The notes under the pieces: model-generated | What the model saw: only the letters and a program-made list of their open reading frames with translations | The model's database searches: none | Told to the model about the DNA's origin: nothing | Shown here: piece after piece, positions 1-64,000 of the stretch | Layout: every line of letters starts with the position of its first letter | Numbering within the stretch: position 1 is the first letter of the stretch | Source: Acinetobacter sp. C32I | GTDB taxonomy: Bacteria > Pseudomonadota > Gammaproteobacteria > Pseudomonadales > Moraxellaceae | Assembly: GCF_023702715.1 (NCBI RefSeq) | Contig: NZ_CP098480.1 | Coordinates: 3,844,001 to 3,908,000 of the forward strand | Direction of reading: 5' to 3' | Length of the DNA stretch: 64,000 nucleotides | Program-made: the position numbers and the translations under genes

Positions 1-34
1 ATCTTCATGGATAGTGTGGATAGAAAAGGAAATG

Positions 35-592
35 ATGTTTAAAGATTTAAATATCTCTTTGTTTAATAGTGTAAATGCTTTTGCAAAAGAGCATCCAGTT
101 TTAGATAAAATCGCAATTTTTTTAGCAGAAGATTTAAATACAGTATTTATCAGTTTTCTTGTATTTTTATTGGTGATCCAATGGAAAACATATAGTCTTT
201 TATTTGCCAAAACTTTAGTGATTGTACTGTTTTCTTTACTTCTAAGTGACATTATTGAATTCTTTTATCATCATCCTCGACCATTTCAAATCGACTTAGG
301 TCATAAGTTAATTGGTCACGGTTCAAGTTCATCTTTCCCAAGTCAGCATACGATAACGGTTGTGATTATTGGCTTTTCTTATTGGATGGCGGGTTTTAAA
401 AAGATTGGTCTGATTGGATTGTTGTGTAGTGTCATTGTCGGACTATCGAGAGTTTTTGTAGGTGTTCACTTCCCATTCGATGTGATTGGTTCTTTTGTGA
501 TTGGTTTTATGCTGGTTGTATTAGTCAATTATGCACTGAAAGAATTGGCAATCCGAATCAGAAGGTTAAAAATCATTCGCATTGCGGACTAG
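35..592 (+). CDS. PAP2-family membrane phosphatase (undecaprenyl-diphosphatase, BcrC-like)
   Basis: A small multi-pass membrane protein of about 185 residues with the three PAP2 signatures in order: HHPRPF near residue 80, SFPSQH near 100, and SRVFVGVHFPFD near 140. The two histidines and the arginine are the usual catalytic residues. BcrC-type members dephosphorylate undecaprenyl pyrophosphate at the outer face of the inner membrane and so recycle the peptidoglycan carrier lipid; this substrate is inferred. The reading frame also opens at a GTG at 14, but ATG 35 sits 4 nt after AAAAGGA and is preferred (ATG 32 is also possible). The gene stands alone and ends at a clear terminator. It is one of three PAP2 genes in the window. 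Confidence 0.85.
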   Translation: MFKDLNISLFNSVNAFAKEHPVLDKIAIFLAEDLNTVFISFLVFLLVIQWKTYSLLFAKTLVIVLFSLLLSDIIEFFYHHPRPFQIDLGHKLIGHGSSSSFPSQHTITVVIIGFSYWMAGFKKIGLIGLLCSVIVGLSRVFVGVHFPFDVIGSFVIGFMLVVLVNYALKELAIRIRRLKIIRIAD

Positions 593-611
593 AAATTTTA
601 AACTAATAAAG

Positions 612-634
612 ACGGAGTTTGACTCCGTTTTTTA
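612..634 (+). terminator. Rho-independent terminator after the first PAP2 gene
   Basis: A 7-bp perfect stem (ACGGAGT/ACTCCGT) with a TTG loop is followed by a T-rich run, 20 nt after the stop codon. Confidence 0.85.
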
Positions 635-750
635 TTGTCTGAGTTATAAAAAAATTATTCGATTACCCCAAGAGTTTACGCACTGTTTACGTTACTTCTA
701 GTACAGCCTCAACTAAGCTAAATTTATCTATATAACTTGAGCTTTCAGCT

Positions 751-2163
751 ATGAGTGCTGTACTTGTTGAGATCAATCATCCATCTGCGCTTAAAAAGTA
801 TATTCAAACAGCAATCTGCAACAATGATATTGATGGTCCTACGCTAAAAAAACGATTTATAGAAGAAGTTGAAACTTATTTAAAACATTATCCACAGACC
901 CAACACGTCGATATTTATTTATGTGACTTAAATGGACATTTACGCGGTAAACGTATAGATGTCGGTTGCCTCAAAAACCTGAGTAAAGGCTGTTATTTTC
1001 CATTGTCGATCTATGCTATGAGTTTGGATGGCAAAGTGATTGAAGAGACAGGACTGGGTAAATATATTGGAGAGCCTGATCATTTATGTGAACCTGTTTT
1101 AGGAACATTGAAACCACACGCACTTGAGCCAGAAACAACAGCCCAACTACTGCTCAGTATGAAGGATGATCATCAGCAAGATTGCATATTTGAACCTCGC
1201 AATATGTTGAAAAAAATACTCTCTCAAGTTCATGATAAAAGTTACTTTCCCTGTATCGCTGCCGAAGTCGAGTTCTATCTACAGCCTTTAAGTGAGGCTG
1301 ATGAGGTTGAAGAATCGGTAAGCCAATGCTTTGATATTAATACCTCCGATCATTACCAAAATATTCTGAATGAGATCGAAGCAGTCGCAAAACGACAGCG
1401 CATTCAAATTACAGGAATCGTTTCTGAATCCTCTTTAGGTCAGTATGAGATTAATCTGCAACATACGACGGATCTATTGAGCTTATGCGATCAGATTATG
1501 TTGCTGAAAAGAACCATCAAGCAGATTGCGAATAAACATGGACTACGTGCAAACTTCCTTGCCAAGCCTGATATGCATAAGGCGGGCAGTGGTATGCACT
1601 TCCATATGAGTCTTTTAGATCAGAATCAGGGGAATCTTTTTAGTTCGGCACAAGAAAAAATCTCTGATAATTTATTAAAAGCGGTGAGTGGATTACTGTT
1701 CTTGATGCCTGATTCAATGGCGATTTTAGCGCCCAATCTGAACTCTTTTAGACGTTTTAAATTGGGTCATCATGTGCCGCTTGAGGCCAATTGGGGGCTG
1801 AATAATCGTAATGTGGCGATTCGTATTCCGTGCTCAGATCAAGAAAATCAGAGACTGGAATACCGCGTGGCAGGAGCAGATTGTAATCCTTATTTGGCTG
1901 TCGCTACAATTTTGATCGGTACATTGCATGGTCTAACACAGGGATTAGATATTCCAAAGCAAGCGCATCAGTTAAAACTGAAAAGTGAGCATGTGTTCTT
2001 GCCGACTGAGCAAATGCAGGCATTGCAATTATTCCAAGCCAATTCGGTTTTAATCGAGTACTTGGGGAAGGACTTTGCCACGCTTTGGTGTACGCTAAAG
2101 CAGGCTGAATATCAAAGTGTTTATAGCCAAATTACAGCGATCGAAAAGAGTTGGGATATTTAA
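751..2163 (+). CDS. Glutamine synthetase family protein (gamma-glutamylpolyamine synthetase-like)
   Basis: A 470-residue type I glutamine-synthetase-fold protein. The N-terminal beta-grasp part ends near residue 130, and the catalytic part has the ATP/glutamate loop AGSGMHFHMS near residues 277-286 and the late motif RVAGADCNPYLA near 371-382. Its divergence from housekeeping GlnA suggests a PuuA/GlnA3-type ligase that glutamylates putrescine or another amine and feeds it into catabolism; the amine is not identifiable from sequence. No puu catabolic genes lie next to it. A tRNA follows on the opposite strand. No strong Shine-Dalgarno is visible at the ATG, but no better start exists in frame. 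Confidence 0.8.
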   Translation: MSAVLVEINHPSALKKYIQTAICNNDIDGPTLKKRFIEEVETYLKHYPQTQHVDIYLCDLNGHLRGKRIDVGCLKNLSKGCYFPLSIYAMSLDGKVIEETGLGKYIGEPDHLCEPVLGTLKPHALEPETTAQLLLSMKDDHQQDCIFEPRNMLKKILSQVHDKSYFPCIAAEVEFYLQPLSEADEVEESVSQCFDINTSDHYQNILNEIEAVAKRQRIQITGIVSESSLGQYEINLQHTTDLLSLCDQIMLLKRTIKQIANKHGLRANFLAKPDMHKAGSGMHFHMSLLDQNQGNLFSSAQEKISDNLLKAVSGLLFLMPDSMAILAPNLNSFRRFKLGHHVPLEANWGLNNRNVAIRIPCSDQENQRLEYRVAGADCNPYLAVATILIGTLHGLTQGLDIPKQAHQLKLKSEHVFLPTEQMQALQLFQANSVLIEYLGKDFATLWCTLKQAEYQSVYSQITAIEKSWDI

Positions 2164-2202
2164 AGTCCTCCATCACTGCATAAGCAAAATGAAGATGGGT
2201 TA

Positions 2203-2275
2203 TGCGCTCAGCGGGACTCGAACCCACGTCGGTCGCTTAGGAGGCAACTGCTCTATCCAGTTAAGCTATAAGCGC
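2203..2275 (-). tRNA. tRNA-Arg (anticodon CCT)
   Basis: On the minus strand a 73-nt cloverleaf folds fully. The 7-bp acceptor is GCGCTTA/TGAGCGC with one T-G pair. The anticodon stem is GTTGC/GCGAC around the loop CTCCTAA, the T-stem is GTGGG/CCCGC with loop TTCGAGT, and the discriminator is A. Loop positions 34-36 read CCT, so it decodes AGG. The 3' CCA is not encoded. It lies between the GS-family gene and the aroP terminator. Confidence 0.95.
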
Positions 2276-2296
2276 ATAATTTTATGATTATAAACA

Positions 2297-2326
2297 AAAA
2301 AGTGATTGCAGAAGCAATCACTTTTT
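2297..2326 (-). terminator. Terminator of the aromatic permease gene
   Basis: A 13-bp perfect stem (left arm AAAAAGTGATTGC, loop AGAA) begins 18 nt beyond the permease stop. On the minus strand its descending arm ends in a T run. Confidence 0.85.
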
Positions 2327-2344
2327 GATGAAACCGATCAACTG

Positions 2345-3703
2345 TTAATTTTCAGTTTTACGATTTAAAAACTTATAGAAAATAAACATGGCAACGATCC
2401 AGATCGGAATCATCAGTACTGATTCTTTGAAGCCTTGTTGCCACATGATATACAGCACCACACCAATAAATGCTAAAACAAGATAGTTACTGAATGGAGA
2501 CCATAAAGCTGGGTACGACGTCTTGATTTGAGCTTTTTTGATATGACGTCTATATTTTAAATGGGTTAAGCTGATCATGGCCCAATTTAAAACAAGCGCA
2601 CCAACAACCACATACATCAAATGACCTAATGCATCTTCTGGTACAAAGTAGTTGAGTAATACACAGCCGAAGATCAGGAAAGCCGAGAGAAGTACGGCAG
2701 GAACAGGAACACCTTGTTTATTGGTTTTGGTAAAGATTTTTGGTGCATTACCTTGTTGAGCCAAACCAAATACCATTCGGCTATTGGCATACATACCGCT
2801 GTTATAGACGGATAATGCTGCTGTCAGGATAATAAAGTTAAGTAAATGCGCTGCCCAACCAATCCCCATTTGACTGAAAATCATTACAAATGGACTTTTA
2901 TCTAAGCCACCGAGATCCAACTGATTCCAAGGCACAAGTGATAAGAGAATAGCAAGCGAACCCACGTAGAACACTAAAATACGAATCACCACTTGGTTAA
3001 TCGCTTTAGGAATGGTGGTCTTTGGATCTTTGGCTTCTGCTGCGGCCATACCAATCAGCTCAATGCCCCCGAAGGCAAACATCAAGAAAGCCAGCATATA
3101 GAACAAGCCATCGAAGCCATGCGGGAAAAAGCCGCCATGTGACCATAGATTGCTAAATGAAGCTGTTGAGTTTGCATCCGCAGTAAAGAGTAAGAACAGA
3201 CCAAACAAGATCATGGCAACGACAGCAGTCACCTTGATGATCGCTAACCAGAACTCTGATTCACCATAGAATTTAACATTGGTCAGGTTCACTGCCGTAA
3301 TCACGACAAAGAAGAACAATACAGACTGCCAAGCGGGGATTTGTGGCCACCAGTAATTAATGTATTTACCTACTGCCGTTAGCTCAGTCATTGCGACAAG
3401 GATATACAGTACCCAATAATTCCAGCCAGTGATAAAACCTGGAAATTTACCCCAATACTTATAAGCAAAATGGCTAAATGAACCTGCAACAGGTTCTTCA
3501 ACAATCATTTCACCTAAATGACGCATGATTAGAAAAACAATCAAGCCGCCAATCGCATACCCCAAAATAATAGATGGCCCAGCAGACTGGATAATTTGCG
3601 CAGAACCTAAAAATAAGCCCGTACCAATCGCTCCACCCATCGCAATGAGTTGGATATGGCGGTTTTTTAGTCCACGCTGAAGTTGAGAAGAATCGTTGTT
3701 CAA
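2345..3703 (-). CDS. aroP: Amino acid permease, AroP/PheP type (aromatic amino acids)
   Basis: A 452-residue APC-superfamily carrier with about 12 membrane spans. The N-terminal RGLKNRHIQLIAMGG stretch and the GGAIGTGLFLGSA substrate loop (residues 23-35), followed by VEEPVAGSFSHFAYKYWG, match my memory of E. coli AroP almost word for word. Phenylalanine, tyrosine and tryptophan uptake is therefore the likely role, though PheP and related permeases are close alternatives. It is monocistronic with its own terminator. A possible operator, CTGTA-N6-TACAG at 3853-3868, lies about 150 nt upstream, but TyrR control is not demonstrated. Confidence 0.85.
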   Translation of the reverse strand: MNNDSSQLQRGLKNRHIQLIAMGGAIGTGLFLGSAQIIQSAGPSIILGYAIGGLIVFLIMRHLGEMIVEEPVAGSFSHFAYKYWGKFPGFITGWNYWVLYILVAMTELTAVGKYINYWWPQIPAWQSVLFFFVVITAVNLTNVKFYGESEFWLAIIKVTAVVAMILFGLFLLFTADANSTASFSNLWSHGGFFPHGFDGLFYMLAFLMFAFGGIELIGMAAAEAKDPKTTIPKAINQVVIRILVFYVGSLAILLSLVPWNQLDLGGLDKSPFVMIFSQMGIGWAAHLLNFIILTAALSVYNSGMYANSRMVFGLAQQGNAPKIFTKTNKQGVPVPAVLLSAFLIFGCVLLNYFVPEDALGHLMYVVVGALVLNWAMISLTHLKYRRHIKKAQIKTSYPALWSPFSNYLVLAFIGVVLYIMWQQGFKESVLMIPIWIVAMFIFYKFLNRKTEN

Positions 3704-4075
3704 AGGACTGAGCTCGACGAGGAATTAACTGGATTATTCTAATAGATTCAAAGATTTTCGCCTAGTAAAAGTACAGCGATGCTATGACTGGAAAGTTGTT
3801 TTTAAAAGTTATTGAAAATCTTATATTTAGATGAATATTAAAATGAAATTTGCTGTAAATTTATACAGTTAAATAAAGTCCTTGTTTTTCCCGACGGATG
3901 GAATGGTATTTTTGCCATTGTGAAAGTCTTGAAATCTACTCACTATAATGCACAGATTTTACACATTATGACCAATCCCAAAACCATTGGTCGTATGGTA
4001 TTTTTGATGGCCGTGCAGTACCTTTAGATTCAAAACCAATCTGCACCAAGAACATGATAAAAGGAAGACATTGAC
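3704..4075. promoter_or_regulatory. Divergent promoter region between aroP and prpF
   Basis: No gene is seen in these 372 bases. They hold the inverted repeat CTGTA-N6-TACAG at 3853-3868 and, nearer prpF, the perfect repeat ACCAAT-N9-ATTGGT at 3971-3991. A 20-codon reading frame (ATG at 3968, starting MTNPKTIG) runs across the second repeat. Nothing shows that it is translated. GGAAG just upstream of ATG 4076 is the likely ribosome binding site of prpF. Confidence 0.4.
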
Positions 4076-5263
4076 ATGAGCTCAGTACCGCAAATAAAAG
4101 TCCCAGCAACTTATATGCGTGGGGGGACAAGTAAAGGTGTATTTTTCAAACTGGATGATTTACCTGAAGCGGCACAAGTAGCGGGCAAGGCACGTGATCA
4201 ACTTCTTCTGCGTGTGATTGGCAGTCCAGACCCTTATGGCAAACAGATTGATGGGATGGGGGGAGCAACCTCAAGTACCAGTAAAACCGTTATTTTGGCA
4301 AAAAGTGCACAGCCAGAACATGACGTTGATTATTTATTTGGCCAAGTTTCAATTGATCAGCCGTTTGTCGACTGGAGTGGTAACTGTGGCAACCTAACCG
4401 CAGCAGTAGGTTCATTTGCAATTTCAAATGGTTTGGTTGATGCAGCGCGTATTCCTGAGAATGGCATTTGCACAGTACGGATCTGGCAGAAGAATATCCA
4501 AAAAACCATTATTGCACATGTTCCTGTGAGCAATGGTCAGGTGCAGGAAACCGGTGATTTTGAACTAGATGGTGTGACATTCCCCGCAGCAGAAGTACAA
4601 ATTGAATTTTTAGATCCCGCTGATGATGGTGAAGAAGGCGGCGATATGTTCCCGACAGGAAATGTAGTCGATCAATTGACCGTTCCTGACGTCGGCACAT
4701 TCCAAGCCACATTTATTAATGCAGGTATTCCGACCATTTTCCTGAATGCCGAAGATATTGGCTATCAAGGGACAGAATTACAAGATCAGATTAATGCTGA
4801 TGCCGCAGCTTTAGCACGTTTTGAGAAAATTCGTGCCTATGGCGCAGTACATATGGGTTTGATTAAAGATATTTCAGAAGCAGCTGCGCGTCAGCATACG
4901 CCTAAAATTGCCTTTGTCTCACAACCAAAAAGTTATAGCTCATCCAGCGGTAAACCCGTTGAGACCAGTGATGTGGACTTATTGGTACGTGCCTTGTCGA
5001 TGGGTAAATTACATCATGCCATGATGGGAACTGCGGCGGTGGCAATTGGGACAGCTGCAGCTATTCCGGGTACCTTGGTAAATTTAGCTGCAGGTGGTGG
5101 TGAGCGTGAAGCAGTGCGCTTTGGTCATCCATCTGGGACTTTGCGCGTGGGCGCTCAAGCTGAATTGATTGATGGTAAATGGGCGGTGAAAAAAGCCATT
5201 ATGAGTCGTAGCGCACGTGTGCTGATGGAAGGCTGGGTGCGTGTACCAGGTGATACTTTCTAA
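4076..5263 (+). CDS. prpF: 2-methylaconitate cis-trans isomerase PrpF
   Basis: A 395-residue PrpF-family protein of the diaminopimelate-epimerase-like fold. It opens with the family hallmark ATYMRGGTSKGVFF and has GMGGATSSTSKT near residue 60 and DWSGNCGNLTAAVG near 100. In the methylcitrate cycle PrpF works with AcnD to give the correct 2-methylaconitate isomer during propionate breakdown. It normally sits beside prpB, prpC and acnD, but none of these is nearby: the flanking genes are a permease and ispA. It may be a relocated or second copy, or act on another tricarboxylate. The start is supported by GGAAG 8 nt upstream. Confidence 0.85.
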   Translation: MSSVPQIKVPATYMRGGTSKGVFFKLDDLPEAAQVAGKARDQLLLRVIGSPDPYGKQIDGMGGATSSTSKTVILAKSAQPEHDVDYLFGQVSIDQPFVDWSGNCGNLTAAVGSFAISNGLVDAARIPENGICTVRIWQKNIQKTIIAHVPVSNGQVQETGDFELDGVTFPAAEVQIEFLDPADDGEEGGDMFPTGNVVDQLTVPDVGTFQATFINAGIPTIFLNAEDIGYQGTELQDQINADAAALARFEKIRAYGAVHMGLIKDISEAAARQHTPKIAFVSQPKSYSSSSGKPVETSDVDLLVRALSMGKLHHAMMGTAAVAIGTAAAIPGTLVNLAAGGGEREAVRFGHPSGTLRVGAQAELIDGKWAVKKAIMSRSARVLMEGWVRVPGDTF

Positions 5264-5285
5264 TTTGTGTATTGTGTTATTTGAT

Positions 5286-5311
5286 AAGGCCTTCATTTGA
5301 AGGCCTTATTA
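5286..5311 (+). terminator. Terminator after prpF
   Basis: A 9-bp perfect stem AAGGCCTTC/GAAGGCCTT with loop ATTT is followed by a short T-rich tail, 22 nt after the prpF stop. Confidence 0.75.
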
Positions 5312-5423
5312 TTTTGAATTGATTAAAAATACAAACACAATTTCCTGATATAAATAGTGTTATGATGTCGCCATTCTGGCAAGTCTTGTCATTTTCCTTT
5401 CATTAAGATTTCCCGAGGCAACT

Positions 5424-6335
5424 GTGTCATCTATTTCTCAAGTTAATGCGGATGTTTTACAACAAGCTCAACAACGTATTCAACAAGATTTATTGACAGC
5501 ATTGGCTGCATTTTCCATTCCAGAACCTTTAAAAGCCGCCGTTCATCATGCCGTGATGTTAGGTGGTAAACGTGTTCGCCCAGCTTTATGTTATGCAGCA
5601 GCATCCTTACAGCCGAATCATCATTTTGCTGCAGCGCGTCGAGCTGCTGTTGCGGTTGAATTGATTCATTGCTATTCATTGGCACATGATGACTTGCCAT
5701 GTATGGACAATGATCTATTACGCCGTGGTCAACCCACTTGCCATGTGGCATTTGGTGAAGATACCGCGTTATTAGCTGGTGACATTTTACAGTCGATGGC
5801 ATTTGAGATTTTGGGCAGTCGTTTGTTCGATGAACAGGGACAAAGCGCAGAGGCTGCAATCGTTTTAAAGCAAATGCAGATTTTAGCAACAGCCAGTTCA
5901 AAAATGGTTTGTGGTCAGGTATTAGACCTGCAAGCGGAAGGTAAACAGGTCGATCAAACGGAATTAGAGAACATTCACCGTAATAAAACGGGTGCCTTGA
6001 TTCAAGCGGCGATTATGATGGGGGCAGTAACCATTTTTAATGGGACGGATCAGGCCATTCCGAAATTACGCCAATTTGGACAAACGATTGGTTTAGCCTT
6101 TCAAGTGCAAGATGATATCTTGGATATTACCGCCAGCACTGAAACCTTAGGTAAAACCGCGGGTAAAGATGAGCAAGTACAGAAATCAACTTATCCTGCT
6201 TTAATGGGCTTAGCAGAAGCACAGGCCTATGCACAAAACCTACATGATCAAGCCTTTGAAGCTTTGGCTTATTTTGGTGATGATGCTAAAGAGTTAGTCG
6301 AAATTTCACAGTTTCTACTGGCACGCAAAAGTTGA
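5424..6335 (+). CDS. ispA: Farnesyl diphosphate synthase (geranyltranstransferase)
   Basis: A 303-residue short-chain trans-prenyl diphosphate synthase. The first aspartate-rich motif DDLPCMDND lies at residues 89-97, in the DDx4D form typical of bacterial FPP synthases. The second, DDILD, lies at 230-234, and GGKRVRP is near residue 50. It condenses IPP with DMAPP/GPP to give FPP, the precursor of undecaprenyl phosphate and of the quinone side chain made by IspB (also in this window). The start is a GTG 6 nt after a GAGG ribosome binding site. dxs and xseB, its frequent neighbours elsewhere, are absent here. Confidence 0.9.
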   Translation: MSSISQVNADVLQQAQQRIQQDLLTALAAFSIPEPLKAAVHHAVMLGGKRVRPALCYAAASLQPNHHFAAARRAAVAVELIHCYSLAHDDLPCMDNDLLRRGQPTCHVAFGEDTALLAGDILQSMAFEILGSRLFDEQGQSAEAAIVLKQMQILATASSKMVCGQVLDLQAEGKQVDQTELENIHRNKTGALIQAAIMMGAVTIFNGTDQAIPKLRQFGQTIGLAFQVQDDILDITASTETLGKTAGKDEQVQKSTYPALMGLAEAQAYAQNLHDQAFEALAYFGDDAKELVEISQFLLARKS

Positions 6336-6426
6336 TATTCATTTCTTAAAATATGTATTCTTGATTAATCATTTAGAGCAATGAGATAGGCTTAATTATC
6401 GAAATTTAATCTAGGTGACATATATT

Positions 6427-6735
6427 ATGTACATGGTAAATGTCCAAATCGTTCGGTTCGTAGAATCATCTTTTCCTGGATGGGTTGAGTGTCTATTAAC
6501 CGATGCTTCGAATCGACAATAGTTTTTTATAGATAAAATCCCTATTTTTACGGATCAAAATTTGCATGAAACGAGTAGCTATCCACAACATGGAAAGATT
6601 CCGTGTGAGATGATTCGTTTATGGATCGAACAAGATGGGCGGGAACGTTGCATTATAACGACAGAACAACCATGGGGGATATCCGCAAAGGGTGGTGAAG
6701 TAGAGTTCGAAGTATTTTATGATCAACTAAAGTGA
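6427..6735 (+). pseudogene. Small hypothetical gene interrupted by an in-frame TAG
   Basis: One reading frame runs from ATG 6427 (or ATG 6433) to TGA 6733-6735 with a single internal stop, TAG at 6520-6522 (codon 32). Both sides look coding. Before the stop are VQIVRFVESSFPGWVECLL and a short turn; after it FFIDKIPIFTD, then a C-terminal half rich in E, I and F ending FEVFYDQLK. Read through, it gives about 102 residues with no frameshift. One base change would restore a sense codon such as CAG, AAG or GAG. I do not recognise a function. It could be a recent nonsense mutation, a sequencing error or, less likely, a readthrough gene. It lies between ispA and the MmcQ-like gene. Confidence 0.7.
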
Positions 6736-6790
6736 AAAAAGTCAGGTGAAATATTAAAATTCATTTTTCATAACAATAGGATATATTTTA

Positions 6791-7159
6791 ATGAATGATA
6801 AAGAATTAGAACAACTTGCGCTTAAAAATGGACAACAACTGGCTTTTTCCATTCAGTCACAACCTTTTGGTCCAGATTGTGAGGTATTTAAAATCTGCGA
6901 TAAGGTATTCATGTTGATTGGTGCTTATTCGGGCAAGCTGCTGGTGACGATTAAATGTAAGCCTGAGAAAAGTTTGGAATATCAGGAGCTGTATCCCTCT
7001 ATTTCGGCAGGTTATCACATGAATAAGAAACACTGGATCTCGATAGCCAGTGGTCATGAAATTACAGCTGATTTACTGCAAGACTTGATTCAAGATTCAT
7101 ATGATTTGGTGGTGGGGAAACTCCCTGTTAAAGATCGAAAACGGATTCAGAATGTATAA
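6791..7159 (+). CDS. MmcQ/YjbR-family protein
   Basis: A 122-residue protein with the CyaY-like YjbR/MmcQ fold pattern: an N-terminal helix, then FKICDKVFMLIGAYSG, a strand with LLVTIKCKPE, and a C-terminal GYHMNKKHWISI followed by a helix with LIQDSYDLVV. Members are small, often called DNA-binding, with no firmly known role. It follows the broken gene by 55 nt and ends at a bidirectional terminator. A weak AGGA lies upstream of the ATG. Confidence 0.75.
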   Translation: MNDKELEQLALKNGQQLAFSIQSQPFGPDCEVFKICDKVFMLIGAYSGKLLVTIKCKPEKSLEYQELYPSISAGYHMNKKHWISIASGHEITADLLQDLIQDSYDLVVGKLPVKDRKRIQNV

Positions 7160-7160
7160 A

Positions 7161-7190
7161 AAATAAAGCAGCGATAACGCTGCTTTATTT
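7161..7190. terminator. Bidirectional terminator between convergent genes
   Basis: A 13-bp perfect stem (left arm AAATAAAGCAGCG, loop ATAA) is flanked by A and T runs. It can serve both the MmcQ-like gene and the slipin gene. Confidence 0.85.
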
Positions 7191-7207
7191 CTGCTTGGAA
7201 ACAGGGC

Positions 7208-8059
7208 TTAGTGTTTACCCATAATTCCACGAATGGCATTGAGTACATCCGCAGGAAGTACCACAGTTTTTGCGTTGCTTGATTTAGAAAGATCCTGCAT
7301 CGCTTTCACATATTGCTCACCGAGTAAGTAAGCAACAGGGATTTCTTTATCACCTACTGCAGTGGTGACCATTTCAATCGCACGTTGTGAAGATTCAGCA
7401 AGGACTACCTGTGCTTCTGCATCACGACGAGAGGCTTCCAAACGACCATCTGCCTCTAGAATCGCAGCCTGTTTTTCACCATCGGCTTTGGTCACCGTCG
7501 CACGACGTTGACGTTCAGCAGCTGCTTGTGCTTCCATCGCCGCTTGCATGGTGTGTGAAGGTTGAATATCTTGGATTTCAACCGTTTTCAGGGTAATCCC
7601 CCAATCTGAAATATCATCAGAAATAGCTGCTTTCAGTTTCGCTTTAATATGATCACGAGAAGAAAGCGCATCATCCAAGTCCATTTCACCAACGATTGAA
7701 CGCAATGAGGTTTGAACAAGGTTTTGAATGGCCCAGGTATAGTTTTCAATCCCGTACACCGCTTTTTCTGGTGTGGTGAGATTAATATAAGCCACCGCAT
7801 TCATGACCAATACTGCATTGTCTCGGGTAATCACTTCTTGTGAAGGAATATCCAAAACAATATCTTTGGTCGTGATTTTATAAGCAACTTCGTCTACATA
7901 GGGAATCACGAAATTAAGACCAGGTGCCAACGTGGTATGGTATTTACCTAAACGTTGCACAATCCATTTATAACCTTGGGGAACAATGCGAACCCCTTTA
8001 AAAATGGTTATACCGATAAAAGCTAAAAATGCTAAAACAACAATCGTACCGACAGACAT
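7208..8059 (-). CDS. SPFH/stomatin-like membrane protein (slipin, QmcA-like)
   Basis: A 283-residue protein with one N-terminal membrane anchor (residues 3-22). The SPFH domain runs from RIVPQGYKWIVQRLGKY to about residue 190, followed by an Ala/Glu-rich coiled-coil (QAAAERQRRATV and the E-A-x-R repeats). Such proteins form oligomeric scaffolds in membrane microdomains and modulate FtsH-type proteolysis. It lies 18 nt downstream of an NfeD gene, the classic two-gene partnership. AGAGGG 7 nt before the ATG supports the start. Confidence 0.88.
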   Translation of the reverse strand: MSVGTIVVLAFLAFIGITIFKGVRIVPQGYKWIVQRLGKYHTTLAPGLNFVIPYVDEVAYKITTKDIVLDIPSQEVITRDNAVLVMNAVAYINLTTPEKAVYGIENYTWAIQNLVQTSLRSIVGEMDLDDALSSRDHIKAKLKAAISDDISDWGITLKTVEIQDIQPSHTMQAAMEAQAAAERQRRATVTKADGEKQAAILEADGRLEASRRDAEAQVVLAESSQRAIEMVTTAVGDKEIPVAYLLGEQYVKAMQDLSKSSNAKTVVLPADVLNAIRGIMGKH

Positions 8060-8077
8060 TGAAAACCCTCTTTGTGT

Positions 8078-8536
8078 TTATGACGTATGAGGTTGAACGA
8101 CTAAATCATTACCCAAAATATCAACCACGCGAACGCGATCACCCACTTGTACTGGAACAGCACAGCGGCAATTCCATTCATCAGAACCTAAAACAGGCAT
8201 CGAGAAGCGTACAATGATTTGTCCATGTTCAAGACCAGTTTGGATGACCATACCAACTTGACCAATGGTTGCTTCACGTGGGAGTCCTGCTTTGGTTTTA
8301 TCAATGGACAGTGGTTTGATAAATTTGAACCAAAGAATCGTACATAAAATAGATAAAACACCCCAAGTAATCACTTGGGTGGTAAAGCCCATCATCGGGA
8401 AAAGCCACAGTAAAATACAGACCATGACTGCTGCTATGCCAAACCATAATGCAGCAAAAGCAGGCAAAATCAATTCTGAAAGAATCAGTAAAATCCCTAA
8501 TACAAACCAGTGCCAAGGTTCAACTACAAATTCCAT
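8078..8536 (-). CDS. NfeD-family protein
   Basis: A 152-residue protein with two or three hydrophobic helices in residues 8-70 and a C-terminal OB-fold part (residues 80-150, with GQVGMVIQTG and VQVGDRVRVVDILG). This is the short NfeD form lacking the ClpP-like protease domain. NfeD proteins are thought to bind the partner SPFH protein encoded directly downstream, and the two genes surely form one operon. Confidence 0.85.
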   Translation of the reverse strand: MEFVVEPWHWFVLGILLILSELILPAFAALWFGIAAVMVCILLWLFPMMGFTTQVITWGVLSILCTILWFKFIKPLSIDKTKAGLPREATIGQVGMVIQTGLEHGQIIVRFSMPVLGSDEWNCRCAVPVQVGDRVRVVDILGNDLVVQPHTS

Positions 8537-8644
8537 AGATTTGCTCGCATAATGAAACGGAGTGGAGGTGAAAAAATATTCACCTTTAGCACTGTAACAG
8601 ATGATTATCTTGATGAATATACAAAGATTGTTTTTTTAGGTTTT

Positions 8645-8705
8645 GGGCTGCTGCGGCTCAAAGTGCTGCTCCATAGGACAGTTTTTTTATGAGCGCCAAC
8701 AGCCC
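8645..8705. repeat. Imperfect inverted repeat with 16-bp arms in the patatin-nfeD gap
   Basis: The arms at 8645-8660 and 8690-8705 both start GGGCTG when read inward and pair at 13 of 16 positions by eye. The 29-nt spacer includes a run of seven T. The element fills most of the gap between the patatin gene stop and the nfeD start. It could be a small dispersed repeat, an RNA hairpin or a processing site; no gene was seen. Confidence 0.5.
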
Positions 8706-8717
8706 TTGAGCGGATGT

Positions 8718-9635
8718 TTAGAATTTAGATTTTGGTGCAGGTTTGAGGGCAGCAGGGGAGTTTTTAAATGTGGTAATGGCATTTCGAATCGCCGTAATTT
8801 TGGCTTGAGCTGCTTTTTCACCTTCTAAAATTGCTTCATTACTGGATTTCAGGTCTAAGGCACCAAGATGGCCGACTTTAGGCTGAATCACGACAGTGGC
8901 TTGACTGAGCTCTTCATTAATACTTTGTTGCCCCATAATATTAATGGTTTGGTCTAATAAGCCCCACATACTTAAAGGCTTGCCACCGACTGGACGTGCG
9001 GAGATATCTACTGCAATCACGATATCGGCCCCCATATCTTTGGCTGTTTTCACGGGAATAGGGCTGACGAGGCCACCATCCACGTATTTGGTATTGCCAA
9101 TCACTGCAGGCACAAATACGTTTGGAATACTGCATGAAGCACGAACTGCTTGTCCGGCATTGCCTTTAATAAACTCAGCTTTTTTCCCATTATCTAAACG
9201 GGTTGCGACTGCAGCAAAACGAATTGGGAATTGCTCAATCGGTTTATTGCTCACTTGCGTATTTACATAATTTTGTAGCTTTTGGCCAAGGATAATACCT
9301 TGACTATTTAAAGTTAAATCACGTAAATCTGACTCTTGCAGTTTCAATGCCAGATTCTGCATTTGATAAGGGGTTTGACCACTGGCATAAATACTGCCCA
9401 CGAAGCTTCCCGCACTGGTGCCTGTCACGATTTTGGCTTTAATACCATGCGACTCTAGTACTTTGATCACACCAATATGGGCAAAGCCTTTGGCACCACC
9501 GCCTCCCAGTGCGAGTGCAATGACAGGTTCACGCGCTTTAATCGCCGTAGTTTGAGGTGTTTTCTTTACTGTTTGATCACAACCAAATAAAGCGAGACTC
9601 AGTACAGCCAAGCAAGACAGTCGAGCAATTTTCAT
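8718..9635 (-). CDS. Patatin-like phospholipase, lipoprotein
   Basis: A 305-residue patatin-domain protein with a lipoprotein signal: the hydrophobic N-terminus ends in LALFGC, so Cys19 is the likely lipidated residue. The oxyanion-hole loop GGGGAKG is at 44-50, the nucleophile elbow GTSAG has Ser74, and the catalytic Asp186 is in YVDGGL. This is the short RssA/YchK-like class, predicted to be an acyl hydrolase at the cell envelope. The frame stays open upstream to 9674, but that start would hide the signal peptide behind 13 extra residues, so ATG 9635 is chosen. An acyltransferase gene lies upstream on the same strand. Confidence 0.85.
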   Translation of the reverse strand: MKIARLSCLAVLSLALFGCDQTVKKTPQTTAIKAREPVIALALGGGGAKGFAHIGVIKVLESHGIKAKIVTGTSAGSFVGSIYASGQTPYQMQNLALKLQESDLRDLTLNSQGIILGQKLQNYVNTQVSNKPIEQFPIRFAAVATRLDNGKKAEFIKGNAGQAVRASCSIPNVFVPAVIGNTKYVDGGLVSPIPVKTAKDMGADIVIAVDISARPVGGKPLSMWGLLDQTINIMGQQSINEELSQATVVIQPKVGHLGALDLKSSNEAILEGEKAAQAKITAIRNAITTFKNSPAALKPAPKSKF

Positions 9636-9698
9636 ATCAAGTGCAGATAAAATGAACAAAAAAGATGGGCACATCAGACCAGATTTGCCCTTAATTTT

Positions 9699-10325
9699 CT
9701 AGTTTTTTTTCACAAGTTTTTGTAAGGGTTCAGCCAGCCAGTCTGGGTTTTTCGGCGAGAAGTGACCGACATAACGCTGCATGATTTGTTCAAGATCCTG
9801 CTGATAGTGACCCGTCGGGGTAAAGGCACCTAAACAATAAATGGTTTTGTGATCATAATCAAAGGCAAACATTACGATAGGAATACCAGCGGCATGGGCG
9901 ATGTGATAAAAGCCGCTTTTCATTTTTTCAGCTTTTTTACGGGTGCCTTCTGGCGCCATTCCGATCCAGATTTTATCGTGTTGATGAATCGTGGCGACGA
10001 CCTGTTCAGTAAGCCCGTGAGTACTATCCCGATGCACAGGAATCAATCCCGCCCAGTTTAAAAGCGGCTTCAAAGCTGGTTTAAATAAAGTATCTTTACC
10101 TAAAACCGTAATTTTTAAACCTAGACCGCCAATAGCGAGAAAGCCATACCAACCATCAATATTGGAAGTATGTGGTGAGATTATGGCAACAGCTTTGGGT
10201 AGATTGGGAATCTCACCAACAACCGTCCAGCCTTGACTGAGAAAAAGTTTTTTGCACAATGCACGACTATAAGCGTTACCACGTTGTGGAACTAGCGGAG
10301 GTAAATCTGGAAAATGTTGCGGCAT
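9699..10325 (-). CDS. Lysophospholipid acyltransferase family protein (PlsC-like)
   Basis: A 208-residue soluble-looking PlsC-superfamily protein. The catalytic H(x4)D motif is at His52-Asp57 (PHTSNID), and the substrate motif APEGTR, with Glu126, is near 124-129. It probably moves an acyl chain onto a lysophospholipid or related acceptor at the membrane surface. It lacks the long hydrophobic helices of housekeeping PlsC, so it is likely an accessory enzyme. A patatin lipase gene follows on the same strand, which suggests a deacylation/reacylation pair; that link is inference. Confidence 0.8.
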   Translation of the reverse strand: MPQHFPDLPPLVPQRGNAYSRALCKKLFLSQGWTVVGEIPNLPKAVAIISPHTSNIDGWYGFLAIGGLGLKITVLGKDTLFKPALKPLLNWAGLIPVHRDSTHGLTEQVVATIHQHDKIWIGMAPEGTRKKAEKMKSGFYHIAHAAGIPIVMFAFDYDHKTIYCLGAFTPTGHYQQDLEQIMQRYVGHFSPKNPDWLAEPLQKLVKKN

Positions 10326-10469
10326 AAATCACGATATGTAATGACAACTACAATTATGTTAAACACTCATGACAGTGTCTGCATTGGCAAAAAATAAGAT
10401 TTTATTGCCTTGCTGATGAAAGGATTAGATACTTGAGCGACTTTATCGTACAGCCATGGAAAACTCGGA

Positions 10470-11717
10470 ATGCTTAATCTTCGACAGATTTACATTTTAT
10501 TGTTTTCTTTGTATTGGGCGCAGGGTTTGCCTGTTGGCTTTATGACGCATGCATTGCCGGTGATTTTAAGGGCACAGGGGGTATCGCTGGCACATATAGG
10601 TGGTTTTGGTTTATTGATGTTACCTTGGTCGATCAAGATATTTTGGGCCGCCTACGTAGATCGTTTGGGTATCTCTCGATTGGGACATTATCGTAGTTGG
10701 ATCATTCCAACCCAACTATCTAGCGTTATTATTCTGATTGTTCTCTCATTTTTTCCGATTCAATCCTTAGATCAGCCGATTTATTTATTGGTTTTCTTTG
10801 GTTTATTGCTAATCATGAATTTAACTGGTGCAACTCAAGACATCGCAACCGATGGCTTGGCTGTTAATTTACTCAAAAGTGATCAACAGCATTGGGGCAA
10901 TACCTTTCAGGTGATTGGATCGCGCTTGGGGTTTATTGTCGGTGGGGGAGCTGTACTTTGGTGTTTGGATTGGCTGGATTGGCAAAAGACTTTTCTGGCT
11001 TTGGCTGCATTGGTGTTGGTCAATACCTTGCCAGTTCTGTTTTATCGAGAACCTCAACATCAAAGTAAAGTTGCACTCCAACACGCCAGCTCACAATCCT
11101 TTATACAGGCAGTCAAAAGCTATTTAAATTATTTCCAGTCGTCTCCAGAGTTAAAAGCATGGTTACTGGTATTGATCAGTTTTAAAGTGGCTGATGGTTT
11201 AGCGGGGCCTTTATTGAAACCATTGATGGTGGATATGGGATTGAATTTCACTCAGATTGGGGTGTTTATTACCATGTTTGGAGCGGTTGCTGCATTATTG
11301 GGGGCGGCTGTCGCTGGACTATTATTAAAATATTTCTCGAGAAGCTCTTGTTTAATCGTGTTCTCATTTTTGAAATTGATCAGTTTGGGGGCCTATGCCG
11401 TTCTCGGCTATGCCTACGAATCACAGTTTCAAATTGCGCCACTTTGGTTGTATGTGATAAATGCGGTTGAAGATGCCTGTTCTGCAATGCTGCTGGTGGT
11501 GATGCTGACACTGGTCATGCAATATAGTCGTAAACACTTTGCAGGAACGGACTTTACCTTTCAGGTCTCAATTATGGCAACGGTCAGTGGTTTGTTGTAT
11601 TTATTCAGTGGTGTGGTGGGCGACTGGCTGGGCTATGCGGATTATTTGCTGGTGATCTGCGTCATTGCAATACTGTGTTTGAGTCCGATCTTTTATTGGA
11701 AAAATAAAGCAAGATAA
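10470..11717 (+). CDS. MFS transporter, AmpG / RhtX-FptX-like
   Basis: A 415-residue major facilitator with about 12 spans. The opening YWAQGLPVGFMTHALPVILR and the LPWSIKIFWAAYVDR loop match the AmpG / acetyl-CoA transporter (PAT) branch. The motif TGATQDIATDGLAV near residue 115 is also typical. AmpG imports anhydromuropeptides, while RhtX/FptX relatives import siderophores. No siderophore or cell-wall-recycling gene is adjacent, so the substrate stays open. It is divergent from the acyltransferase gene. Confidence 0.75.
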   Translation: MLNLRQIYILLFSLYWAQGLPVGFMTHALPVILRAQGVSLAHIGGFGLLMLPWSIKIFWAAYVDRLGISRLGHYRSWIIPTQLSSVIILIVLSFFPIQSLDQPIYLLVFFGLLLIMNLTGATQDIATDGLAVNLLKSDQQHWGNTFQVIGSRLGFIVGGGAVLWCLDWLDWQKTFLALAALVLVNTLPVLFYREPQHQSKVALQHASSQSFIQAVKSYLNYFQSSPELKAWLLVLISFKVADGLAGPLLKPLMVDMGLNFTQIGVFITMFGAVAALLGAAVAGLLLKYFSRSSCLIVFSFLKLISLGAYAVLGYAYESQFQIAPLWLYVINAVEDACSAMLLVVMLTLVMQYSRKHFAGTDFTFQVSIMATVSGLLYLFSGVVGDWLGYADYLLVICVIAILCLSPIFYWKNKAR

Positions 11718-12063
11718 AGGTCACTTTTTATTACAATTTTTGTGTTTAAAAGACGTATATTGAAATAAAAAACTGAGCACATGACTCGGCTTATATAGGA
11801 ATAGGATGATTTTCGTCGGATTTTATCATTTTATGAATATAGAGAATTCTGTGAATAAAAATAAAGAAATATTACGATAATTAATTGATATAGCAATTAA
11901 ATTCCCAGTGGATAATGTCTTAAATAGATCAATTAGAATGAATAAGTGAGTGTATAAAAATTAAACTTTAGTCGAAATTGGAATAAATTAATAAGATTTT
12001 AATCGTTTTGTCATATAAAGTTAATGTGTAGGATTTGTTACAAATTTAACCAGGATGTAAACA
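11718..12063 (+). promoter_or_regulatory. Porin leader region
   Basis: These 346 AT-rich bases hold no credible gene. They end in an AGGATG stretch about 8 nt before the porin ATG, which is the ribosome binding site. The promoter must lie here, but I see no distinctive operator. Confidence 0.4.
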
Positions 12064-13170
12064 ATGAAAATCAAAATTGTAACAGCAGCAGTGCTTAGTC
12101 TGCTTGCAACAACCACATTTGCAGCACCAACATTTTATGGTGAAATTGATGCCAGTGTTGATTATTTACCAGAAAAAAATGCCACTAAATCAAACAAAGA
12201 TGTTTGGGAAATCAGTTCCAACAGTTCATTCGTTGGGATTAAAGGCGATGAAAAACTGACTGAGCGTTTAAGTGCCGTCTATGCCATCGAATGGGCATTT
12301 AATGCCGATGGCGATGGTGACGACTGGAGCAAGCGTAACCGTTTTGTTGGTTTAAAAGATGCGCAACTAGGTACATTGAAAATTGGTGCACATGATACGC
12401 CATTAAAGCAATTATCGAGTACCGTCGATACATTTAATAATTATGTTGCCAACAAGGCCGATATCACTGGTATTTTCACCGGTGAGAACCGCGTATCGAA
12501 TGTGGTTGTCTATGAATCTCCAGCTGTGAAATTACTGGATGGTGCATTTAAATTTAATGCATTACTTGCGACTGGTGAATCAAGCGGTATTAAATCAGAC
12601 AAAGGTGTTGTTAAAACTGCGGGCCGTGGTTTAGGTGATGCATGGTCTGCATCTGTTACCTATGAAAACCCATTAGTGGTGGCGGGGATTGGTTATGACA
12701 AAGCCATTCCAAGTAACTTCCTTGGGCGTGGTTTCTTAAATGCTGCTGAGCCAGCAATTGCAGGCGGCAGTCTTTTTGCAGCGGCGAATACTGTACGTGC
12801 GATTGGTAAAGTAACGCCACTTGACGGTTTGGCGTTAAAAGCACTTTATCAGACTTCTGAAGTTGAAAAAGCAGAAGGTAATGCAGCAGGTTCTGAAAAT
12901 ATTGATGATGCACAGGGCTGGTTAGTGGGTGCAGAATATAACATTCCGCAAGCCAAAAACTGGACGGTAAAAGGTCAATATAGCCAGAATGATACTAGCT
13001 TTAAAACCAATACTGCCGATTTTAAAGCGAAGCAAATTATTGCTGGTGCGGATTATGCTTTTAACAAACAAGTTAAAACTTATGGTTATGCAGGTTATCT
13101 AACGCTTGAACAAGCAAGCAAAAAGGATAAACAACCTGTTGCTGGACTAGGTTTGGAATTTAAGTTCTAA
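12064..13170 (+). CDS. Outer-membrane porin (general Gram-negative porin type)
   Basis: A 368-residue beta-barrel porin. Residues 1-20 are a signal peptide cleaved near TTFAA. The mature part starts with PTFYGEIDASVDY, alternates polar and hydrophobic residues, has the SSFVGIKGDEKLTERLSA pattern of the Neisseria/Burkholderia porin family, and ends LGLEFKF with the terminal Phe needed for BamA recognition. It should be a trimeric channel for small hydrophilic solutes. The gene is monocistronic with a strong terminator. Confidence 0.85.
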   Translation: MKIKIVTAAVLSLLATTTFAAPTFYGEIDASVDYLPEKNATKSNKDVWEISSNSSFVGIKGDEKLTERLSAVYAIEWAFNADGDGDDWSKRNRFVGLKDAQLGTLKIGAHDTPLKQLSSTVDTFNNYVANKADITGIFTGENRVSNVVVYESPAVKLLDGAFKFNALLATGESSGIKSDKGVVKTAGRGLGDAWSASVTYENPLVVAGIGYDKAIPSNFLGRGFLNAAEPAIAGGSLFAAANTVRAIGKVTPLDGLALKALYQTSEVEKAEGNAAGSENIDDAQGWLVGAEYNIPQAKNWTVKGQYSQNDTSFKTNTADFKAKQIIAGADYAFNKQVKTYGYAGYLTLEQASKKDKQPVAGLGLEFKF

Positions 13171-13184
13171 TTTATTTGTGTTAG

Positions 13185-13219
13185 AAAAAGCCCTTTAAGT
13201 TTGCTTAAAGGGCTTTTTT
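13185..13219 (+). terminator. Terminator after the porin gene
   Basis: A 15-bp perfect stem (right arm CTTAAAGGGCTTTTT, loop TTTG) ends in a T run, 15 nt after the porin stop. Confidence 0.9.
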
Positions 13220-13367
13220 GTTTATCTGGGATCGTAATAAGAGAAAAATTTAATCATCATAAAATTTATTTCATCAACTATAAAAATATGATCAGCGCTT
13301 TTAGATTGTATGGTTCATTTTACTTTGGAACAAAGCAATTCAGCAAATCTGCACACTTATTACAGGG

Positions 13368-13384
13368 TTTAAGTGATTTTTAAG
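13368..13384 (+). promoter_or_regulatory. Putative PmrA box upstream of pmrC
   Basis: TTTAAG-TGATT-TTTAAG is a direct repeat of TTAA-core half-sites with 5-nt spacing. It matches the PmrA-box form (HTTAAD-N5-HTTAAD) known from enteric PmrA. It ends about 50 nt before the pmrC start, which suits autoregulation of pmrCAB. Confidence 0.7.
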
Positions 13385-13433
13385 TTTTTATTCTTATTTT
13401 TAAAAAAGCAAAGAAAATTATTTTTAGACCGTG

Positions 13434-15077
13434 ATGCCTATGTTGCTACAAAAAACCATGCCTAGATCGATTTCACTCCTGACCTTCAATGTGTTACTTG
13501 CAATTTGGTTGGGTGTATTTCTGAATATTGCATTTTATCAAAAGATGCAAGCCTTAACGCCCTATACAGGACTTAAGGCTGGGCTATTTGTGGCTGCTTC
13601 AGTGGGTGTCGTGACAGCGTTATACTTATTTACTTTACAGATTTTAAATTGGAAATGGACGGCAAAGCCAATTGCAATTGCTTTGATATTTATTGGTGGT
13701 TTTGCAGCCTATGCGGTGAATACTCTAGGCGTTTGGATTACTGCTGACCAAATCCAAAATATGATGCAAACCAATATTGCTGAGGCTCGCGATACTTGGT
13801 CTTGGCGTTTGGTGGTTTGGGTCATCGGGATGATCATTCTACCGATTTTCGTGATTATAAAAGTTCAGTTAAAGCCAGAGTCAGGGGGGAAGCAATTCTT
13901 TAAAAAAATAATGGCATCGTTTGTTTCCTTAATGCTTGTTTGTGGTTTGCTATTTATTTTCTATGTCGATTTTGCTGCAATCTTTCGTGAAAATCGTGAA
14001 TTAAAAGGCATGATTTCCCCGCAAAATATGATTGCTGCATCGGTATCTTATTATAAAAAGAAAGCACCTAAAGAGAATTTACCTCTCGTGCATTACGGTG
14101 AAGATGCACAAGTTTCTCAACCCCCAAAAGGTGCACCTAAACTAATGGTGTTGGTGGTGGGTGAAACAGCGCGTGCGGAAAATTTTTCTTTAAATGGTTA
14201 TGCAAAAGAGACCAATCCTAAGTTATCTAAACAAGATATTTTGAATTTCTCTCAGGTGAGTTCATGTGGTACTGCAACGGCAGTGTCCGTACCGTGTATG
14301 TTCTCAGGTATGCAAAGGGTGGATTATGATGAGCGTTTAGCTAGCCATAGAGAAGGGCTACTGGATATTGCAAAACGTGCGGGTTACCAAGTCACTTGGA
14401 TTGATAATAATTCAAGTTGTAAAGGGACATGTGATCGGATTGGAGAATATAAAATTCCAGAATCGATCAAGCAGAAATGGTGTAAGGATGGTGAATGTCT
14501 GGATGATATTTTGATTGATAGCCTGAAAGCTTATCTTCAAACGATTCCAAAAGATGATAAACGTCCGCAATTGGTGGTCTTGCACCAAATGGGGAGTCAT
14601 GGTCCAGCTTATTATAAGCGTGCACCTGAGGAATTTCGTGTGTTTAAGCCAACTTGTGATACCAATGCGATTCAGGGATGCACTCAAGAAGCTTTAATCA
14701 ATACTTATGACAATACCTTGCTTTATACTGATTATGTTCTAGATTCATTGATCAATACATTAAAAAATACTACGCAATATCAAACAGGTTTGTGGTATTT
14801 ATCTGATCATGGTGAATCAACGGGTGAAAGTGGCATGTATTTGCATGGTGCGCCTTATGCGATTGCACCGAGCCAGCAGACACATGTTCCAATGTTGATG
14901 TGGTTTTCTAGTGCATGGCAGCAAAAGGCAAGCAAGCAAATCAAATGTTTGGCACAACAAAGTAAAAATAAACTCAGTCAGGATAATTTATTCCCAACGA
15001 TGCTCAGTTTGCTTGATATTAAAACTAAAGTAATTAATCCTAAAGATGACATGTTACAAACATGTCCTAAGCCATAA
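13434..15077 (+). CDS. pmrC: Lipid A phosphoethanolamine transferase PmrC (EptA)
   Basis: A 547-residue inner-membrane enzyme with five N-terminal transmembrane helices (to about residue 180) and a periplasmic sulfatase/alkaline-phosphatase-fold domain. The nucleophile is Thr280 in SCGTATAVSVPC, zinc ligand Glu244 lies in VGETARAE, and the late SDHGES motif gives further ligands. Paired cysteines match the disulfides of EptA. It adds phosphoethanolamine to lipid A phosphates and lowers polymyxin binding. ATG 13434 is preferred over the GTG just before it. It is the first gene of pmrCAB, behind a putative PmrA box. Confidence 0.95.
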   Translation: MPMLLQKTMPRSISLLTFNVLLAIWLGVFLNIAFYQKMQALTPYTGLKAGLFVAASVGVVTALYLFTLQILNWKWTAKPIAIALIFIGGFAAYAVNTLGVWITADQIQNMMQTNIAEARDTWSWRLVVWVIGMIILPIFVIIKVQLKPESGGKQFFKKIMASFVSLMLVCGLLFIFYVDFAAIFRENRELKGMISPQNMIAASVSYYKKKAPKENLPLVHYGEDAQVSQPPKGAPKLMVLVVGETARAENFSLNGYAKETNPKLSKQDILNFSQVSSCGTATAVSVPCMFSGMQRVDYDERLASHREGLLDIAKRAGYQVTWIDNNSSCKGTCDRIGEYKIPESIKQKWCKDGECLDDILIDSLKAYLQTIPKDDKRPQLVVLHQMGSHGPAYYKRAPEEFRVFKPTCDTNAIQGCTQEALINTYDNTLLYTDYVLDSLINTLKNTTQYQTGLWYLSDHGESTGESGMYLHGAPYAIAPSQQTHVPMLMWFSSAWQQKASKQIKCLAQQSKNKLSQDNLFPTMLSLLDIKTKVINPKDDMLQTCPKP

Positions 15078-15091
15078 GGTGAAGTGAAATC

Positions 15092-15769
15092 ATGACCAAG
15101 ATCTTGATGATAGAAGATGATTTTATGATCGCAGAGTCAACATTGACTTTATTGCGATATCATCAGTTTGACGTGGAATGGGTCAACAATGGGGTAGATG
15201 GATTGGCTTTGTTAACCAAACAGCCTTTTGATTTAATCTTGTTGGATTTAGGCCTACCTTTGATGGATGGGATGCAAATTCTTAAACAGATTCGTCAACG
15301 TAGTGCTGTTCCAGTCTTGATTATCTCTGCACGTGATCAACTGCAAAACCGTGTCGATGGATTGAATCAAGGCGCAGATGATTATCTGATCAAGCCATAT
15401 GAATTTGATGAACTGCTTGCAAGGATCAATGCCTTATTACGCCGTGGCAATAACGAGACGGCACAATTGAAGAGCTCGACTCAGCTATTAAAAAGTGGTG
15501 AGTTAACCCTAGATATAGAGCAACATTTAGCGACTTTTAAAGGACAGCAGATTGAACTTTCCAATCGTGAATGGGCAATCCTGATTCCAATGGTTTCTCA
15601 TCCCAACAAAATTTTCTCGAAAGCAAATCTTGAAGATAAGCTGTATGATTTTGATAGCGAAGTGACCAGTAATACCATTGAAGTCTATGTACACCATTTG
15701 CGCGCCAAACTTGGGAAAGACTTTATTCGTACGATTCGTGGCTTAGGTTATCGTTTGGGACAAGCTTAA
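15092..15769 (+). CDS. pmrA: Response regulator PmrA
   Basis: A 225-residue OmpR-class regulator. The receiver domain covers residues 1-115, with the acidic pocket Glu8-Asp9-Asp10, phospho-acceptor Asp52 in LILLDLGLPLMDG, and Lys101 in LIKPYEF. The winged-helix DNA-binding domain covers about 130-223. It lies 14 nt after pmrC and just before pmrB. PmrA activates pmrC and is itself switched by PmrB. Two putative PmrA boxes flank this locus. Confidence 0.95.
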   Translation: MTKILMIEDDFMIAESTLTLLRYHQFDVEWVNNGVDGLALLTKQPFDLILLDLGLPLMDGMQILKQIRQRSAVPVLIISARDQLQNRVDGLNQGADDYLIKPYEFDELLARINALLRRGNNETAQLKSSTQLLKSGELTLDIEQHLATFKGQQIELSNREWAILIPMVSHPNKIFSKANLEDKLYDFDSEVTSNTIEVYVHHLRAKLGKDFIRTIRGLGYRLGQA

Positions 15770-15773
15770 ATTG

Positions 15774-17138
15774 ATGAAAGCAACTAGGTACTATTCACTC
15801 AAGAAAAGGCTGATTTGGGGGACATCCATTTTCAGTATTGTACTGGGTTGTTTTCTGATTTTGGCCGCTTATAAAGTTTCATTGCATGAAGTCGATGAAA
15901 TTTTAGATACCCAAATGCAATATATGGCTGAGCGCTCGACCTTACAGCCACTCACTCCAACGGCTAGTCGGGTTGAGCTACATCGCACTTATCATGAAGA
16001 AGATTTGTTGATTGATATTTGGGCCTATAAAGATCAGAGTCATTTATGGCATCAAACGCATTTACTGGTTCCGCCTGTGAAGCAGGCTGGTTTTTATATG
16101 CAAAACACACCACAAGGGAAGTGGCGTGTTTATGTGATTCCATTAAAAGATTTCCAGATTCAGGTGAGCCAACAGGAACAGGTACGTAAGGTTTTTGCAT
16201 TGGAGCTGGCAGGGAGTATGTTTATTCCTTATCTACTTCTACTACCCATCGCAATTATTGTACTGGCATTTATTATTAGTTTGAGTTTAAAGCCCTTAGA
16301 TGATTTTAAAGCTGAGCTGACGCAACGTGATTCGGATGGTTTGGTACCAATTGACAGCAGTGAGTATCCACAAGAATTACAACCAACGATTGAAGAAATG
16401 AACCGTTTATTTGAACGGATTCAACATGCACAGACGGAACAAAAGCAATTTATTGCCGATGCCGCGCATGAGTTGAGAACACCAGTGACTGCGCTGAATT
16501 TGCAAACTCGAATTTTGATCAGTCAATTTCCAGAACATGAGGCTTTGCAAAATCTGAGCAAAGGTTTAGCTCGTATTCAACATTTGGTCACGCAGTTGTT
16601 AGCCTTGGCGAAACAGGATGTTGCACTGAGTCTGATTGAGCCAAATACAAATTTTAGGTTGAATGATGTTGCTTTAAATTGTGTTGAGCAGTTGGTGAAT
16701 CTGGCGATGCAAAAGGAAATCGATTTAGGTTTTGAACGTAATGATCCAATTGAAATGCAGAGCCTTGAGTCAACGGTACACTCAATTATATTTAATCTGA
16801 TTGATAATGCGATCAAATATACGCCTTATCAGGGGGTGATCAATATCTCAGTGTATAGTGATGCGGATGATTTTGCTTATATTCAAATTGAAGACAGCGG
16901 TACAGGAATCGATCCTGAACAATACGACAAAGTTCTGAAACGTTTTTATCGCGTGCACCATCACTTAGAAGTGGGCAGTGGACTTGGACTTTCAATCGTT
17001 GATAAAGCCACGCAACGTTTAGGTGGAATTTTGACTTTATCTCGAAGTATTGAATTAGGTGGCTTGAGCGTATTGGTGAAATTACCAAAAAAACTTGCGC
17101 ATCATGAGCAACATGGAAATCCAGAAAAATATACTTAA
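15774..17138 (+). CDS. pmrB: Sensor histidine kinase PmrB
   Basis: A 454-residue membrane sensor kinase. TM1 lies near residues 10-30 and TM2 near 145-165, with a periplasmic sensor loop of about 110 residues between them. A HAMP-like linker follows, then the DHp box DAAHELRTPVTAL with phospho-acceptor His232, and the ATPase domain with N box NLIDNAIKYT, DSGTGI and GSGLGLSIV. ATG 15774 lies 4 nt past the pmrA stop; the TTG at 15771 is less likely. In Acinetobacter, mutations in this kinase are a known route to colistin resistance. No defect is visible here, but there is no reference to compare. Confidence 0.93.
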   Translation: MKATRYYSLKKRLIWGTSIFSIVLGCFLILAAYKVSLHEVDEILDTQMQYMAERSTLQPLTPTASRVELHRTYHEEDLLIDIWAYKDQSHLWHQTHLLVPPVKQAGFYMQNTPQGKWRVYVIPLKDFQIQVSQQEQVRKVFALELAGSMFIPYLLLLPIAIIVLAFIISLSLKPLDDFKAELTQRDSDGLVPIDSSEYPQELQPTIEEMNRLFERIQHAQTEQKQFIADAAHELRTPVTALNLQTRILISQFPEHEALQNLSKGLARIQHLVTQLLALAKQDVALSLIEPNTNFRLNDVALNCVEQLVNLAMQKEIDLGFERNDPIEMQSLESTVHSIIFNLIDNAIKYTPYQGVINISVYSDADDFAYIQIEDSGTGIDPEQYDKVLKRFYRVHHHLEVGSGLGLSIVDKATQRLGGILTLSRSIELGGLSVLVKLPKKLAHHEQHGNPEKYT

Positions 17139-17142
17139 AGCT

Positions 17143-17958
17143 TTAATTAGATTCGGTACTTGTTTCGGCTTGTTGTTTCAGATAGCGCAGGAATAACACA
17201 CATTTCTGGATACGTTTGCCATCATTGCCAACTTTGCTGACATTGAAACGCAGTACCCAATTTAAACGCTTACCGACCTTGCAAATATCTTTATAGACTT
17301 GAGGTTCATCCAGCAAAGCTTGATAGAGCAATTGGCTGGCTGGTTCGAGTCGTTCAAATTCAAAATGGTAAGCGGTTGAGAAAATAAACAGTAACCAGTC
17401 CCGCACAAAACAATCATGCAAGCTAAGCACATCTCGTGGGTCTGTTTCAAAATCAATAAAAGTAAACTGATTTTGTTCATCGACCAAAATATTACGCGCA
17501 AAGGCTTCACTTAAATAACCTTCGTCTGCATGCAGTTGGCGAATAGACTGAATGGCTTGATGAAACAAATCGAATTGTTGTTCAGGATGATGCTTTAGAC
17601 TGGCAATCTTCTGATCTAGCTGACTCACAGAACTTTGACGTTGTGAGCCGACATCTTCAAGTAAAATGCCTTTTTTTGAGAGCGCCAATACATTTGGCGT
17701 TGAAATCCCCAAAGCTTTGAGTTGTTGGATGCGCTTGAATTCACATTGGATTGCAGCAGATCCACCTTGATTGGGAACAGGGGTAATTGAACCTAAATTG
17801 AATATTTTGGCTAACCATTTGAGTGGTGTATATAACCATAAACCATGACGTTCAGATGCTTTTTTAAGCCATACTTTACGGGAATCTAGTTCATAAGATT
17901 GAATAGAGTCAGATTGAGTCGTTAAAGTGGATTCTAAAAACCTTTGATAGTCAGACAT
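17143..17958 (-). CDS. BUD32/Kdo-kinase-like protein kinase-fold protein
   Basis: A 271-residue protein with a degenerate protein-kinase fold of the RIO/BUD32/lipopolysaccharide-kinase type. VWLKKA (Lys32 or Lys33) is the likely ATP lysine, EFKRIQQL gives the C-helix Glu73, LLEDVG is the hinge, ARNILVD gives the catalytic-loop Asn156, and FIDFETD gives the metal-binding Asp169. The HRD loop is altered (LSEAFARN). It converges on pmrB with a 4-nt gap and lies downstream of a PAP2 gene that has PmrA-like boxes. A role in phosphorylating core sugar or a lipid is plausible but unproven. Confidence 0.65.
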   Translation of the reverse strand: MSDYQRFLESTLTTQSDSIQSYELDSRKVWLKKASERHGLWLYTPLKWLAKIFNLGSITPVPNQGGSAAIQCEFKRIQQLKALGISTPNVLALSKKGILLEDVGSQRQSSVSQLDQKIASLKHHPEQQFDLFHQAIQSIRQLHADEGYLSEAFARNILVDEQNQFTFIDFETDPRDVLSLHDCFVRDWLLFIFSTAYHFEFERLEPASQLLYQALLDEPQVYKDICKVGKRLNWVLRFNVSKVGNDGKRIQKCVLFLRYLKQQAETSTESN

Positions 17959-17981
17959 ACGGCAACAAAAATAATCCTAAT

Positions 17982-18023
17982 GTGAGCGTCAAACGTACTC
18001 GTTGTTTGAGTACGGGCGTTCAC
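17982..18023 (-). other. Hairpin in the PAP2-kinase intergenic region
   Basis: A perfect 7-bp stem CGTACTC/GAGTACG with loop GTTGTTT is extended by further imperfect pairing (GTGAGCGT on one side, GGCGTTCAC on the other). It nearly fills the gap between the PAP2 stop and the kinase start. On the minus strand it is followed by ATTAGGATTATTTTTG, a weak U-tract, so it may be a partial terminator or processing site within the operon. Confidence 0.5.
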
Positions 18024-18032
18024 TTTACCACA

Positions 18033-18737
18033 TCAGATGTTGGAAACGGTACTGGTATTGCGATTTGTAACGTCTTGATGATGTTTATAAGTCAATGCAT
18101 AACAAAGCAAATTAATGGCAATACAGATCCATGCGGTCCATAAATTATGACTTAGAAAATGAGCGCCGCGCATCATCTGTGCCCAACCCATGGCAAAGCC
18201 AATGATTATTGCTGCAATGAGGTAAAACCAAGCACGTTGTGTTTGATGCAAACGATAAACAAAGTAGCCTGTCACCAATGCGAAACCTGTACTGGCATGT
18301 CCACCTGGAAAGCAATGCCCCGTAGTCGCAGAGAAATCCCAGATGAAACCTGTTGGGGTTTCATGGGTCATATACCATGGGCAGGCATGCGAGGAGTGGG
18401 CTTTGAGTAGCCCGACAATACAGGTACAGAGCATGCTGACCCAAAACATATAGCCATATTGCCAACGTTGTGGCTTTAGCTTTTCGACTTTAAAAGAGGC
18501 ACACCATAAAACGAAAAAAACCACATAAACAAGCGTTAATAGTTGTTTGACATAAGTGTGGTTAAGTTTGTCGAGGAACCAATCATTCTTATAAGGAAAC
18601 GTGCCATGCTGACTCACCCACGGTTGAATCAGGTTTAAGTCAATTGCTCCTCCCACAGGAAACACCCATAACAAAATGAAAAAGCTAATAAAAAGTAAAA
18701 AACTCTGCCATAAGAAGAATGGTGTTTTCAATATCAT
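18033..18737 (-). CDS. PAP2-family lipid phosphatase of the pmr locus
   Basis: A 234-residue membrane protein with about five spans. The PAP2 signatures are variant: the first is weak (LLKAHSSHACPW near 111-121), the second is GHCFPGGHAST with His147, and the third is QMMRGAHFLSHNLW with Arg190 and His197. This form resembles LpxE/PgpB-like enzymes that act on lipid phosphates or lipid A at the periplasmic face. Three half-sites of PmrA type lie 52-79 nt upstream, in the sense orientation. The kinase-like gene follows on the same strand, and both point towards pmrCAB. Confidence 0.8.
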   Translation of the reverse strand: MILKTPFFLWQSFLLFISFFILLWVFPVGGAIDLNLIQPWVSQHGTFPYKNDWFLDKLNHTYVKQLLTLVYVVFFVLWCASFKVEKLKPQRWQYGYMFWVSMLCTCIVGLLKAHSSHACPWYMTHETPTGFIWDFSATTGHCFPGGHASTGFALVTGYFVYRLHQTQRAWFYLIAAIIIGFAMGWAQMMRGAHFLSHNLWTAWICIAINLLCYALTYKHHQDVTNRNTSTVSNI

Positions 18738-18788
18738 GGAACTGGCTGTTAGGGCTGGATGATGTTCTGATTATTTAATGTCTAGAAG

Positions 18789-18816
18789 CTTAATTGGCTC
18801 TTAAATGAGCCTTAAA
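18789..18816 (-). promoter_or_regulatory. Putative triple PmrA box upstream of the PAP2 gene
   Basis: Read on the minus strand this is TTTAAG-N5-TTTAAG-N5-ATTAAG: three half-sites in exact 11-bp phase. The first two are the same hexamers and spacing as the box before pmrC, in the same orientation and at nearly the same distance from the start codon. An AT-rich -10-like stretch (TAAATA) follows about 11 nt downstream. Confidence 0.65.
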
Positions 18817-18874
18817 AAGGGCACAGACCGATCATTGGAAAATAAGATAGGTGATTTATTTTGCAGGGTTTTCA

Positions 18875-18904
18875 AAATAAAGCAGCCATTTGGCTGCTTT
18901 ATTT
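18875..18904 (-). terminator. Terminator of gltIJKL
   Basis: A 14-bp perfect stem (AAATAAAGCAGCCA and its complement) with a TT turn lies 20 nt past the gltL stop, with a T run on the minus strand. Confidence 0.88.
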
Positions 18905-18924
18905 CTACGGTAAAGCAGAACTGA

Positions 18925-19668
18925 TTAGTGCAGGATTTTATTAAGGAATTGCTGTGCACGTTCTCCACGTGGTGCCCCAAAGAATTCATCTTTAGAACAG
19001 TCCTCTACGATTTTGCCTTGGTCCATGAAAATAATCCGATTGGCCACCTGACGGGCAAAGCCCATTTCATGCGTCACACACATCATGGTCATGCCTTCTT
19101 TGGCCAATCCCACCATCACATCGAGAACTTCATTGATCATTTCAGGGTCAAGCGCAGAAGTTGGCTCATCAAATAGCATCGCAATCGGGTCCATACTGAG
19201 GGCACGGGCAATCGCAACTCGCTGTTGTTGCCCCCCTGAAAGCTGGGCAGGATATTTATTGGCATGGGCACTGAGTCCAACCCGATCCAGATAGGCCAGT
19301 CCTTTTTTATTGGCTTCCGCTTCTGAACGGCCAAGCACTTTGATCTGTGCAATGGTCAGGTTTTCGGTAATGCTGAGATGAGGAAACAATTCAAAGTGTT
19401 GGAACACCATACCGACACGGCTGCGTAGCTTGGTCATATCCGTTTTCGGTTCGTGAACTGGCACGCCATCGACAAAAATTTTACCTTGCTGAAAGGGTTC
19501 AAGACCATTTACGGTTTTAATCAAGGTTGATTTTCCTGAGCCTGATGGGCCACAGACCACCACCACTTCACCTTGGCAGATTTGGGTGCTGCATTCGGTT
19601 AGCACCTGAAATTGATCGTACCATTTACTGACATTCTGGAGGTCGATCATTACTTTATTGTCGCTCAT
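18925..19668 (-). CDS. gltL: Glutamate/aspartate ABC transporter ATP-binding protein
   Basis: A 247-residue polar amino-acid-type ABC ATPase. Walker [10 protein letters not shown] is at residues 40-48, the signature LSGGQQQR near 143, and Walker [13 protein letters not shown] just after it, followed by the switch His in CVTHEMGFA. It powers import through the two membrane proteins encoded upstream. It overlaps the gltK stop by 4 nt, so translation is coupled. It is the last gene of gltIJKL. Confidence 0.92.
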
Positions 19669-20348
19669 ACACTTAACCTCCTTTGTAAACGTTTCACTGC
19701 GAATGTCGCTAAAGCACTGATGGTGAAGTACACCAGTCCTGCAAATAAAATATATTGGGTGAGCAGAGACATTAAATCGCCACGAACATAATTTGTTCTG
19801 AAAAAATCGAGTAAGCCAATGGCATAGACCATGGTGGAATCCTGAAACAGGATGATGGTCTGTTGAAGCAGTAACGGTGTCATTTTTCTGAATGCCTGTG
19901 GCAGAATAATCAGTCGCATGGATTGGCCATAGCTCATGCCCAATGCAGAAGCCGCGGCAGCTTGACCTTTGGGAATGGACTGAATTCCTGCACGGACAAT
20001 TTCAGAAAAATAAGCGGCTTCAAACAGCATGAAGGCCACGATACTTGAAACCAAAGCGGTATCAATGGTCAGATATTGTCCTGTAATTGCGGTATAAAAA
20101 AATGGTACAGCAAAATAGAACCACATCAGCACCAGTAGCAGCGGAATGGAACGGAACAGATCCACATAAGCCTGTGCAATCCAATTTAAAATTTTGATTG
20201 ATGACAGGCGCATCAGGGCCACGAGAGTACCAATCGCAATACCGCCAATGGTCGCAATCACCACAACTTTTAAGGTAATGCTGAATCCATACCACAGCGC
20301 AGGTCCAGACTGCTGTAAGTCACTGAGAAAAGACGTTAGCCATTCCAT
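19665..20348 (-). CDS. gltK: Glutamate/aspartate ABC transporter permease GltK
   Basis: A 227-residue HisM-type permease with about five spans. The EAA loop reads EIVRAGIQSIPKGQAAAASALG in the third quarter, where it docks the ATPase. It pairs with GltJ as a heterodimer. Only one base separates it from gltJ, and its stop overlaps gltL. Confidence 0.9.
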   Translation of the reverse strand: MEWLTSFLSDLQQSGPALWYGFSITLKVVVIATIGGIAIGTLVALMRLSSIKILNWIAQAYVDLFRSIPLLLVLMWFYFAVPFFYTAITGQYLTIDTALVSSIVAFMLFEAAYFSEIVRAGIQSIPKGQAAAASALGMSYGQSMRLIILPQAFRKMTPLLLQQTIILFQDSTMVYAIGLLDFFRTNYVRGDLMSLLTQYILFAGLVYFTISALATFAVKRLQRRLSV

Positions 20349-20349
20349 A

Positions 20350-21093
20350 CTACTTTCCTCCTGATATTAAACCAGGAATACGCAGACGCTTTTCCAACAG
20401 GTTCATGCTAAAAATAAGACAGATGTTAATCAGAATAAAAATGAGCGTGACGTAGGTGTAAATTTCGATGGTATTCTGGGTGTATTCACTGATGGTTTTC
20501 ATCTGTGAAATAATTTCTGCAACACCAACCAGCGAGGCGACCGAGGTGTTTTTGACACAGTTGGTCAACTCTGAACTGAGCGGCGGTAAAATGGTGCGAA
20601 ATGACTGCGGTAGAATGACATAGCGATACAGTTGCGCCGTGGAAAAGCCCATGGCATAACCTGCATTGATTTGTCCTTTGGGCAGGGCTTCAATCCCTGT
20701 TCGGACTTGCTCACATACCCGCGCAGAAGTGAATAGACCCAGCCCGATACTGGCCGAAATCAGGGCAGTGGTATTGGCCCCGAGATCATTCATCCACCAG
20801 TTTTTAATCGGGGCGGGCAGAAAGTTGGGAACCACATAAAACCAGATAAATAATTGAACCAGTAAAGGTACATTTCTAAACAGGGTAACGTAGGTGGTAC
20901 CAATGGCTCTGGCGGTTTTATTGGGGAGTGTGCGCATAATGCCGAGGATACTGCCCAGCAGCAGGGCAATAGTCCATGCGACCACGGCAATCACAACCAG
21001 CCAACCTAGACCTGTAATGATCCAGTTCAGGTAGGTGGTATCTCCGATACCTGTAGATTGCCACAAAACTCCCCAGTTCCAGCTATAATTCAT
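20350..21093 (-). CDS. gltJ: Glutamate/aspartate ABC transporter permease GltJ
   Basis: A 247-residue HisM-type permease with about five spans. The EAA loop CEQVRTGIEALPKGQINAG is shared with GltK. The frame stays open to 21123, but ATG 21093 has AGGAG 7 nt upstream and begins MNYSWNWGVLW, the usual GltJ N-terminus, so it is the likely start. Confidence 0.9.
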   Translation of the reverse strand: MNYSWNWGVLWQSTGIGDTTYLNWIITGLGWLVVIAVVAWTIALLLGSILGIMRTLPNKTARAIGTTYVTLFRNVPLLVQLFIWFYVVPNFLPAPIKNWWMNDLGANTTALISASIGLGLFTSARVCEQVRTGIEALPKGQINAGYAMGFSTAQLYRYVILPQSFRTILPPLSSELTNCVKNTSVASLVGVAEIISQMKTISEYTQNTIEIYTYVTLIFILINICLIFSMNLLEKRLRIPGLISGGK

Positions 21094-21172
21094 AACAACT
21101 CCTGAGTAGAGTCGGGACAACATCCACTGTTTCCCGATCTCACACTACTATGCTTGCGATAAGGGGAGCGAA

Positions 21173-22117
21173 TTATTGATCGCGATCATGTGGATTGCTG
21201 ATTAAGGCTTTGAGCTGATCCGACATGGCAAAATTCAAATTAATATTTTTTGGCGGAATCGGTTGCTGGAACCATTTTTCATACATCTTGTTGATTTCAC
21301 CAGAGGCATAAGTTGCTTTAATCGCATCATCGACTACCTGTTTAAAACCAGTATCACCTTTACGCAGCATACAACCATAGATTTCATGAATTGGCGCAGT
21401 ACCAACGATGTCCCATTGATTCGGATCTTTGGCTTTAGATTTTTCACCTGCGAGCAGAATATCATCCATCATAAATGCCACAGCACGGCCATTTTGCAGC
21501 ATCAGGAAGGATTCAGCATGGTCTTTGGCGGAAATGATTTCGCCAATGCCAAGTTCTTGTTGGTGTTGACGAATATAGCGTTCAGATGTGGTTCCTGCGG
21601 TGGTGACCAGCTTTTTGCCTTTTAAATCGACAAAGTCTTTAATCCCTGAATTTTTTGCAGTCAGCAGTCGAGAGCCCACTTCAAAGAAACCGACAGAGAA
21701 ATCAACTTGCTGTTGTCGTTCTTTATTATTGGTGGTTGAGCCACATTCCAGATCGACAGTTCCATTCGAGACCAGTGGAATACGGTTCTGACTGGTGACT
21801 AAGTTGTAGCGAATCTTTAGGTCTGGCATATTCAGCTTCTGCTTTACGGCCTCAACCACTTTAAGTTGCAGATCATGCGCATAACCGACGGGTTGGTTTG
21901 GGGTAGATGCAATATAAGAAAAGGGAATTGATGAATCTCGATAACCCAGCACTATCGTGCCAGAGCTTTTGATTTTGTTTAATGTTCCCGAAGTGGAGGC
22001 ACCCGCTTCAGTCGCTTTGTCGCCAGCAGCCGGCGCTTTGTTGTCGCTACAAGCACTGAGTCCGAATACCAATGTGCCTGCACAAAGCAGAGAGGTCATG
22101 GTGCGTTTATAAATCAT
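21173..22117 (-). CDS. gltI: Glutamate/aspartate periplasmic binding protein GltI
   Basis: A 314-residue class 3 solute-binding protein with the family 3 opening GTIVLGYRDSSIPFSY and the C-terminal MYEKWFQQPIPPK. The N-terminus ends in LSAC, a lipobox, so it may be a tethered lipoprotein rather than free in the periplasm. AGGAG lies 8 nt before ATG 22117; a TTG two codons earlier is less likely. It is the first gene of gltIJKL, behind a promoter overlapped by a 12-bp inverted repeat. Confidence 0.9.
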   Translation of the reverse strand: MIYKRTMTSLLCAGTLVFGLSACSDNKAPAAGDKATEAGASTSGTLNKIKSSGTIVLGYRDSSIPFSYIASTPNQPVGYAHDLQLKVVEAVKQKLNMPDLKIRYNLVTSQNRIPLVSNGTVDLECGSTTNNKERQQQVDFSVGFFEVGSRLLTAKNSGIKDFVDLKGKKLVTTAGTTSERYIRQHQQELGIGEIISAKDHAESFLMLQNGRAVAFMMDDILLAGEKSKAKDPNQWDIVGTAPIHEIYGCMLRKGDTGFKQVVDDAIKATYASGEINKMYEKWFQQPIPPKNINLNFAMSDQLKALISNPHDRDQ

Positions 22118-22183
22118 GTACAAAACTCCTTTTGTATCGTTATGATCGCATGCGTCATTGTTGCGGTTTAACCGTTCATTGTT

Positions 22184-22248
22184 ATGAAAAATAATATGTT
22201 CTTTTTGATGTATTAAAAAACATTATTTTTCATCTTAATAGAGTTCAA
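22184..22248 (-). promoter_or_regulatory. gltI promoter overlapped by a 12-bp inverted repeat
   Basis: On the minus strand TTGAAC (22248-22243), a 17-nt spacer and TAATGT (22225-22220) form a sigma-70-like promoter. A perfect inverted repeat, ATGAAAAATAAT at 22184-22195 with its complement at 22222-22233, has one arm on the -10 box and the other downstream of the expected start. That layout suits a repressor or a nitrogen/acidic-amino-acid regulator. The rest of the 434-nt gap up to amtB shows no gene. Confidence 0.5.
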
Positions 22249-22510
22249 TGCGCATGCTCAAGCGATATTCTTTACGGTTTTGTTAATCGTAATGGTGGAT
22301 GAATGGCGTAATTTAAAAGCTGTAAATTACAGTAAAAAATTGCAAGAAATATAAAGCATGATATGTGCCATGATCGCTTGGATTCACTAGGACAGAGTCT
22401 GTTGCACAACTGCTTTATCCCAGTATTAAAACCGCTATGTATAGGCAAGGTTGATTGGAATAGAATGATCAAATACGAAAACGAAAAGTCAGCTCGTTTT
22501 TAGTCGAGAT

Positions 22511-22535
22511 AAAAAAAGCGACGTTTCCGTCGCTT
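22511..22535 (-). terminator. Terminator of amtB
   Basis: An 8-bp stem AAGCGACG/CGTCGCTT with loop TTTC begins 17 nt past the amtB stop. A long T run follows on the minus strand. Confidence 0.88.
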
Positions 22536-22551
22536 AAAAGAGTTTGAAAAA

Positions 22552-23739
22552 TTAGAACATCGATTCTTCAGAATTAGCTGAAATTTTATGGATTGAAAGA
22601 TCCGCACCACGATACTCATCTTCTTGTGACAGGCGAATACCCATAGTGGCTTTGAGTAGACCATAGACAATAAAACCACCGACTAAGGCAATGATAATGC
22701 CAAGACCCGTACCAATGACTTGTGAGATGATGGAGACACCCCCTAAGCCACCTAAAGCTTGTTGACCAAAGATGCCCGCTGCAATTCCACCTAATGCACC
22801 ACATACACCGTGTAATGGCCACACCCCAAGTACATCATCAATTTTAAGTTTGTTTTGGGTATAGGTGAACAGGTAAACAAACAGTGCACCCGCCGTACCA
22901 CCAATCACTAACGCACCAATTGGGTGCACAATATCCGAACCCGCACAGATTGCGACCAAGCCAGCCAATGGACCATTGTGTAAGAAACCAGGGTCATTAC
23001 GGCCCATAAAATTGGCTGCTAAAGTACCACCGACCATTGCCATGAGAGAATTGATTGCAACCAGACCTGAAATCGCTTCAACCCGTTGTGCACTCATCAC
23101 GTTAAAGCCAAACCAACCAACAATCAGAATCCATGAACCTAAAGCAAGGAATGGAATAGATGATGGTGGATGGGCACTGACGCGACCATCATTTTTATAA
23201 CGACCATGACGAGCACCGAGTAAAATCACCGCAGCAAGGGCAATCCAACCGCCCATGGCATGCACCACAACGGAGCCTGCAAAGTCATGGAAACTTGCAC
23301 CAAAAGAGTTCTCTAACCACTTTTGCAGGCCATAATTACCATTCCAGATCATGCCTTCAAATAAAGGATAGATCAGTGCCACCAAAATCAATGTTGCAAT
23401 GGCTTGAGCACGCATTTTGGCACGTTCTGCGATCCCACCCGAAATAATCGCAGGAATTGCAGCAGCAAAGGTCAGTAAGAAGAAACAGCGCATCAGGTTA
23501 TAGCCATGATCGGCTGCTAAGGTACTGCCAGCATGGAAAAAGTTTTGACCATATGCAATCCAATAGCCTACAAAGAAATAGGCAATTGCTGAAATGGCAA
23601 AATCGGTGAGGATTTTACTCAACGCATTGACTTGGTTTTTATGGCGTACTGTGCCCAATTCCAAGAATGCAAAGCCAGCGTGCATTGCTAATACCAGTAC
23701 TGCCCCGAGCAGTAAAAAAAATAGATCTACGTTTTGCAT
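22552..23739 (-). CDS. amtB: Ammonium transporter Amt
   Basis: A 395-residue Amt/Mep channel with 11 spans. The conserved pore histidines lie in SVVVHAMGGW (near residue 165) and WPLHGVCGALGG (near 310), and the family signature runs through DFAGSVVVHAMGG. It conducts ammonium across the inner membrane. No glnK gene is adjacent, although amtB is usually paired with one. The frame opens at a TTG four codons earlier, but ATG 23739 is the only ATG there and is chosen; the ribosome binding site is weak. A sigma-54-type promoter and a large hairpin lie upstream. Confidence 0.9.
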   Translation of the reverse strand: MQNVDLFFLLLGAVLVLAMHAGFAFLELGTVRHKNQVNALSKILTDFAISAIAYFFVGYWIAYGQNFFHAGSTLAADHGYNLMRCFFLLTFAAAIPAIISGGIAERAKMRAQAIATLILVALIYPLFEGMIWNGNYGLQKWLENSFGASFHDFAGSVVVHAMGGWIALAAVILLGARHGRYKNDGRVSAHPPSSIPFLALGSWILIVGWFGFNVMSAQRVEAISGLVAINSLMAMVGGTLAANFMGRNDPGFLHNGPLAGLVAICAGSDIVHPIGALVIGGTAGALFVYLFTYTQNKLKIDDVLGVWPLHGVCGALGGIAAGIFGQQALGGLGGVSIISQVIGTGLGIIIALVGGFIVYGLLKATMGIRLSQEDEYRGADLSIHKISANSEESMF

Positions 23740-23768
23740 AGTGGCGCTCAAAAAAAGTGCTAAATTTT

Positions 23769-23808
23769 ATTTTGGTGCAAATATTTGATTCGTTTTTTGC
23801 ACCAAAAT
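23769..23808 (-). promoter_or_regulatory. 13-bp inverted repeat in the amtB leader
   Basis: A perfect 13-bp inverted repeat (ATTTTGGTGCAAA and its complement) with a 14-nt spacer ends 30 nt before amtB ATG. The arms contain TGGTGCA and TGCACCA, the same half-sites as NtrC targets but in the reverse order. If transcription starts at the sigma-54 promoter, it is transcribed and would form a strong mRNA hairpin. Confidence 0.6.
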
Positions 23809-23869
23809 GGATTTAGTAAATCTAAAAACTCAAGCTATATCGCAACAGCTCAATTTGATGAAATATCTA

Positions 23870-23887
23870 ATGCAAAAAACGCACCAA
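23870..23887 (-). promoter_or_regulatory. Sigma-54-type promoter of amtB
   Basis: On the minus strand TTGGTGCGTTTTTTGCAT has the GG-N10-GC spacing that defines RpoN promoters and a good TTGC at -12. Transcription would start near 23860. A TGCACCA half-site (23926-23920) lies further upstream, as expected for NtrC control of nitrogen genes. The rest of the gap up to 24094 shows no gene. Confidence 0.6.
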
Positions 23888-24094
23888 TTTAGAGGTTAAA
23901 TTATCATTTTGATGAAAAGTGGTGCAATTTGCTTAAAAATAGCACAGTTTTGAGCATTTCTAAATGAAAGGCGTCGTGGGGGATTTGAATGCAAATGGGG
24001 AGAGGTTTTTTGCTGTGTTAAAGAACAGCTCACGCCACTTTTCATATCCGTAATGTTCAATATAAAAAGCAGCGCTGTGCAATTGTTGCTGGTC

Positions 24095-25513
24095 TTACAT
24101 GACAGGTGGGCTATAGCTGAGGGTACGGCCTAAAATCCACAATAAGAACAGTACTAAAGGCAGATGGAACACCAATTGAGTGACGGTAAAACCAATCACA
24201 TCTTTGGCTTTGAGTTTTAAAATGCCCAACATCGGCAGCATAAAGAAGGGATTGATCAGATTTGGCAAAGCTTCGGCCGCATTATAAATCTGCACCGACC
24301 AACCTAAATGCACCTGCAAATCATTGGCTGCCTGCATCACATAAGGCGCCTCGATAATCCATTTCCCACCGCCTGATGGCACAAAGAAACCGAGTACCGC
24401 AGAGTAGATACCCATCACAATCGCAAAGGTCTCTTTGGAAGCAATCGAGACAAAGAATTCAGCGATATAGTGCGATAGGGATAAGTCCTGACTATTCAGC
24501 GCTTGGGTCATAATAAAGGCGATACTGCCATAGAGTGGGAATTGAATCAGAATCCCTGAAACCGCAGGCACCGCTTGACTGACAGCATTGAGAAAATTAC
24601 GCGGGGTGCGGTGTAGTGCCAGACCCAGCATCAAAAACACAAAGTTATAGGTATTGAGACTGGAAATGGCGATGATTGGATTGGTTTTAGAAAACTCGAT
24701 AAACATCCAGATCAAGCCTAATGCCACCACAATAATGGTCAAAAGCGGTGAGTTCTCCAACCAATCCCCAGGTCGGGTCGATTTGACTTCGGTCTTTTCC
24801 TCTTCTTCAAAATTGAGCTCAAAATCCTGCATGGTTTTGACATTGTCACCTTTCGGTGCAGACCAATAGGCAATCGCAATTGAGACAATTACCAAGATTA
24901 GGGTCATCAGCATCGATTGCCACAGGAAGATGGTTTCGGTAAATGGAATCACACCAGTTAAGTTATAGATCGACTCAGGCAGACTGGCTTTATTGGCCTG
25001 TAACTGGGCTGCAGACGAGCTGATACCGAGTGCCCAAGTTGCGCCCATACCAATAATGGCAGCGGCGGCGGCAGCACGATAGTCCATCTGTAGCTCTTTA
25101 CGTTTGGCCAGCGCAATCACCAATAATGCGGTCAAAATTGTACTGACTGCCCAATTGACCAAAGAAATCAATAAGCTGACGGTGGCGACTAAGACAATGG
25201 CACTGCGTCCCGAATGGGGAATACGTGCCATCATCTGAATCAGTTTTTTCACAGGTGCAGAAACCGAAACGACATAGCCAACAATAATCAGCATGGTCAT
25301 TTGCAGAGTGAAAGGGATTAAGCTCCAAAAACCATTTCCAAAGGAACTGGCGACATCTTGTACCGATGCACCGATACTGATTGCAGCAAAGGAAACGATA
25401 ATCACACCAAGCAAGGCAAAGATATAAGAGTCAGGAAACCATTTTTCCGACCAGTGACTAATCCGCAGGGCAAACCGTTCTAACAAGGCAGGTTGTTTAT
25501 TCATCTTGAGCAT
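24095..25513 (-). CDS. atoE: Short-chain fatty acid / acetoacetate transporter AtoE
   Basis: A 472-residue carrier with about 12 spans, of the AtoE family. The N-terminus is RISHWSEKWFPDSYIFALLG, followed by GNGFWSLIPFTLQM and the late PSGGGKWIIEAPYVM motif, all family hallmarks. It would import acetoacetate or short-chain fatty acids. It is the last gene of an atoD-atoA-atoE run that makes and uses acetoacetyl-CoA. A second in-frame ATG three codons in is an alternative start. Confidence 0.88.
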   Translation of the reverse strand: MLKMNKQPALLERFALRISHWSEKWFPDSYIFALLGVIIVSFAAISIGASVQDVASSFGNGFWSLIPFTLQMTMLIIVGYVVSVSAPVKKLIQMMARIPHSGRSAIVLVATVSLLISLVNWAVSTILTALLVIALAKRKELQMDYRAAAAAAIIGMGATWALGISSSAAQLQANKASLPESIYNLTGVIPFTETIFLWQSMLMTLILVIVSIAIAYWSAPKGDNVKTMQDFELNFEEEEKTEVKSTRPGDWLENSPLLTIIVVALGLIWMFIEFSKTNPIIAISSLNTYNFVFLMLGLALHRTPRNFLNAVSQAVPAVSGILIQFPLYGSIAFIMTQALNSQDLSLSHYIAEFFVSIASKETFAIVMGIYSAVLGFFVPSGGGKWIIEAPYVMQAANDLQVHLGWSVQIYNAAEALPNLINPFFMLPMLGILKLKAKDVIGFTVTQLVFHLPLVLFLLWILGRTLSYSPPVM

Positions 25514-25635
25514 CCATTTTTAATTTTGTTGTATCTGATTCATTTGTCCTAAATGAATGTGCTGCTCCCGAAAACAGCGAAAAGTGATGCCATTACAGCA
25601 TCACTTCAACGAGAAAAATAAAAGCGTGTGTAGGA

Positions 25636-26277
25636 TTAAGCTTTGGCTTCAATCAACAGCTCAACACCTGTAGCAGCTTGAATTTGTTGTTCAGTCACAT
25701 CAGGTGCCAGTTCAACCAGCTTGATGCCTTCAGCAACAACATCCAAAACACCTAGGTCGGTAATGATACGATGCACCACTTTTTGACCTGTGAGCGGTAA
25801 GCTGCACTGTTTGACGATTTTAGCGGTACCATCTTTGGCATTGTGTTCCATCAACACCACCACGCGTTGTACGCCTGCAACCAAGTCCATCGCGCCGCCC
25901 ATGCCTTTGACTTTTTTACCCGGAATCATCCAGTTGGCGAGGTCACCCTGTTCGGAGACTTCCATAGCACCCAGAATGGCGATATTGACGTGGCCACCAC
26001 GAATCATGGCAAAGGATTCGCTGCTTGAGAAAAATGCCGCACCTGCACGAGCGGTGACAGTTTGTTTGCCTGCATTGATTAAATCAGGGTCGAGTTGCTG
26101 TTCAGTCGGAAATTCGCCAATGCCGAGCAGACCATTTTCCGATTGCAACCACACATCCATATCCTCAGGGATGTAGTTGGCAACCAGTGTTGGAAGACCA
26201 ATACCGAGATTGACGTAGAAACCATCTTGTAATTCTTTTGCGGCACGTTGTGCCATTTGTTCACGTGTCCATGCCAT
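25636..26277 (-). CDS. atoA: 3-oxoacid CoA-transferase subunit B (AtoA-like)
   Basis: A 213-residue CoA-transferase beta subunit. The catalytic glutamate is Glu47 in [10 protein letters not shown], and the nucleotide/CoA loop [16 protein letters not shown] lies near residues 22-37. With the alpha subunit it moves CoA from succinyl- or acetyl-CoA to acetoacetate. It starts 2 nt after atoD, so the two are coupled. PcaJ/CatJ (3-oxoadipate) transferases are close relatives, but the neighbouring atoE and 3-hydroxybutyrate dehydrogenase favour acetoacetate. Confidence 0.88.
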
Positions 26278-26279
26278 GA

Positions 26280-26984
26280 TTATGCGTCCTGTGCTTTTAG
26301 GGTTTTTTGTTCGATCCGTTTTTCTGGCGTGGCATTCAGCACCACACGATTGACGTAAATGCCCGCTAAATGGATTTCATCCGGATCCAATTCGCCAATT
26401 TCAACGATCTGTTCGACTTCTGCAATGGTGATTTTTCCAGCCATGGCACATTCAGGGTTAAAGTTTTGCGCGGTTTTACGGAATACCAGATTGCCAGCTT
26501 TATCTGCTTTATAGGCTTTAACCAGTGCCACATCTGCGGTCAGTGATGGTTCAAGGATATAGGTGCGACCATTAAATTCACGTTGTTCCTTACCTTCAGC
26601 TACCAAGGTGCCTGCACCTGTTGCGGTATAAAAGGCAGGAATACCTGCACCGCCAGCGCGTAATTTTTCGGCGAGTGTGCCTTGAGGTGTGAGTTCAACT
26701 TCCAGCTCGCCATTCAAATACTGACGTTCAAATTCTTTATTTTCGCCCACATAAGACGAGATCATTTTTTTAATTTGTCGGGTTTTGAGCAACACACCCA
26801 AGCCAAAATCATCAATGCCTGCATTATTGGAAATACAGGTTAGGCCGGTTACACCTGTTTCTTTCAGCGCCTGAATTAAGGCTTCAGGAATACCACATAG
26901 GCCAAAACCACCAACCGCAAATGTTTGTTGATCTTGCACCACATCTTGTAGTGCCAGTGCTGCGGTTGAATAGACTTTATTCAT
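26280..26984 (-). CDS. atoD: 3-oxoacid CoA-transferase subunit A (AtoD-like)
   Basis: A 234-residue CoA-transferase alpha subunit with the glycine-rich [10 protein letters not shown] loop, [15 protein letters not shown] and the later [13 protein letters not shown] segment. It forms the heteromer with the beta subunit encoded just downstream. The frame opens at a GTG at 26993, but ATG 26984 has AGGTG 7 nt upstream and is preferred. It is the first gene of the atoDAE unit. Confidence 0.88.
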
Positions 26985-27163
26985 TTTTTTCACCTGTAAA
27001 TTCCTTGGTTTCTATTAGTTTTAGCACTCAGGGATTATTTACAGAAGTTTAAATTTCTAAAGGATTAATGAGGGAAACTCATTAATACAATAAATTTCAT
27101 CTATTTCACCCAAAAGGTTAGGATGACGGGGCGAATCTATTTTGGTGTAGCGGCCGAAATGGA

Positions 27164-28048
27164 TTAGCCAAAATCATGTTGTAGTAAGATCTCGATAAAC
27201 TCGGCTGAAATATTGGAAAGCTCAAAATCTTTTTTATAGACAATGCCAATCGCTTGCGGCAGTTTACCGTCTTCAATCTCAATCAGAACGTTATGTTCCT
27301 TGTCGATAAAATTCTGAAAATGACGGGGGATGGCACTAACGCCCATATCCAATGCCACAAAACTTGAAAGGGAACTGATCTGATGACATTCGACTTTTAA
27401 ATCTAAAGTCAGATGGTTTTTAAGACAGTTTTCTTCAATCAGGTGCCGAACAATCGAGGGATGTTGCAAGGTCACAAAGGGATTGGCACACAGTTGTTTC
27501 CAACTGATTGAATCTGCGCTTGCCAGTGGATGAGTCTTGGGCAACAGCGCCAGAAAATCTTCCTCAAATAAGGGCTTAAATTCCAGTTGATCATTGCGTG
27601 GTGGTTCAAAGCAAATGCCAATTTCAAAAATGCCATCCTGCACATTCTCCAATACTTTTTCATTGGGAATGTCATGAATAGAAAAACTAATATTGGGATG
27701 CTTGGCTAAGAAGCTATGAATGACTTGCGGCAAAATTGCATGGGTGACAAAGGGCATCGAGGCAATGTTCAGGGTGCCGCGATTGAGTTTAAATCGTTGC
27801 TTGACGTCTTTTTCCATATCTTCCCAATTGGCCAGTAATTTCTTGGCATAGGGGATCAATGATTTTCCTTCCTGTGTTAGTTCAACCCGACGGGTATTGC
27901 GTTTAAATAGCTTGCCGCCCAGTTCTTCTTCCAGTGATTTGATACTGAGACTTAAAGCAGATTGACTGAGATGCAATTCAGCAGAGGCATTTGCATAATT
28001 CAGGGTACGAGTCAAAGCCAGAAATGCTTTGAGTTGCTTTAAAGTCAT
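27164..28048 (-). CDS. LysR-family transcriptional regulator
   Basis: A 294-residue LysR protein. The N-terminal winged HTH (residues 1-60) contains NYANASAELHLSQSALSLSIKSLEEELGG, and the effector-binding domain fills the rest. It sits between the divergent ketone-body units atoDAE (same strand, downstream) and gntP-bdhA (opposite strand), so it probably controls one or both. The inducer is unknown; 3-hydroxybutyrate or acetoacetate is a fair guess. Confidence 0.85.
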   Translation of the reverse strand: MTLKQLKAFLALTRTLNYANASAELHLSQSALSLSIKSLEEELGGKLFKRNTRRVELTQEGKSLIPYAKKLLANWEDMEKDVKQRFKLNRGTLNIASMPFVTHAILPQVIHSFLAKHPNISFSIHDIPNEKVLENVQDGIFEIGICFEPPRNDQLEFKPLFEEDFLALLPKTHPLASADSISWKQLCANPFVTLQHPSIVRHLIEENCLKNHLTLDLKVECHQISSLSSFVALDMGVSAIPRHFQNFIDKEHNVLIEIEDGKLPQAIGIVYKKDFELSNISAEFIEILLQHDFG

Positions 28049-28553
28049 GGTGGACGACCTGTGCGGAAAGTTTTTGATTTATATGCTGTAATTTATAAAA
28101 AAAACAGCACATTGTGACTGGCATTTTTGTTAATTCGGTAGCGAGAGGCAAGCTGTTTATTTTTAAAAAATTGACATGCGATTATTGATTTATTTTATCT
28201 AAATATCGAAAAATGGATTTTAAAAAGAATAAGCTAAATATAATTTGATGAGATTAATGAGTATTTTTGAATAGTTAATTTGTTTTATTAATCAATTAAA
28301 TTTTTTAATCTTAATTTATTTAATATTTTGATTTTTAACAATAATTTAAATTATGTATTTTGTTTTAATGATCTTGTTTTTTGTGATTTTAATGCTATTT
28401 TAAAATACGTTTTAACATGCGTCATTGTTTTAGATTCTGTACTGTAATTAGCAGTATTTTGATTTTATTTATGGTTAGGATAACCACCACACAGTATAAA
28501 AAAAATAATTTGGTTGACCCTGACATATATTCTTTGGAATGGAGTAAAAGAAT
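28049..28553. promoter_or_regulatory. AT-rich control region between the LysR gene and gntP
   Basis: No gene is seen in this very AT-rich stretch of 505 bases. Two inverted repeats share the sequence CTGTAATT: TGCTGT-N14-ACAGCA at 28084-28109, next to the regulator start, and TACTG-N7-CAGTA at 28440-28456, about 100 nt before gntP. They are candidate sites for the neighbouring LysR protein. GGAG lies 9 nt before the gntP ATG. Confidence 0.45.
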
Positions 28554-29978
28554 ATGTGGGACTTATTTGTCATTCTGCTGTCTTTAGGCTTGCTGATGTA
28601 CACCGCCTATCGCGGTTTTTCTGTGATTCTCATGGCGCCGTTATGTGCATTGCTGGCGGTTTTTCTGATTAACCCCGCCAACGTGCTGCCGTTTTATTCG
28701 GGTGTTTTCATGCCGAAAATGGTCAATTTCATTAAAGACTATTTCTTGGTGTTCTTGCTGGGCGCGATTTTTGGCAAAGTGGTCGAAATGTCCGGTATTG
28801 CCGAGTCGATTGCCCGTACCATTGTCAATTTAATTGGCGCAAAGAAAGCCATTTTAACCGTGGTTTTGCTCGGTGCTATTCTGACTTATAGCGGTGTCAG
28901 TCTGTTTGTGGCGGTGTTTGCGATTTATCCATTTGCCAATCAGTTGTTCCAACAAGCCAATATTCCAAAACGTTTGATTCCCGGCACTATTGCTTTAGGC
29001 GCATTTACATTCACCATGGATGCTTTGCCAGGGACACCACAAATTCAGAACGTGATTCCGACCACCTTCTTCGGCACTAATATTTATGCAGCGCCGTTTT
29101 TGGGTGTCATTGGGGCGATCTTTGTCTTGAGCATGGGCTTACTGTATTTGGAATCACGTCGTAAAGCTGCGGCTCGTGCTGGTGAAGGCTATGCAGGTTT
29201 TGCTGCTGAAGATGCAGTCATGCAAACGGCTGCCGATATTGAGTCATCAACCCAAAACAATGGTTCAGTACTACGTCAATGCATGGCTTTTGTTCCGTTG
29301 ATTCTAGTTGCGGTGATGAATCGTTATCTATCCACAGCCATCAAAGAATGGTATCCAAATGGCTTTGATTTTAATGCGATTGGTCTAGCCAACTACACCG
29401 TTGATGTGGCAAAAACAGGCGCAATCTGGGCAGTCGGCTTGGCCTTGATTGTCGGGATTATTGCTGCGATTTTATTTGATTATCAGCGCGTGGTGACCAA
29501 CTTTAAAGAAGGTGTTAATGCAAGTATCAGTGGTTCATTATTGGCGGTGATGAATACTGCTTCTGAATATGGTTTCGGTGCAATTATTGCGGCATTGCCG
29601 GGCTTTGCTTTGATTAGCCATGCACTCGGTACCACCTTTACCAATCCTTTGGTCAATGGTGCGGTGACCACGACCGTATTGGCAGGGATTACCGGTTCAG
29701 CTTCGGGTGGGATGAGTATTGCCTTGAGTGCGATGGCAGAAACCTATAATGCGGCTATTGTCGCGGCAGGTATTCCACCAGAAGTGATGCATCGTGTAGT
29801 GGCGATGGCATCGGGCGGTATGGACACACTTCCACATAATGGCGCGGTGATTACCTTGCTTGCGGTCACAGGCTTAACCCATAAGCAATCCTATAAAGAT
29901 ATTTTTGCAGTCACCATTATTAAAACCTTGGCGGTATTTGTGGTGATTGCTGCATTTACATGGTTCGGTATTGTCTAA
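28554..29978 (+). CDS. GntP-family permease (likely 3-hydroxybutyrate/organic acid importer)
   Basis: A 474-residue GntP/citrate-type carrier with about 12 spans. It begins MWDLFVILLSLGLLMYTAYRG and has PGTPQIQNVIPTTFFGTN near residue 155 and SGSASGGMSIALSAMAE in the C-terminal half. Family members take up gluconate and other hydroxy acids. It lies 72 nt before a 3-hydroxybutyrate dehydrogenase gene, so 3-hydroxybutyrate is the likely substrate here. Confidence 0.85.
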   Translation: MWDLFVILLSLGLLMYTAYRGFSVILMAPLCALLAVFLINPANVLPFYSGVFMPKMVNFIKDYFLVFLLGAIFGKVVEMSGIAESIARTIVNLIGAKKAILTVVLLGAILTYSGVSLFVAVFAIYPFANQLFQQANIPKRLIPGTIALGAFTFTMDALPGTPQIQNVIPTTFFGTNIYAAPFLGVIGAIFVLSMGLLYLESRRKAAARAGEGYAGFAAEDAVMQTAADIESSTQNNGSVLRQCMAFVPLILVAVMNRYLSTAIKEWYPNGFDFNAIGLANYTVDVAKTGAIWAVGLALIVGIIAAILFDYQRVVTNFKEGVNASISGSLLAVMNTASEYGFGAIIAALPGFALISHALGTTFTNPLVNGAVTTTVLAGITGSASGGMSIALSAMAETYNAAIVAAGIPPEVMHRVVAMASGGMDTLPHNGAVITLLAVTGLTHKQSYKDIFAVTIIKTLAVFVVIAAFTWFGIV

Positions 29979-30050
29979 GTCGAATTTTAATTTGAGCTTG
30001 CCTATATTTATAGGTGAGTGATTCAGATCATCAAGAACAGGAGTAGTACA

Positions 30051-30836
30051 ATGACTCAACAACTCGAAGCCAAAGTAGCCTTTATTACCGGTTCGGCTAG
30101 CGGTATTGGTTTAGAAATTGCGAAAAAATTTGCTCAGGAAGGCGCGAAAGTAGTGATTTCTGATGTCAATGCCGAGAAATGTCAGCAAGCAGTGGAGCAG
30201 TTAAAACAGCAAGGTTTTGACGCTTTGTCTGCACCTTGTGATGTAACAGATGAACAGGCTTATAAAGCGGCAATTGATTTGACCACGCAAACTTTTGGGC
30301 GTTTGGATATCCTGATCAATAATGCAGGTTTTCAGCATGTTGCAGCAATTGAAGACTTCTCCACTGATATTTATCAGAAACTGGTACAGGTGATGCTGAC
30401 AGGTTCATTTATCGGAATCAAACATGCATTTCCAATTATGAAAGCGCAGCAATATGGCCGTATTATCAATATGTCTTCGATCAATGGTTTGATTGGCTTT
30501 GCAGGGAAGGCGGGATATAACAGTGCCAAGCATGGGGTGATTGGCTTGACCAAAGTGGCGGCTCTGGAATGTGCGCGTGACGGGATTACTGTGAATGCTT
30601 TATGTCCGGGCTATGTCGATACGCCATTGGTGCGTGGGCAAATTGCTGACTTAGCCAAAACCCGTAATGTGAGTCTGGAAAGTGCTTTGGAAGATGTTAT
30701 TTTAGCCATGGTGCCGCAGAAGCGATTGCTTAGTGTTGAAGAAATTGCCGATTATGCGATTTTCTTAGCCAGTAGCAAAGGTGCAGGGATTACAGGACAA
30801 GCGGTGGTGATGGATGGTGGTTATACCGCACAGTAA
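30051..30836 (+). CDS. bdhA: 3-hydroxybutyrate dehydrogenase
   Basis: A 261-residue short-chain dehydrogenase. The NAD loop TGSASGIG is at 13-20, NNAG at 90-93, and the catalytic set is Ser142/143, Tyr156 and Lys160. The segments GFQHVAAIEDF and CPGYVDTPLV are typical of D-3-hydroxybutyrate dehydrogenases. It oxidises 3-hydroxybutyrate to acetoacetate, which AtoDA then activates. An upstream in-frame start at 30018 has no ribosome binding site, whereas ATG 30051 follows AGGAG. A thiolase, needed to finish the pathway, is not in the cluster. Confidence 0.9.
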   Translation: MTQQLEAKVAFITGSASGIGLEIAKKFAQEGAKVVISDVNAEKCQQAVEQLKQQGFDALSAPCDVTDEQAYKAAIDLTTQTFGRLDILINNAGFQHVAAIEDFSTDIYQKLVQVMLTGSFIGIKHAFPIMKAQQYGRIINMSSINGLIGFAGKAGYNSAKHGVIGLTKVAALECARDGITVNALCPGYVDTPLVRGQIADLAKTRNVSLESALEDVILAMVPQKRLLSVEEIADYAIFLASSKGAGITGQAVVMDGGYTAQ

Positions 30837-30853
30837 TCCGTTTACGTGATTGA

Positions 30854-30879
30854 AAAAGCCGCTCAATTGGGCGGCTTTT
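30854..30879 (+). terminator. Terminator after bdhA
   Basis: The stem AAAAGCCGC/GCGGCTTTT, extended by weaker pairs, has an 8-nt loop and ends in T residues, 17 nt after the bdhA stop. Confidence 0.75.
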
Positions 30880-30901
30880 GTTATGAAATGGAAATTAGGA
30901 T

Positions 30902-31510
30902 TTAGCACAGCGCAATTCGTTTAATTTTTTCATCTGTTAAGAAAAATACAGATGTGGCACAGGTTTCTTCTAAAACATTGACAGAAATACCATCACCCTT
31001 GAACTTTAGATAATGTTTTGGGTCAATTTGCTCATCAGCTAAGATATTTCCATCTTCATCAAAGCGATAATCTTCATCCACGTAAATATCTGTTTTAGGT
31101 GCAACTTCAAAAGTTCCGAAAATATCGAGGTCATAATCTTTATCTGTATTTTCGTAATAATAAACTTTGTCGCTATTTGAGATACGGAATTCAAAAAGAT
31201 ATTTCATTCCCTTTTTATTTGGATTTTTCAGCACCCGAAAAGTATCCAGATCTCCATCACCATCAAAATCAATAAATAAAGGCTTTTTGAGATGGGTTGT
31301 ATCGACTGAATAGCCTTTTGGTAGTGGAGTTGAATTATTGGCGAGATAATCGGATTCGGGTGTAGCAGCAATAAGCACAGGTTCTGACACGGCTTGAGTC
31401 TGTTGAGCTGCCTTTTGAATGGGTTGATCGCTTTCTGCTGATGTTTTTGGTTTTTCATTACATCCAGCGAGCAAAATAAATGAGGTGAGTAATAGGACTT
31501 TATTCTTCAT
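30902..31510 (-). CDS. Hypothetical lipoprotein with an Asp-rich calcium-type loop
   Basis: A 202-residue protein with a lipoprotein signal (ILLAGC, Cys17) and a low-complexity Gln/Ala linker to about residue 60. A DFDGDGDLD loop at 81-89 resembles dockerin/FG-GAP calcium loops. The C-terminal half has further acidic strands (NTDKDYDLDIFG). I do not recognise the family. It is probably a surface or periplasmic calcium-binding lipoprotein. No operon partner is evident. Confidence 0.65.
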   Translation of the reverse strand: MKNKVLLLTSFILLAGCNEKPKTSAESDQPIQKAAQQTQAVSEPVLIAATPESDYLANNSTPLPKGYSVDTTHLKKPLFIDFDGDGDLDTFRVLKNPNKKGMKYLFEFRISNSDKVYYYENTDKDYDLDIFGTFEVAPKTDIYVDEDYRFDEDGNILADEQIDPKHYLKFKGDGISVNVLEETCATSVFFLTDEKIKRIALC

Positions 31511-31672
31511 ACAATTTGAGTATTTAAATGATGATGTATATAACCGATTTTAGCTTAAAAATTGGGTCTGTCATTTTTAATGTTTAATTCAAAATGAGGA
31601 GTATGCGAACTTTCTTTATTCGCTATTTTTTGAGTTAGAATGAATCAGCCTTTAATTCTAATATGACTTCAT

Positions 31673-32260
31673 ATGAACAATAAATTTATCAGTTTTTGTC
31701 TTTTATCAGTCTGTTTAACTCAGTTAAGCCACGCTCAAGCAACGCCATTTAAGACCTATCAATCCGAGCCGTTGCATTGTGGTGAAGCGGTTTTTCAAGT
31801 GATTTCATCCTGTTTTGATCCCGATGAAGGCGCATTGAGAGGAAGTGGAGGTGTCATGCGTGAATCTTGTCAATCGAGTCATTTGCTGGTGAATTGGAAA
31901 GGACAGCAAAAGCGGATTGATTTTCCAATTGCAACCGCAGCACAAATGCAGCAATTAAAAAGCAAAGGCTATACGTTGCAAAAAGTGATTCGCCAAGGGG
32001 ATTGGTCTCCGCAAAGTTTGGCCTGTGGTCAGGTCAAAGGCATTTCGGGATATTTTGTTGTGGTGAATCAAGCAACCACCAATGATTTGAATCAAGAGTA
32101 CTTGGGCAAAGGCTCACTGAGTGAAGAACCTGTATTACTGAATTTAAATGGCAGCATGACCAGTGATGCACTTAGACAAAAAATTTATCCTTTGCTGAAA
32201 CAAGATAAAGTTAAAATCACCAAAGTCGTTTCAGCCAATGCCTTATTTGGTGATGAGTAA
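31673..32260 (+). CDS. Hypothetical secreted protein
   Basis: A 195-residue protein with a clear signal peptide (residues 1-23, ending SHAQA). The mature part has cysteines at CGEAVFQVISSCFD and in SCQSSH, and a later LACGQVKGISGYFVVV strand. The even number of cysteines suggests disulfides in the periplasm. I recognise no domain. It stands alone between divergent and parallel genes. Confidence 0.65.
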   Translation: MNNKFISFCLLSVCLTQLSHAQATPFKTYQSEPLHCGEAVFQVISSCFDPDEGALRGSGGVMRESCQSSHLLVNWKGQQKRIDFPIATAAQMQQLKSKGYTLQKVIRQGDWSPQSLACGQVKGISGYFVVVNQATTNDLNQEYLGKGSLSEEPVLLNLNGSMTSDALRQKIYPLLKQDKVKITKVVSANALFGDE

Positions 32261-32363
32261 AGCTTAGTTCGGCGATTTGTTTGTCCAAACACGATATTGA
32301 AAGCGTTTGCTGACTTCGTTAGCTGATTATTGCTACACTTTTTTATTTTTAGGCAGATGCGTG

Positions 32364-33383
32364 ATGTCTTTTGATCTTAAAGTCAGTTTAAAGCAAAGGG
32401 CTGAACCTTCTGCACAGCAAAAAAAGCTAAATCGCCTGATTGATCAAATAGAGCAGCAAAAAATCAGCCTTGCCACATGGCAAAATGCCCAAGCCGAGAT
32501 TCAGCAACATACACGGCAAAAACTTATGCCTGTATATAGCGAATTGCATGAAATCCTGTTTCAGCAGTTAGATCAGCTTTGGACGTTATTACAACAGCAT
32601 GAGTTTTCCAAAGCGGATATGCAGCAACTGGATGAAAAAATTGCCCAGCTTGCACAGATGCTAAAGCGTTCCAAGATGTTGAAGGATGAACAGTTAAAGC
32701 TGGTCAAGCAGATCGATACCTTTTATCAGCAACATCTACAACAACCAGCTAAAAAGAATAAAAAAGTACAGTCAGCAAAGTTTGAGCATGAAGAAAGTCC
32801 TGAGCAAAGTGCAGAATCAGAACAAGATGATTTTGAGCAGTATGCGGCCGAGCAGCAACAGGCACGGGAACAGGCCAAGCAACTTCGACAACAGCAGAAA
32901 CGTGAACAAGCTGAGCAGATGGCAGCGCAGTCGTTGAAAACCGTATATTTAAAAATTGCTGCCATGATTCACCCCGACCGTGAGCAAGACGAGAGCAAGA
33001 AAGAAGAAAAAACTGAGTTATTCCAGCAGGCAAGTCAGGCTTATGAACAGCAGGATTTGTTTTATTTACTGAAACTTCAATTACAGCTTGAACAGAATAA
33101 GGGTGTTGGAGCTAAAGAGTTATCAGCGGAGCAAGTGAAGTTTTATAAACTCGCTTTGGATGCTCAGAGTCAGCAGCTTGAAAGTCAAATTGAAGCGATT
33201 TTGGATTCTTTTCAGTTGGCGAAGAAAGTCAAAGCTGAGCTTGTGCATATTGGTGATGTGTATAAAGCCATAGATGCGGATTGTGCTGAGTTAAAGCAGC
33301 AGTTGAAGTGGGAAAAAGAGCGTTTAAAGCATATGAAGAAGGTGAGTGGGGTAGAGATGTTGTTGGAGCATGGGGTGCTTTGA
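32364..33383 (+). CDS. J-domain protein with a C-terminal-half J domain
   Basis: A 339-residue, highly charged, Gln-rich and mostly helical protein. A J-domain-like segment is near residues 185-235, with the HPD motif at 203-205 (AMIHPDRE) followed by LFQQASQAYEQ. Long coiled-coils precede it. In most DnaJ proteins the J domain is N-terminal, so this internal placement is unusual. It presumably brings Hsp70 to a partner held by the coiled-coils. The frame is open to 32307, but ATG 32364 begins the more typical N-terminus. Confidence 0.7.
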   Translation: MSFDLKVSLKQRAEPSAQQKKLNRLIDQIEQQKISLATWQNAQAEIQQHTRQKLMPVYSELHEILFQQLDQLWTLLQQHEFSKADMQQLDEKIAQLAQMLKRSKMLKDEQLKLVKQIDTFYQQHLQQPAKKNKKVQSAKFEHEESPEQSAESEQDDFEQYAAEQQQAREQAKQLRQQQKREQAEQMAAQSLKTVYLKIAAMIHPDREQDESKKEEKTELFQQASQAYEQQDLFYLLKLQLQLEQNKGVGAKELSAEQVKFYKLALDAQSQQLESQIEAILDSFQLAKKVKAELVHIGDVYKAIDADCAELKQQLKWEKERLKHMKKVSGVEMLLEHGVL

Positions 33384-33399
33384 TTTTCCCTCACCCCAA

Positions 33400-33420
33400 C
33401 CCTCTCCCTGAGGGAGAGGG
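33400..33420. repeat. Palindromic CCCTCTCC-type repeat
   Basis: Arms of 10 bp (CCCTCTCCCT and its complement) flank a single G, 16 nt after the J-domain stop. It belongs to the same family as the two copies flanking the DUF559 gene. Confidence 0.75.
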
Positions 33421-33456
33421 AGTAGCAATGGATTTTATAGTGGTATGTAATTAGAT

Positions 33457-33483
33457 GATATTCCCTCTCCTTTTAGGAGAGGG
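33457..33483. repeat. Left inverted repeat of the DUF559 element
   Basis: The 24 bases from 33457 to 33480 recur exactly, inverted, at 33897-33920. The copy is itself a palindrome: CCCTCTCC, TTTTA, GGAGAGGG at 33463-33483. It ends 23 nt before the DUF559 start. Confidence 0.85.
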
Positions 33484-33506
33484 CTAGGGAGAGGTGCTAA
33501 CATAAA

Positions 33507-33941
33507 ATGAAACTAGACCCACAGTTATTAGAATTCGCCAAAACTATGCGAAGTAATGCAACTGAGGCAGAACACCTGATGTGGCAACTACTTCGTGCTA
33601 AACGATTTATGAATCTTAAATTTCGCAGACAGCATGTGATTGCCCCCTATATTGTCGATTTTTACTGTCATGAATTGGGTTTGGTGATTGAACTAGATGG
33701 CAGCCAGCACGGAGCTGAAGATGCGATTGAATATGATGCTGAACGAACCAAGTTTTTAGAGGCTTTGGATTTAAAAGTAGTACGGTATTGGAATCATGAA
33801 ATTTTAAAAAATACTGAGAGAGTTTTGGATGATTTATGGAATAAATGTTGGTCGCTTTCTAATAAGACCTCTCCCCTTGCGCAGCAGTGCTGCTCATCTC
33901 CTAAAAGGAGAGGGAATATCGATATATCGGATCTGTGTTAG
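33507..33941 (+). CDS. DUF559 endonuclease-like protein
   Basis: A 144-residue protein of the DUF559/Vsr-like PD-(D/E)XK fold: MRSNATEAEHLMWQLLRAK, then FRRQHVIAPYIVDFYCHELGLVIELDGSQH, which holds the acidic active-site residues (D in IVDF, E in VIELDG), and a later RYWNHEIL. Function in the cell is unknown; it may be a single-strand or repair nuclease. The body ends at about DDLWNKCW. The last 25-30 residues are encoded by a repeat and look like run-on sequence. Exact inverted repeats bracket the gene, so it may be part of a small mobile or repeat-maintained unit. Confidence 0.85.
   Translation: MKLDPQLLEFAKTMRSNATEAEHLMWQLLRAKRFMNLKFRRQHVIAPYIVDFYCHELGLVIELDGSQHGAEDAIEYDAERTKFLEALDLKVVRYWNHEILKNTERVLDDLWNKCWSLSNKTSPLAQQCCSSPKRRGNIDISDLC
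33897..33920. repeat. Right inverted repeat of the DUF559 element
   Basis: An exact 24-base reverse complement of 33457-33480. It lies inside the 3' end of the DUF559 reading frame. Just before it is GCAGCAGTGCTGC, a second small palindrome not present in the left copy. Confidence 0.85.
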
Positions 33942-34012
33942 AAAATCTGCTACTTTTAGCGTGAATAGAATCCAGCAACATAGTAGTATTAGAATTATTT
34001 GGATTTTAAAGA

Positions 34013-34489
34013 ATGGACAATAATCCAGTAATTTTTTTAAATATTAATAACGAAGAAAAACTTTATTCTTTTAATTTTGAAAATAAAGAATTAGACCAAT
34101 CAAATATATCTATAACAAATCGTGCAGCGAATGGATATGGTTTTTTTATTGATGTAGATAAACATAAAAAATTAGTAGCAATTTTGGGTTGCGAAGAGTT
34201 TATTTTTTTTCTATTCGATAGAAAATTGTATCGTTTAGATGATGAGCACTTAACAGTAATTCAAAAAGATGGTTTTCTAAAAAATACTTTTCAACTGTTT
34301 ATTGGTGGGAAAAAAGAAATTGATATCCGCTATAAGCAAATATGGGATATTGAGAATGATATCTTCTTGGATGTGAAATATTGGTTGGACATAAAACCTA
34401 GAGAGAAGAGGCTCTCTAAGTTGAGTGAATATGCATGTTTTCTTAAAGAAACAGATATACAAAAAAGAACTGAGATGAAAGAGTATTAG
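34013..34489 (+). CDS. Hypothetical protein
   Basis: A 158-residue, AT-rich gene whose product has many Asn, Lys, Phe and Ile residues, with several beta-strand-like segments (KLVAILGCEEFIFFLFDRKLYRL) and no signal or membrane segment. I do not recognise it. Base use is more AT-rich than its neighbours, and together with the repeat cluster upstream this hints at accessory origin. A plausible partner gene is not visible. Confidence 0.55.
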   Translation: MDNNPVIFLNINNEEKLYSFNFENKELDQSNISITNRAANGYGFFIDVDKHKKLVAILGCEEFIFFLFDRKLYRLDDEHLTVIQKDGFLKNTFQLFIGGKKEIDIRYKQIWDIENDIFLDVKYWLDIKPREKRLSKLSEYACFLKETDIQKRTEMKEY

Positions 34490-34594
34490 GACTTCTATAT
34501 TTAGCTTTTTATAGAACAGTCTTTGTCATCTGTATGAATAGGCCTTGGACATTTTTTAGCTCTCTTGGAACTTATTTATTAATTTCATATATGT

Positions 34595-34624
34595 AAAAAA
34601 TCCCCTCGAATTCGAGGGGATTTT
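34595..34624 (-). terminator. Terminator of valS
   Basis: A perfect palindrome built on AAAATCCCCTCGAATT and its complement lies 30 nt beyond the valS stop, with a T run on the minus strand. Confidence 0.9.
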
Positions 34625-34653
34625 ATCTTAATTTTTAATCATTTAGCAATTAT

Positions 34654-37554
34654 TTAAAGCGCAGCAATCTGCTCCATACTTTGCTTAATTTTCACTAACT
34701 GATCAGCAAACTCAGCCAATTTTACTTTTTCACCTTCAACAACCGCTGCAGGTGCTTTAGCAACAAAACCTTCATTCGAAAGTTTATTGGCAATTTGATC
34801 ATGTTGCTTTTGAACTTTATCCAAGTCCTTCTGCAAACGGCCTAATTCAGCTTTAGGATCAATCAAGCCCTTCATTGGTACAAATACCGATGCATGGCTA
34901 ACAACGCTAGAGCATGACAACGGTGGTTCTTGCTCATTGCTTAAGAACTCAATGCTTTCAACTTTAGCCAATGCTTTGAATAAAGCTTCAATACGAATGA
35001 TTTGCTCACGCTCAGCATCAGAAATGTTCTTAAGTAATACAGGCAATAAACGCGCATTACCTAAGCCCATTTCACCACGAATATTACGTACCGCACCAAT
35101 CAAACCTTGTAACCACTGCATGTCTGCTTCAGCTTGATCATTTACCTTGGCTTGATCAGGAACAGGGTATTGTGCAGTCATAATCGTTGCACCGCCTTTG
35201 CCTAACATCGGCGCAAGGGTTTGCCAGATTTCTTCAGTCAAATACGGCATCAAAGGATGAGCCAAACGTAAAGACGCTTCCATCACCGCAAGTAATACAC
35301 GGCGAACTTCAGCTTTACGCTCTTCAGAGACATTGGCATCGTTCAGAACTGGCTTGGTTAACTCAACATACCAGTCACAGTATTCATTCCAAATAAAGTC
35401 ATAGATCGCTTGCGCAGCAAGGTCTAAACGATAGGTAGCGAATGCTTGATGTACCGCAGCCTCTGCTTTTTGCAGACGGCTCATGATCCATTTTTCTGGA
35501 AGTTCCCAAAGCTCAGGACGAGCTTCTTGAGCAACCGTTTGACCTTCAACATTCATCAATACGAAACGAGTTGCGTTCCAGATCTTGTTGGCAAAGTTAC
35601 GGTAGCCTTCAACACGTTTCATATCGAACTTAATGTCACGACCTGTATTGGCAAGCGCACAGAACGTGAAACGAACCGCGTCAGTACCATAAGCTTGAAT
35701 GCCTTCTGGGAATTCTTTACGGGTTGATTTCTCAATCTTCGCCGCTTGTTTCGGGTTCATTAGACCCGTAGTACGTTTTTGTACTAAAGTCTCAAGGTCA
35801 ACACCATCAATCAAGTCCAGTGGGTCAAGTACGTTACCCTTAGACTTCGACATTTTTTGACCTTCGCCATCACGAACCAGACCGTGAACATAGACCGTTT
35901 TAAACGGTACTTGTGGCGTACCATCTTCATTCTTCATGAAGTGCATCGTAAACATGATCATACGCGCAACCCAGAAGAAGATGATGTCAAAACCAGTCAC
36001 CAATACATCAGTTGGGTGGAAGGTATTGAGGAAATAGTTTTCCGCATCTTTCTTGGCATCGCCCGTCCAACCTAAGGTTGAGAAGGTCCACAGCGCAGAA
36101 GAGAACCATGTATCCAGTACGTCTTCATCTTGGTTTAGCACAACATCGGCAGGGATGTTATTTTTGGCACGTACTTCAGCTTCGTCACGACCCACATAGA
36201 TGTTGCCTTCAGCGTCGTACCAAGCTGGGATACGGTGACCCCACCAAAGCTGACGAGAGATACACCAGTCTTGGATGTTGTTCATCCACGCCATGTACAT
36301 GTTGCTGTACTGTTCAGGAACAAATTTGATACGACCGTCTTGAACCGCTTCAATTGCAGGTTGCGCCAATGGTGCAATTTTTACATACCATTGATCTGTC
36401 AATAATGGTTCAACGATCACGCCTGAACGGTCACCGCGAGGTGGTTTAAGCGTATAAGGTTGAATTTGATCTAACCAGCCTTCAGCTTCTGCTTGTTCAA
36501 CCAGTTTTTTACGCGCTGCAAAACGCTCTAAACCGATATAGTCCGCAGGGGCAGGGATGGTTTTAGAAATTTGCTCGCCTGCTTTGGCGATGTATTCAAA
36601 TTCAGCCAATACTTCTGCATTTTTATTGAAGATATTGATGATTGGCAATTCACAACGCTTACCGACTTCATAGTCGTTAAAGTCATGTGCAGGGGTGATT
36701 TTTACACAGCCTGTACCGAATTCTTTATCTACATATTCATCTTTAACGATTGGAACAGCACGACCTGTAATTGGCAGGATAATGTTCTGACCCACAAGGT
36801 GCGTATAGCGTTCATCATCCAGTGCCACAGCAACAGCGGTATCACCTAACAAGGTTTCAGGACGAGTGGTCGCGACAACGATATGGTCTTTACCATCATG
36901 GGTACGGAGGTTTTTATCTTCAAAGAAATATTTGAAGTGCCACAATGAACCTGCTTCTTCTTTATCCGATTCAACTTCTAAGTCTGATAGCGCTGTTTGT
37001 AGTTTCGGGTCCCAGTTGACTAGGCGTTTACCACGGTAGATCAAGCCATCTTCATGCAGTTTTACGAAAACTTCTTTTACTGCATTGGATAAACCTTCAT
37101 CCATAGTGAAGCGTTCGCGCGACCAGTCGACTGACGAACCTAAACGACGAATCTGACGGGTGATGGTGTCGCCTGATTGCTCTTTCCATTCCCAAATTTT
37201 TTCGATGAACTTTTCACGACCTAAGTCATGACGGCTGACGCCTTGCGCACCTAGTTGACGCTCGACCACCATCTGCGTTGCAATCCCCGCATGGTCAGTT
37301 CCTGGTTGCCATAAGGTATTTTTACCCATCATACGGTTGTAACGGGTCAGTGCATCCATGATGGCATTGTTAAAGCCATGTCCCATGTGCAAGCTACCCG
37401 TGACGTTCGGTGGTGGAATCATGATACAGAATGATTCACCTTGACCTGATGGTTTGAAATAACCTTGTTGTTCCCAGATTTGATACCATTTCTTTTCGAT
37501 CTCGGTTGGATCGTAAGTGGTTGCAATATTTTGAGCAGATTGAGCGTCAGTCAT
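34654..37554 (-). CDS. valS: Valyl-tRNA synthetase
   Basis: A 966-residue class Ia synthetase. The HIGH motif appears as HMGHGFN in [14 protein letters not shown], and KMSKS as QKMSKSKGN. An editing (CP1) domain lies between them, with [13 protein letters not shown], and a C-terminal coiled-coil arm ([19 protein letters not shown]) is typical of ValRS. It charges tRNA-Val. The frame is open to 37638, but ATG 37554 (MTDAQSAQN) gives a normal N-terminus. Confidence 0.97.
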
Positions 37555-37926
37555 AGTACAGAAGATTAAAATTGAATAAAAAATTAGATCTATTGTAGCA
37601 AAAAATCCTCGCTTCTGTAGGCATTTCAGCCATGCCAAGTGTTAATGCGAAAAGCTGCTTAAATAATGTCTGAATTGCAGTTTTTTGAGCTTTTATAGAG
37701 GAGAGGTTTAATACAGCTTCATCATGTGGCTTTTATGCCTGATGATCGACTGCTCAATCAAGATAAAGTCTTTATAGGGTTCAAATTTTTCTAAAAAAGC
37801 CGATGAAAGGCGTTGGATTTTTATACAAATAGGATTAGATTTGTGTAATGCATCACATAACTTAAAAATATTGATGCTTAAAACAACAATATAAGAATGC
37901 GAAAAACTAAAAAAGGGATGCTTCTC
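37555..37926 (+). other. Intergenic region between valS and the paralogue pair
   Basis: No gene or strong signal is visible in these 372 bases. They must hold both divergent promoters. AAGGG lies about 9 nt before the start of the first paralogue. Confidence 0.35.
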
Positions 37927-38607
37927 ATGAGTTATTCAATCCTGTTGAAAATTAATGACGTCACACATGGACAATTTGAAACCATCCGCCAACAGCTCAA
38001 TGCTGGTACGCATGAGAGCCAATCCCGTATCTTGGGTGAGGTGTTATCCGAAATTGCCTGTGAGATTGTCGAGCAAGTGTTTTCAGTACTCTTGATTCAA
38101 AATCGTCAGCCGACGCAGCTCACCCAGAAAAATACTGCTGAATCTAAAAGGGTGATTCAACAGATCATTGCTGCGGTACGTAAATATATGCCGTGGTCGA
38201 TTGCTTTATTTGGGAATGAACGTCTGTGTCCCTTTGCCAATTATTTTTCCAATATGATCAAGTATCACGATGAGCAGGTTTATGTGTCTTATCCGATTGA
38301 TCGACAATTGGTACAGCAGGCACATACATTGGTCACCCAACTCAAGAATAATGAAATCAGTGATATGGTCGATGTGTTCCAAACCTTGATTCAAATCGTG
38401 GATTTGGGGGTGACCAGTTTGATTCGTGAACCGAAAAAATGTCTCAACTTTAATACCGTGGTCGATAAAACCTTAAATGGGGTGATCAATATGACTGCAC
38501 ATTTAAGTTATAAGCGTTTAGAGAAAATGGGTAATCAAGTGGATAGCAATGCAGCAACGGATTGTGTCAATCATTTTTTAGCATTTATGCATGTCGATAC
38601 AGAATAG
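37927..38607 (+). CDS. Hypothetical protein, paralogue A of a tandem pair
   Basis: A 226-residue predicted cytoplasmic, mostly helical protein without signal or membrane segments. It shares four blocks with the next gene: ESQxxxLGxVLSExACE, KYMPWSIxxFGN, LIREPKKCL and VVDKTLNGVINM followed by YKRLEK. The last block agrees at about 35 of 42 positions by eye. I do not recognise the family. ATG 37927 is chosen over two earlier in-frame ATGs because of the AAGGG spacing. A terminator-like hairpin separates it from its paralogue. Confidence 0.65.
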   Translation: MSYSILLKINDVTHGQFETIRQQLNAGTHESQSRILGEVLSEIACEIVEQVFSVLLIQNRQPTQLTQKNTAESKRVIQQIIAAVRKYMPWSIALFGNERLCPFANYFSNMIKYHDEQVYVSYPIDRQLVQQAHTLVTQLKNNEISDMVDVFQTLIQIVDLGVTSLIREPKKCLNFNTVVDKTLNGVINMTAHLSYKRLEKMGNQVDSNAATDCVNHFLAFMHVDTE

Positions 38608-38662
38608 AGTGTGCTAAATTCGGCGTGTACAACGCCAAAAATGATAGAAAAATTGATCTGAT

Positions 38663-38692
38663 AAAAGGGCTTGTTGAACAAGCTCTTTTTTA
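38663..38692 (+). terminator. Terminator-like hairpin between the paralogues
   Basis: AAAAGGGCTTG pairs with CAAGCTCTTTT across a short TTGAA loop, with one wobble, and ends in a T run, about 55 nt after paralogue A. Confidence 0.75.
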
Positions 38693-38719
38693 TGCGATCC
38701 AAAAACTAGGGTTATTAGA

Positions 38720-39382
38720 ATGAACACCGCCGTTTTTTTAAATATTCATGCGGATACTTATGCACGTTTTGCACATATTCGGACGCAATTATTGCAAGGA
38801 AGTAAAGAAAGTCAGGCCAATGCTTTAGGCAGTGTATTGTCGGAAATGGCATGTGAAGTAATTGAACAAGTGTTTATGGTACTGCTACAAGAGAATCAGC
38901 AGTATTCACAAACCGGTGAATCTGAAAAAGTCATTCAGCAAATCTTAGATGCGATTCGCAAATATATGCCGTGGTCGATCTCATTTTTTGGCAATGACCG
39001 TTTAATTCCTTTGGTTGAATATCTTTCGAAGACGCTACAAATTGAAGATGAAACCATCTATATGACCTATCCAGTCGCGCCGCATTTGGCACAGCAAGTC
39101 AGAAACTCAAGCCAAAAATTGGCAGGTGGTGATCATGCTGAAGTTTCCAATGCACTCAAATTGCTTACAGAAGTCATTGATGTAGGCGTTAATCACTTAA
39201 TCCGTGAACCGAAAAAATGTCTTAAATTCAATTTTGTGGTGGATAAAACCCTGAATGGGGTGATTAATATGACCACACATTTGGGTTATAAGCGTTTGGA
39301 AAAACTCGGTGCGCAAATTGATCAGCAAGTCGCGGCAACATATGTAGATTATTTTCTGAAATTTATGCGTCAGCAAGCATAG
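38720..39382 (+). CDS. Hypothetical protein, paralogue B of a tandem pair
   Basis: A 220-residue relative of the preceding gene with the same ordered blocks: QANALGSVLSEMACEV, KYMPWSISFFGNDRL, LIREPKKCLKFN and KTLNGVINMTTHLGYKRLEK. It is predicted to be helical and cytoplasmic. It lies 13 nt before a short-chain dehydrogenase and is probably co-transcribed with it, unlike paralogue A. The strong conservation of RYKPWS/KCL-type polar residues suggests a binding surface or enzyme core, but no function can be named. Confidence 0.65.
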   Translation: MNTAVFLNIHADTYARFAHIRTQLLQGSKESQANALGSVLSEMACEVIEQVFMVLLQENQQYSQTGESEKVIQQILDAIRKYMPWSISFFGNDRLIPLVEYLSKTLQIEDETIYMTYPVAPHLAQQVRNSSQKLAGGDHAEVSNALKLLTEVIDVGVNHLIREPKKCLKFNFVVDKTLNGVINMTTHLGYKRLEKLGAQIDQQVAATYVDYFLKFMRQQA

Positions 39383-39395
39383 GTAGAGTATAAAA

Positions 39396-40202
39396 ATGGC
39401 AAAACTCAAAACACTTGAAAATAAAGTGGTCTGGATTACAGGTGCTTCGTCTGGCTTAGGTAAAGCCTTGGCGCGGGAATGTGCATTGCAAGGCGCACAA
39501 GTGGTACTGACCTCCCGCCGCTATGATGAATTGGAAGCGGTACGCGTTGGATTACTCAAGCCCGAACAGCATCTTTCGATTGCCGCAGATATTACCGATG
39601 AAGCTCAAGTCCGCCATGCGCATGAACAGGTCTTGGCCTGTAAAGGACGTATTGACTGGCTGATCAATAATGCGGGTTTAAGCCAGCGGGCTCTGATTCA
39701 AGACACCACCATGCATACTGAACGTGCCATCATGGAAGTTGACTACTTTTCACAGGTATTCTTTACCAAAACAGTACTGCCAACCCTGTTAATACAAAAA
39801 ACAGGGCGAGTAGTGTTCGTTTCCAGTGTCGCGGGCTTATTAGGCACCCAATATCGCGCGACCTATTCAGCAGCCAAAGCAGCCATTCACATGTGGGCCA
39901 ACAGTTTACGTGCTGAAGTTGCACCAGAAGGTGTAGAAGTTTCGGTGGTCTTCCCTGGGTTTGTTAAAACCAATGTGTCATTCAATGCCTTAAATGGTGA
40001 AGGCAAGCCTCAAGGTCATCAGGATGAAGCTATTGAAAATGGTTTAGATGCTGATGTATTTGCGGAGCGTGTAGTTGAATCCTTGATGGCAGGGGAGCAA
40101 TATATTGTGGTCGGTGGGAAAAAAGAACAATTCGGTGTGTTGGTTTCTCGATTGTCACCAAACTTGTTGTATAAGATGATTCGCAAAATGAAAGTGAAGT
40201 AA
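39396..40202 (+). CDS. Short-chain dehydrogenase/reductase
   Basis: A 268-residue classical SDR. The cofactor loop TGASSGLG is at 15-22, NNAG near 91, the catalytic Ser in VSSVAG, and Tyr157 with Lys161 in YSAAKAA. The C-terminal part (ENGLDADVFAERVVESLMAG) resembles DltE/YqjQ-like SDRs acting on lipid or polyketide-type substrates. The likely operon is paralogue B, this gene and the small membrane protein. Confidence 0.85.
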   Translation: MAKLKTLENKVVWITGASSGLGKALARECALQGAQVVLTSRRYDELEAVRVGLLKPEQHLSIAADITDEAQVRHAHEQVLACKGRIDWLINNAGLSQRALIQDTTMHTERAIMEVDYFSQVFFTKTVLPTLLIQKTGRVVFVSSVAGLLGTQYRATYSAAKAAIHMWANSLRAEVAPEGVEVSVVFPGFVKTNVSFNALNGEGKPQGHQDEAIENGLDADVFAERVVESLMAGEQYIVVGGKKEQFGVLVSRLSPNLLYKMIRKMKVK

Positions 40203-40204
40203 AG

Positions 40205-40540
40205 GTGGAAGATAGTCCAAATTTATCTCAGCCATCTTCAAGCCATCGAGTATCAATTACATTGATTGTAAGTTATTTGTTGCTTAGTTTACCTGCTAGT
40301 TTTTTGATGGGTGGGCTAGTAAGTCAGTTATTTACAATCATGGCTCCTCTTTTCGGAAATACAAAGAGTGATGCTTGGATTGGCGTATTTATACTGTCTG
40401 TCCCATCAATCTTGTTGGCTTGCCTCATTGCATTGCCGATTATAATCAAAAAAGCATGTCACATTTTATCGACTGTTGTTTGGGTATTGGGTTGCTTAAC
40501 TTTATTTTTGGTTTTATATCTCACAAGCGTTTTTCACTAG
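40205..40540 (+). CDS. Small membrane protein
   Basis: A 111-residue protein with three hydrophobic spans (residues 18-42, 55-78 and 85-108) and a short polar N-terminus. It starts at a GTG only 2 nt past the dehydrogenase stop, so it is translationally coupled. I do not recognise a family. A stand-alone start at a later ATG is possible. Confidence 0.55.
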   Translation: MEDSPNLSQPSSSHRVSITLIVSYLLLSLPASFLMGGLVSQLFTIMAPLFGNTKSDAWIGVFILSVPSILLACLIALPIIIKKACHILSTVVWVLGCLTLFLVLYLTSVFH

Positions 40541-40597
40541 ACTGAAATAATTGAAAATAGAGTAGAGTTTAGATGCTCTATTGAATGGTATGGTCAA

Positions 40598-41308
40598 ATG
40601 ACAATCAATAATCGTAAGAAAGCCGTTTTTAATTGGAGCGGTGGTAAAGACTCTTCATTGGCACTGTATAAAGTCTTACAGCAAAATGAATTTGAGGTGG
40701 TTGCTTTATTAACCACGGTCAATGAAGAAACAGCGTTGTCATCCATGCACGCCATTCCGCATGCATTGCTTGAAAAGCAGGCTGAAAGTATTGGTATTCC
40801 ACTCTATCCTGTATTCCTGCCGAAAAATCTACCTGTCTATGAGCAACGTATGCTCGATGCAGCCAATCATTTTAAGGCACAGGGCGTTGAGCACTTTATC
40901 TTTGGTGATATTTACCTCAGCGATGTACGCAAATATCGTGAAGACCGTTTACATCCTTTAGGCATTGAAGTGGTTGAGCCGATATGGAACCTAAACTCGC
41001 TTGAAGTGATGCAGGACTTTTTGGATTCAGGCATTAAAACCAAGATCATCGTGACCGATGCCAGTAAATTGGATGAGTCGTTTATTGGACAGGATATCGA
41101 TACGGCTTTGATTAAGCGGATGCCAAGCGATGTTGATGTTTGTGGTGAAAATGGCGAATACCATACCTTTGCTTATGCAGGCGGTTTATTCAAACATGCT
41201 GTTGAATTTGAGATTGCTGAAACTCGTCAGATGTCATACGAGTTTAAGTTAGAAGATGGGGAAGAGAAAACCTATCATTATTGGCAAGCGATCTTTGCCG
41301 AATCCTAA
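40598..41308 (+). CDS. Dph6-like ATP pyrophosphatase (diphthine--ammonia ligase family)
   Basis: A 236-residue N-type ATP-pyrophosphatase. The P-loop FNWSGGKDSSLALYK is at 11-25, a conserved HAIPHALLEKQAESIGIPL follows, then FGDIYLSDVRKYRE and a late GENGEYHTF. Diphthamide is absent in bacteria, so this bacterial branch must amidate or adenylate something else, possibly a tRNA or cofactor. No pathway genes lie beside it. Confidence 0.8.
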   Translation: MTINNRKKAVFNWSGGKDSSLALYKVLQQNEFEVVALLTTVNEETALSSMHAIPHALLEKQAESIGIPLYPVFLPKNLPVYEQRMLDAANHFKAQGVEHFIFGDIYLSDVRKYREDRLHPLGIEVVEPIWNLNSLEVMQDFLDSGIKTKIIVTDASKLDESFIGQDIDTALIKRMPSDVDVCGENGEYHTFAYAGGLFKHAVEFEIAETRQMSYEFKLEDGEEKTYHYWQAIFAES

Positions 41309-41316
41309 GCAAAAAC

Positions 41317-41341
41317 CCTGTGCATGGCACAGGATTTTTTT
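41317..41341 (+). terminator. Terminator after the Dph6-like gene
   Basis: The perfect stem CCTGTGC/GCACAGG with loop ATG is followed by seven T, 8 nt after the stop. Confidence 0.88.
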
Positions 41342-41492
41342 AAAAATCATTAAATCTGTTATGTACTATTTATTAAAAAAAGCTACTTGATAAGAACAAG
41401 ATATTTTTTGCACAATCATTTGATTGGTATTCACTGAAAAATAAGCATAATACTAAGCTCTGGCATCAGCGCGAATCGCTGCCTAGATCCAA

Positions 41493-43169
41493 ATGAATAA
41501 TACTAACCTCTCTTTAGCAGTGAAGGCATGGAGATTGTACATGGAAAGACGACTTTCACTTCTGGCCAAGGAACGCACGATTGCCCATTCTGGTTATAAC
41601 CGTTGGCTATTGCCTCCTGCTGCGTTAGCGATTCATCTCAGTATTGGTATGGCATATGGCTTTTCCGTGTTCTGGTTGCCATTATCCAAAGCATTGGGAA
41701 TTGATGCCCCAATCGAATGTAAAAATATAGGTCTGCTTGAGCAGTTGTTCACGACAACCTGCGACTGGAGTGTGTCTACATTAAGCATTATGTACACGCT
41801 ATTTTTTGTCTTTTTGGGTTCATCCGCATTTTTGTTTGGTGGCTGGCTTGAACATGCAGGACCGCGAAAGGCAGGCGTGGTTGCTGCATTTTGCTGGGCA
41901 AGTGGTTTGATCTTATCTGCGCTGGGTGTTTATACACATCAGTTGTGGTTATTGTGGTTGGGAGGTGGAATAGGGGGCATCGGGCTTGGGCTTGGCTATA
42001 TTTCACCTGTATCTACCCTGATTAAATGGTTTCCAGACCGTCGTGGTTTAGCAACAGGTCTTGCCATTATGGGCTTTGGTGGAGGCGCCATGATTGGTGC
42101 ACCATTGGCAGATAAGCTAATGAAGTTCTTTGCAACGGATACCTCTGTGGGTGTCTGGCAAACGTTTTTGGTACTGGCTGCCGTTTATTTTATTTTTATG
42201 ATTGGCGGTGCCTTCGGTTATCGCATTCCGCCTTCAAATTGGAAGCCGAGTGGCTGGCAACCGACAGTAACGCAGGCGACGGGCCTTGTGACCAATCGTC
42301 ATGTGCATTTAAATAAGGCATGGAAAACCAAGCAGTTCTGGTTGATTTGGGGTGTACTCTGTTTAAACGTTTCTGCTGGTATTGGCATTTTAGCAATGGC
42401 TTCGCCGTTGTTACAGGAGGTATTTGGCGGACGCCTCATCGGCTTAGATGTGGGAATTAATGAATTAAACGCGGACCAAAAAATGCAGATTGCAACCTTT
42501 GCAGCGGGTTTCACGGGTTTACTGTCCTTATTTAATATTGCTGGGCGCTTCTTCTGGGCATCGACATCGGACTTTATTGGTCGTAAAAACACATATTTCA
42601 TTTTTCTCGCATTGGGTTTCTTGTTATATGTCTCGATTCCACATTTGGCACATGCCGAAAATTTGCCATTATTCGTTTTAGCCTTCTGTGTCATCCTGTC
42701 GATGTATGGTGGTGGTTTTGCCACTGTACCTGCTTATTTGGCTGATATTTTCGGTACCCAGATGGTTGGGGCCATTCATGGGCGTTTGCTTACCGCATGG
42801 TCTGTGGCAGGCGTATTTGGAACCTTACTGATTACCAATATTCGAGATTATCAACTGGCACATGGCGTAGCTCAAGCGCAATCTTATGACACGACGATGT
42901 ATATTTTGGCAGCTATGTTAGCGATTGGATTTGTACTCAATTTAATGGTCAAACCAGTTGATGAAGATAAATACATGACAGAGGCTGAATTGGCTGCTGA
43001 AAAGGCTTTGGCACATGAGAAATTACCGCAAGATTTAAGCCTGAATCATGATGTAGCACATGCGCCATCCAAAACAATTACTGTGGTACTTGCTTGGTTG
43101 GTAGTGGGTCTTCCTTTATTGGCAGGGATTTGGTTTACCTTACAAAAGGCGATCGTTTTATTTCATTAA
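41493..43169 (+). CDS. OFA-family MFS transporter (oxalate/formate antiporter-like)
   Basis: A 558-residue major facilitator with 12 spans and a C-terminal extension. It matches the OFA branch: YGFSVFWLPLSKALG, GGIGLGLGYISPVSTLIKWFPDRRG near residue 165, and AGRFFWASTSDFIGRKN near 350. A central loop with paired cysteines (IECK, TTTCDW) faces the periplasm. The substrate is uncertain; monocarboxylates or dicarboxylates are known for relatives. ATG 41541 is an alternative start. Confidence 0.85.
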   Translation: MNNTNLSLAVKAWRLYMERRLSLLAKERTIAHSGYNRWLLPPAALAIHLSIGMAYGFSVFWLPLSKALGIDAPIECKNIGLLEQLFTTTCDWSVSTLSIMYTLFFVFLGSSAFLFGGWLEHAGPRKAGVVAAFCWASGLILSALGVYTHQLWLLWLGGGIGGIGLGLGYISPVSTLIKWFPDRRGLATGLAIMGFGGGAMIGAPLADKLMKFFATDTSVGVWQTFLVLAAVYFIFMIGGAFGYRIPPSNWKPSGWQPTVTQATGLVTNRHVHLNKAWKTKQFWLIWGVLCLNVSAGIGILAMASPLLQEVFGGRLIGLDVGINELNADQKMQIATFAAGFTGLLSLFNIAGRFFWASTSDFIGRKNTYFIFLALGFLLYVSIPHLAHAENLPLFVLAFCVILSMYGGGFATVPAYLADIFGTQMVGAIHGRLLTAWSVAGVFGTLLITNIRDYQLAHGVAQAQSYDTTMYILAAMLAIGFVLNLMVKPVDEDKYMTEAELAAEKALAHEKLPQDLSLNHDVAHAPSKTITVVLAWLVVGLPLLAGIWFTLQKAIVLFH

Positions 43170-43187
43170 CTTTAAAATCTAAACGAT

Positions 43188-43216
43188 AAAAATGCCTCAT
43201 GATTTGAGGCATTTTT
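43188..43216. terminator. Bidirectional terminator between OFA and YbjQ genes
   Basis: A 12-bp perfect stem (AAAAATGCCTCA) with loop TGATT is flanked by A and T runs, between convergent genes. Confidence 0.88.
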
Positions 43217-43258
43217 ATTTTATGGGTACGACAGTAATTCCCCAATGGGCGACTGTCA

Positions 43259-43702
43259 TCAATGAGGAGCGTTTACAATGGCTGTTCCATAAGCAAACAC
43301 TTCAACCATTCCACCTTGCATACCCAATTCAGTGGTACTGAGTCGAACCCCCATAATATGGTTCGCACCCATGGCATGCGCTTCTTGCTTAAGGCGAATC
43401 ACAGCTTCACGACGCGCACGTTCCACCACACTTTCATAGCTGACTAGACGTCCACCAAAGAAGTTTCGAATGGTTGCCAGTACATATTTAAAATAATCGT
43501 GGGAGATCACCACATTACTACTGACCATTTGCCCATAGGCTGAGGTTTCGACAAAGCGATTGGTGTCAATACGGATATGGGAAAATTGCTTTTCTTTTTG
43601 ATCCAGCTCGCGCAAATGTTTTTGCTCGATATGACGACCAAAACCCCAACCGACTGAAAATAGGATCAGAAACAGGACAATCTGAAAAATGAATCCATCC
43701 AT
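43259..43702 (-). CDS. YbjQ-family (UPF0145) protein with N-terminal membrane anchor
   Basis: A 147-residue protein. Residues 3-21 form one transmembrane helix, a charged linker follows to about residue 45, and the rest is a YbjQ/UPF0145 domain (FVETSAYGQM, YESVVERARREAVIRLKQEAHAMGANHIMGVRLST). YbjQ domains form pentameric rings of unknown role. It lies 8 nt downstream of a second YbjQ gene. Confidence 0.8.
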   Translation of the reverse strand: MDGFIFQIVLFLILFSVGWGFGRHIEQKHLRELDQKEKQFSHIRIDTNRFVETSAYGQMVSSNVVISHDYFKYVLATIRNFFGGRLVSYESVVERARREAVIRLKQEAHAMGANHIMGVRLSTTELGMQGGMVEVFAYGTAIVNAPH

Positions 43703-43710
43703 GGTTTAAC

Positions 43711-44061
43711 CTATGCGCCGAATGGATCAGGAAGTTTAGGCGCAACAGGCTGTACCACCACTGCTGTGCCGTAAACAAATAGCTCTGATGCACCTTGGGC
43801 AATATTCGAGGTTGAGAAACGAATACCGACAATCGCATTGGCACCTAACGCTTTGGCCTTATCAATCATACGTTGTGTGGCTTCCTGACGTGATTCTTCC
43901 AACAATTCGGTATAACCCGTCAACTCACCACCCACAATATTCTTTAAACCTGCCATCAAATCACGGCCCACATGTTTACTGCGAACGGTACTGCCATACA
44001 CCACATCTAGCTGGCGTAAGATTTCATGACCTGGTACAGACTCTAAACTGCTTAGTAACAT
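43711..44061 (-). CDS. YbjQ-family (UPF0145) protein, soluble form
   Basis: A 116-residue soluble YbjQ protein: ILRQLDVVYGSTVRSKHVGRDL, ELLEESRQEATQRMIDKAKALGANAIVGIRFST and a C-terminal LFVYGTAVVV. The frame stays open to 44160 across the adeK terminator, so the longer start is rejected and ATG 44061 used; it gives the normal family length. It forms a pair with the anchored version downstream, possibly making mixed rings. Confidence 0.8.
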   Translation of the reverse strand: MLLSSLESVPGHEILRQLDVVYGSTVRSKHVGRDLMAGLKNIVGGELTGYTELLEESRQEATQRMIDKAKALGANAIVGIRFSTSNIAQGASELFVYGTAVVVQPVAPKLPDPFGA

Positions 44062-44124
44062 CGTATTTTCTAAATCATCAATATATTCAGTTTGAAGATA
44101 AGAAATATTGACAATGGTTGCAAT

Positions 44125-44152
44125 AAAAAAGCTCACCGAAGTGAGCTTTTTT
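44125..44152 (-). terminator. Terminator of adeIJK
   Basis: A 12-bp perfect stem (AAAAAAGCTCAC, loop CGAA) with a T run on the minus strand lies 17 nt beyond the adeK stop. Confidence 0.9.
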
Positions 44153-44169
44153 ATGCGCAAAAGATGAAA

Positions 44170-45633
44170 TTATTTTTTTGCGTAATGTTGTTCAGAGCTA
44201 GATGGCTGATGCGTTACCGTTTCACTACTAGACGCTTTGAGGCCACCGCCTAAAGTTTTGTATAGTTCAACTTGGTTGTTGAGGTTGGCTTGTTGTAATA
44301 ACAGTAAACCTTGTTCAGCTGAATAAGCAGAACGTTGTGCATCCAATACGGTTAAATAGCTGTCAATACCAGCCCGGAAGCGGGCATTTGAAAGCTTGTA
44401 TGTTGTATTGGTTGCATCAACCAAACGGCGTTGAGCGGTTAAACGGTCGCCAATGTTGGCACGCGTCGCCAAAGCATCATTCACTTCACGGAAAGCTGAC
44501 TGAACTGATTTTTCATAGTTAGCCAGTGCAATTTTCTGATCGGTTTCAGAGATTTTGATATTAGCTTTACGTGTACCCCAGTCAAAAATTGGGATATTCA
44601 GGCTTGGACCAATAGACCAGACACCATTGCCCGCTTTAAACAGATCGCTCAAGTCGGTTGAGGCATAACCCGCAGAACCTGTCAGGCTGATGGTTGGGAA
44701 CAGTTGCGCTTTAGCAGCCCCAATATTCGCACCCGCAGCACTTAACTGGTATTCAGATGCTTTTACATCTGGACGGTTGTTAAGCAAGTCACTTGGTAGA
44801 CCCGCACTGAACACACTTTGTTGTGTAATACGCGCCACTTGTTGTTGAGGGAGCAAGTTCTGAGGAACGGGCTGACCAACAAGCAAGTTCAACAAGTTTT
44901 GTGCTTGAGCAACTTGAGTCTTGTAGTTCGCAACATCATTACGAGCCGTTTCAACTGAAATCTGAGCCTGACGCACAGGGATTTCGCTATCAATACCCAC
45001 ATCAAAACGTTTCTTGTTCAAGTTAAACGAGTCTTGTTGAGCTTTTAGCGTTTGATCCGCCAATTTCAATTGCGCGTTCGCGTATGAGTAGTTTAACCAT
45101 GCTTGAGTGACTTGGCTGATTAAACTGATCTGCGTTGCATCGCGTGAGCTTTGCGTTGCAAGATAGCTATCTAAAGCCGCATCTTTCAAGCTACGTACAC
45201 GACCCCAGAAATCCAATTCATACGACGTTAAGCCTAAGCCAACTTGATAGGTTGAATATGGGTTGTTTGGGTTAACGTTTGGAGAAACTTGGCGAACCGC
45301 ACTACCACTTGCGCCAATCGTTGGTAATTGGTTGTTTTCCGAGATTTGATATTGCTGTTGCGCTTTTTGAATATTCAACGTCGCAGTACGTAAATCACGG
45401 TTATTGGCAAGCGCCAGATCAATCACTTGCAGTAAACGTTGGTCAGCAAAGAAATCTTTGTAACCTTGTTCCGCAATTGATTTTCCAGAAGCATTGCCAT
45501 AAGACGCGAAGCTTTCAGGAACATCTGAACTCACAACAGGCTCTGGCCCGCGCATGCTTTGGCAGGCAGCCAAAGACAGCGCGAGTGCAGAGATTGCAAT
45601 GCCACGACTGGAAATAGACCATACAGTTTGCAT
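44170..45633 (-). CDS. adeK: Outer-membrane channel AdeK
   Basis: A 487-residue OprM/TolC-type outer-membrane factor. The lipobox LSLAAC gives a lipidated Cys near residue 24. Two repeats of helical-barrel sequence follow, e.g. RTATLNIQKAQQQYQISENN and FREVNDALATRANI. It forms the exit duct for AdeJ. ATG 45633 lies 5 nt past the adeJ stop and has GGAG upstream; a TTG at 45642 is rejected. The N-terminal sequence agrees with remembered A. baumannii AdeK. Confidence 0.93.
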   Translation of the reverse strand: MQTVWSISSRGIAISALALSLAACQSMRGPEPVVSSDVPESFASYGNASGKSIAEQGYKDFFADQRLLQVIDLALANNRDLRTATLNIQKAQQQYQISENNQLPTIGASGSAVRQVSPNVNPNNPYSTYQVGLGLTSYELDFWGRVRSLKDAALDSYLATQSSRDATQISLISQVTQAWLNYSYANAQLKLADQTLKAQQDSFNLNKKRFDVGIDSEIPVRQAQISVETARNDVANYKTQVAQAQNLLNLLVGQPVPQNLLPQQQVARITQQSVFSAGLPSDLLNNRPDVKASEYQLSAAGANIGAAKAQLFPTISLTGSAGYASTDLSDLFKAGNGVWSIGPSLNIPIFDWGTRKANIKISETDQKIALANYEKSVQSAFREVNDALATRANIGDRLTAQRRLVDATNTTYKLSNARFRAGIDSYLTVLDAQRSAYSAEQGLLLLQQANLNNQVELYKTLGGGLKASSSETVTHQPSSSEQHYAKK

Positions 45634-45638
45634 CACGA

Positions 45639-48600
45639 TCAATGCTCCTGAGTATTTAAAGTTTTAGGTTTGTACTTAAAGATACTACGAATCCACACGA
45701 AGAATACAGGGATGAAGAAAATACCTAAAAGTGTTGAAGAAATTACACCACCAAGTACACCATAACCTACTGAGTGTTGGCTACCTGCGCCAGCACCGCT
45801 TGCAAGGGCAAGTGGTAAAACACCGAAACCAAATGCAAGTGTGGTCATGATAATTGGACGTAAACGCATTTTTGCAGCATGTAATGTTGCTTCAAAGAGC
45901 TCTTCGCCTTGTTCCTGTAATTCTTTCGCAAATTCGACGATCAAGATCGCATTCTTCGCTGAAAGACCAATTACGGCAACAATCGCAACCTGGAAGTAAA
46001 TGTTAAAGGATAAGTTTGGATCACCTTTAATCAGCATACCTAACCATGTCAAGGTAAATGCACCTACGATACCTAAAGGTACAACCAGCAATACCGAAAC
46101 AGGTACTGACCAGCTTTCATAGAGAGCAGCAAGACATAGGAATACGATTAATAATGAAAGAACCAACAGAGGAGCCGTTTGGCTACCAGAATCACGTTCT
46201 TCTAAAGATAAACCTGTCCATTCATAGTCGAAACCGGTTAAGCCCATAGAGGGTAACTTACCAATGATTTCTTCCATTGCCAACATTGCATCACCAGAGC
46301 TGACACCCGGTGCAGGCGTACCTTGAATGTTAACAGATGATACGCCGTTATAACGCTCTAGACGTGGTGAACCATAAGTCCATTCACCTTTGGCAAAGCC
46401 AGAGAAAGGAACCATTTCGCCTTTGTTATTACGCACATACCACTTGTTCAAGTCTTCAGGCATCATGCGGGTATCCGCTTCACCTTGGACATAAACTTTC
46501 TTCACACGACCACGGTCAACGAAGTCATTGATATATGAACCACCCCAAGCCATGCTCATGGTGCTGTTAATATCAGCGATACTGACGCCCATTGCACCTG
46601 CTTGTGCTTGATCAATGGTGATCTGGTACTGCGGTGTATCTTCTTGACCATTTGGACGTACACCCGCAAGACGTTTGTCCTGAGAGGCCATACCTAAAAT
46701 TGCATTACGTGCAGCAATCAGTTTTTCATGTCCTTGACCGCTTGCATCTTTCAACTGGATATCGAAACCAGAAGCGACACCTAATTCAGGCATTGCTGGT
46801 AATTGCAATGGCATGATGTAAGACGCATCTTTCACAATCATGTTCAATGCCATACCACGTTGAATGATGGCACCAATCTGTGATTCTGGTGTGGTACGTT
46901 CACTCCAGTCTTTTAATTTAATAAAGGCAAGACCCGCGTTTTGACCCACCCCTGTGAATGAGAAACCAGCAACTGTAAAGATCGACTCTACATTTTCTTT
47001 TTCCTTATTCAAGAAGTAGCCCGTCATGGTATCAATGACTTTATCAGTACGCTCCAAGCTCGCGCTCGGTGGTAGCTGAACTAAGGTCATGACCACACCT
47101 TGGTCTTCTTCTGGTAGGAAAGAAGATGGCAAAACTTTATAGATACCAACCAAAGCAGCGATGACAGCAATATAAAGCACACCAGAGAATAACTTGTGGT
47201 GGGTCATACGATTGACACCGCCTTGGTATTTCTCTGAAAGTTTTTCAAAGCTGCGGTTAAACCAACGGAAGAAACGCGCAAAAATGTTGTTGCTTTCCTG
47301 CTTGTTTGGATCATGTTGTTTTAACAAGGTCGCACACAGGGCAGGGGTAAAGGTCAATGCTACAACTAAAGACAGGATCATCGCGGTAACCAGCGTGATC
47401 GAGAATTGACGATAAATTACCCCAGTGGTTCCGCTAAAGAACGCCATTGGGACGAATACCGCTGTTAATACACTGGTAATACCGACCAAGGCACCTGAAA
47501 TCTGGCTCATCGACTTTTCAGTCGCAGGAACAGGTTCCAGATGTTCTTCCTGCATCACCCGTTCAACGTTTTCCACCACAACGATGGCGTCATCCACCAA
47601 CAGACCGATGGCCAGTACCATTGCGAACATGGTTAAGGTGTTGATCGAGAATCCAAAGATATTAATCACGGCAAAGGTACCCAATACCACCACAGGTACA
47701 GCCAATGTCGGAATAATCGTTGCACGCCAGTTCTGTAAGAACAAGAACATCACGATGAATACCAAGACAACGGCTTCGATTAGCGTGTGTACAACACTTT
47801 CAATCGAGAGACGAATAAATGGCGTGGTGTCATACGCAAGCTTGTCTTTTAAACCACTTGGATAGTTATGACGCAACTCAGATAAACGTTTCTCAACTGC
47901 AGCCGCAGTATCCAAGGCATTGGCACCTGTTGCCAATTTGATTGCAACACCGCCGGCAGGGTTGCCATTAAACTTCGAGTCAAATTGATAGTTATCTGAA
48001 CCGAGTTCAACACGTGCAACATCACCTAAACGAACTTGAGCACCACCTGAAGTATTTTTCAGGAAGATGTTTTTAAACTGTTCAGGAGTTTGCAACATGG
48101 TTTGTGCATTCACCGTTGCGTTGAGTACTTGACCTGCTGTTGATGGCGCACCACCGAGCTGACCAACTGCAACTTGAGAGTTTTGTGCACGAATGGCTGT
48201 TGCAACATCATTTGGCGTCAAGTTAAAGCTCGTCAGCTTTGCAGGATCTAACCAGATACGCATTGCATATGAACCACCAAACACTTGGAGTTCACCTACA
48301 CCCGCCACACGACTGAGTGGCTCAGAAATATTTGAGTTCACATAGTCTTTAATGTCAGATGCAGAAAGGCTGTTATCTGGTGAGTAAAAAGCAATCACTT
48401 GCAAGAAGCTTGCGCCAGACTTGGTTACCTTTACACCTTGACGTTGTACGTCAGCAGGTAAAAGTGCTGTAGCTGATTGCAGCTTGTTTTGAACTTGAAC
48501 TTGCGCGATATCTGGATCAACACCTTGTGCGAAGTTCAAATTAATCGATGCTTGACCATTACCCGCACTGTTCGATGAAATGTAACGTAAACCATCCAAA

Positions 48601-48812
48601 CCATTCATTTGTTGCTCAATGATTTGGGTGACCGTATTTTCAACAGTTTGAGCAGAAGCCCCAGGATAAGTTGCAGAAATCGTTACTGTGGGGGGGGCAA
48701 TTGTCGGATATTGTGCAACTGGCATTTTTGTCAGCGTGATAATACCCGCCAACATTATGACCAGTGCGATCACCCAAGCGAAAATTGGGCGATGGATAAA
48801 AAATTGAGCCAT
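45639..48812 (-). CDS. adeJ: RND efflux pump AdeJ
   Basis: A 1057-residue HAE1-type RND transporter with 12 spans and two large periplasmic loops. N-terminal FFIHRPIFAWVIALVIMLAG and the pairs of charged residues in TM4/TM10 (GLLVDDAIVVVENVER, LSAKNAILIVEFAKE) show proton-coupled transport. It exports many antibiotics, dyes and biocides through AdeK, linked by AdeI. The gene lies 12 nt after adeI. Confidence 0.96.
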   Translation of the reverse strand: MAQFFIHRPIFAWVIALVIMLAGIITLTKMPVAQYPTIAPPTVTISATYPGASAQTVENTVTQIIEQQMNGLDGLRYISSNSAGNGQASINLNFAQGVDPDIAQVQVQNKLQSATALLPADVQRQGVKVTKSGASFLQVIAFYSPDNSLSASDIKDYVNSNISEPLSRVAGVGELQVFGGSYAMRIWLDPAKLTSFNLTPNDVATAIRAQNSQVAVGQLGGAPSTAGQVLNATVNAQTMLQTPEQFKNIFLKNTSGGAQVRLGDVARVELGSDNYQFDSKFNGNPAGGVAIKLATGANALDTAAAVEKRLSELRHNYPSGLKDKLAYDTTPFIRLSIESVVHTLIEAVVLVFIVMFLFLQNWRATIIPTLAVPVVVLGTFAVINIFGFSINTLTMFAMVLAIGLLVDDAIVVVENVERVMQEEHLEPVPATEKSMSQISGALVGITSVLTAVFVPMAFFSGTTGVIYRQFSITLVTAMILSLVVALTFTPALCATLLKQHDPNKQESNNIFARFFRWFNRSFEKLSEKYQGGVNRMTHHKLFSGVLYIAVIAALVGIYKVLPSSFLPEEDQGVVMTLVQLPPSASLERTDKVIDTMTGYFLNKEKENVESIFTVAGFSFTGVGQNAGLAFIKLKDWSERTTPESQIGAIIQRGMALNMIVKDASYIMPLQLPAMPELGVASGFDIQLKDASGQGHEKLIAARNAILGMASQDKRLAGVRPNGQEDTPQYQITIDQAQAGAMGVSIADINSTMSMAWGGSYINDFVDRGRVKKVYVQGEADTRMMPEDLNKWYVRNNKGEMVPFSGFAKGEWTYGSPRLERYNGVSSVNIQGTPAPGVSSGDAMLAMEEIIGKLPSMGLTGFDYEWTGLSLEERDSGSQTAPLLVLSLLIVFLCLAALYESWSVPVSVLLVVPLGIVGAFTLTWLGMLIKGDPNLSFNIYFQVAIVAVIGLSAKNAILIVEFAKELQEQGEELFEATLHAAKMRLRPIIMTTLAFGFGVLPLALASGAGAGSQHSVGYGVLGGVISSTLLGIFFIPVFFVWIRSIFKYKPKTLNTQEH

Positions 48813-48824
48813 GCAATCTACCCC

Positions 48825-50075
48825 TTAAGCTTCTGAAGTTGCTTTTTGTTCAGCTTTTGGTGAATTGGCTTGTTTTTGTTCAGCAGCTTTTGGTGCTGCA
48901 TTTTGAGCTTCAGCTGCTTTTGGTTGATAAGGTTTAGCAGACACTTCTTGTCCTTCTTTTACCTTGGCAACACCATCAACAACAACCTTATCACCAGCCT
49001 GCAAGCCTTCAGTTACAATCCAGTCCTGACCTTTGACACCCACTGTTTTAATTGGGCGTGTTTCAATTGCACCTTTGGCATTTACCACCAATGCAACTGC
49101 TTGGCCTGTTGGTAAACGAGTTACAGCTGCTTGAGGAATCAGATATGCATTTGGTAAAACACCTTGCGAGATTTTAGCCGTTGCATACATACCTGGTAAT
49201 AACAGGTGGTTTGGATTTGAGAACACTGCACGTAAAGTCACAGTACCAGTATCTGGATTCACACTTGCATCAGAGAACGCAAGCTGCCCTTCGACAGGGT
49301 ATTCAGAACCATCTTCCAGTGTGATTTTGACACGGGTATTGTTACTGTTATTTAAGCTGCCTTTGCTGAGTTGTTGGCGTAAACGCAATAATTCAGCACT
49401 TGATTGGTTGATATCAACATAGATTGGATCAAGTTGTTGAATCGTGACCAATGGATCAGCTTGGTTTGCCGTCACTAAGGCACCTGGCGTCACCGAAGAA
49501 CGGCTCGACTGACCAGAGATTGGTGCGCGAACAGTTGAGTAACCCAAGGTAATTTCAGCATTCTTTAATGCAGCTTCAGACGCAGCGACATCCGCTTCAG
49601 CCAATTTTACTTGCGCATTGATATCGTCATACTCTTGTTTAGAAACAGCATTTGTTCCTACCAATTGACGATAACGACCTTCTTTCACACGCAATGCATT
49701 TAAGTTTGCTTGTTGACGCAATAACGTTGCACGAGCATTGTCTGCTGTTGCACGGTTGGTATTTGCATCAATTTGATAAAGTGCTTGACCTGCTTGAACG
49801 TAGCTACCTTCAGCAAATAAACGTTTTAGAATCACGCCACCTGTTTGTGGGCGTACTTCAGAAACTTGATATGCAGAGGTTCGTCCTGACAGTTCGACGT
49901 TTTGTTCAACGCTTTGTGGTTGTGCAACAATGACACCAACTTCTGGAGGTGGCATTTTTTGAGCAGCAGCAGCTTGCTGTGCATCTTTAGGATCTTTGCT
50001 ACAACCAACAAGCGCAATGCTTGTTGCTAATGCGCAAGCAGTTAGGGCAGGGGCCCAAAGCTTAGCCGACATCAT
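48825..50075 (-). CDS. adeI: Periplasmic adaptor AdeI
   Basis: A 416-residue membrane-fusion protein. The lipobox LVGC gives Cys25, followed by the biotinyl-lipoyl-like half motifs, a helical hairpin (residues 95-170), and a C-terminal Ala/Lys/Glu-rich tail. It joins AdeJ to AdeK. AGGTGG precedes the ATG, and its first codons overlap the last 14 nt of the upstream PAP2 gene, so the two are translationally coupled. Confidence 0.94.
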   Translation of the reverse strand: MMSAKLWAPALTACALATSIALVGCSKDPKDAQQAAAAQKMPPPEVGVIVAQPQSVEQNVELSGRTSAYQVSEVRPQTGGVILKRLFAEGSYVQAGQALYQIDANTNRATADNARATLLRQQANLNALRVKEGRYRQLVGTNAVSKQEYDDINAQVKLAEADVAASEAALKNAEITLGYSTVRAPISGQSSRSSVTPGALVTANQADPLVTIQQLDPIYVDINQSSAELLRLRQQLSKGSLNNSNNTRVKITLEDGSEYPVEGQLAFSDASVNPDTGTVTLRAVFSNPNHLLLPGMYATAKISQGVLPNAYLIPQAAVTRLPTGQAVALVVNAKGAIETRPIKTVGVKGQDWIVTEGLQAGDKVVVDGVAKVKEGQEVSAKPYQPKAAEAQNAAPKAAEQKQANSPKAEQKATSEA

Positions 50076-50712
50076 TATTCCACCTCAATTTAGATTTTTT
50101 ATCTAAAAACAAATTATTGCTGAAAGTGCTTTGATACAGCCCAAACCAAAGCAACGAAGTCCAAATCAACCCAATTCCCCAACCGGCAAGGACGTCAGTT
50201 GGGTAGTGAACCCCCGCATAAACTCTAGATATCCCCATGAATATAAACCATAAAGTAGATACTAAAATGACACTGGTGCGATATTTGTGTTGTTGACACA
50301 ACAACATGGCTAAACTCGCAAGGGTTGCAGCATAAAGGCTATGGGCACTTGGGAAGGATGCACCATAACTTTGAACCAAGTGATAAAACTCCATTGGTCT
50401 TGGCCGATCAATGCTCCATTTCAGAAGCCAACCAATCACAATGCTGCCAATCACACTTAAAGCGATAAACGTCACATTCTTATAATTTTTAATCCAAGTT
50501 TGGTAAAGACACAAAAATGTAGTTAAAAATAGTAAAAAGGGCATTCCGCCAAGCCGAGAGAGCAGAACTGTCACATGATTAAGCGTAAATGAACGGTGCT
50601 CAAAAAAAGCTTGAACACTAAAAAGGTCTAAAGTTGATGTGTTGGAAAGAATTAGTCCAATCACACCGAATCCTAAAAAAAAGCAACCAATACAAAGCAA
50701 TAGGTACGGCAT
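50062..50712 (-). CDS. PAP2-family phosphatase coupled to adeIJK
   Basis: A 216-residue membrane phosphatase with five or six spans and full PAP2 signatures: KWSIDRPRP at 99-107, SFPSAHS at 119-125 with His123, and SRVYAGVHYPTD at 162-173 with His169. It is likely a PgpB/BcrC-like undecaprenyl-diphosphate or phosphatidylglycerol-phosphate phosphatase at the inner membrane. It is the first gene behind the pump promoter and overlaps adeI, so pump induction should also raise lipid phosphatase. Confidence 0.87.
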   Translation of the reverse strand: MPYLLLCIGCFFLGFGVIGLILSNTSTLDLFSVQAFFEHRSFTLNHVTVLLSRLGGMPFLLFLTTFLCLYQTWIKNYKNVTFIALSVIGSIVIGWLLKWSIDRPRPMEFYHLVQSYGASFPSAHSLYAATLASLAMLLCQQHKYRTSVILVSTLWFIFMGISRVYAGVHYPTDVLAGWGIGLIWTSLLWFGLYQSTFSNNLFLDKKSKLRWNNDVG

Positions 50713-50761
50713 GCGCTACTCATTATTTGCTTAACCATTATTCAGGGTTGTTGAGTGTTTG

Positions 50762-50785
50762 AAAGTGTACTCGCGAGTACACTTT
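50762..50785. promoter_or_regulatory. 24-bp perfect palindrome (putative TetR-type operator, AdeN candidate)
   Basis: AAAGTGTACTCG is followed at once by its exact reverse complement. The site covers the -10 box and most of the spacer of the promoter for PAP2-adeIJK. In A. baumannii, the TetR-family repressor AdeN controls adeIJK; that this is its site is inference. Confidence 0.8.
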
Positions 50786-50792
50786 TGGTCAA
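50764..50792 (-). promoter_or_regulatory. Promoter of the PAP2-adeIJK operon
   Basis: On the minus strand TTGACC (50792-50787), a 17-nt spacer and TACACT (50769-50764) form a sigma-70-like promoter about 50 nt before the PAP2 start. The palindromic operator lies directly on it. Confidence 0.75.
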
Positions 50793-51049
50793 GTCTTGAA
50801 ATTTTATGATAATTTCATTTTGATGTTTTTTTAAGGTTTAGTAAAAAAACATAACAAAATTTGATGTATATCTCACTTTTAATTGAATCTAGATCTTCAT
50901 GAAAAAAGCGTTTCTCAATCAGTTTGATCAATGATCTGGACTTTATATCGATGAGCTTTGTTGAACATCCTATAACTTAAGAAGTAGCCTCAAGATCCAA
51001 AATTAAGTAAAGCTTCTAAAATCAAAAAGCGACTGATTAATGGGTCACA

Positions 51050-51136
51050 TCAAATAGGTGCAGCCATAAGATTGGCAATGAAAATGCATTGTTTTGTTCT
51101 CTCATTCAAATCGAGATACTTATAGACTGGCGTCAT
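51050..51136 (-). mobile_element. Possible IS30-like transposase N-terminal remnant
   Basis: On the minus strand GGAGAT precedes an ATG (51136) and a 28-codon frame beginning MTPVYKYLDLNERTKQCI, ending at TGA. The YxxLxLxER pattern resembles the start of IS30-family transposases. No rest of the gene, no terminal repeats and no target duplication are visible, so this would be a decayed scrap. The surrounding gap, 50793-51294, shows no intact gene; an inverted repeat ACTATTTTTG-N16-CAAAAATAGT lies at 51217-51252. Confidence 0.3.
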
Positions 51137-51294
51137 AGTATCTCCTAGTAAAAGGGATACCATGGCGGAGAAGTAATCTATTGAATAATAGATGCAGGGA
51201 ATACCAACCCATTTAAACTATTTTTGGTGCATTGATTATACGCAAAAATAGTCTAAATGTTAGACTTGTACTTTGTTGCTTTTTCTGTACAAAG

Positions 51295-53343
51295 CTAGTG
51301 TGGTGATGACACGTTTTTGCTGTGTTCTTCCACTTCAACAGGCTGTTTGGGTGGCCAGAAAAAATCGCTAGGTCGGGTCAGGAAGTGGGTGGTTACCAAT
51401 TTTGCCAATGGTTTCCACTGTGCAAAGCGAACGCGGCGCGCACGAAGTGCAACAATAATCGTTAAGGTAAAGCTGACAAATAAGTTGGTTAAGCCGATCA
51501 GCATCACACCTAAGAATGACACTAAAATTAAACCAATGTCAGGACCACCAATGGTCATTAGACCTTGGATAAAGTTGGCAGAAGCAAAGGCAATATGACG
51601 AATATCTAAAGGCAAGCCTAAGATAAATCCAATCGTTCCCATACTGCCGAGCATGATCCCGAACAAGAAGTTACCCGCCAATGCACCGAGATTGGTCTCG
51701 ATATAGTTGGCAAATTTATCTAAACGTTGTTGTCCCATCCAACGTTTTAAGCGTCGATGCTGCTTTAAGCGTGGACCAACTTTACGGTAAACCGCCAAGT
51801 TATCGAAATAACCCGCAATCAAGCCCGAGAAAAATAAACACACACCTGCAATTGCCGCATGTGGAACGGCGAGTGAGGTAAAGGGATTGAGACTATGTAG
51901 CAAAGCGGCTGACTTGGCATGATTGAGCAGCGGTTCACCGAGATTGTATTGCCATAAAAAGGTAATCAGTGCTGCGGTTGGAATTGCAATCGAGATATTG
52001 CCTAGAATCGCAATGAACTGGGTTCGGATAATATTAATAATCAGTGCGGCCAGTTCGGCAATTTGTGCGGTCTTGCTGCCTTTTTGCTGCTGTACGGTTG
52101 ATGCCAACGCTGCTGCAGTCATGGCAGGCTGTTTGGTGGCCACGGTAAAATGCAATACATGGATCAGCATAAAACCAAGCGCATAGTTCATGCTGTATAA
52201 AAAGGCATGACCAAAGGGTGCGAGTACCAAGCGTGCAGTTAAAATTTTCAGCGTTGCCATGGTGGCAATAATTGCACCTGCACCCGCAGCTGCCTTGTAC
52301 ATGCCAAAGAAACCAGCTTTGTCGGTACTTACATAATGTTCGCCTGTTTTACTGGCATTCTCGGTGACCTGTAAGGCAATCAACTCACTGGTTGACGTCA
52401 ATAAGTGACGAACACTTTTTTCATTATAATGTGCTTTGGTCAAATCGACGATCAGCTCACCCAATGCGGTATAACGTGCATCATTTTGACTGGCTAATAA
52501 AGTTAGCAGCAGTTCAATCCGATCAATCGCCTGCTCTAATAGCGACAATAAATAGGTCAGACTGATACTAACCCCAATCCGCTTGGTGGCACGGCGAATT
52601 TTGAGCACCACTTCACGACACTGATCCAGCATCACAAAGGCTTGTGAAGCGTCTGGTGGTGGCAAAACAACAACCGCATCTTGATCATCAATCTGCTTTT
52701 TATATTTTTCGATGAATTCTACAATTTCTCGGTTTTGTACCAAAAAAGGCGATTCATATTCGGTAATTTCGGGTTGCGCATTAATAAATTCAGGATATAA
52801 ACCGATACCGCTAATCCGATAGGACAATACCGTAATCGCTTTAATCAGCTCATTTTTTGAAACCTGCTTTTCTTTGGTATTGCTTTGGCTTTCACCTAAC
52901 AGGTTGAATAGCCTAATCCAGTCCTGATTCTCAATCAGATCGAGCCATTCACTGTCATTTTCTTGATGGAACACTTTTCCAATCAGGGTTTTAAGCTGTT
53001 GACCGTCTTCGACTAAAGGGAGGAAATGCGCGCCTAGACGTTGTCCCAACTGGTTCCAAAAACCATCCAGCGATAGAATCCCGCTGTCAGCATATAAGCT
53101 TAACTGTTTATATTGGCTAATGAGCTTGAGTAGGAAATTTTGCAGCAGGATTGCAGAGGTTGGCGTCAGTAATAATATTTTGATCAGTGCATGAATACGC
53201 TGTTTGACTTCATCCGCATCATTTGGATTTTTGGGACGGATTCGATTGACTAGTTCAATCAACAGTTGTTCGTCAAGAACAGCTTGAGGTTGGTCAAGCT
53301 GTTCCTGCATTTTTAAAAAAAGATCAGATAACGTTAAATGCAT
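51295..53343 (-). CDS. Large membrane protein of the Gcr 'site-specific recombinase' family
   Basis: A 682-residue protein. The N-terminal half is helical and soluble (to about residue 330), and the C-terminal half has several membrane spans (GAGAIIATMATLKILTARLVL, then helices near 440, 490, 570, 600 and 620). This matches the COG4389 family named after gonococcal Gcr. No tyrosine or serine recombinase signature is visible, and the membrane topology makes the label doubtful. It starts 14 nt after ispB and is probably co-transcribed. Confidence 0.75.
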   Translation of the reverse strand: MHLTLSDLFLKMQEQLDQPQAVLDEQLLIELVNRIRPKNPNDADEVKQRIHALIKILLLTPTSAILLQNFLLKLISQYKQLSLYADSGILSLDGFWNQLGQRLGAHFLPLVEDGQQLKTLIGKVFHQENDSEWLDLIENQDWIRLFNLLGESQSNTKEKQVSKNELIKAITVLSYRISGIGLYPEFINAQPEITEYESPFLVQNREIVEFIEKYKKQIDDQDAVVVLPPPDASQAFVMLDQCREVVLKIRRATKRIGVSISLTYLLSLLEQAIDRIELLLTLLASQNDARYTALGELIVDLTKAHYNEKSVRHLLTSTSELIALQVTENASKTGEHYVSTDKAGFFGMYKAAAGAGAIIATMATLKILTARLVLAPFGHAFLYSMNYALGFMLIHVLHFTVATKQPAMTAAALASTVQQQKGSKTAQIAELAALIINIIRTQFIAILGNISIAIPTAALITFLWQYNLGEPLLNHAKSAALLHSLNPFTSLAVPHAAIAGVCLFFSGLIAGYFDNLAVYRKVGPRLKQHRRLKRWMGQQRLDKFANYIETNLGALAGNFLFGIMLGSMGTIGFILGLPLDIRHIAFASANFIQGLMTIGGPDIGLILVSFLGVMLIGLTNLFVSFTLTIIVALRARRVRFAQWKPLAKLVTTHFLTRPSDFFWPPKQPVEVEEHSKNVSSPH

Positions 53344-53357
53344 AGGCAGTCAAAAAA

Positions 53358-54335
53358 TTATTGTAGTCGATGTAAAGCCATTAAGGTCAAATTGATCAGT
53401 GCTTGGCGATATTCATTATCTGGTAGCGCTTTTAACGCTTCTAAAGCAGCATCCGTTTCTTGTTGGGCACGTTTTTGACAGTAATCTAGGCCACCCGAGT
53501 GATGAACAATTTCAATCACTTTATCTAAATGCTCAACACCACCTGTTGCAATACTGCGACGAATGATTTGGTGTTCCTCGCCAGTTGAATGAGCTAATGC
53601 AGAAATTAACGGTAAAGTTGGTTTTCCTTCCATTAAATCATCACCAATATTTTTACCTAATGTTTCAGCATCAGAGGTGTAATCTAAAATATCGTCGATA
53701 ATTTGGAAGGCATTACCAAAATGACCTGCGAAGCGACGCAGAGGTTCACGGTACTCTTCCGTTCCCGCCAAAATGGCTGCACCTTCGGTGGCAAGTTCAA
53801 ATAAACGAGAAGTTTTACCGTGAATAATTCTTAAATAGGTTTCTTCTGAAGTTTCTGGCTGGTGCTGAGACTGGAGTTGGAGTACTTCACCTTCCGCAAT
53901 TTCACAGGTACCAGTCGAAAAATCTTTTAATAAGGTCATATTGTTTAAATCGACCAATAGATCAAACGCACGTGAAATCAGGAAATCACCGACCAAAACC
54001 GCCGTTTGGTTGTTCCAAGTTGCATTTGCAGTTGGGCGACCGCGGCGCAAGCTTGATTCATCTACGACATCATCATGAACCAATGTTGCAGTGTGCAGCA
54101 TTTCAATCACCGCAGCCAAATGCTGTGCTTGTTGCATATCGGCAAGTCCACACGCTCGTGCTGCCAATAAACACATAATCGGGCGCATGCGTTTGCCACC
54201 TGCTTCAACCACGTGTTTGCTGACACTCATAACGAGGCCCACTTTTGAGCTAATTCCTTCATTAATCAGGCGATCCATCGCAGCAAAATCTGTCGCAACA
54301 GGGGAGAGAATGTCTTGCTTAAAATCGATAACCAT
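53358..54335 (-). CDS. ispB: Octaprenyl/nonaprenyl diphosphate synthase
   Basis: A 325-residue long-chain trans-prenyl synthase. The first Asp-rich motif DDVVDE is at 88-93 and the second, DDILD, at 214-218, with GGKRMRP near 47-53. It builds the ubiquinone side chain from FPP. It is divergent from rplU-rpmA, the standard gammaproteobacterial arrangement. GAGG lies before the ATG. Confidence 0.92.
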   Translation of the reverse strand: MVIDFKQDILSPVATDFAAMDRLINEGISSKVGLVMSVSKHVVEAGGKRMRPIMCLLAARACGLADMQQAQHLAAVIEMLHTATLVHDDVVDESSLRRGRPTANATWNNQTAVLVGDFLISRAFDLLVDLNNMTLLKDFSTGTCEIAEGEVLQLQSQHQPETSEETYLRIIHGKTSRLFELATEGAAILAGTEEYREPLRRFAGHFGNAFQIIDDILDYTSDAETLGKNIGDDLMEGKPTLPLISALAHSTGEEHQIIRRSIATGGVEHLDKVIEIVHHSGGLDYCQKRAQQETDAALEALKALPDNEYRQALINLTLMALHRLQ

Positions 54336-54668
54336 ATGAAGAAAAACCTCGTATAGGTGGGTAGTGTTGCCAAGTGTATCAATTAATCTGTGACTAAACA
54401 GTTATACAGACTGTGTAATCTGTCATTTAAAACACGATGATGAGCTCTTTGGTCTTAAATTAGACAGAAAAAAGGGGAAGTTCCCACCAAACGCCATTAC
54501 TTTACTTATGGCACTGTAAAAACACAGTTTGTTATTGTCACAATTTGTTTTCAAAAATGTATTTCAAATCTTGATCAGAATCAATCAAAACAGTTCGCCA
54601 TCAATCTAATTGATTTTGCTTAAAAATCCAAGCAAGTTATCGATATACATGTGTTTGTGTAAAATCAC

Positions 54669-54697
54669 TTGTCGTTTGATCAATTTTCACTTAAAAT
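54669..54697 (+). promoter_or_regulatory. Likely rplU-rpmA promoter and leader
   Basis: TTGTCG, a 17-nt spacer and TAAAAT form a sigma-70-like promoter, giving a leader of about 80 nt. The 451-nt gap between ispB and rplU holds no gene. The reading frame open upstream of rplU is rejected as coding. Confidence 0.5.
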
Positions 54698-54786
54698 TTG
54701 TCCCCTTGTATAACCCCAGTGGCGTTCGTCTTAAGATCGATATGTCCCTTTATCGGCACGACGACACGGGCAAGTTGGAGTACATT

Positions 54787-55098
54787 ATGTACGCAGTAAT
54801 CCAAAGCGGTGGTAAACAGCACCGTGTTGTTGAGGGTGAAACCCTTAAAGTAGAATTATTGAAAGCTGAAACTGGCGCGACTATTACGTTTGATGACGTA
54901 TTAATGGTTGTTAACGGTGACAACATTCAAATCGGTGCTCCAGTTGTAGCTGGCGCAAAAGTAACTGCAGAAGTAGTTGGCCATGGTCGTCACGACAAAA
55001 TCCGCATCATCAAAATGCGTCGTCGTAAACACTATCGTAAACAACAAGGTCACCGTCAATGGTTTACCGAGTTGAAAATTACTGGTATCGCAGGCTAA
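54787..55098 (+). CDS. rplU: 50S ribosomal protein L21
   Basis: A 103-residue L21: [14 protein letters not shown] at the start, and a basic C-terminus with [21 protein letters not shown]. The frame is open upstream to 54610, but the family length and N-terminus fix ATG 54787. It is followed after 18 nt by rpmA. Confidence 0.97.
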
Positions 55099-55116
55099 TA
55101 CGAGGAGTAAATAGAC

Positions 55117-55371
55117 ATGGCAACTAAAAAAGCCGGTGGATCGACGAAGAACGGTCGTGATTCGAATCCTAAGATGTTAGGTGTTAAAGTTTACGGTGGT
55201 CAAACTGTAACTGCTGGTAACATCATCGTTCGTCAACGTGGTACTGAGTTCCACGCTGGTGCAAATGTTGGTATGGGCCGTGACCATACTTTATTTGCTA
55301 CTGCTGACGGCGTAGTAAAATTTGAAGTGAAGGGTCAATTTGGCCGTCGCTATGTAACTGTTGAAGCTTAA
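55117..55371 (+). CDS. rpmA: 50S ribosomal protein L27
   Basis: An 84-residue L27 beginning [17 protein letters not shown], with [10 protein letters not shown] in the middle. Its N-terminus reaches the peptidyl-transferase centre. GAGGAG precedes the ATG, and a strong terminator ends the rplU-rpmA operon. Confidence 0.97.
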
Positions 55372-55385
55372 GTTTTAATAGTTCG

Positions 55386-55413
55386 AAAAAACCCGCTTTT
55401 AGCGGGTTTTTTT
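55386..55413 (+). terminator. Terminator after rpmA
   Basis: AAAAAACCCGCT pairs across TTT with its complement and ends in a long T run, 15 nt after the stop. Confidence 0.92.
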
Positions 55414-55438
55414 ATGCGTATAAGTTTTGAATGATGGC

Positions 55439-56308
55439 TTAGTCTGACGCTGTTCCAAAGCGTCCTGTTTTTAAATCCTCGTAAGCCTGTAAAATTTCCT
55501 CATAACTGTTCATCACAAAGAAGCCATGCCCATTGATTGGTTCTTGTAAGGGCGGTGCGGACAAAAAGAGCAGATCACAATCTTCCAAGGCAGTGATCAG
55601 AACATCGGTATCAAAGCTCGACATCACCGCTAAGGCCTGTTCTTCTAAGTGGTCTTCATGCGCTGCGAACTGAAGCTTGCCTTTACGTAAATAAATTAAA
55701 GTCGTGTCGCCATGATTGGCAGGCAGGGTAAGTTGCTGTTGTTTATTCAGATGGACATCTAAGACATTCATTGGGCTAAAGGTTTGGGCGATACCCTGAA
55801 TATTCTGAAACTGTCCGGCCACGATACGGACATAACCTGCATCATGTTCGAGTAAAATTTTGGGAATATGAGGATTGAGTAAGCTTTGATAGCGAGGTGC
55901 AGACATTTTATCTTTTGCGGGAAGGTTGACCCACAATTGCACCATTTCAAAGTATCCACCGCGCTCACGAAACTCTGGACTAAAATGTTCGGTATGCTGA
56001 ATACCAGCAGCTGCCGTCATCCATTGCACATCGCCTTGCGCAATGATGCCGCCTTGACCCGTAGAATCTTGGTGTTGTAATTCACCAGCAAAAACAAAGG
56101 TCACGGTTTCAAAGCCGCGGTGTGGATGTTCATTGACACCTTTCTTCGTGCTTTTGGGCGACAAGCGTCCTGGCCCTAGATGATCTAATAATAAAAACGG
56201 TGAGGTGGTATTCCCCAGTTCCTGATAAGAAAAGACCGAAAGGGCTGGATAAAAATCGCCAATCGCAAATCGTGTGTCATTCCGGTGGATAAAGGCGAGA
56301 CTTTTCAT
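55439..56308 (-). CDS. Pirin-family protein
   Basis: A 289-residue bicupin pirin. The metal ligands appear as His61, His63, His105 and Glu107 (EHPHRGFE, IQHTEH). Bacterial pirins include quercetinases (YhhW) and regulators of pyruvate metabolism; the substrate here is unknown. It is monocistronic and its stop lies 68 nt from the convergent rpmA stop. Confidence 0.88.
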   Translation of the reverse strand: MKSLAFIHRNDTRFAIGDFYPALSVFSYQELGNTTSPFLLLDHLGPGRLSPKSTKKGVNEHPHRGFETVTFVFAGELQHQDSTGQGGIIAQGDVQWMTAAAGIQHTEHFSPEFRERGGYFEMVQLWVNLPAKDKMSAPRYQSLLNPHIPKILLEHDAGYVRIVAGQFQNIQGIAQTFSPMNVLDVHLNKQQQLTLPANHGDTTLIYLRKGKLQFAAHEDHLEEQALAVMSSFDTDVLITALEDCDLLFLSAPPLQEPINGHGFFVMNSYEEILQAYEDLKTGRFGTASD

Positions 56309-56599
56309 GAATGATGCTTATTAAAATCATTGGCTTTTAGCTTAGCAAATGCTGATGATTCGTCTAGATTCAAGCTGATTAATAATTTTCCCGAATGAGA
56401 CATTGACGGACGCAGTCAGTGAATGGTCGAAAAGTTGTTTTTCATTCTTACAATCTCTACATAAAGGCTGCAACTTCATACATAATGCAGAACTTTGCGA
56501 CACGAATTACACAAAACCATTGCTTTTCTTCATTTTTTTAATGATCAAAAACAGTAAGATGTCGTCATACCAGTAGAAATCTGATAGAAGGTTGTTTTT

Positions 56600-57298
56600 A
56601 TGAATTTCGTAAAAAAAATGGCTTATGCTGCAACGTTAAGTGCAATGACACTTGCTCCTGTTGTGAGTAGTCAGGTCTTCGCTGCACCAGTCGCTGCATC
56701 GGCTCAGCAAGCGACCACAAGTTTGGTTCAACAGTTATCTGGCTTGCAACGATTCACCGCAGATTTTGAACAAACCACAAAAGTAGCAAACAGTAATAAA
56801 GCAGTACAAAAAAAAGGTTTAACTGCTCAACACATGAATCAGACCTTTAAAGGAACCATGAAAGTTGAGCGTCCGGGGAAATTTTATTGGGAAACCACCA
56901 GTCCGGCCAAACAAACCATTGTGACGACAGGTAAAGTGGTGTGGATTTATGATCCAGATTTGCAGCAAGCCGTACGTCAAAGCTTAGATGATCAAATTGC
57001 CAATACGCCTGCATTATTGTTATCGGGTAATACCAACCAGATCATGCAGTCTTATCGTGTGACTCAACCAGACCGTACCAAACTGTATTACACCTTGTAT
57101 CCGAAACAGGAAGATGGAGCATTCCAAAGCTTAACGATTAGTTTTGGTGGCAATAAGGCACCGAATTTGATGGTATTACAAGACTCTTTGGGTCAAACCA
57201 CTTATGTGCGTTTCAATAATATTAAAGTGAATCAGGCGATTCCAGCTTCTGTGTTTAATTTCACACCGCCCAAAGGCACCGATATTATTGATCAGTAA
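56600..57298 (+). CDS. lolA: Outer-membrane lipoprotein carrier LolA
   Basis: A 232-residue periplasmic chaperone. The signal peptide ends near residue 28 (SSQVFAA). The mature part has SGLQRFTADFEQT, GTMKVERPGKFYWET and VRFNNIKVNQAIP, hallmarks of LolA's open beta-barrel. It ferries lipoproteins, presumably including AdeI, AdeK and GltI here, from LolCDE to LolB. The usual neighbours ftsK and rarA are absent. Confidence 0.9.
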   Translation: MNFVKKMAYAATLSAMTLAPVVSSQVFAAPVAASAQQATTSLVQQLSGLQRFTADFEQTTKVANSNKAVQKKGLTAQHMNQTFKGTMKVERPGKFYWETTSPAKQTIVTTGKVVWIYDPDLQQAVRQSLDDQIANTPALLLSGNTNQIMQSYRVTQPDRTKLYYTLYPKQEDGAFQSLTISFGGNKAPNLMVLQDSLGQTTYVRFNNIKVNQAIPASVFNFTPPKGTDIIDQ

Positions 57299-57313
57299 TT
57301 CTCTGCTTTACTT

Positions 57314-57340
57314 AAAAAGCCGCACATGTTGCGGCTTTTT
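57314..57340 (+). terminator. Terminator after lolA
   Basis: AAAAAGCCGCA/TGCGGCTTTTT with loop CATGT, 16 nt after the stop. Confidence 0.9.
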
Positions 57341-57420
57341 TGATATGAGCTTTGGATACATTTCTTAATTTTATATTTCTACAAGGCTTTGTATAGTGAA
57401 GAAAAACATCAGAGACTTGC

Positions 57421-58185
57421 ATGACGATGAATACTTCACAATTATCAAAAATTATTCCACTTCTTCCCATCCTGACTGTCGTTGCACTTGTAGGTTGCCA
57501 ACCTAAAAAAGATACTGTAGCGACAACTGAAAAAGTCGATATTCCATTGATTCATGCAAACGTGGTGGCGGTTAAAATTCCAAAGCAAAAAGTCTGTTTG
57601 GAGGATGGTTGTACCACTTATGATTTACAAACGGTTGAAACCAATCAGAAATGGATTGATGAATATTTTGTCAATCGGATGAAAAAGGCCGAGCCGAATG
57701 CTTTTTCCAATATTGCAGATCAGAAAGTCAAAGTCCCAGCAGATGAACCATCGCAAAGTGAAAGCAGTACCTATGTGCGCTTTGTTGGGCAAAATTATAA
57801 TCTAGCGACTTTTGCCATTCAGACCTATTCCTATTCTGCAGGCGCTGCCCATGGCATGTCACATCAAGAATTTGTGAATTTTGACTTGAGCAATAAAAAA
57901 CATATCACGGTCAGTGAATTGCTTAAACCTGATATGAATACCAAACTGCGCGATGAGCTGTATGCATCCAATCAAAATTGGTTGGAAGATCACAGCATTA
58001 AAAAAGAACAATTACAGCTCAGTGATAACTATTACTATGGGGTAAATGGCATTGTCTTTGTTTATCCACTGTATGAATTGGCGTCTTATGCGGAAGGGAT
58101 GAGTGAGTTGACCTTGCCGTACTACGCAGCCAAGCAGTTTGTAAAAGCTGAATATTTACCAAGCCTGCCAAAAGATCCGAACTAG
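57421..58185 (+). CDS. DUF3298-type (RsiV-like) lipoprotein
   Basis: A 254-residue lipoprotein; the lipobox VALVGC gives Cys near residue 26. The C-terminal region has SYSAGAAHGMSHQEFVNFDL and KKHITVSELLKPD, then YGVNGIVFVYPLYELASYAEG, the pattern of the DUF3298/DUF4163 domain found in RsiV. In RsiV this domain binds lysozyme. Whether this protein does so is unknown. ATG 57427 is an alternative start. Confidence 0.75.
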   Translation: MTMNTSQLSKIIPLLPILTVVALVGCQPKKDTVATTEKVDIPLIHANVVAVKIPKQKVCLEDGCTTYDLQTVETNQKWIDEYFVNRMKKAEPNAFSNIADQKVKVPADEPSQSESSTYVRFVGQNYNLATFAIQTYSYSAGAAHGMSHQEFVNFDLSNKKHITVSELLKPDMNTKLRDELYASNQNWLEDHSIKKEQLQLSDNYYYGVNGIVFVYPLYELASYAEGMSELTLPYYAAKQFVKAEYLPSLPKDPN

Positions 58186-58192
58186 TTTTGCT

Positions 58193-58238
58193 GCAGCATC
58201 GACATATGATGTGTAGATGCTGCGCAAGCGCTGTATTT
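58193..58238 (+). terminator. Hairpin and T run after the DUF3298 gene
   Basis: GCAGCATC pairs with GATGCTGC across 15 nt, and a T-rich stretch follows about 10 nt later. A weaker terminator than others in the window. Confidence 0.5.
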
Positions 58239-58286
58239 TTTTAGGTTAAAGCCTTACACTATAGCCAGTTTTTTCTCTATTCATGA

Positions 58287-59564
<1,278 letters not shown>

Positions 59565-59631
59565 ACTTTGCATCGATTTTGTGCATAGTTTTTGCTTAAG
59601 CTCAATCAGATTGAAAATATAGAGGCGTCAC

Positions 59632-61008
59632 GTGGAAATTTTCCCAATCTCTTTAAAGTTGCAGCAGCAACGTTGTCTGATTGTGGGTGGTGGGCATATT
59701 GCCTACCGCAAAGCAAACCTGCTCGTCAAAGCTGGTGCAATTGTGGATGTGATTGCACCAGAGATCCTTCCTGAATTAGGCCAACTGGTTGAACAATCGG
59801 CAGGGCAATATATTCAAGCTTCTTTTTCTGAAACGGTTCTGGCAACAGCTTATCGCTTGGTGATTGCTGCGACAGACCAGCCTGACGTCAATAAAGCAGT
59901 ATTTGAACAGTGTGAACAGCGTAATCTGTTAGTCAACAGTGTCGATGATATTCCGCATTGCCGTTTTATGGTGCCTGCGATTATTGATCGTTCACCCTTG
60001 GTAATTTCGGTGGCTTCCAATGGCGCATCACCCGTTTTATCCAGACAGTTGCGTACTCAGATCGAAACCATTGTGCCGCATGGCATGGGTAAATTGGCTG
60101 AGTTTTCGGGACAATGGCGTAAGCAAGTGAAAGCCAAAATTGCCAATCCAGATGAACGTCGTATCTTCTGGGAAAACTTGTACGCCAGTCCGCTGAAAGA
60201 ACAGGTTTTCAATGACAATATTGATGTGGCCAATGATTTGATTGAGCAGGCTTTAACAGAATGGACTGCACCGAAAGGTGAGGTGTATTTGGTCGGGGCA
60301 GGTCCGGGTGATCCAGAACTGCTGACTTTAAAAGCTTTGCGCTTGATGCAGCAAGCTGATGTGGTGATTTATGACCGCTTGGTGTCTGCGCCCATTCTAG
60401 ATTTATGCCGCCGTGATGCTGAAAAGATTTATGTGGGTAAAGCCCGTTCTAATCATTCGGTTCCACAAGATGGCATCAATGCCTTATTGGTGGAATATGC
60501 ACAGCAAGGTAAACGTGTTTGTCGCTTAAAAGGTGGTGATCCTTTTATCTTTGGCCGTGGTGGAGAAGAGATTCAAGAATTGGTCGAAGCCAATGTGACC
60601 TTTCAAGTCGTTCCGGGCATTACCGCAGCTTCAGGTTGTTCTGCCTATGCAGGTATTCCACTGACGCATCGTGATTATGCACAAAGTGTACGTTTCCTGA
60701 CGGGGCATTTAAAAGAAGGTTCACCTGAATTACCTTGGAATGAACTGGTGTATGAAAACCAAACTTTGGTGTTATACATGGGCTTGGTTGGTTTAGAACG
60801 CATTTGTGAGCAATTGATTGCACATGGTCAGCGTCCAAGCATGCCTGTGGCCTTAATTTCTAAAGGGACAACACCTGATCAGAAAGTGGTGGTCGGTACA
60901 TTGGCAGATATCGCGACCAAAGTATCTGAACATCAGATCGTAGCGCCAACTTTGACCATTATTGGTGAAGTGGTGAGTCTACGTGAACAGTTAAAATGGC
61001 ATGAGTGA
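59632..61008 (+). CDS. cysG: Siroheme synthase CysG
   Basis: A 458-residue trifunctional enzyme. The N-terminal NAD-binding part (VGGGHIAYRKANLL at 17-30) is the precorrin-2 dehydrogenase/ferrochelatase. The C-terminal part from about residue 215 (YLVGAGPGDPELLTLKAL, then RLKGGDPFIFGRGGEE) is the uroporphyrinogen-III methyltransferase. Together they make siroheme for sulfite reductase. It starts at a GTG with GAGG upstream. Confidence 0.95.
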   Translation: MEIFPISLKLQQQRCLIVGGGHIAYRKANLLVKAGAIVDVIAPEILPELGQLVEQSAGQYIQASFSETVLATAYRLVIAATDQPDVNKAVFEQCEQRNLLVNSVDDIPHCRFMVPAIIDRSPLVISVASNGASPVLSRQLRTQIETIVPHGMGKLAEFSGQWRKQVKAKIANPDERRIFWENLYASPLKEQVFNDNIDVANDLIEQALTEWTAPKGEVYLVGAGPGDPELLTLKALRLMQQADVVIYDRLVSAPILDLCRRDAEKIYVGKARSNHSVPQDGINALLVEYAQQGKRVCRLKGGDPFIFGRGGEEIQELVEANVTFQVVPGITAASGCSAYAGIPLTHRDYAQSVRFLTGHLKEGSPELPWNELVYENQTLVLYMGLVGLERICEQLIAHGQRPSMPVALISKGTTPDQKVVVGTLADIATKVSEHQIVAPTLTIIGEVVSLREQLKWHE

Positions 61009-61014
61009 GGAGAA

Positions 61015-61077
61015 GCAGCGATTGATTATCGCTGCCCTGAGGAGTGAAAACTCCGCAAGAAGACGAAGGCTATGCCT
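61015..61077 (+). ncRNA. Cluster of short stem-loops downstream of cysG
   Basis: Three stems in a row follow the cysG stop: GCAGCGAT/ATCGCTGC (loop TGATT) at 61015-61035, GGAGT/ACTCC with a GAAA tetraloop at 61041-61054, and AGGC/GCCT at 61067-61077. They are not followed by a T run. They may be a small RNA or a structured leader of trmL; the evidence is folding by eye only. Confidence 0.25.
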
Positions 61078-61158
61078 GAGTGAAGCTTAATGGCCATATT
61101 TTTTAATAAATTAGGTTCTGTGCCAAGCTAGCCAATATATGTATAAGTGAGTAATTAA

Positions 61159-61629
61159 GTGATTCATGTCGTCCTATACGAACCTGAGATTCCAGCGAAT
61201 ACAGGTAATATCATTCGTCTATGTGCCAATACAGGTGCGCAACTCCATTTGGTCAAACCTTTAGGCTTTGAGCTGGATGATAAAAAGTTGAAACGTGCAG
61301 GTTTGGATTATCACGAATGGGCAAGAATGCAAATTTGGGACAATATCGAACTTTGTCTTGCGGACTTAAAAGCCAAAGGCGTGGAGCATGTTTTTCCACT
61401 CACCACGAAAGGCACAGCAACACCGCATACGGTTGATCTGAACCGTCCAGTTGCCTTGTTGATGGGACCTGAAACACGTGGTTTACCTGAACAGGTACGT
61501 CTCATGTTCCCGCAAGAGCAGTGGATTCGTTTGCCGATGGCTGAAAATTCAAGAAGTTTAAACCTTTCCAATGCAACTGCTGTGATTGTCTATGAAGCGT
61601 GGAGACAACAGGGTTTTAAACAACTCTGA
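61159..61629 (+). CDS. trmL: tRNA (cytidine/uridine-2'-O-)-methyltransferase TrmL
   Basis: A 156-residue SPOUT methyltransferase: [21 protein letters not shown] at the N-terminus, [12 protein letters not shown] in the middle, and the knotted C-terminus [19 protein letters not shown]. It methylates the wobble base of tRNA-Leu. It starts at a GTG. Confidence 0.92.
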
Positions 61630-61640
61630 TTTATCGTGCT

Positions 61641-62021
61641 TTAGATATCACCATATGGACTCGCCACAACCAGCGTGTAGCCATTTGGGTCTTTAAACCA
61701 AATTTCGCGATGATGCGCGTTGGGGTTATATTTCGGCCCTTCCAAAATTTCGACTTGATGGGTTTGTAGTTTTTGTACAATCTCATCAAATTGATTGCTT
61801 TCAAACCACAATAAAACGCCATTCCCAATCACTCGTTTAGGGTCTCCGATATGTGAGTGATCATGCGCTTGCCATTGGTGCAGTTGCAGCACCATGCTTT
61901 GCTCAAACAGCAACTGTTCATATTCTCTGCCGCCATGTCCGCTTGCTAAGCCCAGCACAGTTTGATACCACTGACTAGTTTTCTCGACATCTGCAACTGC
62001 AATTAATGGTTGTGGGTACAT
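61641..62021 (-). CDS. VOC-family (glyoxalase-like) protein
   Basis: A 126-residue vicinal-oxygen-chelate protein with two beta-alpha-beta-beta-beta modules (PQPLIAVADVEKTSQWYQTVLG; EILEGPKYNPNAHHREIWFKDPNGYTLVV). It may be a dioxygenase, glyoxalase or resistance protein; the substrate is unknown. ATG 62021 with AGGT upstream is preferred over the GTG two codons earlier. It is downstream of and co-oriented with the HxlR regulator. Confidence 0.82.
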   Translation of the reverse strand: MYPQPLIAVADVEKTSQWYQTVLGLASGHGGREYEQLLFEQSMVLQLHQWQAHDHSHIGDPKRVIGNGVLLWFESNQFDEIVQKLQTHQVEILEGPKYNPNAHHREIWFKDPNGYTLVVASPYGDI

Positions 62022-62036
62022 ACACACCTCACGGAA

Positions 62037-62420
62037 TTATTCGAATTGTTGTTCCTGTATCGTATCAAAACGTCGTTGAGCGTAAATCACCTGTTCAATA
62101 TTACTTTCAGCCCAATCTTTGAGTTGATAGGCCATTTCTGCAACTTCTAAACCGAGTGTGGTGAGTGAATAATCCACCCGAATTGGAGCGGTATTCTGCA
62201 CTTGGCGTTCGATAAAACCGTCTCGTTCCAGCATTTTTAGTTTCTGTGACAATACCTTAGGTGAGATGCCTTGTATGCTTTTTTTCAATAGATTGAAATG
62301 CTGGGTCTCTCGCGCAAGCACATTGATGATCATCAGTACCCATTTATCTGCAATTTTTTCAAAAAATAACCGAGCAGGGCAATGTTGTTGATAAATATCG
62401 TATTTTAATGCCTGATTCAT
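62037..62420 (-). CDS. HxlR-family transcriptional regulator
   Basis: A 127-residue winged-helix HxlR protein. An N-terminal conserved Cys lies in QHCPARLF, followed by ADKWVLMIINVLA and the recognition stretch QGISPKVLSQKLKMLERDGFIER. Many relatives sense quinones or electrophiles through that Cys. It is divergent from a flavodoxin-like quinone reductase gene, with a perfect operator-like repeat between them. GAGGG before ATG 62420 fixes the start over 62435. Confidence 0.85.
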   Translation of the reverse strand: MNQALKYDIYQQHCPARLFFEKIADKWVLMIINVLARETQHFNLLKKSIQGISPKVLSQKLKMLERDGFIERQVQNTAPIRVDYSLTTLGLEVAEMAYQLKDWAESNIEQVIYAQRRFDTIQEQQFE

Positions 62421-62454
62421 AGCGATAACCCTCATTTTCTCAATCGAATGTTAG

Positions 62455-62474
62455 TAGTTACCAGTTGGTAACTA
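62455..62474. promoter_or_regulatory. Putative HxlR operator between divergent genes
   Basis: TAGTTACC, AGTT, GGTAACTA: an 8-bp perfect inverted repeat with a 4-nt spacer, close to the HxlR start and just before a TTGACA (62476-62481) of the flavodoxin gene. This is the usual place for HxlR/QorR-type autoregulation. Confidence 0.7.
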
Positions 62475-62537
62475 ATTGACACCTAGTTTCTAAAATATAT
62501 CATTAAATCGAACTTTTGAAAAATTTTGGATACTCTC

Positions 62538-63092
62538 ATGACACAAATTGCAGTTGTTTACTTCTCGGGCTATGGCCATACCAAAGTGGTTGCGGAAACT
62601 TTTGCGGGTGCGATTGATGCCTCTCTGATTGAAATTGATCAGAATGGTGAGATTACAGAACAGGATTGGCAGACTTTAAATGAGGCTCAAGGTATTGTGT
62701 TTGGAGCGCCAACTTATATGGCGGCAGCCCCTTGGCAGTTTAAAAAGTTTGCTGATGCTTCTTCAAAAATCTGGTTTACCCGTGGTTGGCAAGACAAGGT
62801 GTTTGCGGGCTTTACCAATAGCGCGAGCCTGAATGGTGACAAGCAAGTGACCTTGATTCAGTTACAGACTTTGGCTTCTCAGCATGGCGGTATTTGGGTG
62901 AGTTTAGGTTTGTTGCCTGCCAATACTAAAAATGCAAAACGTGAAGATGTAAATAACCTAGGTGGTTCGGTTGGTTTGTTGGTTCAATCGCCATCTGATG
63001 CGAGTACTGATGAGATTCCAACAGGGGATTTGGAAACAGCGAAGCTTTATGCAAAACGTGTGAAATCGATTGTCGAAAAATTGCATGGCTAA
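62538..63092 (+). CDS. Flavodoxin-fold NAD(P)H reductase (WrbA-like)
   Basis: A 184-residue flavodoxin-fold protein. The FMN phosphate loop VVYFSGYGHTK is at the N-terminus, and GAPTYMAAAPWQFKKFADAS and FAGFTNSASLNGDKQVTL form the other FMN loops. It is a WrbA/NQO-like quinone or nitro reductase. Divergent HxlR control fits quinone detoxification. ATG 62538 is preferred to a TTG at 62526. Confidence 0.85.
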   Translation: MTQIAVVYFSGYGHTKVVAETFAGAIDASLIEIDQNGEITEQDWQTLNEAQGIVFGAPTYMAAAPWQFKKFADASSKIWFTRGWQDKVFAGFTNSASLNGDKQVTLIQLQTLASQHGGIWVSLGLLPANTKNAKREDVNNLGGSVGLLVQSPSDASTDEIPTGDLETAKLYAKRVKSIVEKLHG

Positions 63093-63106
63093 GATTTTAA
63101 GTTGAT

Positions 63107-63137
63107 AAAAAAGACCGCCAAATTTAGGCGGTCTTTT
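63107..63137. terminator. Bidirectional terminator at the right end
   Basis: AAAAGACCGCC/GGCGGTCTTTT with a 7-nt loop lies between the flavodoxin gene and the convergent repeat-protein gene. Confidence 0.88.
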
Positions 63138-63169
63138 GTTATTGCTTTTAATGTTGTGTCACGATGGGC

Positions 63170-64000
63170 TTAGTCTTTAGCACGATTGGCATAAATCGTA
63201 AGCGTTTGATCACCACCAGTGAATCGTTCAACAGCTATTGGTGTGCTCCATAGGTTCCAGCCAAGTGAAGACTGTCCAATCAGGCGTTGTGTATATAGAT
63301 AAACACTGGCACCTGGCTCACGATCATCTAAGACACTGCCATCAAAGACTTTGTATACTAAATTGGTGGTATTGCTGTTGCTACTGTCTCTTTCCAATAC
63401 TAAACCATATACACTATTAACATCTTCAAAATTAAAGCGATAGACATAGCCAGCGGCTTTTTGTTGGGTCAAAATTGTTTGAATCTCTGCCGCTTTTGTA
63501 TCTCGATTAAGGGCTATCCATCTATAGTCATATGTTCCGTTATGTAGATTACTGTTGGTACAGAGGAAAGAGTACAGATTATTAGTGGCACGATAAGCAT
63601 ATTCCAAGCGACATCCTGTTCTACCAAGTTCATTGGCATAGTTTGTCCAAGTAGCACCAGTCACAAGATTCGGATTAACAGTTCTCTCATCTACCGTATA
63701 GACTGCGGTATCACCAACACGTTTTTCATAAATATTAAAAGTGCCTTTGTTGCCATCCAGTCGATATTGGGTGCGGTAGTGAAAACCTTGGCTCGCTTGA
63801 GTCGTTAATTCAGCTTTGAACAGATTGTGTCTTTCGGTTGATGTTCCTGTCGTAGTGGCAGTGGTGAGTTGGTATTGCCATTTAGCTGCATTGTTTGCGT
63901 TATCTTTGCTATAAAGATTACGCATATTCATTTCTGATGTAGTTAGTAGAGAAGATGCGGTGTTCGAGATGACATTGGTATCAATGCGGACATCGACTAG
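63170..64000 (-). CDS. Repeat protein, 5' end beyond the window
   Basis: On the minus strand the frame is open from the right edge (64000) to a stop at 63170, giving at least 276 residues; the true start lies outside. The first internal ATG is at 63931, but sequence upstream of it (VISNTASSLLTTSEM) continues in frame. The visible part is made of about four imperfect beta-rich units of roughly 50 residues, each with a G-Y/F-x-Y-R-like core and a following strand, e.g. ASQGFHYRTQYRL and KAAGYVYRFNFED. I do not recognise the family; a secreted or surface protein is likely. Confidence 0.65.
   Translation of the reverse strand, partial: LVDVRIDTNVISNTASSLLTTSEMNMRNLYSKDNANNAAKWQYQLTTATTTGTSTERHNLFKAELTTQASQGFHYRTQYRLDGNKGTFNIYEKRVGDTAVYTVDERTVNPNLVTGATWTNYANELGRTGCRLEYAYRATNNLYSFLCTNSNLHNGTYDYRWIALNRDTKAAEIQTILTQQKAAGYVYRFNFEDVNSVYGLVLERDSSNSNTTNLVYKVFDGSVLDDREPGASVYLYTQRLIGQSSLGWNLWSTPIAVERFTGGDQTLTIYANRAKD

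What the first reader, a model, noticed from the sequence alone, without database searches (positions are those of the whole stretch)
13368..18816. An inward-facing PmrA regulon: matching PmrA boxes at both ends of the pmr locus
TTTAAG-N5-TTTAAG lies about 50 nt before pmrC. The same hexamers with the same 5-nt spacing, plus a third half-site in phase, lie 52-79 nt before a PAP2 phosphatase gene, in the sense orientation of that gene. PAP2 is followed by a kinase-fold gene and both converge on pmrCAB with a 4-nt gap. The simplest reading is that PmrA switches on both pmrCAB and a PAP2-kinase pair as one lipid A/envelope modification set. PmrC (phosphoethanolamine) and PAP2 (phosphate removal) would both lower negative charge or recycle lipid products. 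The boxes are seen; the regulon is inferred from the known PmrA-box form.
Basis: partly seen in the sequence, partly recalled or inferred. Interest (0 to 1): 0.8.

Follow-up and report, generated by a model that had tools for sequence, protein, structure and literature searches.

The report
PmrA switch also drives neighbouring PAP2
In Acinetobacter the regulator that turns on the main polymyxin-resistance enzyme very probably also turns on a neighbouring membrane lipid-phosphatase gene (and, in one group of species, a lipid-recycling kinase with it), which adds a testable accessory enzyme to a known resistance response.

Summary
In detail: exact TTTAAG-N5-TTTAAG sites lie before pmrC and before PAP2, facing inward; the 4.19-Mb genome has 8 exact sites. 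This is the PmrA site published for A. baumannii. Across Acinetobacter a box lies before PAP2 in 82 of 101 convergent loci and before a dgkA-PAP2 pair in 16 more. A -10-like TNNAAT, not used to find the boxes, sits at one fixed distance in 72 of 83 loci, the geometry of the pmrC promoter. Where PmrA has another recognition helix, 0 of 11 loci have a PAP2 box; in A. baylyi and A. soli, with pmrAB but no pmrC beside it, the box is gone. Three A. baumannii records carry it. Corrections: in the window the conserved site is 18805-18789; the exact pair uses an extra distal half-site. The kinase is not a conserved member. Best reading: PmrA activates PAP2 as an accessory of phosphoethanolamine modification of lipid A; binding, activation and substrate were not tested. 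A new member of a known kind, unusually well conserved.

The parts
13368..13384 (+). PmrA box of pmrCAB, TTTAAG-TGATT-TTTAAG (exact)
   Evidence: box with at most 2 mismatches before pmrC in 100 of 101 loci; same repeat published for A. baumannii PmrA (PMC10927774, passages)
13395..13400 (+). -10-like TATTTT of pmrC, 10 nt after the box
   Evidence: exact match of box + N10 + TNNNNT; columns +27, +28, +32 are T 93, A 93, T 96 of 96 loci
13431..15077 (+). pmrC, lipid A phosphoethanolamine transferase (start GTG 13431 or ATG 13434)
   Evidence: Pfam Sulfatase and EptA_B_N; NCBIfam NF028537 694.6 bits, cut-off 500
15092..15769 (+). pmrA response regulator
   Evidence: nearest solved chains are A. 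baumannii-type PmrA receiver domains
15771..17138 (+). pmrB sensor kinase
17143..17958 (-). kinase-fold gene (weak RIO1/Kdo); neighbour, not a conserved member of the module
   Evidence: 23.0 and 22.1 bits, just over cut-off
18033..18737 (-). PAP2 membrane phosphatase, 234 aa
   Evidence: Pfam PAP2 49.9 bits; model pLDDT 86.3; PgpB/LpxE fold
18773..18778 (-). -10-like TTAAAT of PAP2, 10 nt after the conserved box
   Evidence: TNNAAT at this offset in 72 of 83 loci
18789..18805 (-). conserved PmrA box of PAP2, TTTAAG-AGCCA-ATTAAG (one mismatch)
18811..18816 (-). extra distal half-site TTTAAG in 11-nt phase (makes the exact pair 18816-18800)
   Evidence: exact and in phase also in L041 and L044

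Best explanation
The locus is an inward-facing PmrA module. Phosphorylated PmrA binds the direct repeat before pmrCAB and the one before PAP2 and activates both, each from a promoter in which the second half-site ends 10 nt before the -10 element. PmrC moves phosphoethanolamine from phosphatidylethanolamine to lipid A; PAP2, a membrane phosphatase, is made at the same time as an accessory. In one group of species dgkA, whose product would turn the diacylglycerol left by PmrC into phosphatidic acid, has come under the same box ahead of PAP2. Shown here: the sites, their conservation, geometry, synteny and co-occurrence. Inferred: PmrA binding and activation at PAP2. Open: the PAP2 substrate; most likely a lipid-linked phosphate met during lipid A modification (lipid A phosphate or an isoprenoid pyrophosphate). 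The confidence given is for PmrA control of PAP2; for the accessory role about 0.5.
For: The same repeat is the published PmrA site (PMC10927774 passages; PMC12654582 passages). Box before PAP2 in 82 of 101 loci and before dgkA-PAP2 in 16 more; shuffles 5.8 of 101, reversed 16 of 101; pmrA, pmrB and kinase upstream regions near shuffle level. TNNAAT at +27 in 72 of 83, against 1 and 3 of 101 at the best boxes before pmrA and pmrB. PmrA helix YxHH/YxHK: 99 of 99 loci scored a PAP2 box, 98 without the spurious L135; other helices 0 of 11. Box kept where PAP2 is away from pmrCAB (L149, L150, L151). Box gone in A. baylyi and A. soli, which lack pmrC beside pmrAB. 0 of 18 pmrC-negative genomes have PAP2. 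Three of 3 A. baumannii records have both boxes.
Against: No binding or expression datum for PAP2 was found. The tables of one A. baumannii polymyxin transcriptome (PMC4872528) list no PAP2, but no pmrC, pmrA or pmrB by name either. The same exact box is conserved before other genes, among them the 115-aa gene in G015 and G055, whose PAP2-linked PmrA (L158, L137) has the HxHN helix, so another regulator may read such boxes. The reversed-sequence control is above shuffle. 12 of 131 pmrC-positive genomes lack PAP2. The loci are related by descent; the Fisher values are uncorrected.
Confidence: 0.87

Rival explanations
1. The PAP2 box is a real promoter element but is read by another OmpR/PhoB-type regulator with the same direct repeat; PmrA is only a neighbour.
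For: The exact repeat is conserved before a META/DUF4377 lipoprotein (16 of 16 examined), a 115-aa protein (18 of 20), a FecCD permease (8 of 9) and trigger factor (8 of 20). For the 115-aa gene it is exact in G015 and G055, where the PAP2-linked PmrA has the HxHN helix and PAP2 has no box.
Against: The PAP2 box follows the helix of the PmrA encoded beside it, shares the -10 spacing of pmrC, and the repeat is the published PmrA site. The FecCD locus without a box (L327) is from G014, which has no pmrC hit at E 1e-100.
Confidence: 0.1
2. PAP2 is an undecaprenyl-pyrophosphate phosphatase, the Acinetobacter counterpart of enterobacterial YbjG, raised by PmrA to keep the lipid carrier supplied.
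Confidence: 0.35
3. PAP2 is a lipid A phosphatase (LpxE/LpxF-like) that removes a phosphate and lowers charge together with PmrC.
Against: 47.1 bits is far below the cut-off of 275. A lipid A phosphatase would remove the very phosphates that PmrC decorates (inference).
Confidence: 0.3
4. Chance or passive inheritance: the box came with the neighbourhood and has no function.
For: Synteny is old, so shared ancestry alone would give similar sequence in near relatives.
Against: Flanks carry about 0-0.5 bits per column while the half-sites and the -10 stand out; the box moved ahead of dgkA in 16 loci and is kept where PAP2 lies elsewhere.
Confidence: 0.03

Closest known systems
PmrA regulon of A. 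baumannii: pmrCAB and naxD (PMC10927774; a model figure of PMC12330716 adds eptA)
   Same: Same direct repeat TTTAAG-N5-TTTAAG and same regulator; PAP2 box and pmrC box both exact in three A. baumannii records.
   Different: PAP2 and dgkA are not named as targets in the passages seen. No YdjC-family protein (the family I recall for NaxD) was found in this genome.
mcr-1-hpap2 and mcr-3/mcr-7-dgkA cassettes (PMC7559476, parts 1-2 of 5 read; PMC10285318, passages)
   Same: A phosphoethanolamine transferase gene with a PAP2 and/or dgkA neighbour; the PAP2 shares K-x6-CP and His for the triad Asp with the mcr-1-linked one (29% identity over 148 columns to one annotated piece).
   Different: Here PAP2 is chromosomal, on the opposite strand, and has its own PmrA box; NCBIfam PAP2_near_MCR1 scores 39.3 bits, cut-off 475.
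ybjG of E. coli (PAP2 raised by PmrAB; as stated in PMC7559476)
   Same: A PAP2 gene under PmrA.
   Different: ybjG belongs to the classical PAP2 type with the intact triad according to that paper; the window's protein does not.
EGY13_RS05385 locus (PMC10285318, passages)
   Same: An eptA/mcr-like gene in a PmrAB-like operon next to a pap2 on the other strand.
   Different: Reported as one locus; no shared regulatory site in the passages seen.

Membership tests
PmrA regulon (Acinetobacter) | direct repeat TTTAAG-N5-TTTAAG (or HTTAAD-N5-HTTAAD) in the promoter | tested here: met
   window 18816-18800 exact and 18805-18789 one mismatch, which fits HTTAAD; 82 of 101 plus 16 loci
PmrA regulon (Acinetobacter) | same box to -10 geometry as pmrC | tested here: met
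   TNNAAT at +27 in 72 of 83 loci; pmrC T/A/T at +27, +28, +32
PmrA regulon (Acinetobacter) | PmrA binds the site | not testable with these tools
   needs EMSA or footprint
PmrA regulon (Acinetobacter) | expression depends on pmrA | not testable with these tools
   no expression data for PAP2 found in the passages read
PAP2 superfamily (PF01569) | family profile over its cut-off | tested here: met
   49.9 bits, cut-off 27.2
PAP2 superfamily (PF01569) | classical signature K-x6-RP / PSGH / SR-x5-H-x3-D (recalled) | tested here: not met
   K112 and H147, H193 kept; C119 for Arg (invariant in 16 and in 31 aligned sequences), His197 for Asp (113 of 115), Gln187 for the C3 Arg
mcr-1-linked hPAP2 type | triad Asp replaced | tested here: met
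   His197; H-FLS-H also in the mcr-1-linked piece
NCBIfam PAP2_near_MCR1 (NF028536) | curated cut-off 475 bits | tested here: not met
   39.3 bits: a relative, not a member of that equivalog
NCBIfam PAP2_lipid_A (NF028538) | curated cut-off 275 bits | tested here: not met
   47.1 bits

The most novel reading that the evidence does not exclude
PAP2 is a regular partner of PmrC in Acinetobacter: a phosphatase with a non-classical (His for Asp) active site that handles a lipid phosphate made or exposed by phosphoethanolamine transfer, with DgkA drawn into the same PmrA operon in one lineage; and the PmrA regulon of Acinetobacter is several times larger than the operons described so far, taking in a META/DUF4377 lipoprotein, a FecCD permease and a small unknown protein.
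Probability: 0.33. Interest if true: 0.75.

Novelty: new member of a known kind. Interest (0 to 1): 0.57.

Why it matters
Work on polymyxin resistance in Acinetobacter centres on pmrC and naxD. A further effector under the same switch, conserved over the genus and present in the A. baumannii records examined, is a candidate helper of lipid A modification and a direct way to ask what the PAP2 beside mcr-1 does. A dgkA-PAP2 operon under a PmrA box supports the view that clearing diacylglycerol is part of the response.

Tried and rejected
Box plus -10 pattern with up to 2 mismatches over the whole genome: 197 hits against 148 for the reversed pattern, so uninformative. Sequence search of PAP2 against solved structures: only three weak hits to an unrelated hydrolase (E 0.31-0.42). 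Foldseek: no match at E 0.001 or better, best 0.012. YdjC family PF04794, which I recall as NaxD's: none in this genome. The genome's own dgkA has no box within 3 mismatches in the 300 nt before it. Promoter scan: no sigma-70-type site at either box. Kinase as a regulon member: rejected as a conserved feature. The L135 box (2 mismatches at -183) is judged spurious; it is inside the counts 65 of 67, 83 and 99 of 99.

Rows and limits. The 101 loci are 100 fetched stretches (99 genomes, G139 twice) plus the window. Convergent loci seen but not fetched: G086, G069, the fragmented PAP2 copies of G033, G022 and G092, and second copies in G005 and G113; G015 was fetched apart (L158). L103 (G093) and L046 (G071) are among the 101 although their PAP2 matches hold stops. 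The 10 PAP2-negative genomes not printed were inferred by subtraction. The named loci are the best 80 of 392 and are largely the same records as the unnamed ones (equal contig lengths, for example L271/L149, L274/L150, L229/L148, L235/L147), so one search gives names and a second look, not an independent sample. Literature: ten searches, seen as listings, showed no paper that names PAP2 as a PmrA target in Acinetobacter; the library holds open-licence papers only and supplements could not be opened. 'PAP2' does not occur in the main text of PMC4872528, PMC6421349, PMC12330716, PMC12654582, PMC6635527 and PMC10215926. PMC8324293 and PMC12691633 were searched for other terms; the former mentions pgpA, a different lipid phosphatase gene, as raised.
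Full report
WHAT IS THERE. The window is C1:3844001-3908000 of a 4.19-Mb genome whose nearest relatives are Acinetobacter. It holds pmrC-pmrA-pmrB rightward and, converging on it, PAP2 followed by a kinase-fold gene. Both boxes are as described. The genome has 8 exact TTTAAG-N5-TTTAAG sites against 3 for the reversed pattern; two of the 8 are here. PMC10927774 (passages) reports this repeat as the PmrA site of A. baumannii pmrC and naxD by EMSA, mutation and ITC; PMC12654582 (passages) gives HTTAAD-N5-HTTAAD and an apparent Kd of 0.112 uM for activated PmrA on the pmrC site.

SYNTENY. PAP2 is found in 119 of 149 genomes of a genus sample and pmrC in 131 of 149 at E 1e-100 or better. No pmrC-negative genome has PAP2 (0 of 18); 12 of 131 pmrC-positive ones lack it (Fisher 1.2e-15, not corrected for relatedness). 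I fetched 100 loci with PAP2 convergent on pmrCAB and added the window. All 101 show pmrC, pmrA, pmrB and, opposite, PAP2; 25 also have the kinase. In eight more distant genomes PAP2 stands directly before a pmrC-like gene on the same strand (L139-L146).

CONSERVATION OF THE BOX. In the 200 nt before PAP2 the best box has at most 2 mismatches in 82 of 101 loci (30 exact, 37 with one, 15 with two); shuffles give 5.8, the reversed sequence 16. Before pmrC it is 100 of 101. Before pmrA and pmrB no locus reaches 2 mismatches; before the kinase 1 of 25 does. In 16 of the 19 other loci a dgkA stands between (one confirmed as PF01219, 2.5e-33; the others by similarity to it), and a box with at most one mismatch lies about 520 nt before PAP2, ahead of that dgkA. 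That leaves L135, L136 and L137. After thinning to 90% PAP2 identity 65 of 67 loci score a box, 64 without the spurious one of L135. The named loci give 78 of 80, 71 before PAP2 and 7 before dgkA-PAP2; these are largely the same records under their names.

GEOMETRY. Anchored on the box, TNNAAT appears at +27 in 72 of 83 loci; no other offset from 17 to 49 exceeds 10. The same test on the best boxes before pmrA and pmrB gives 1 and 3 of 101. For pmrC, columns +27, +28 and +32 are T 93, A 93 and T 96 of 96. The -10 was not used to find the boxes, so this is separate support. It also sets the register in the window: 18805-18789 with TTAAAT at 18778-18773.

NATURAL EXPERIMENTS. (a) dgkA: of four genomes with the dgkA-PAP2 arrangement that I searched, G115 and G089 have no other dgkA, G117 has only a weak partial match with a stop elsewhere, and G068 has a second copy. 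(b) PAP2 away from pmrCAB: L149, L150 and L151 keep a box (1, 2 and 0 mismatches). (c) A. baylyi (L229, same record as L148) and A. soli (L235, same as L147) have pmrA and pmrB but no pmrC in the 16.6-kb stretch, and their best PAP2 box has 3 mismatches; a more distant transferase lies elsewhere in both genomes. (d) Where PmrA has helix EV-Y-x-H-H or EV-Y-x-H-K, 99 of 99 loci scored a PAP2 box, 98 after discarding L135; with other helices 0 of 11. The pmrC box in the same loci is 99 of 99 and 2 of 11.

A. BAUMANNII. Three records of the plasmid collection labelled A. baumannii (two of chromosome size, so probably mislabelled) carry the exact PAP2 box with TGTAAT 10 nt later and the exact pmrC box with TACATT (3 of 3). 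In VB958 PAP2 and pmrB abut. The PmrA receiver of L061 is identical over 127 residues to solved PmrA 8IMW, the entry PMC10927774 names as its own.

THE KINASE. Found in 48 of 149 genomes, 12 of them without PAP2; no association (p = 0.38). Six loci with kinase but no PAP2 have no box within 2 mismatches before it (one has 3). In the window's group the gap from PAP2 is 46-94 nt, with an inverted repeat in the nearest relatives but no terminator found by the scan, so it may be read through. It should not be counted in the conserved set.

MECHANISM. PmrC spends phosphatidylethanolamine and leaves diacylglycerol (as PMC7559476 states for EptA/MCR). DgkA under the same box fits recycling. PAP2 would then act on another phosphate (lipid A or an isoprenoid pyrophosphate), since a phosphatidate phosphatase would undo DgkA. 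This step is inference.

AGAINST. No binding or expression datum for PAP2 was found. The transcriptome tables of PMC4872528 list neither PAP2 nor pmrC by name. The exact repeat is also conserved before other genes, in two genomes (G015, G055) whose PAP2-linked PmrA has the HxHN helix, so a second reader of such boxes is possible.

NOVELTY. PAP2 and dgkA as partners of phosphoethanolamine transferases are known (PMC7559476; PMC10285318, passages), one PmrAB-eptA-pap2 neighbourhood is in print, and PmrA control of a PAP2 is known in E. coli. What my ten literature searches did not show is PmrA control of PAP2, or of dgkA-PAP2, in Acinetobacter. Hence a new member of a known kind.

Noticed in passing
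L162/L289 (G000 C1:4158617-4159720, outside the window): META/DUF4377 lipoprotein with an exact TTTAAG-N5-TTTAAG at about -52; exact in 16 of 16 full-length homologues examined, out of 54 of 60 genomes with a match. Candidate further PmrA target.
   Followed up: partly
L159/L330 (G000 C1:585794-586138, outside the window): 115-aa protein without Pfam match; box exact in 18 of 20 loci examined and within 2 mismatches in 20 of 20, including G015 and G055 whose PAP2-linked PmrA has another helix.
   Followed up: partly
L003/L319 (G000 C1:1280049-1281002, outside the window): FecCD permease with the exact box in 8 of 9 loci examined (of 11 matches); the miss, L327, is from G014, which has no pmrC hit at E 1e-100.
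   Followed up: partly
L005/L350 (G000 C1:2483324-2484652, outside the window): Exact box about 145 nt before trigger factor, in 8 of 20 loci examined; 12 have 3 or more mismatches.
   Followed up: partly
L163 (G000 C1:307782-307814, outside the window): One-mismatch box with a -10-like TATTCT about 370 nt before a second eptA-like gene (C1:308157-309791).
   Followed up: no
L152-L157: Six relatives keep pmrCAB and the kinase but have no PAP2 and no box before the kinase.
   Followed up: partly
L288: On an mcr-1 plasmid of Cronobacter sakazakii the PAP2 gene beside mcr-1 is annotated as two overlapping coding sequences, so it looks broken there.
   Followed up: no
window 17138-17143: pmrB and its convergent neighbour end within a few nt of each other in many relatives (gaps from -57 to 66 nt in 58 of 76 PAP2 cases), so the two PmrA-driven transcripts probably overlap at their 3' ends.
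   Followed up: no
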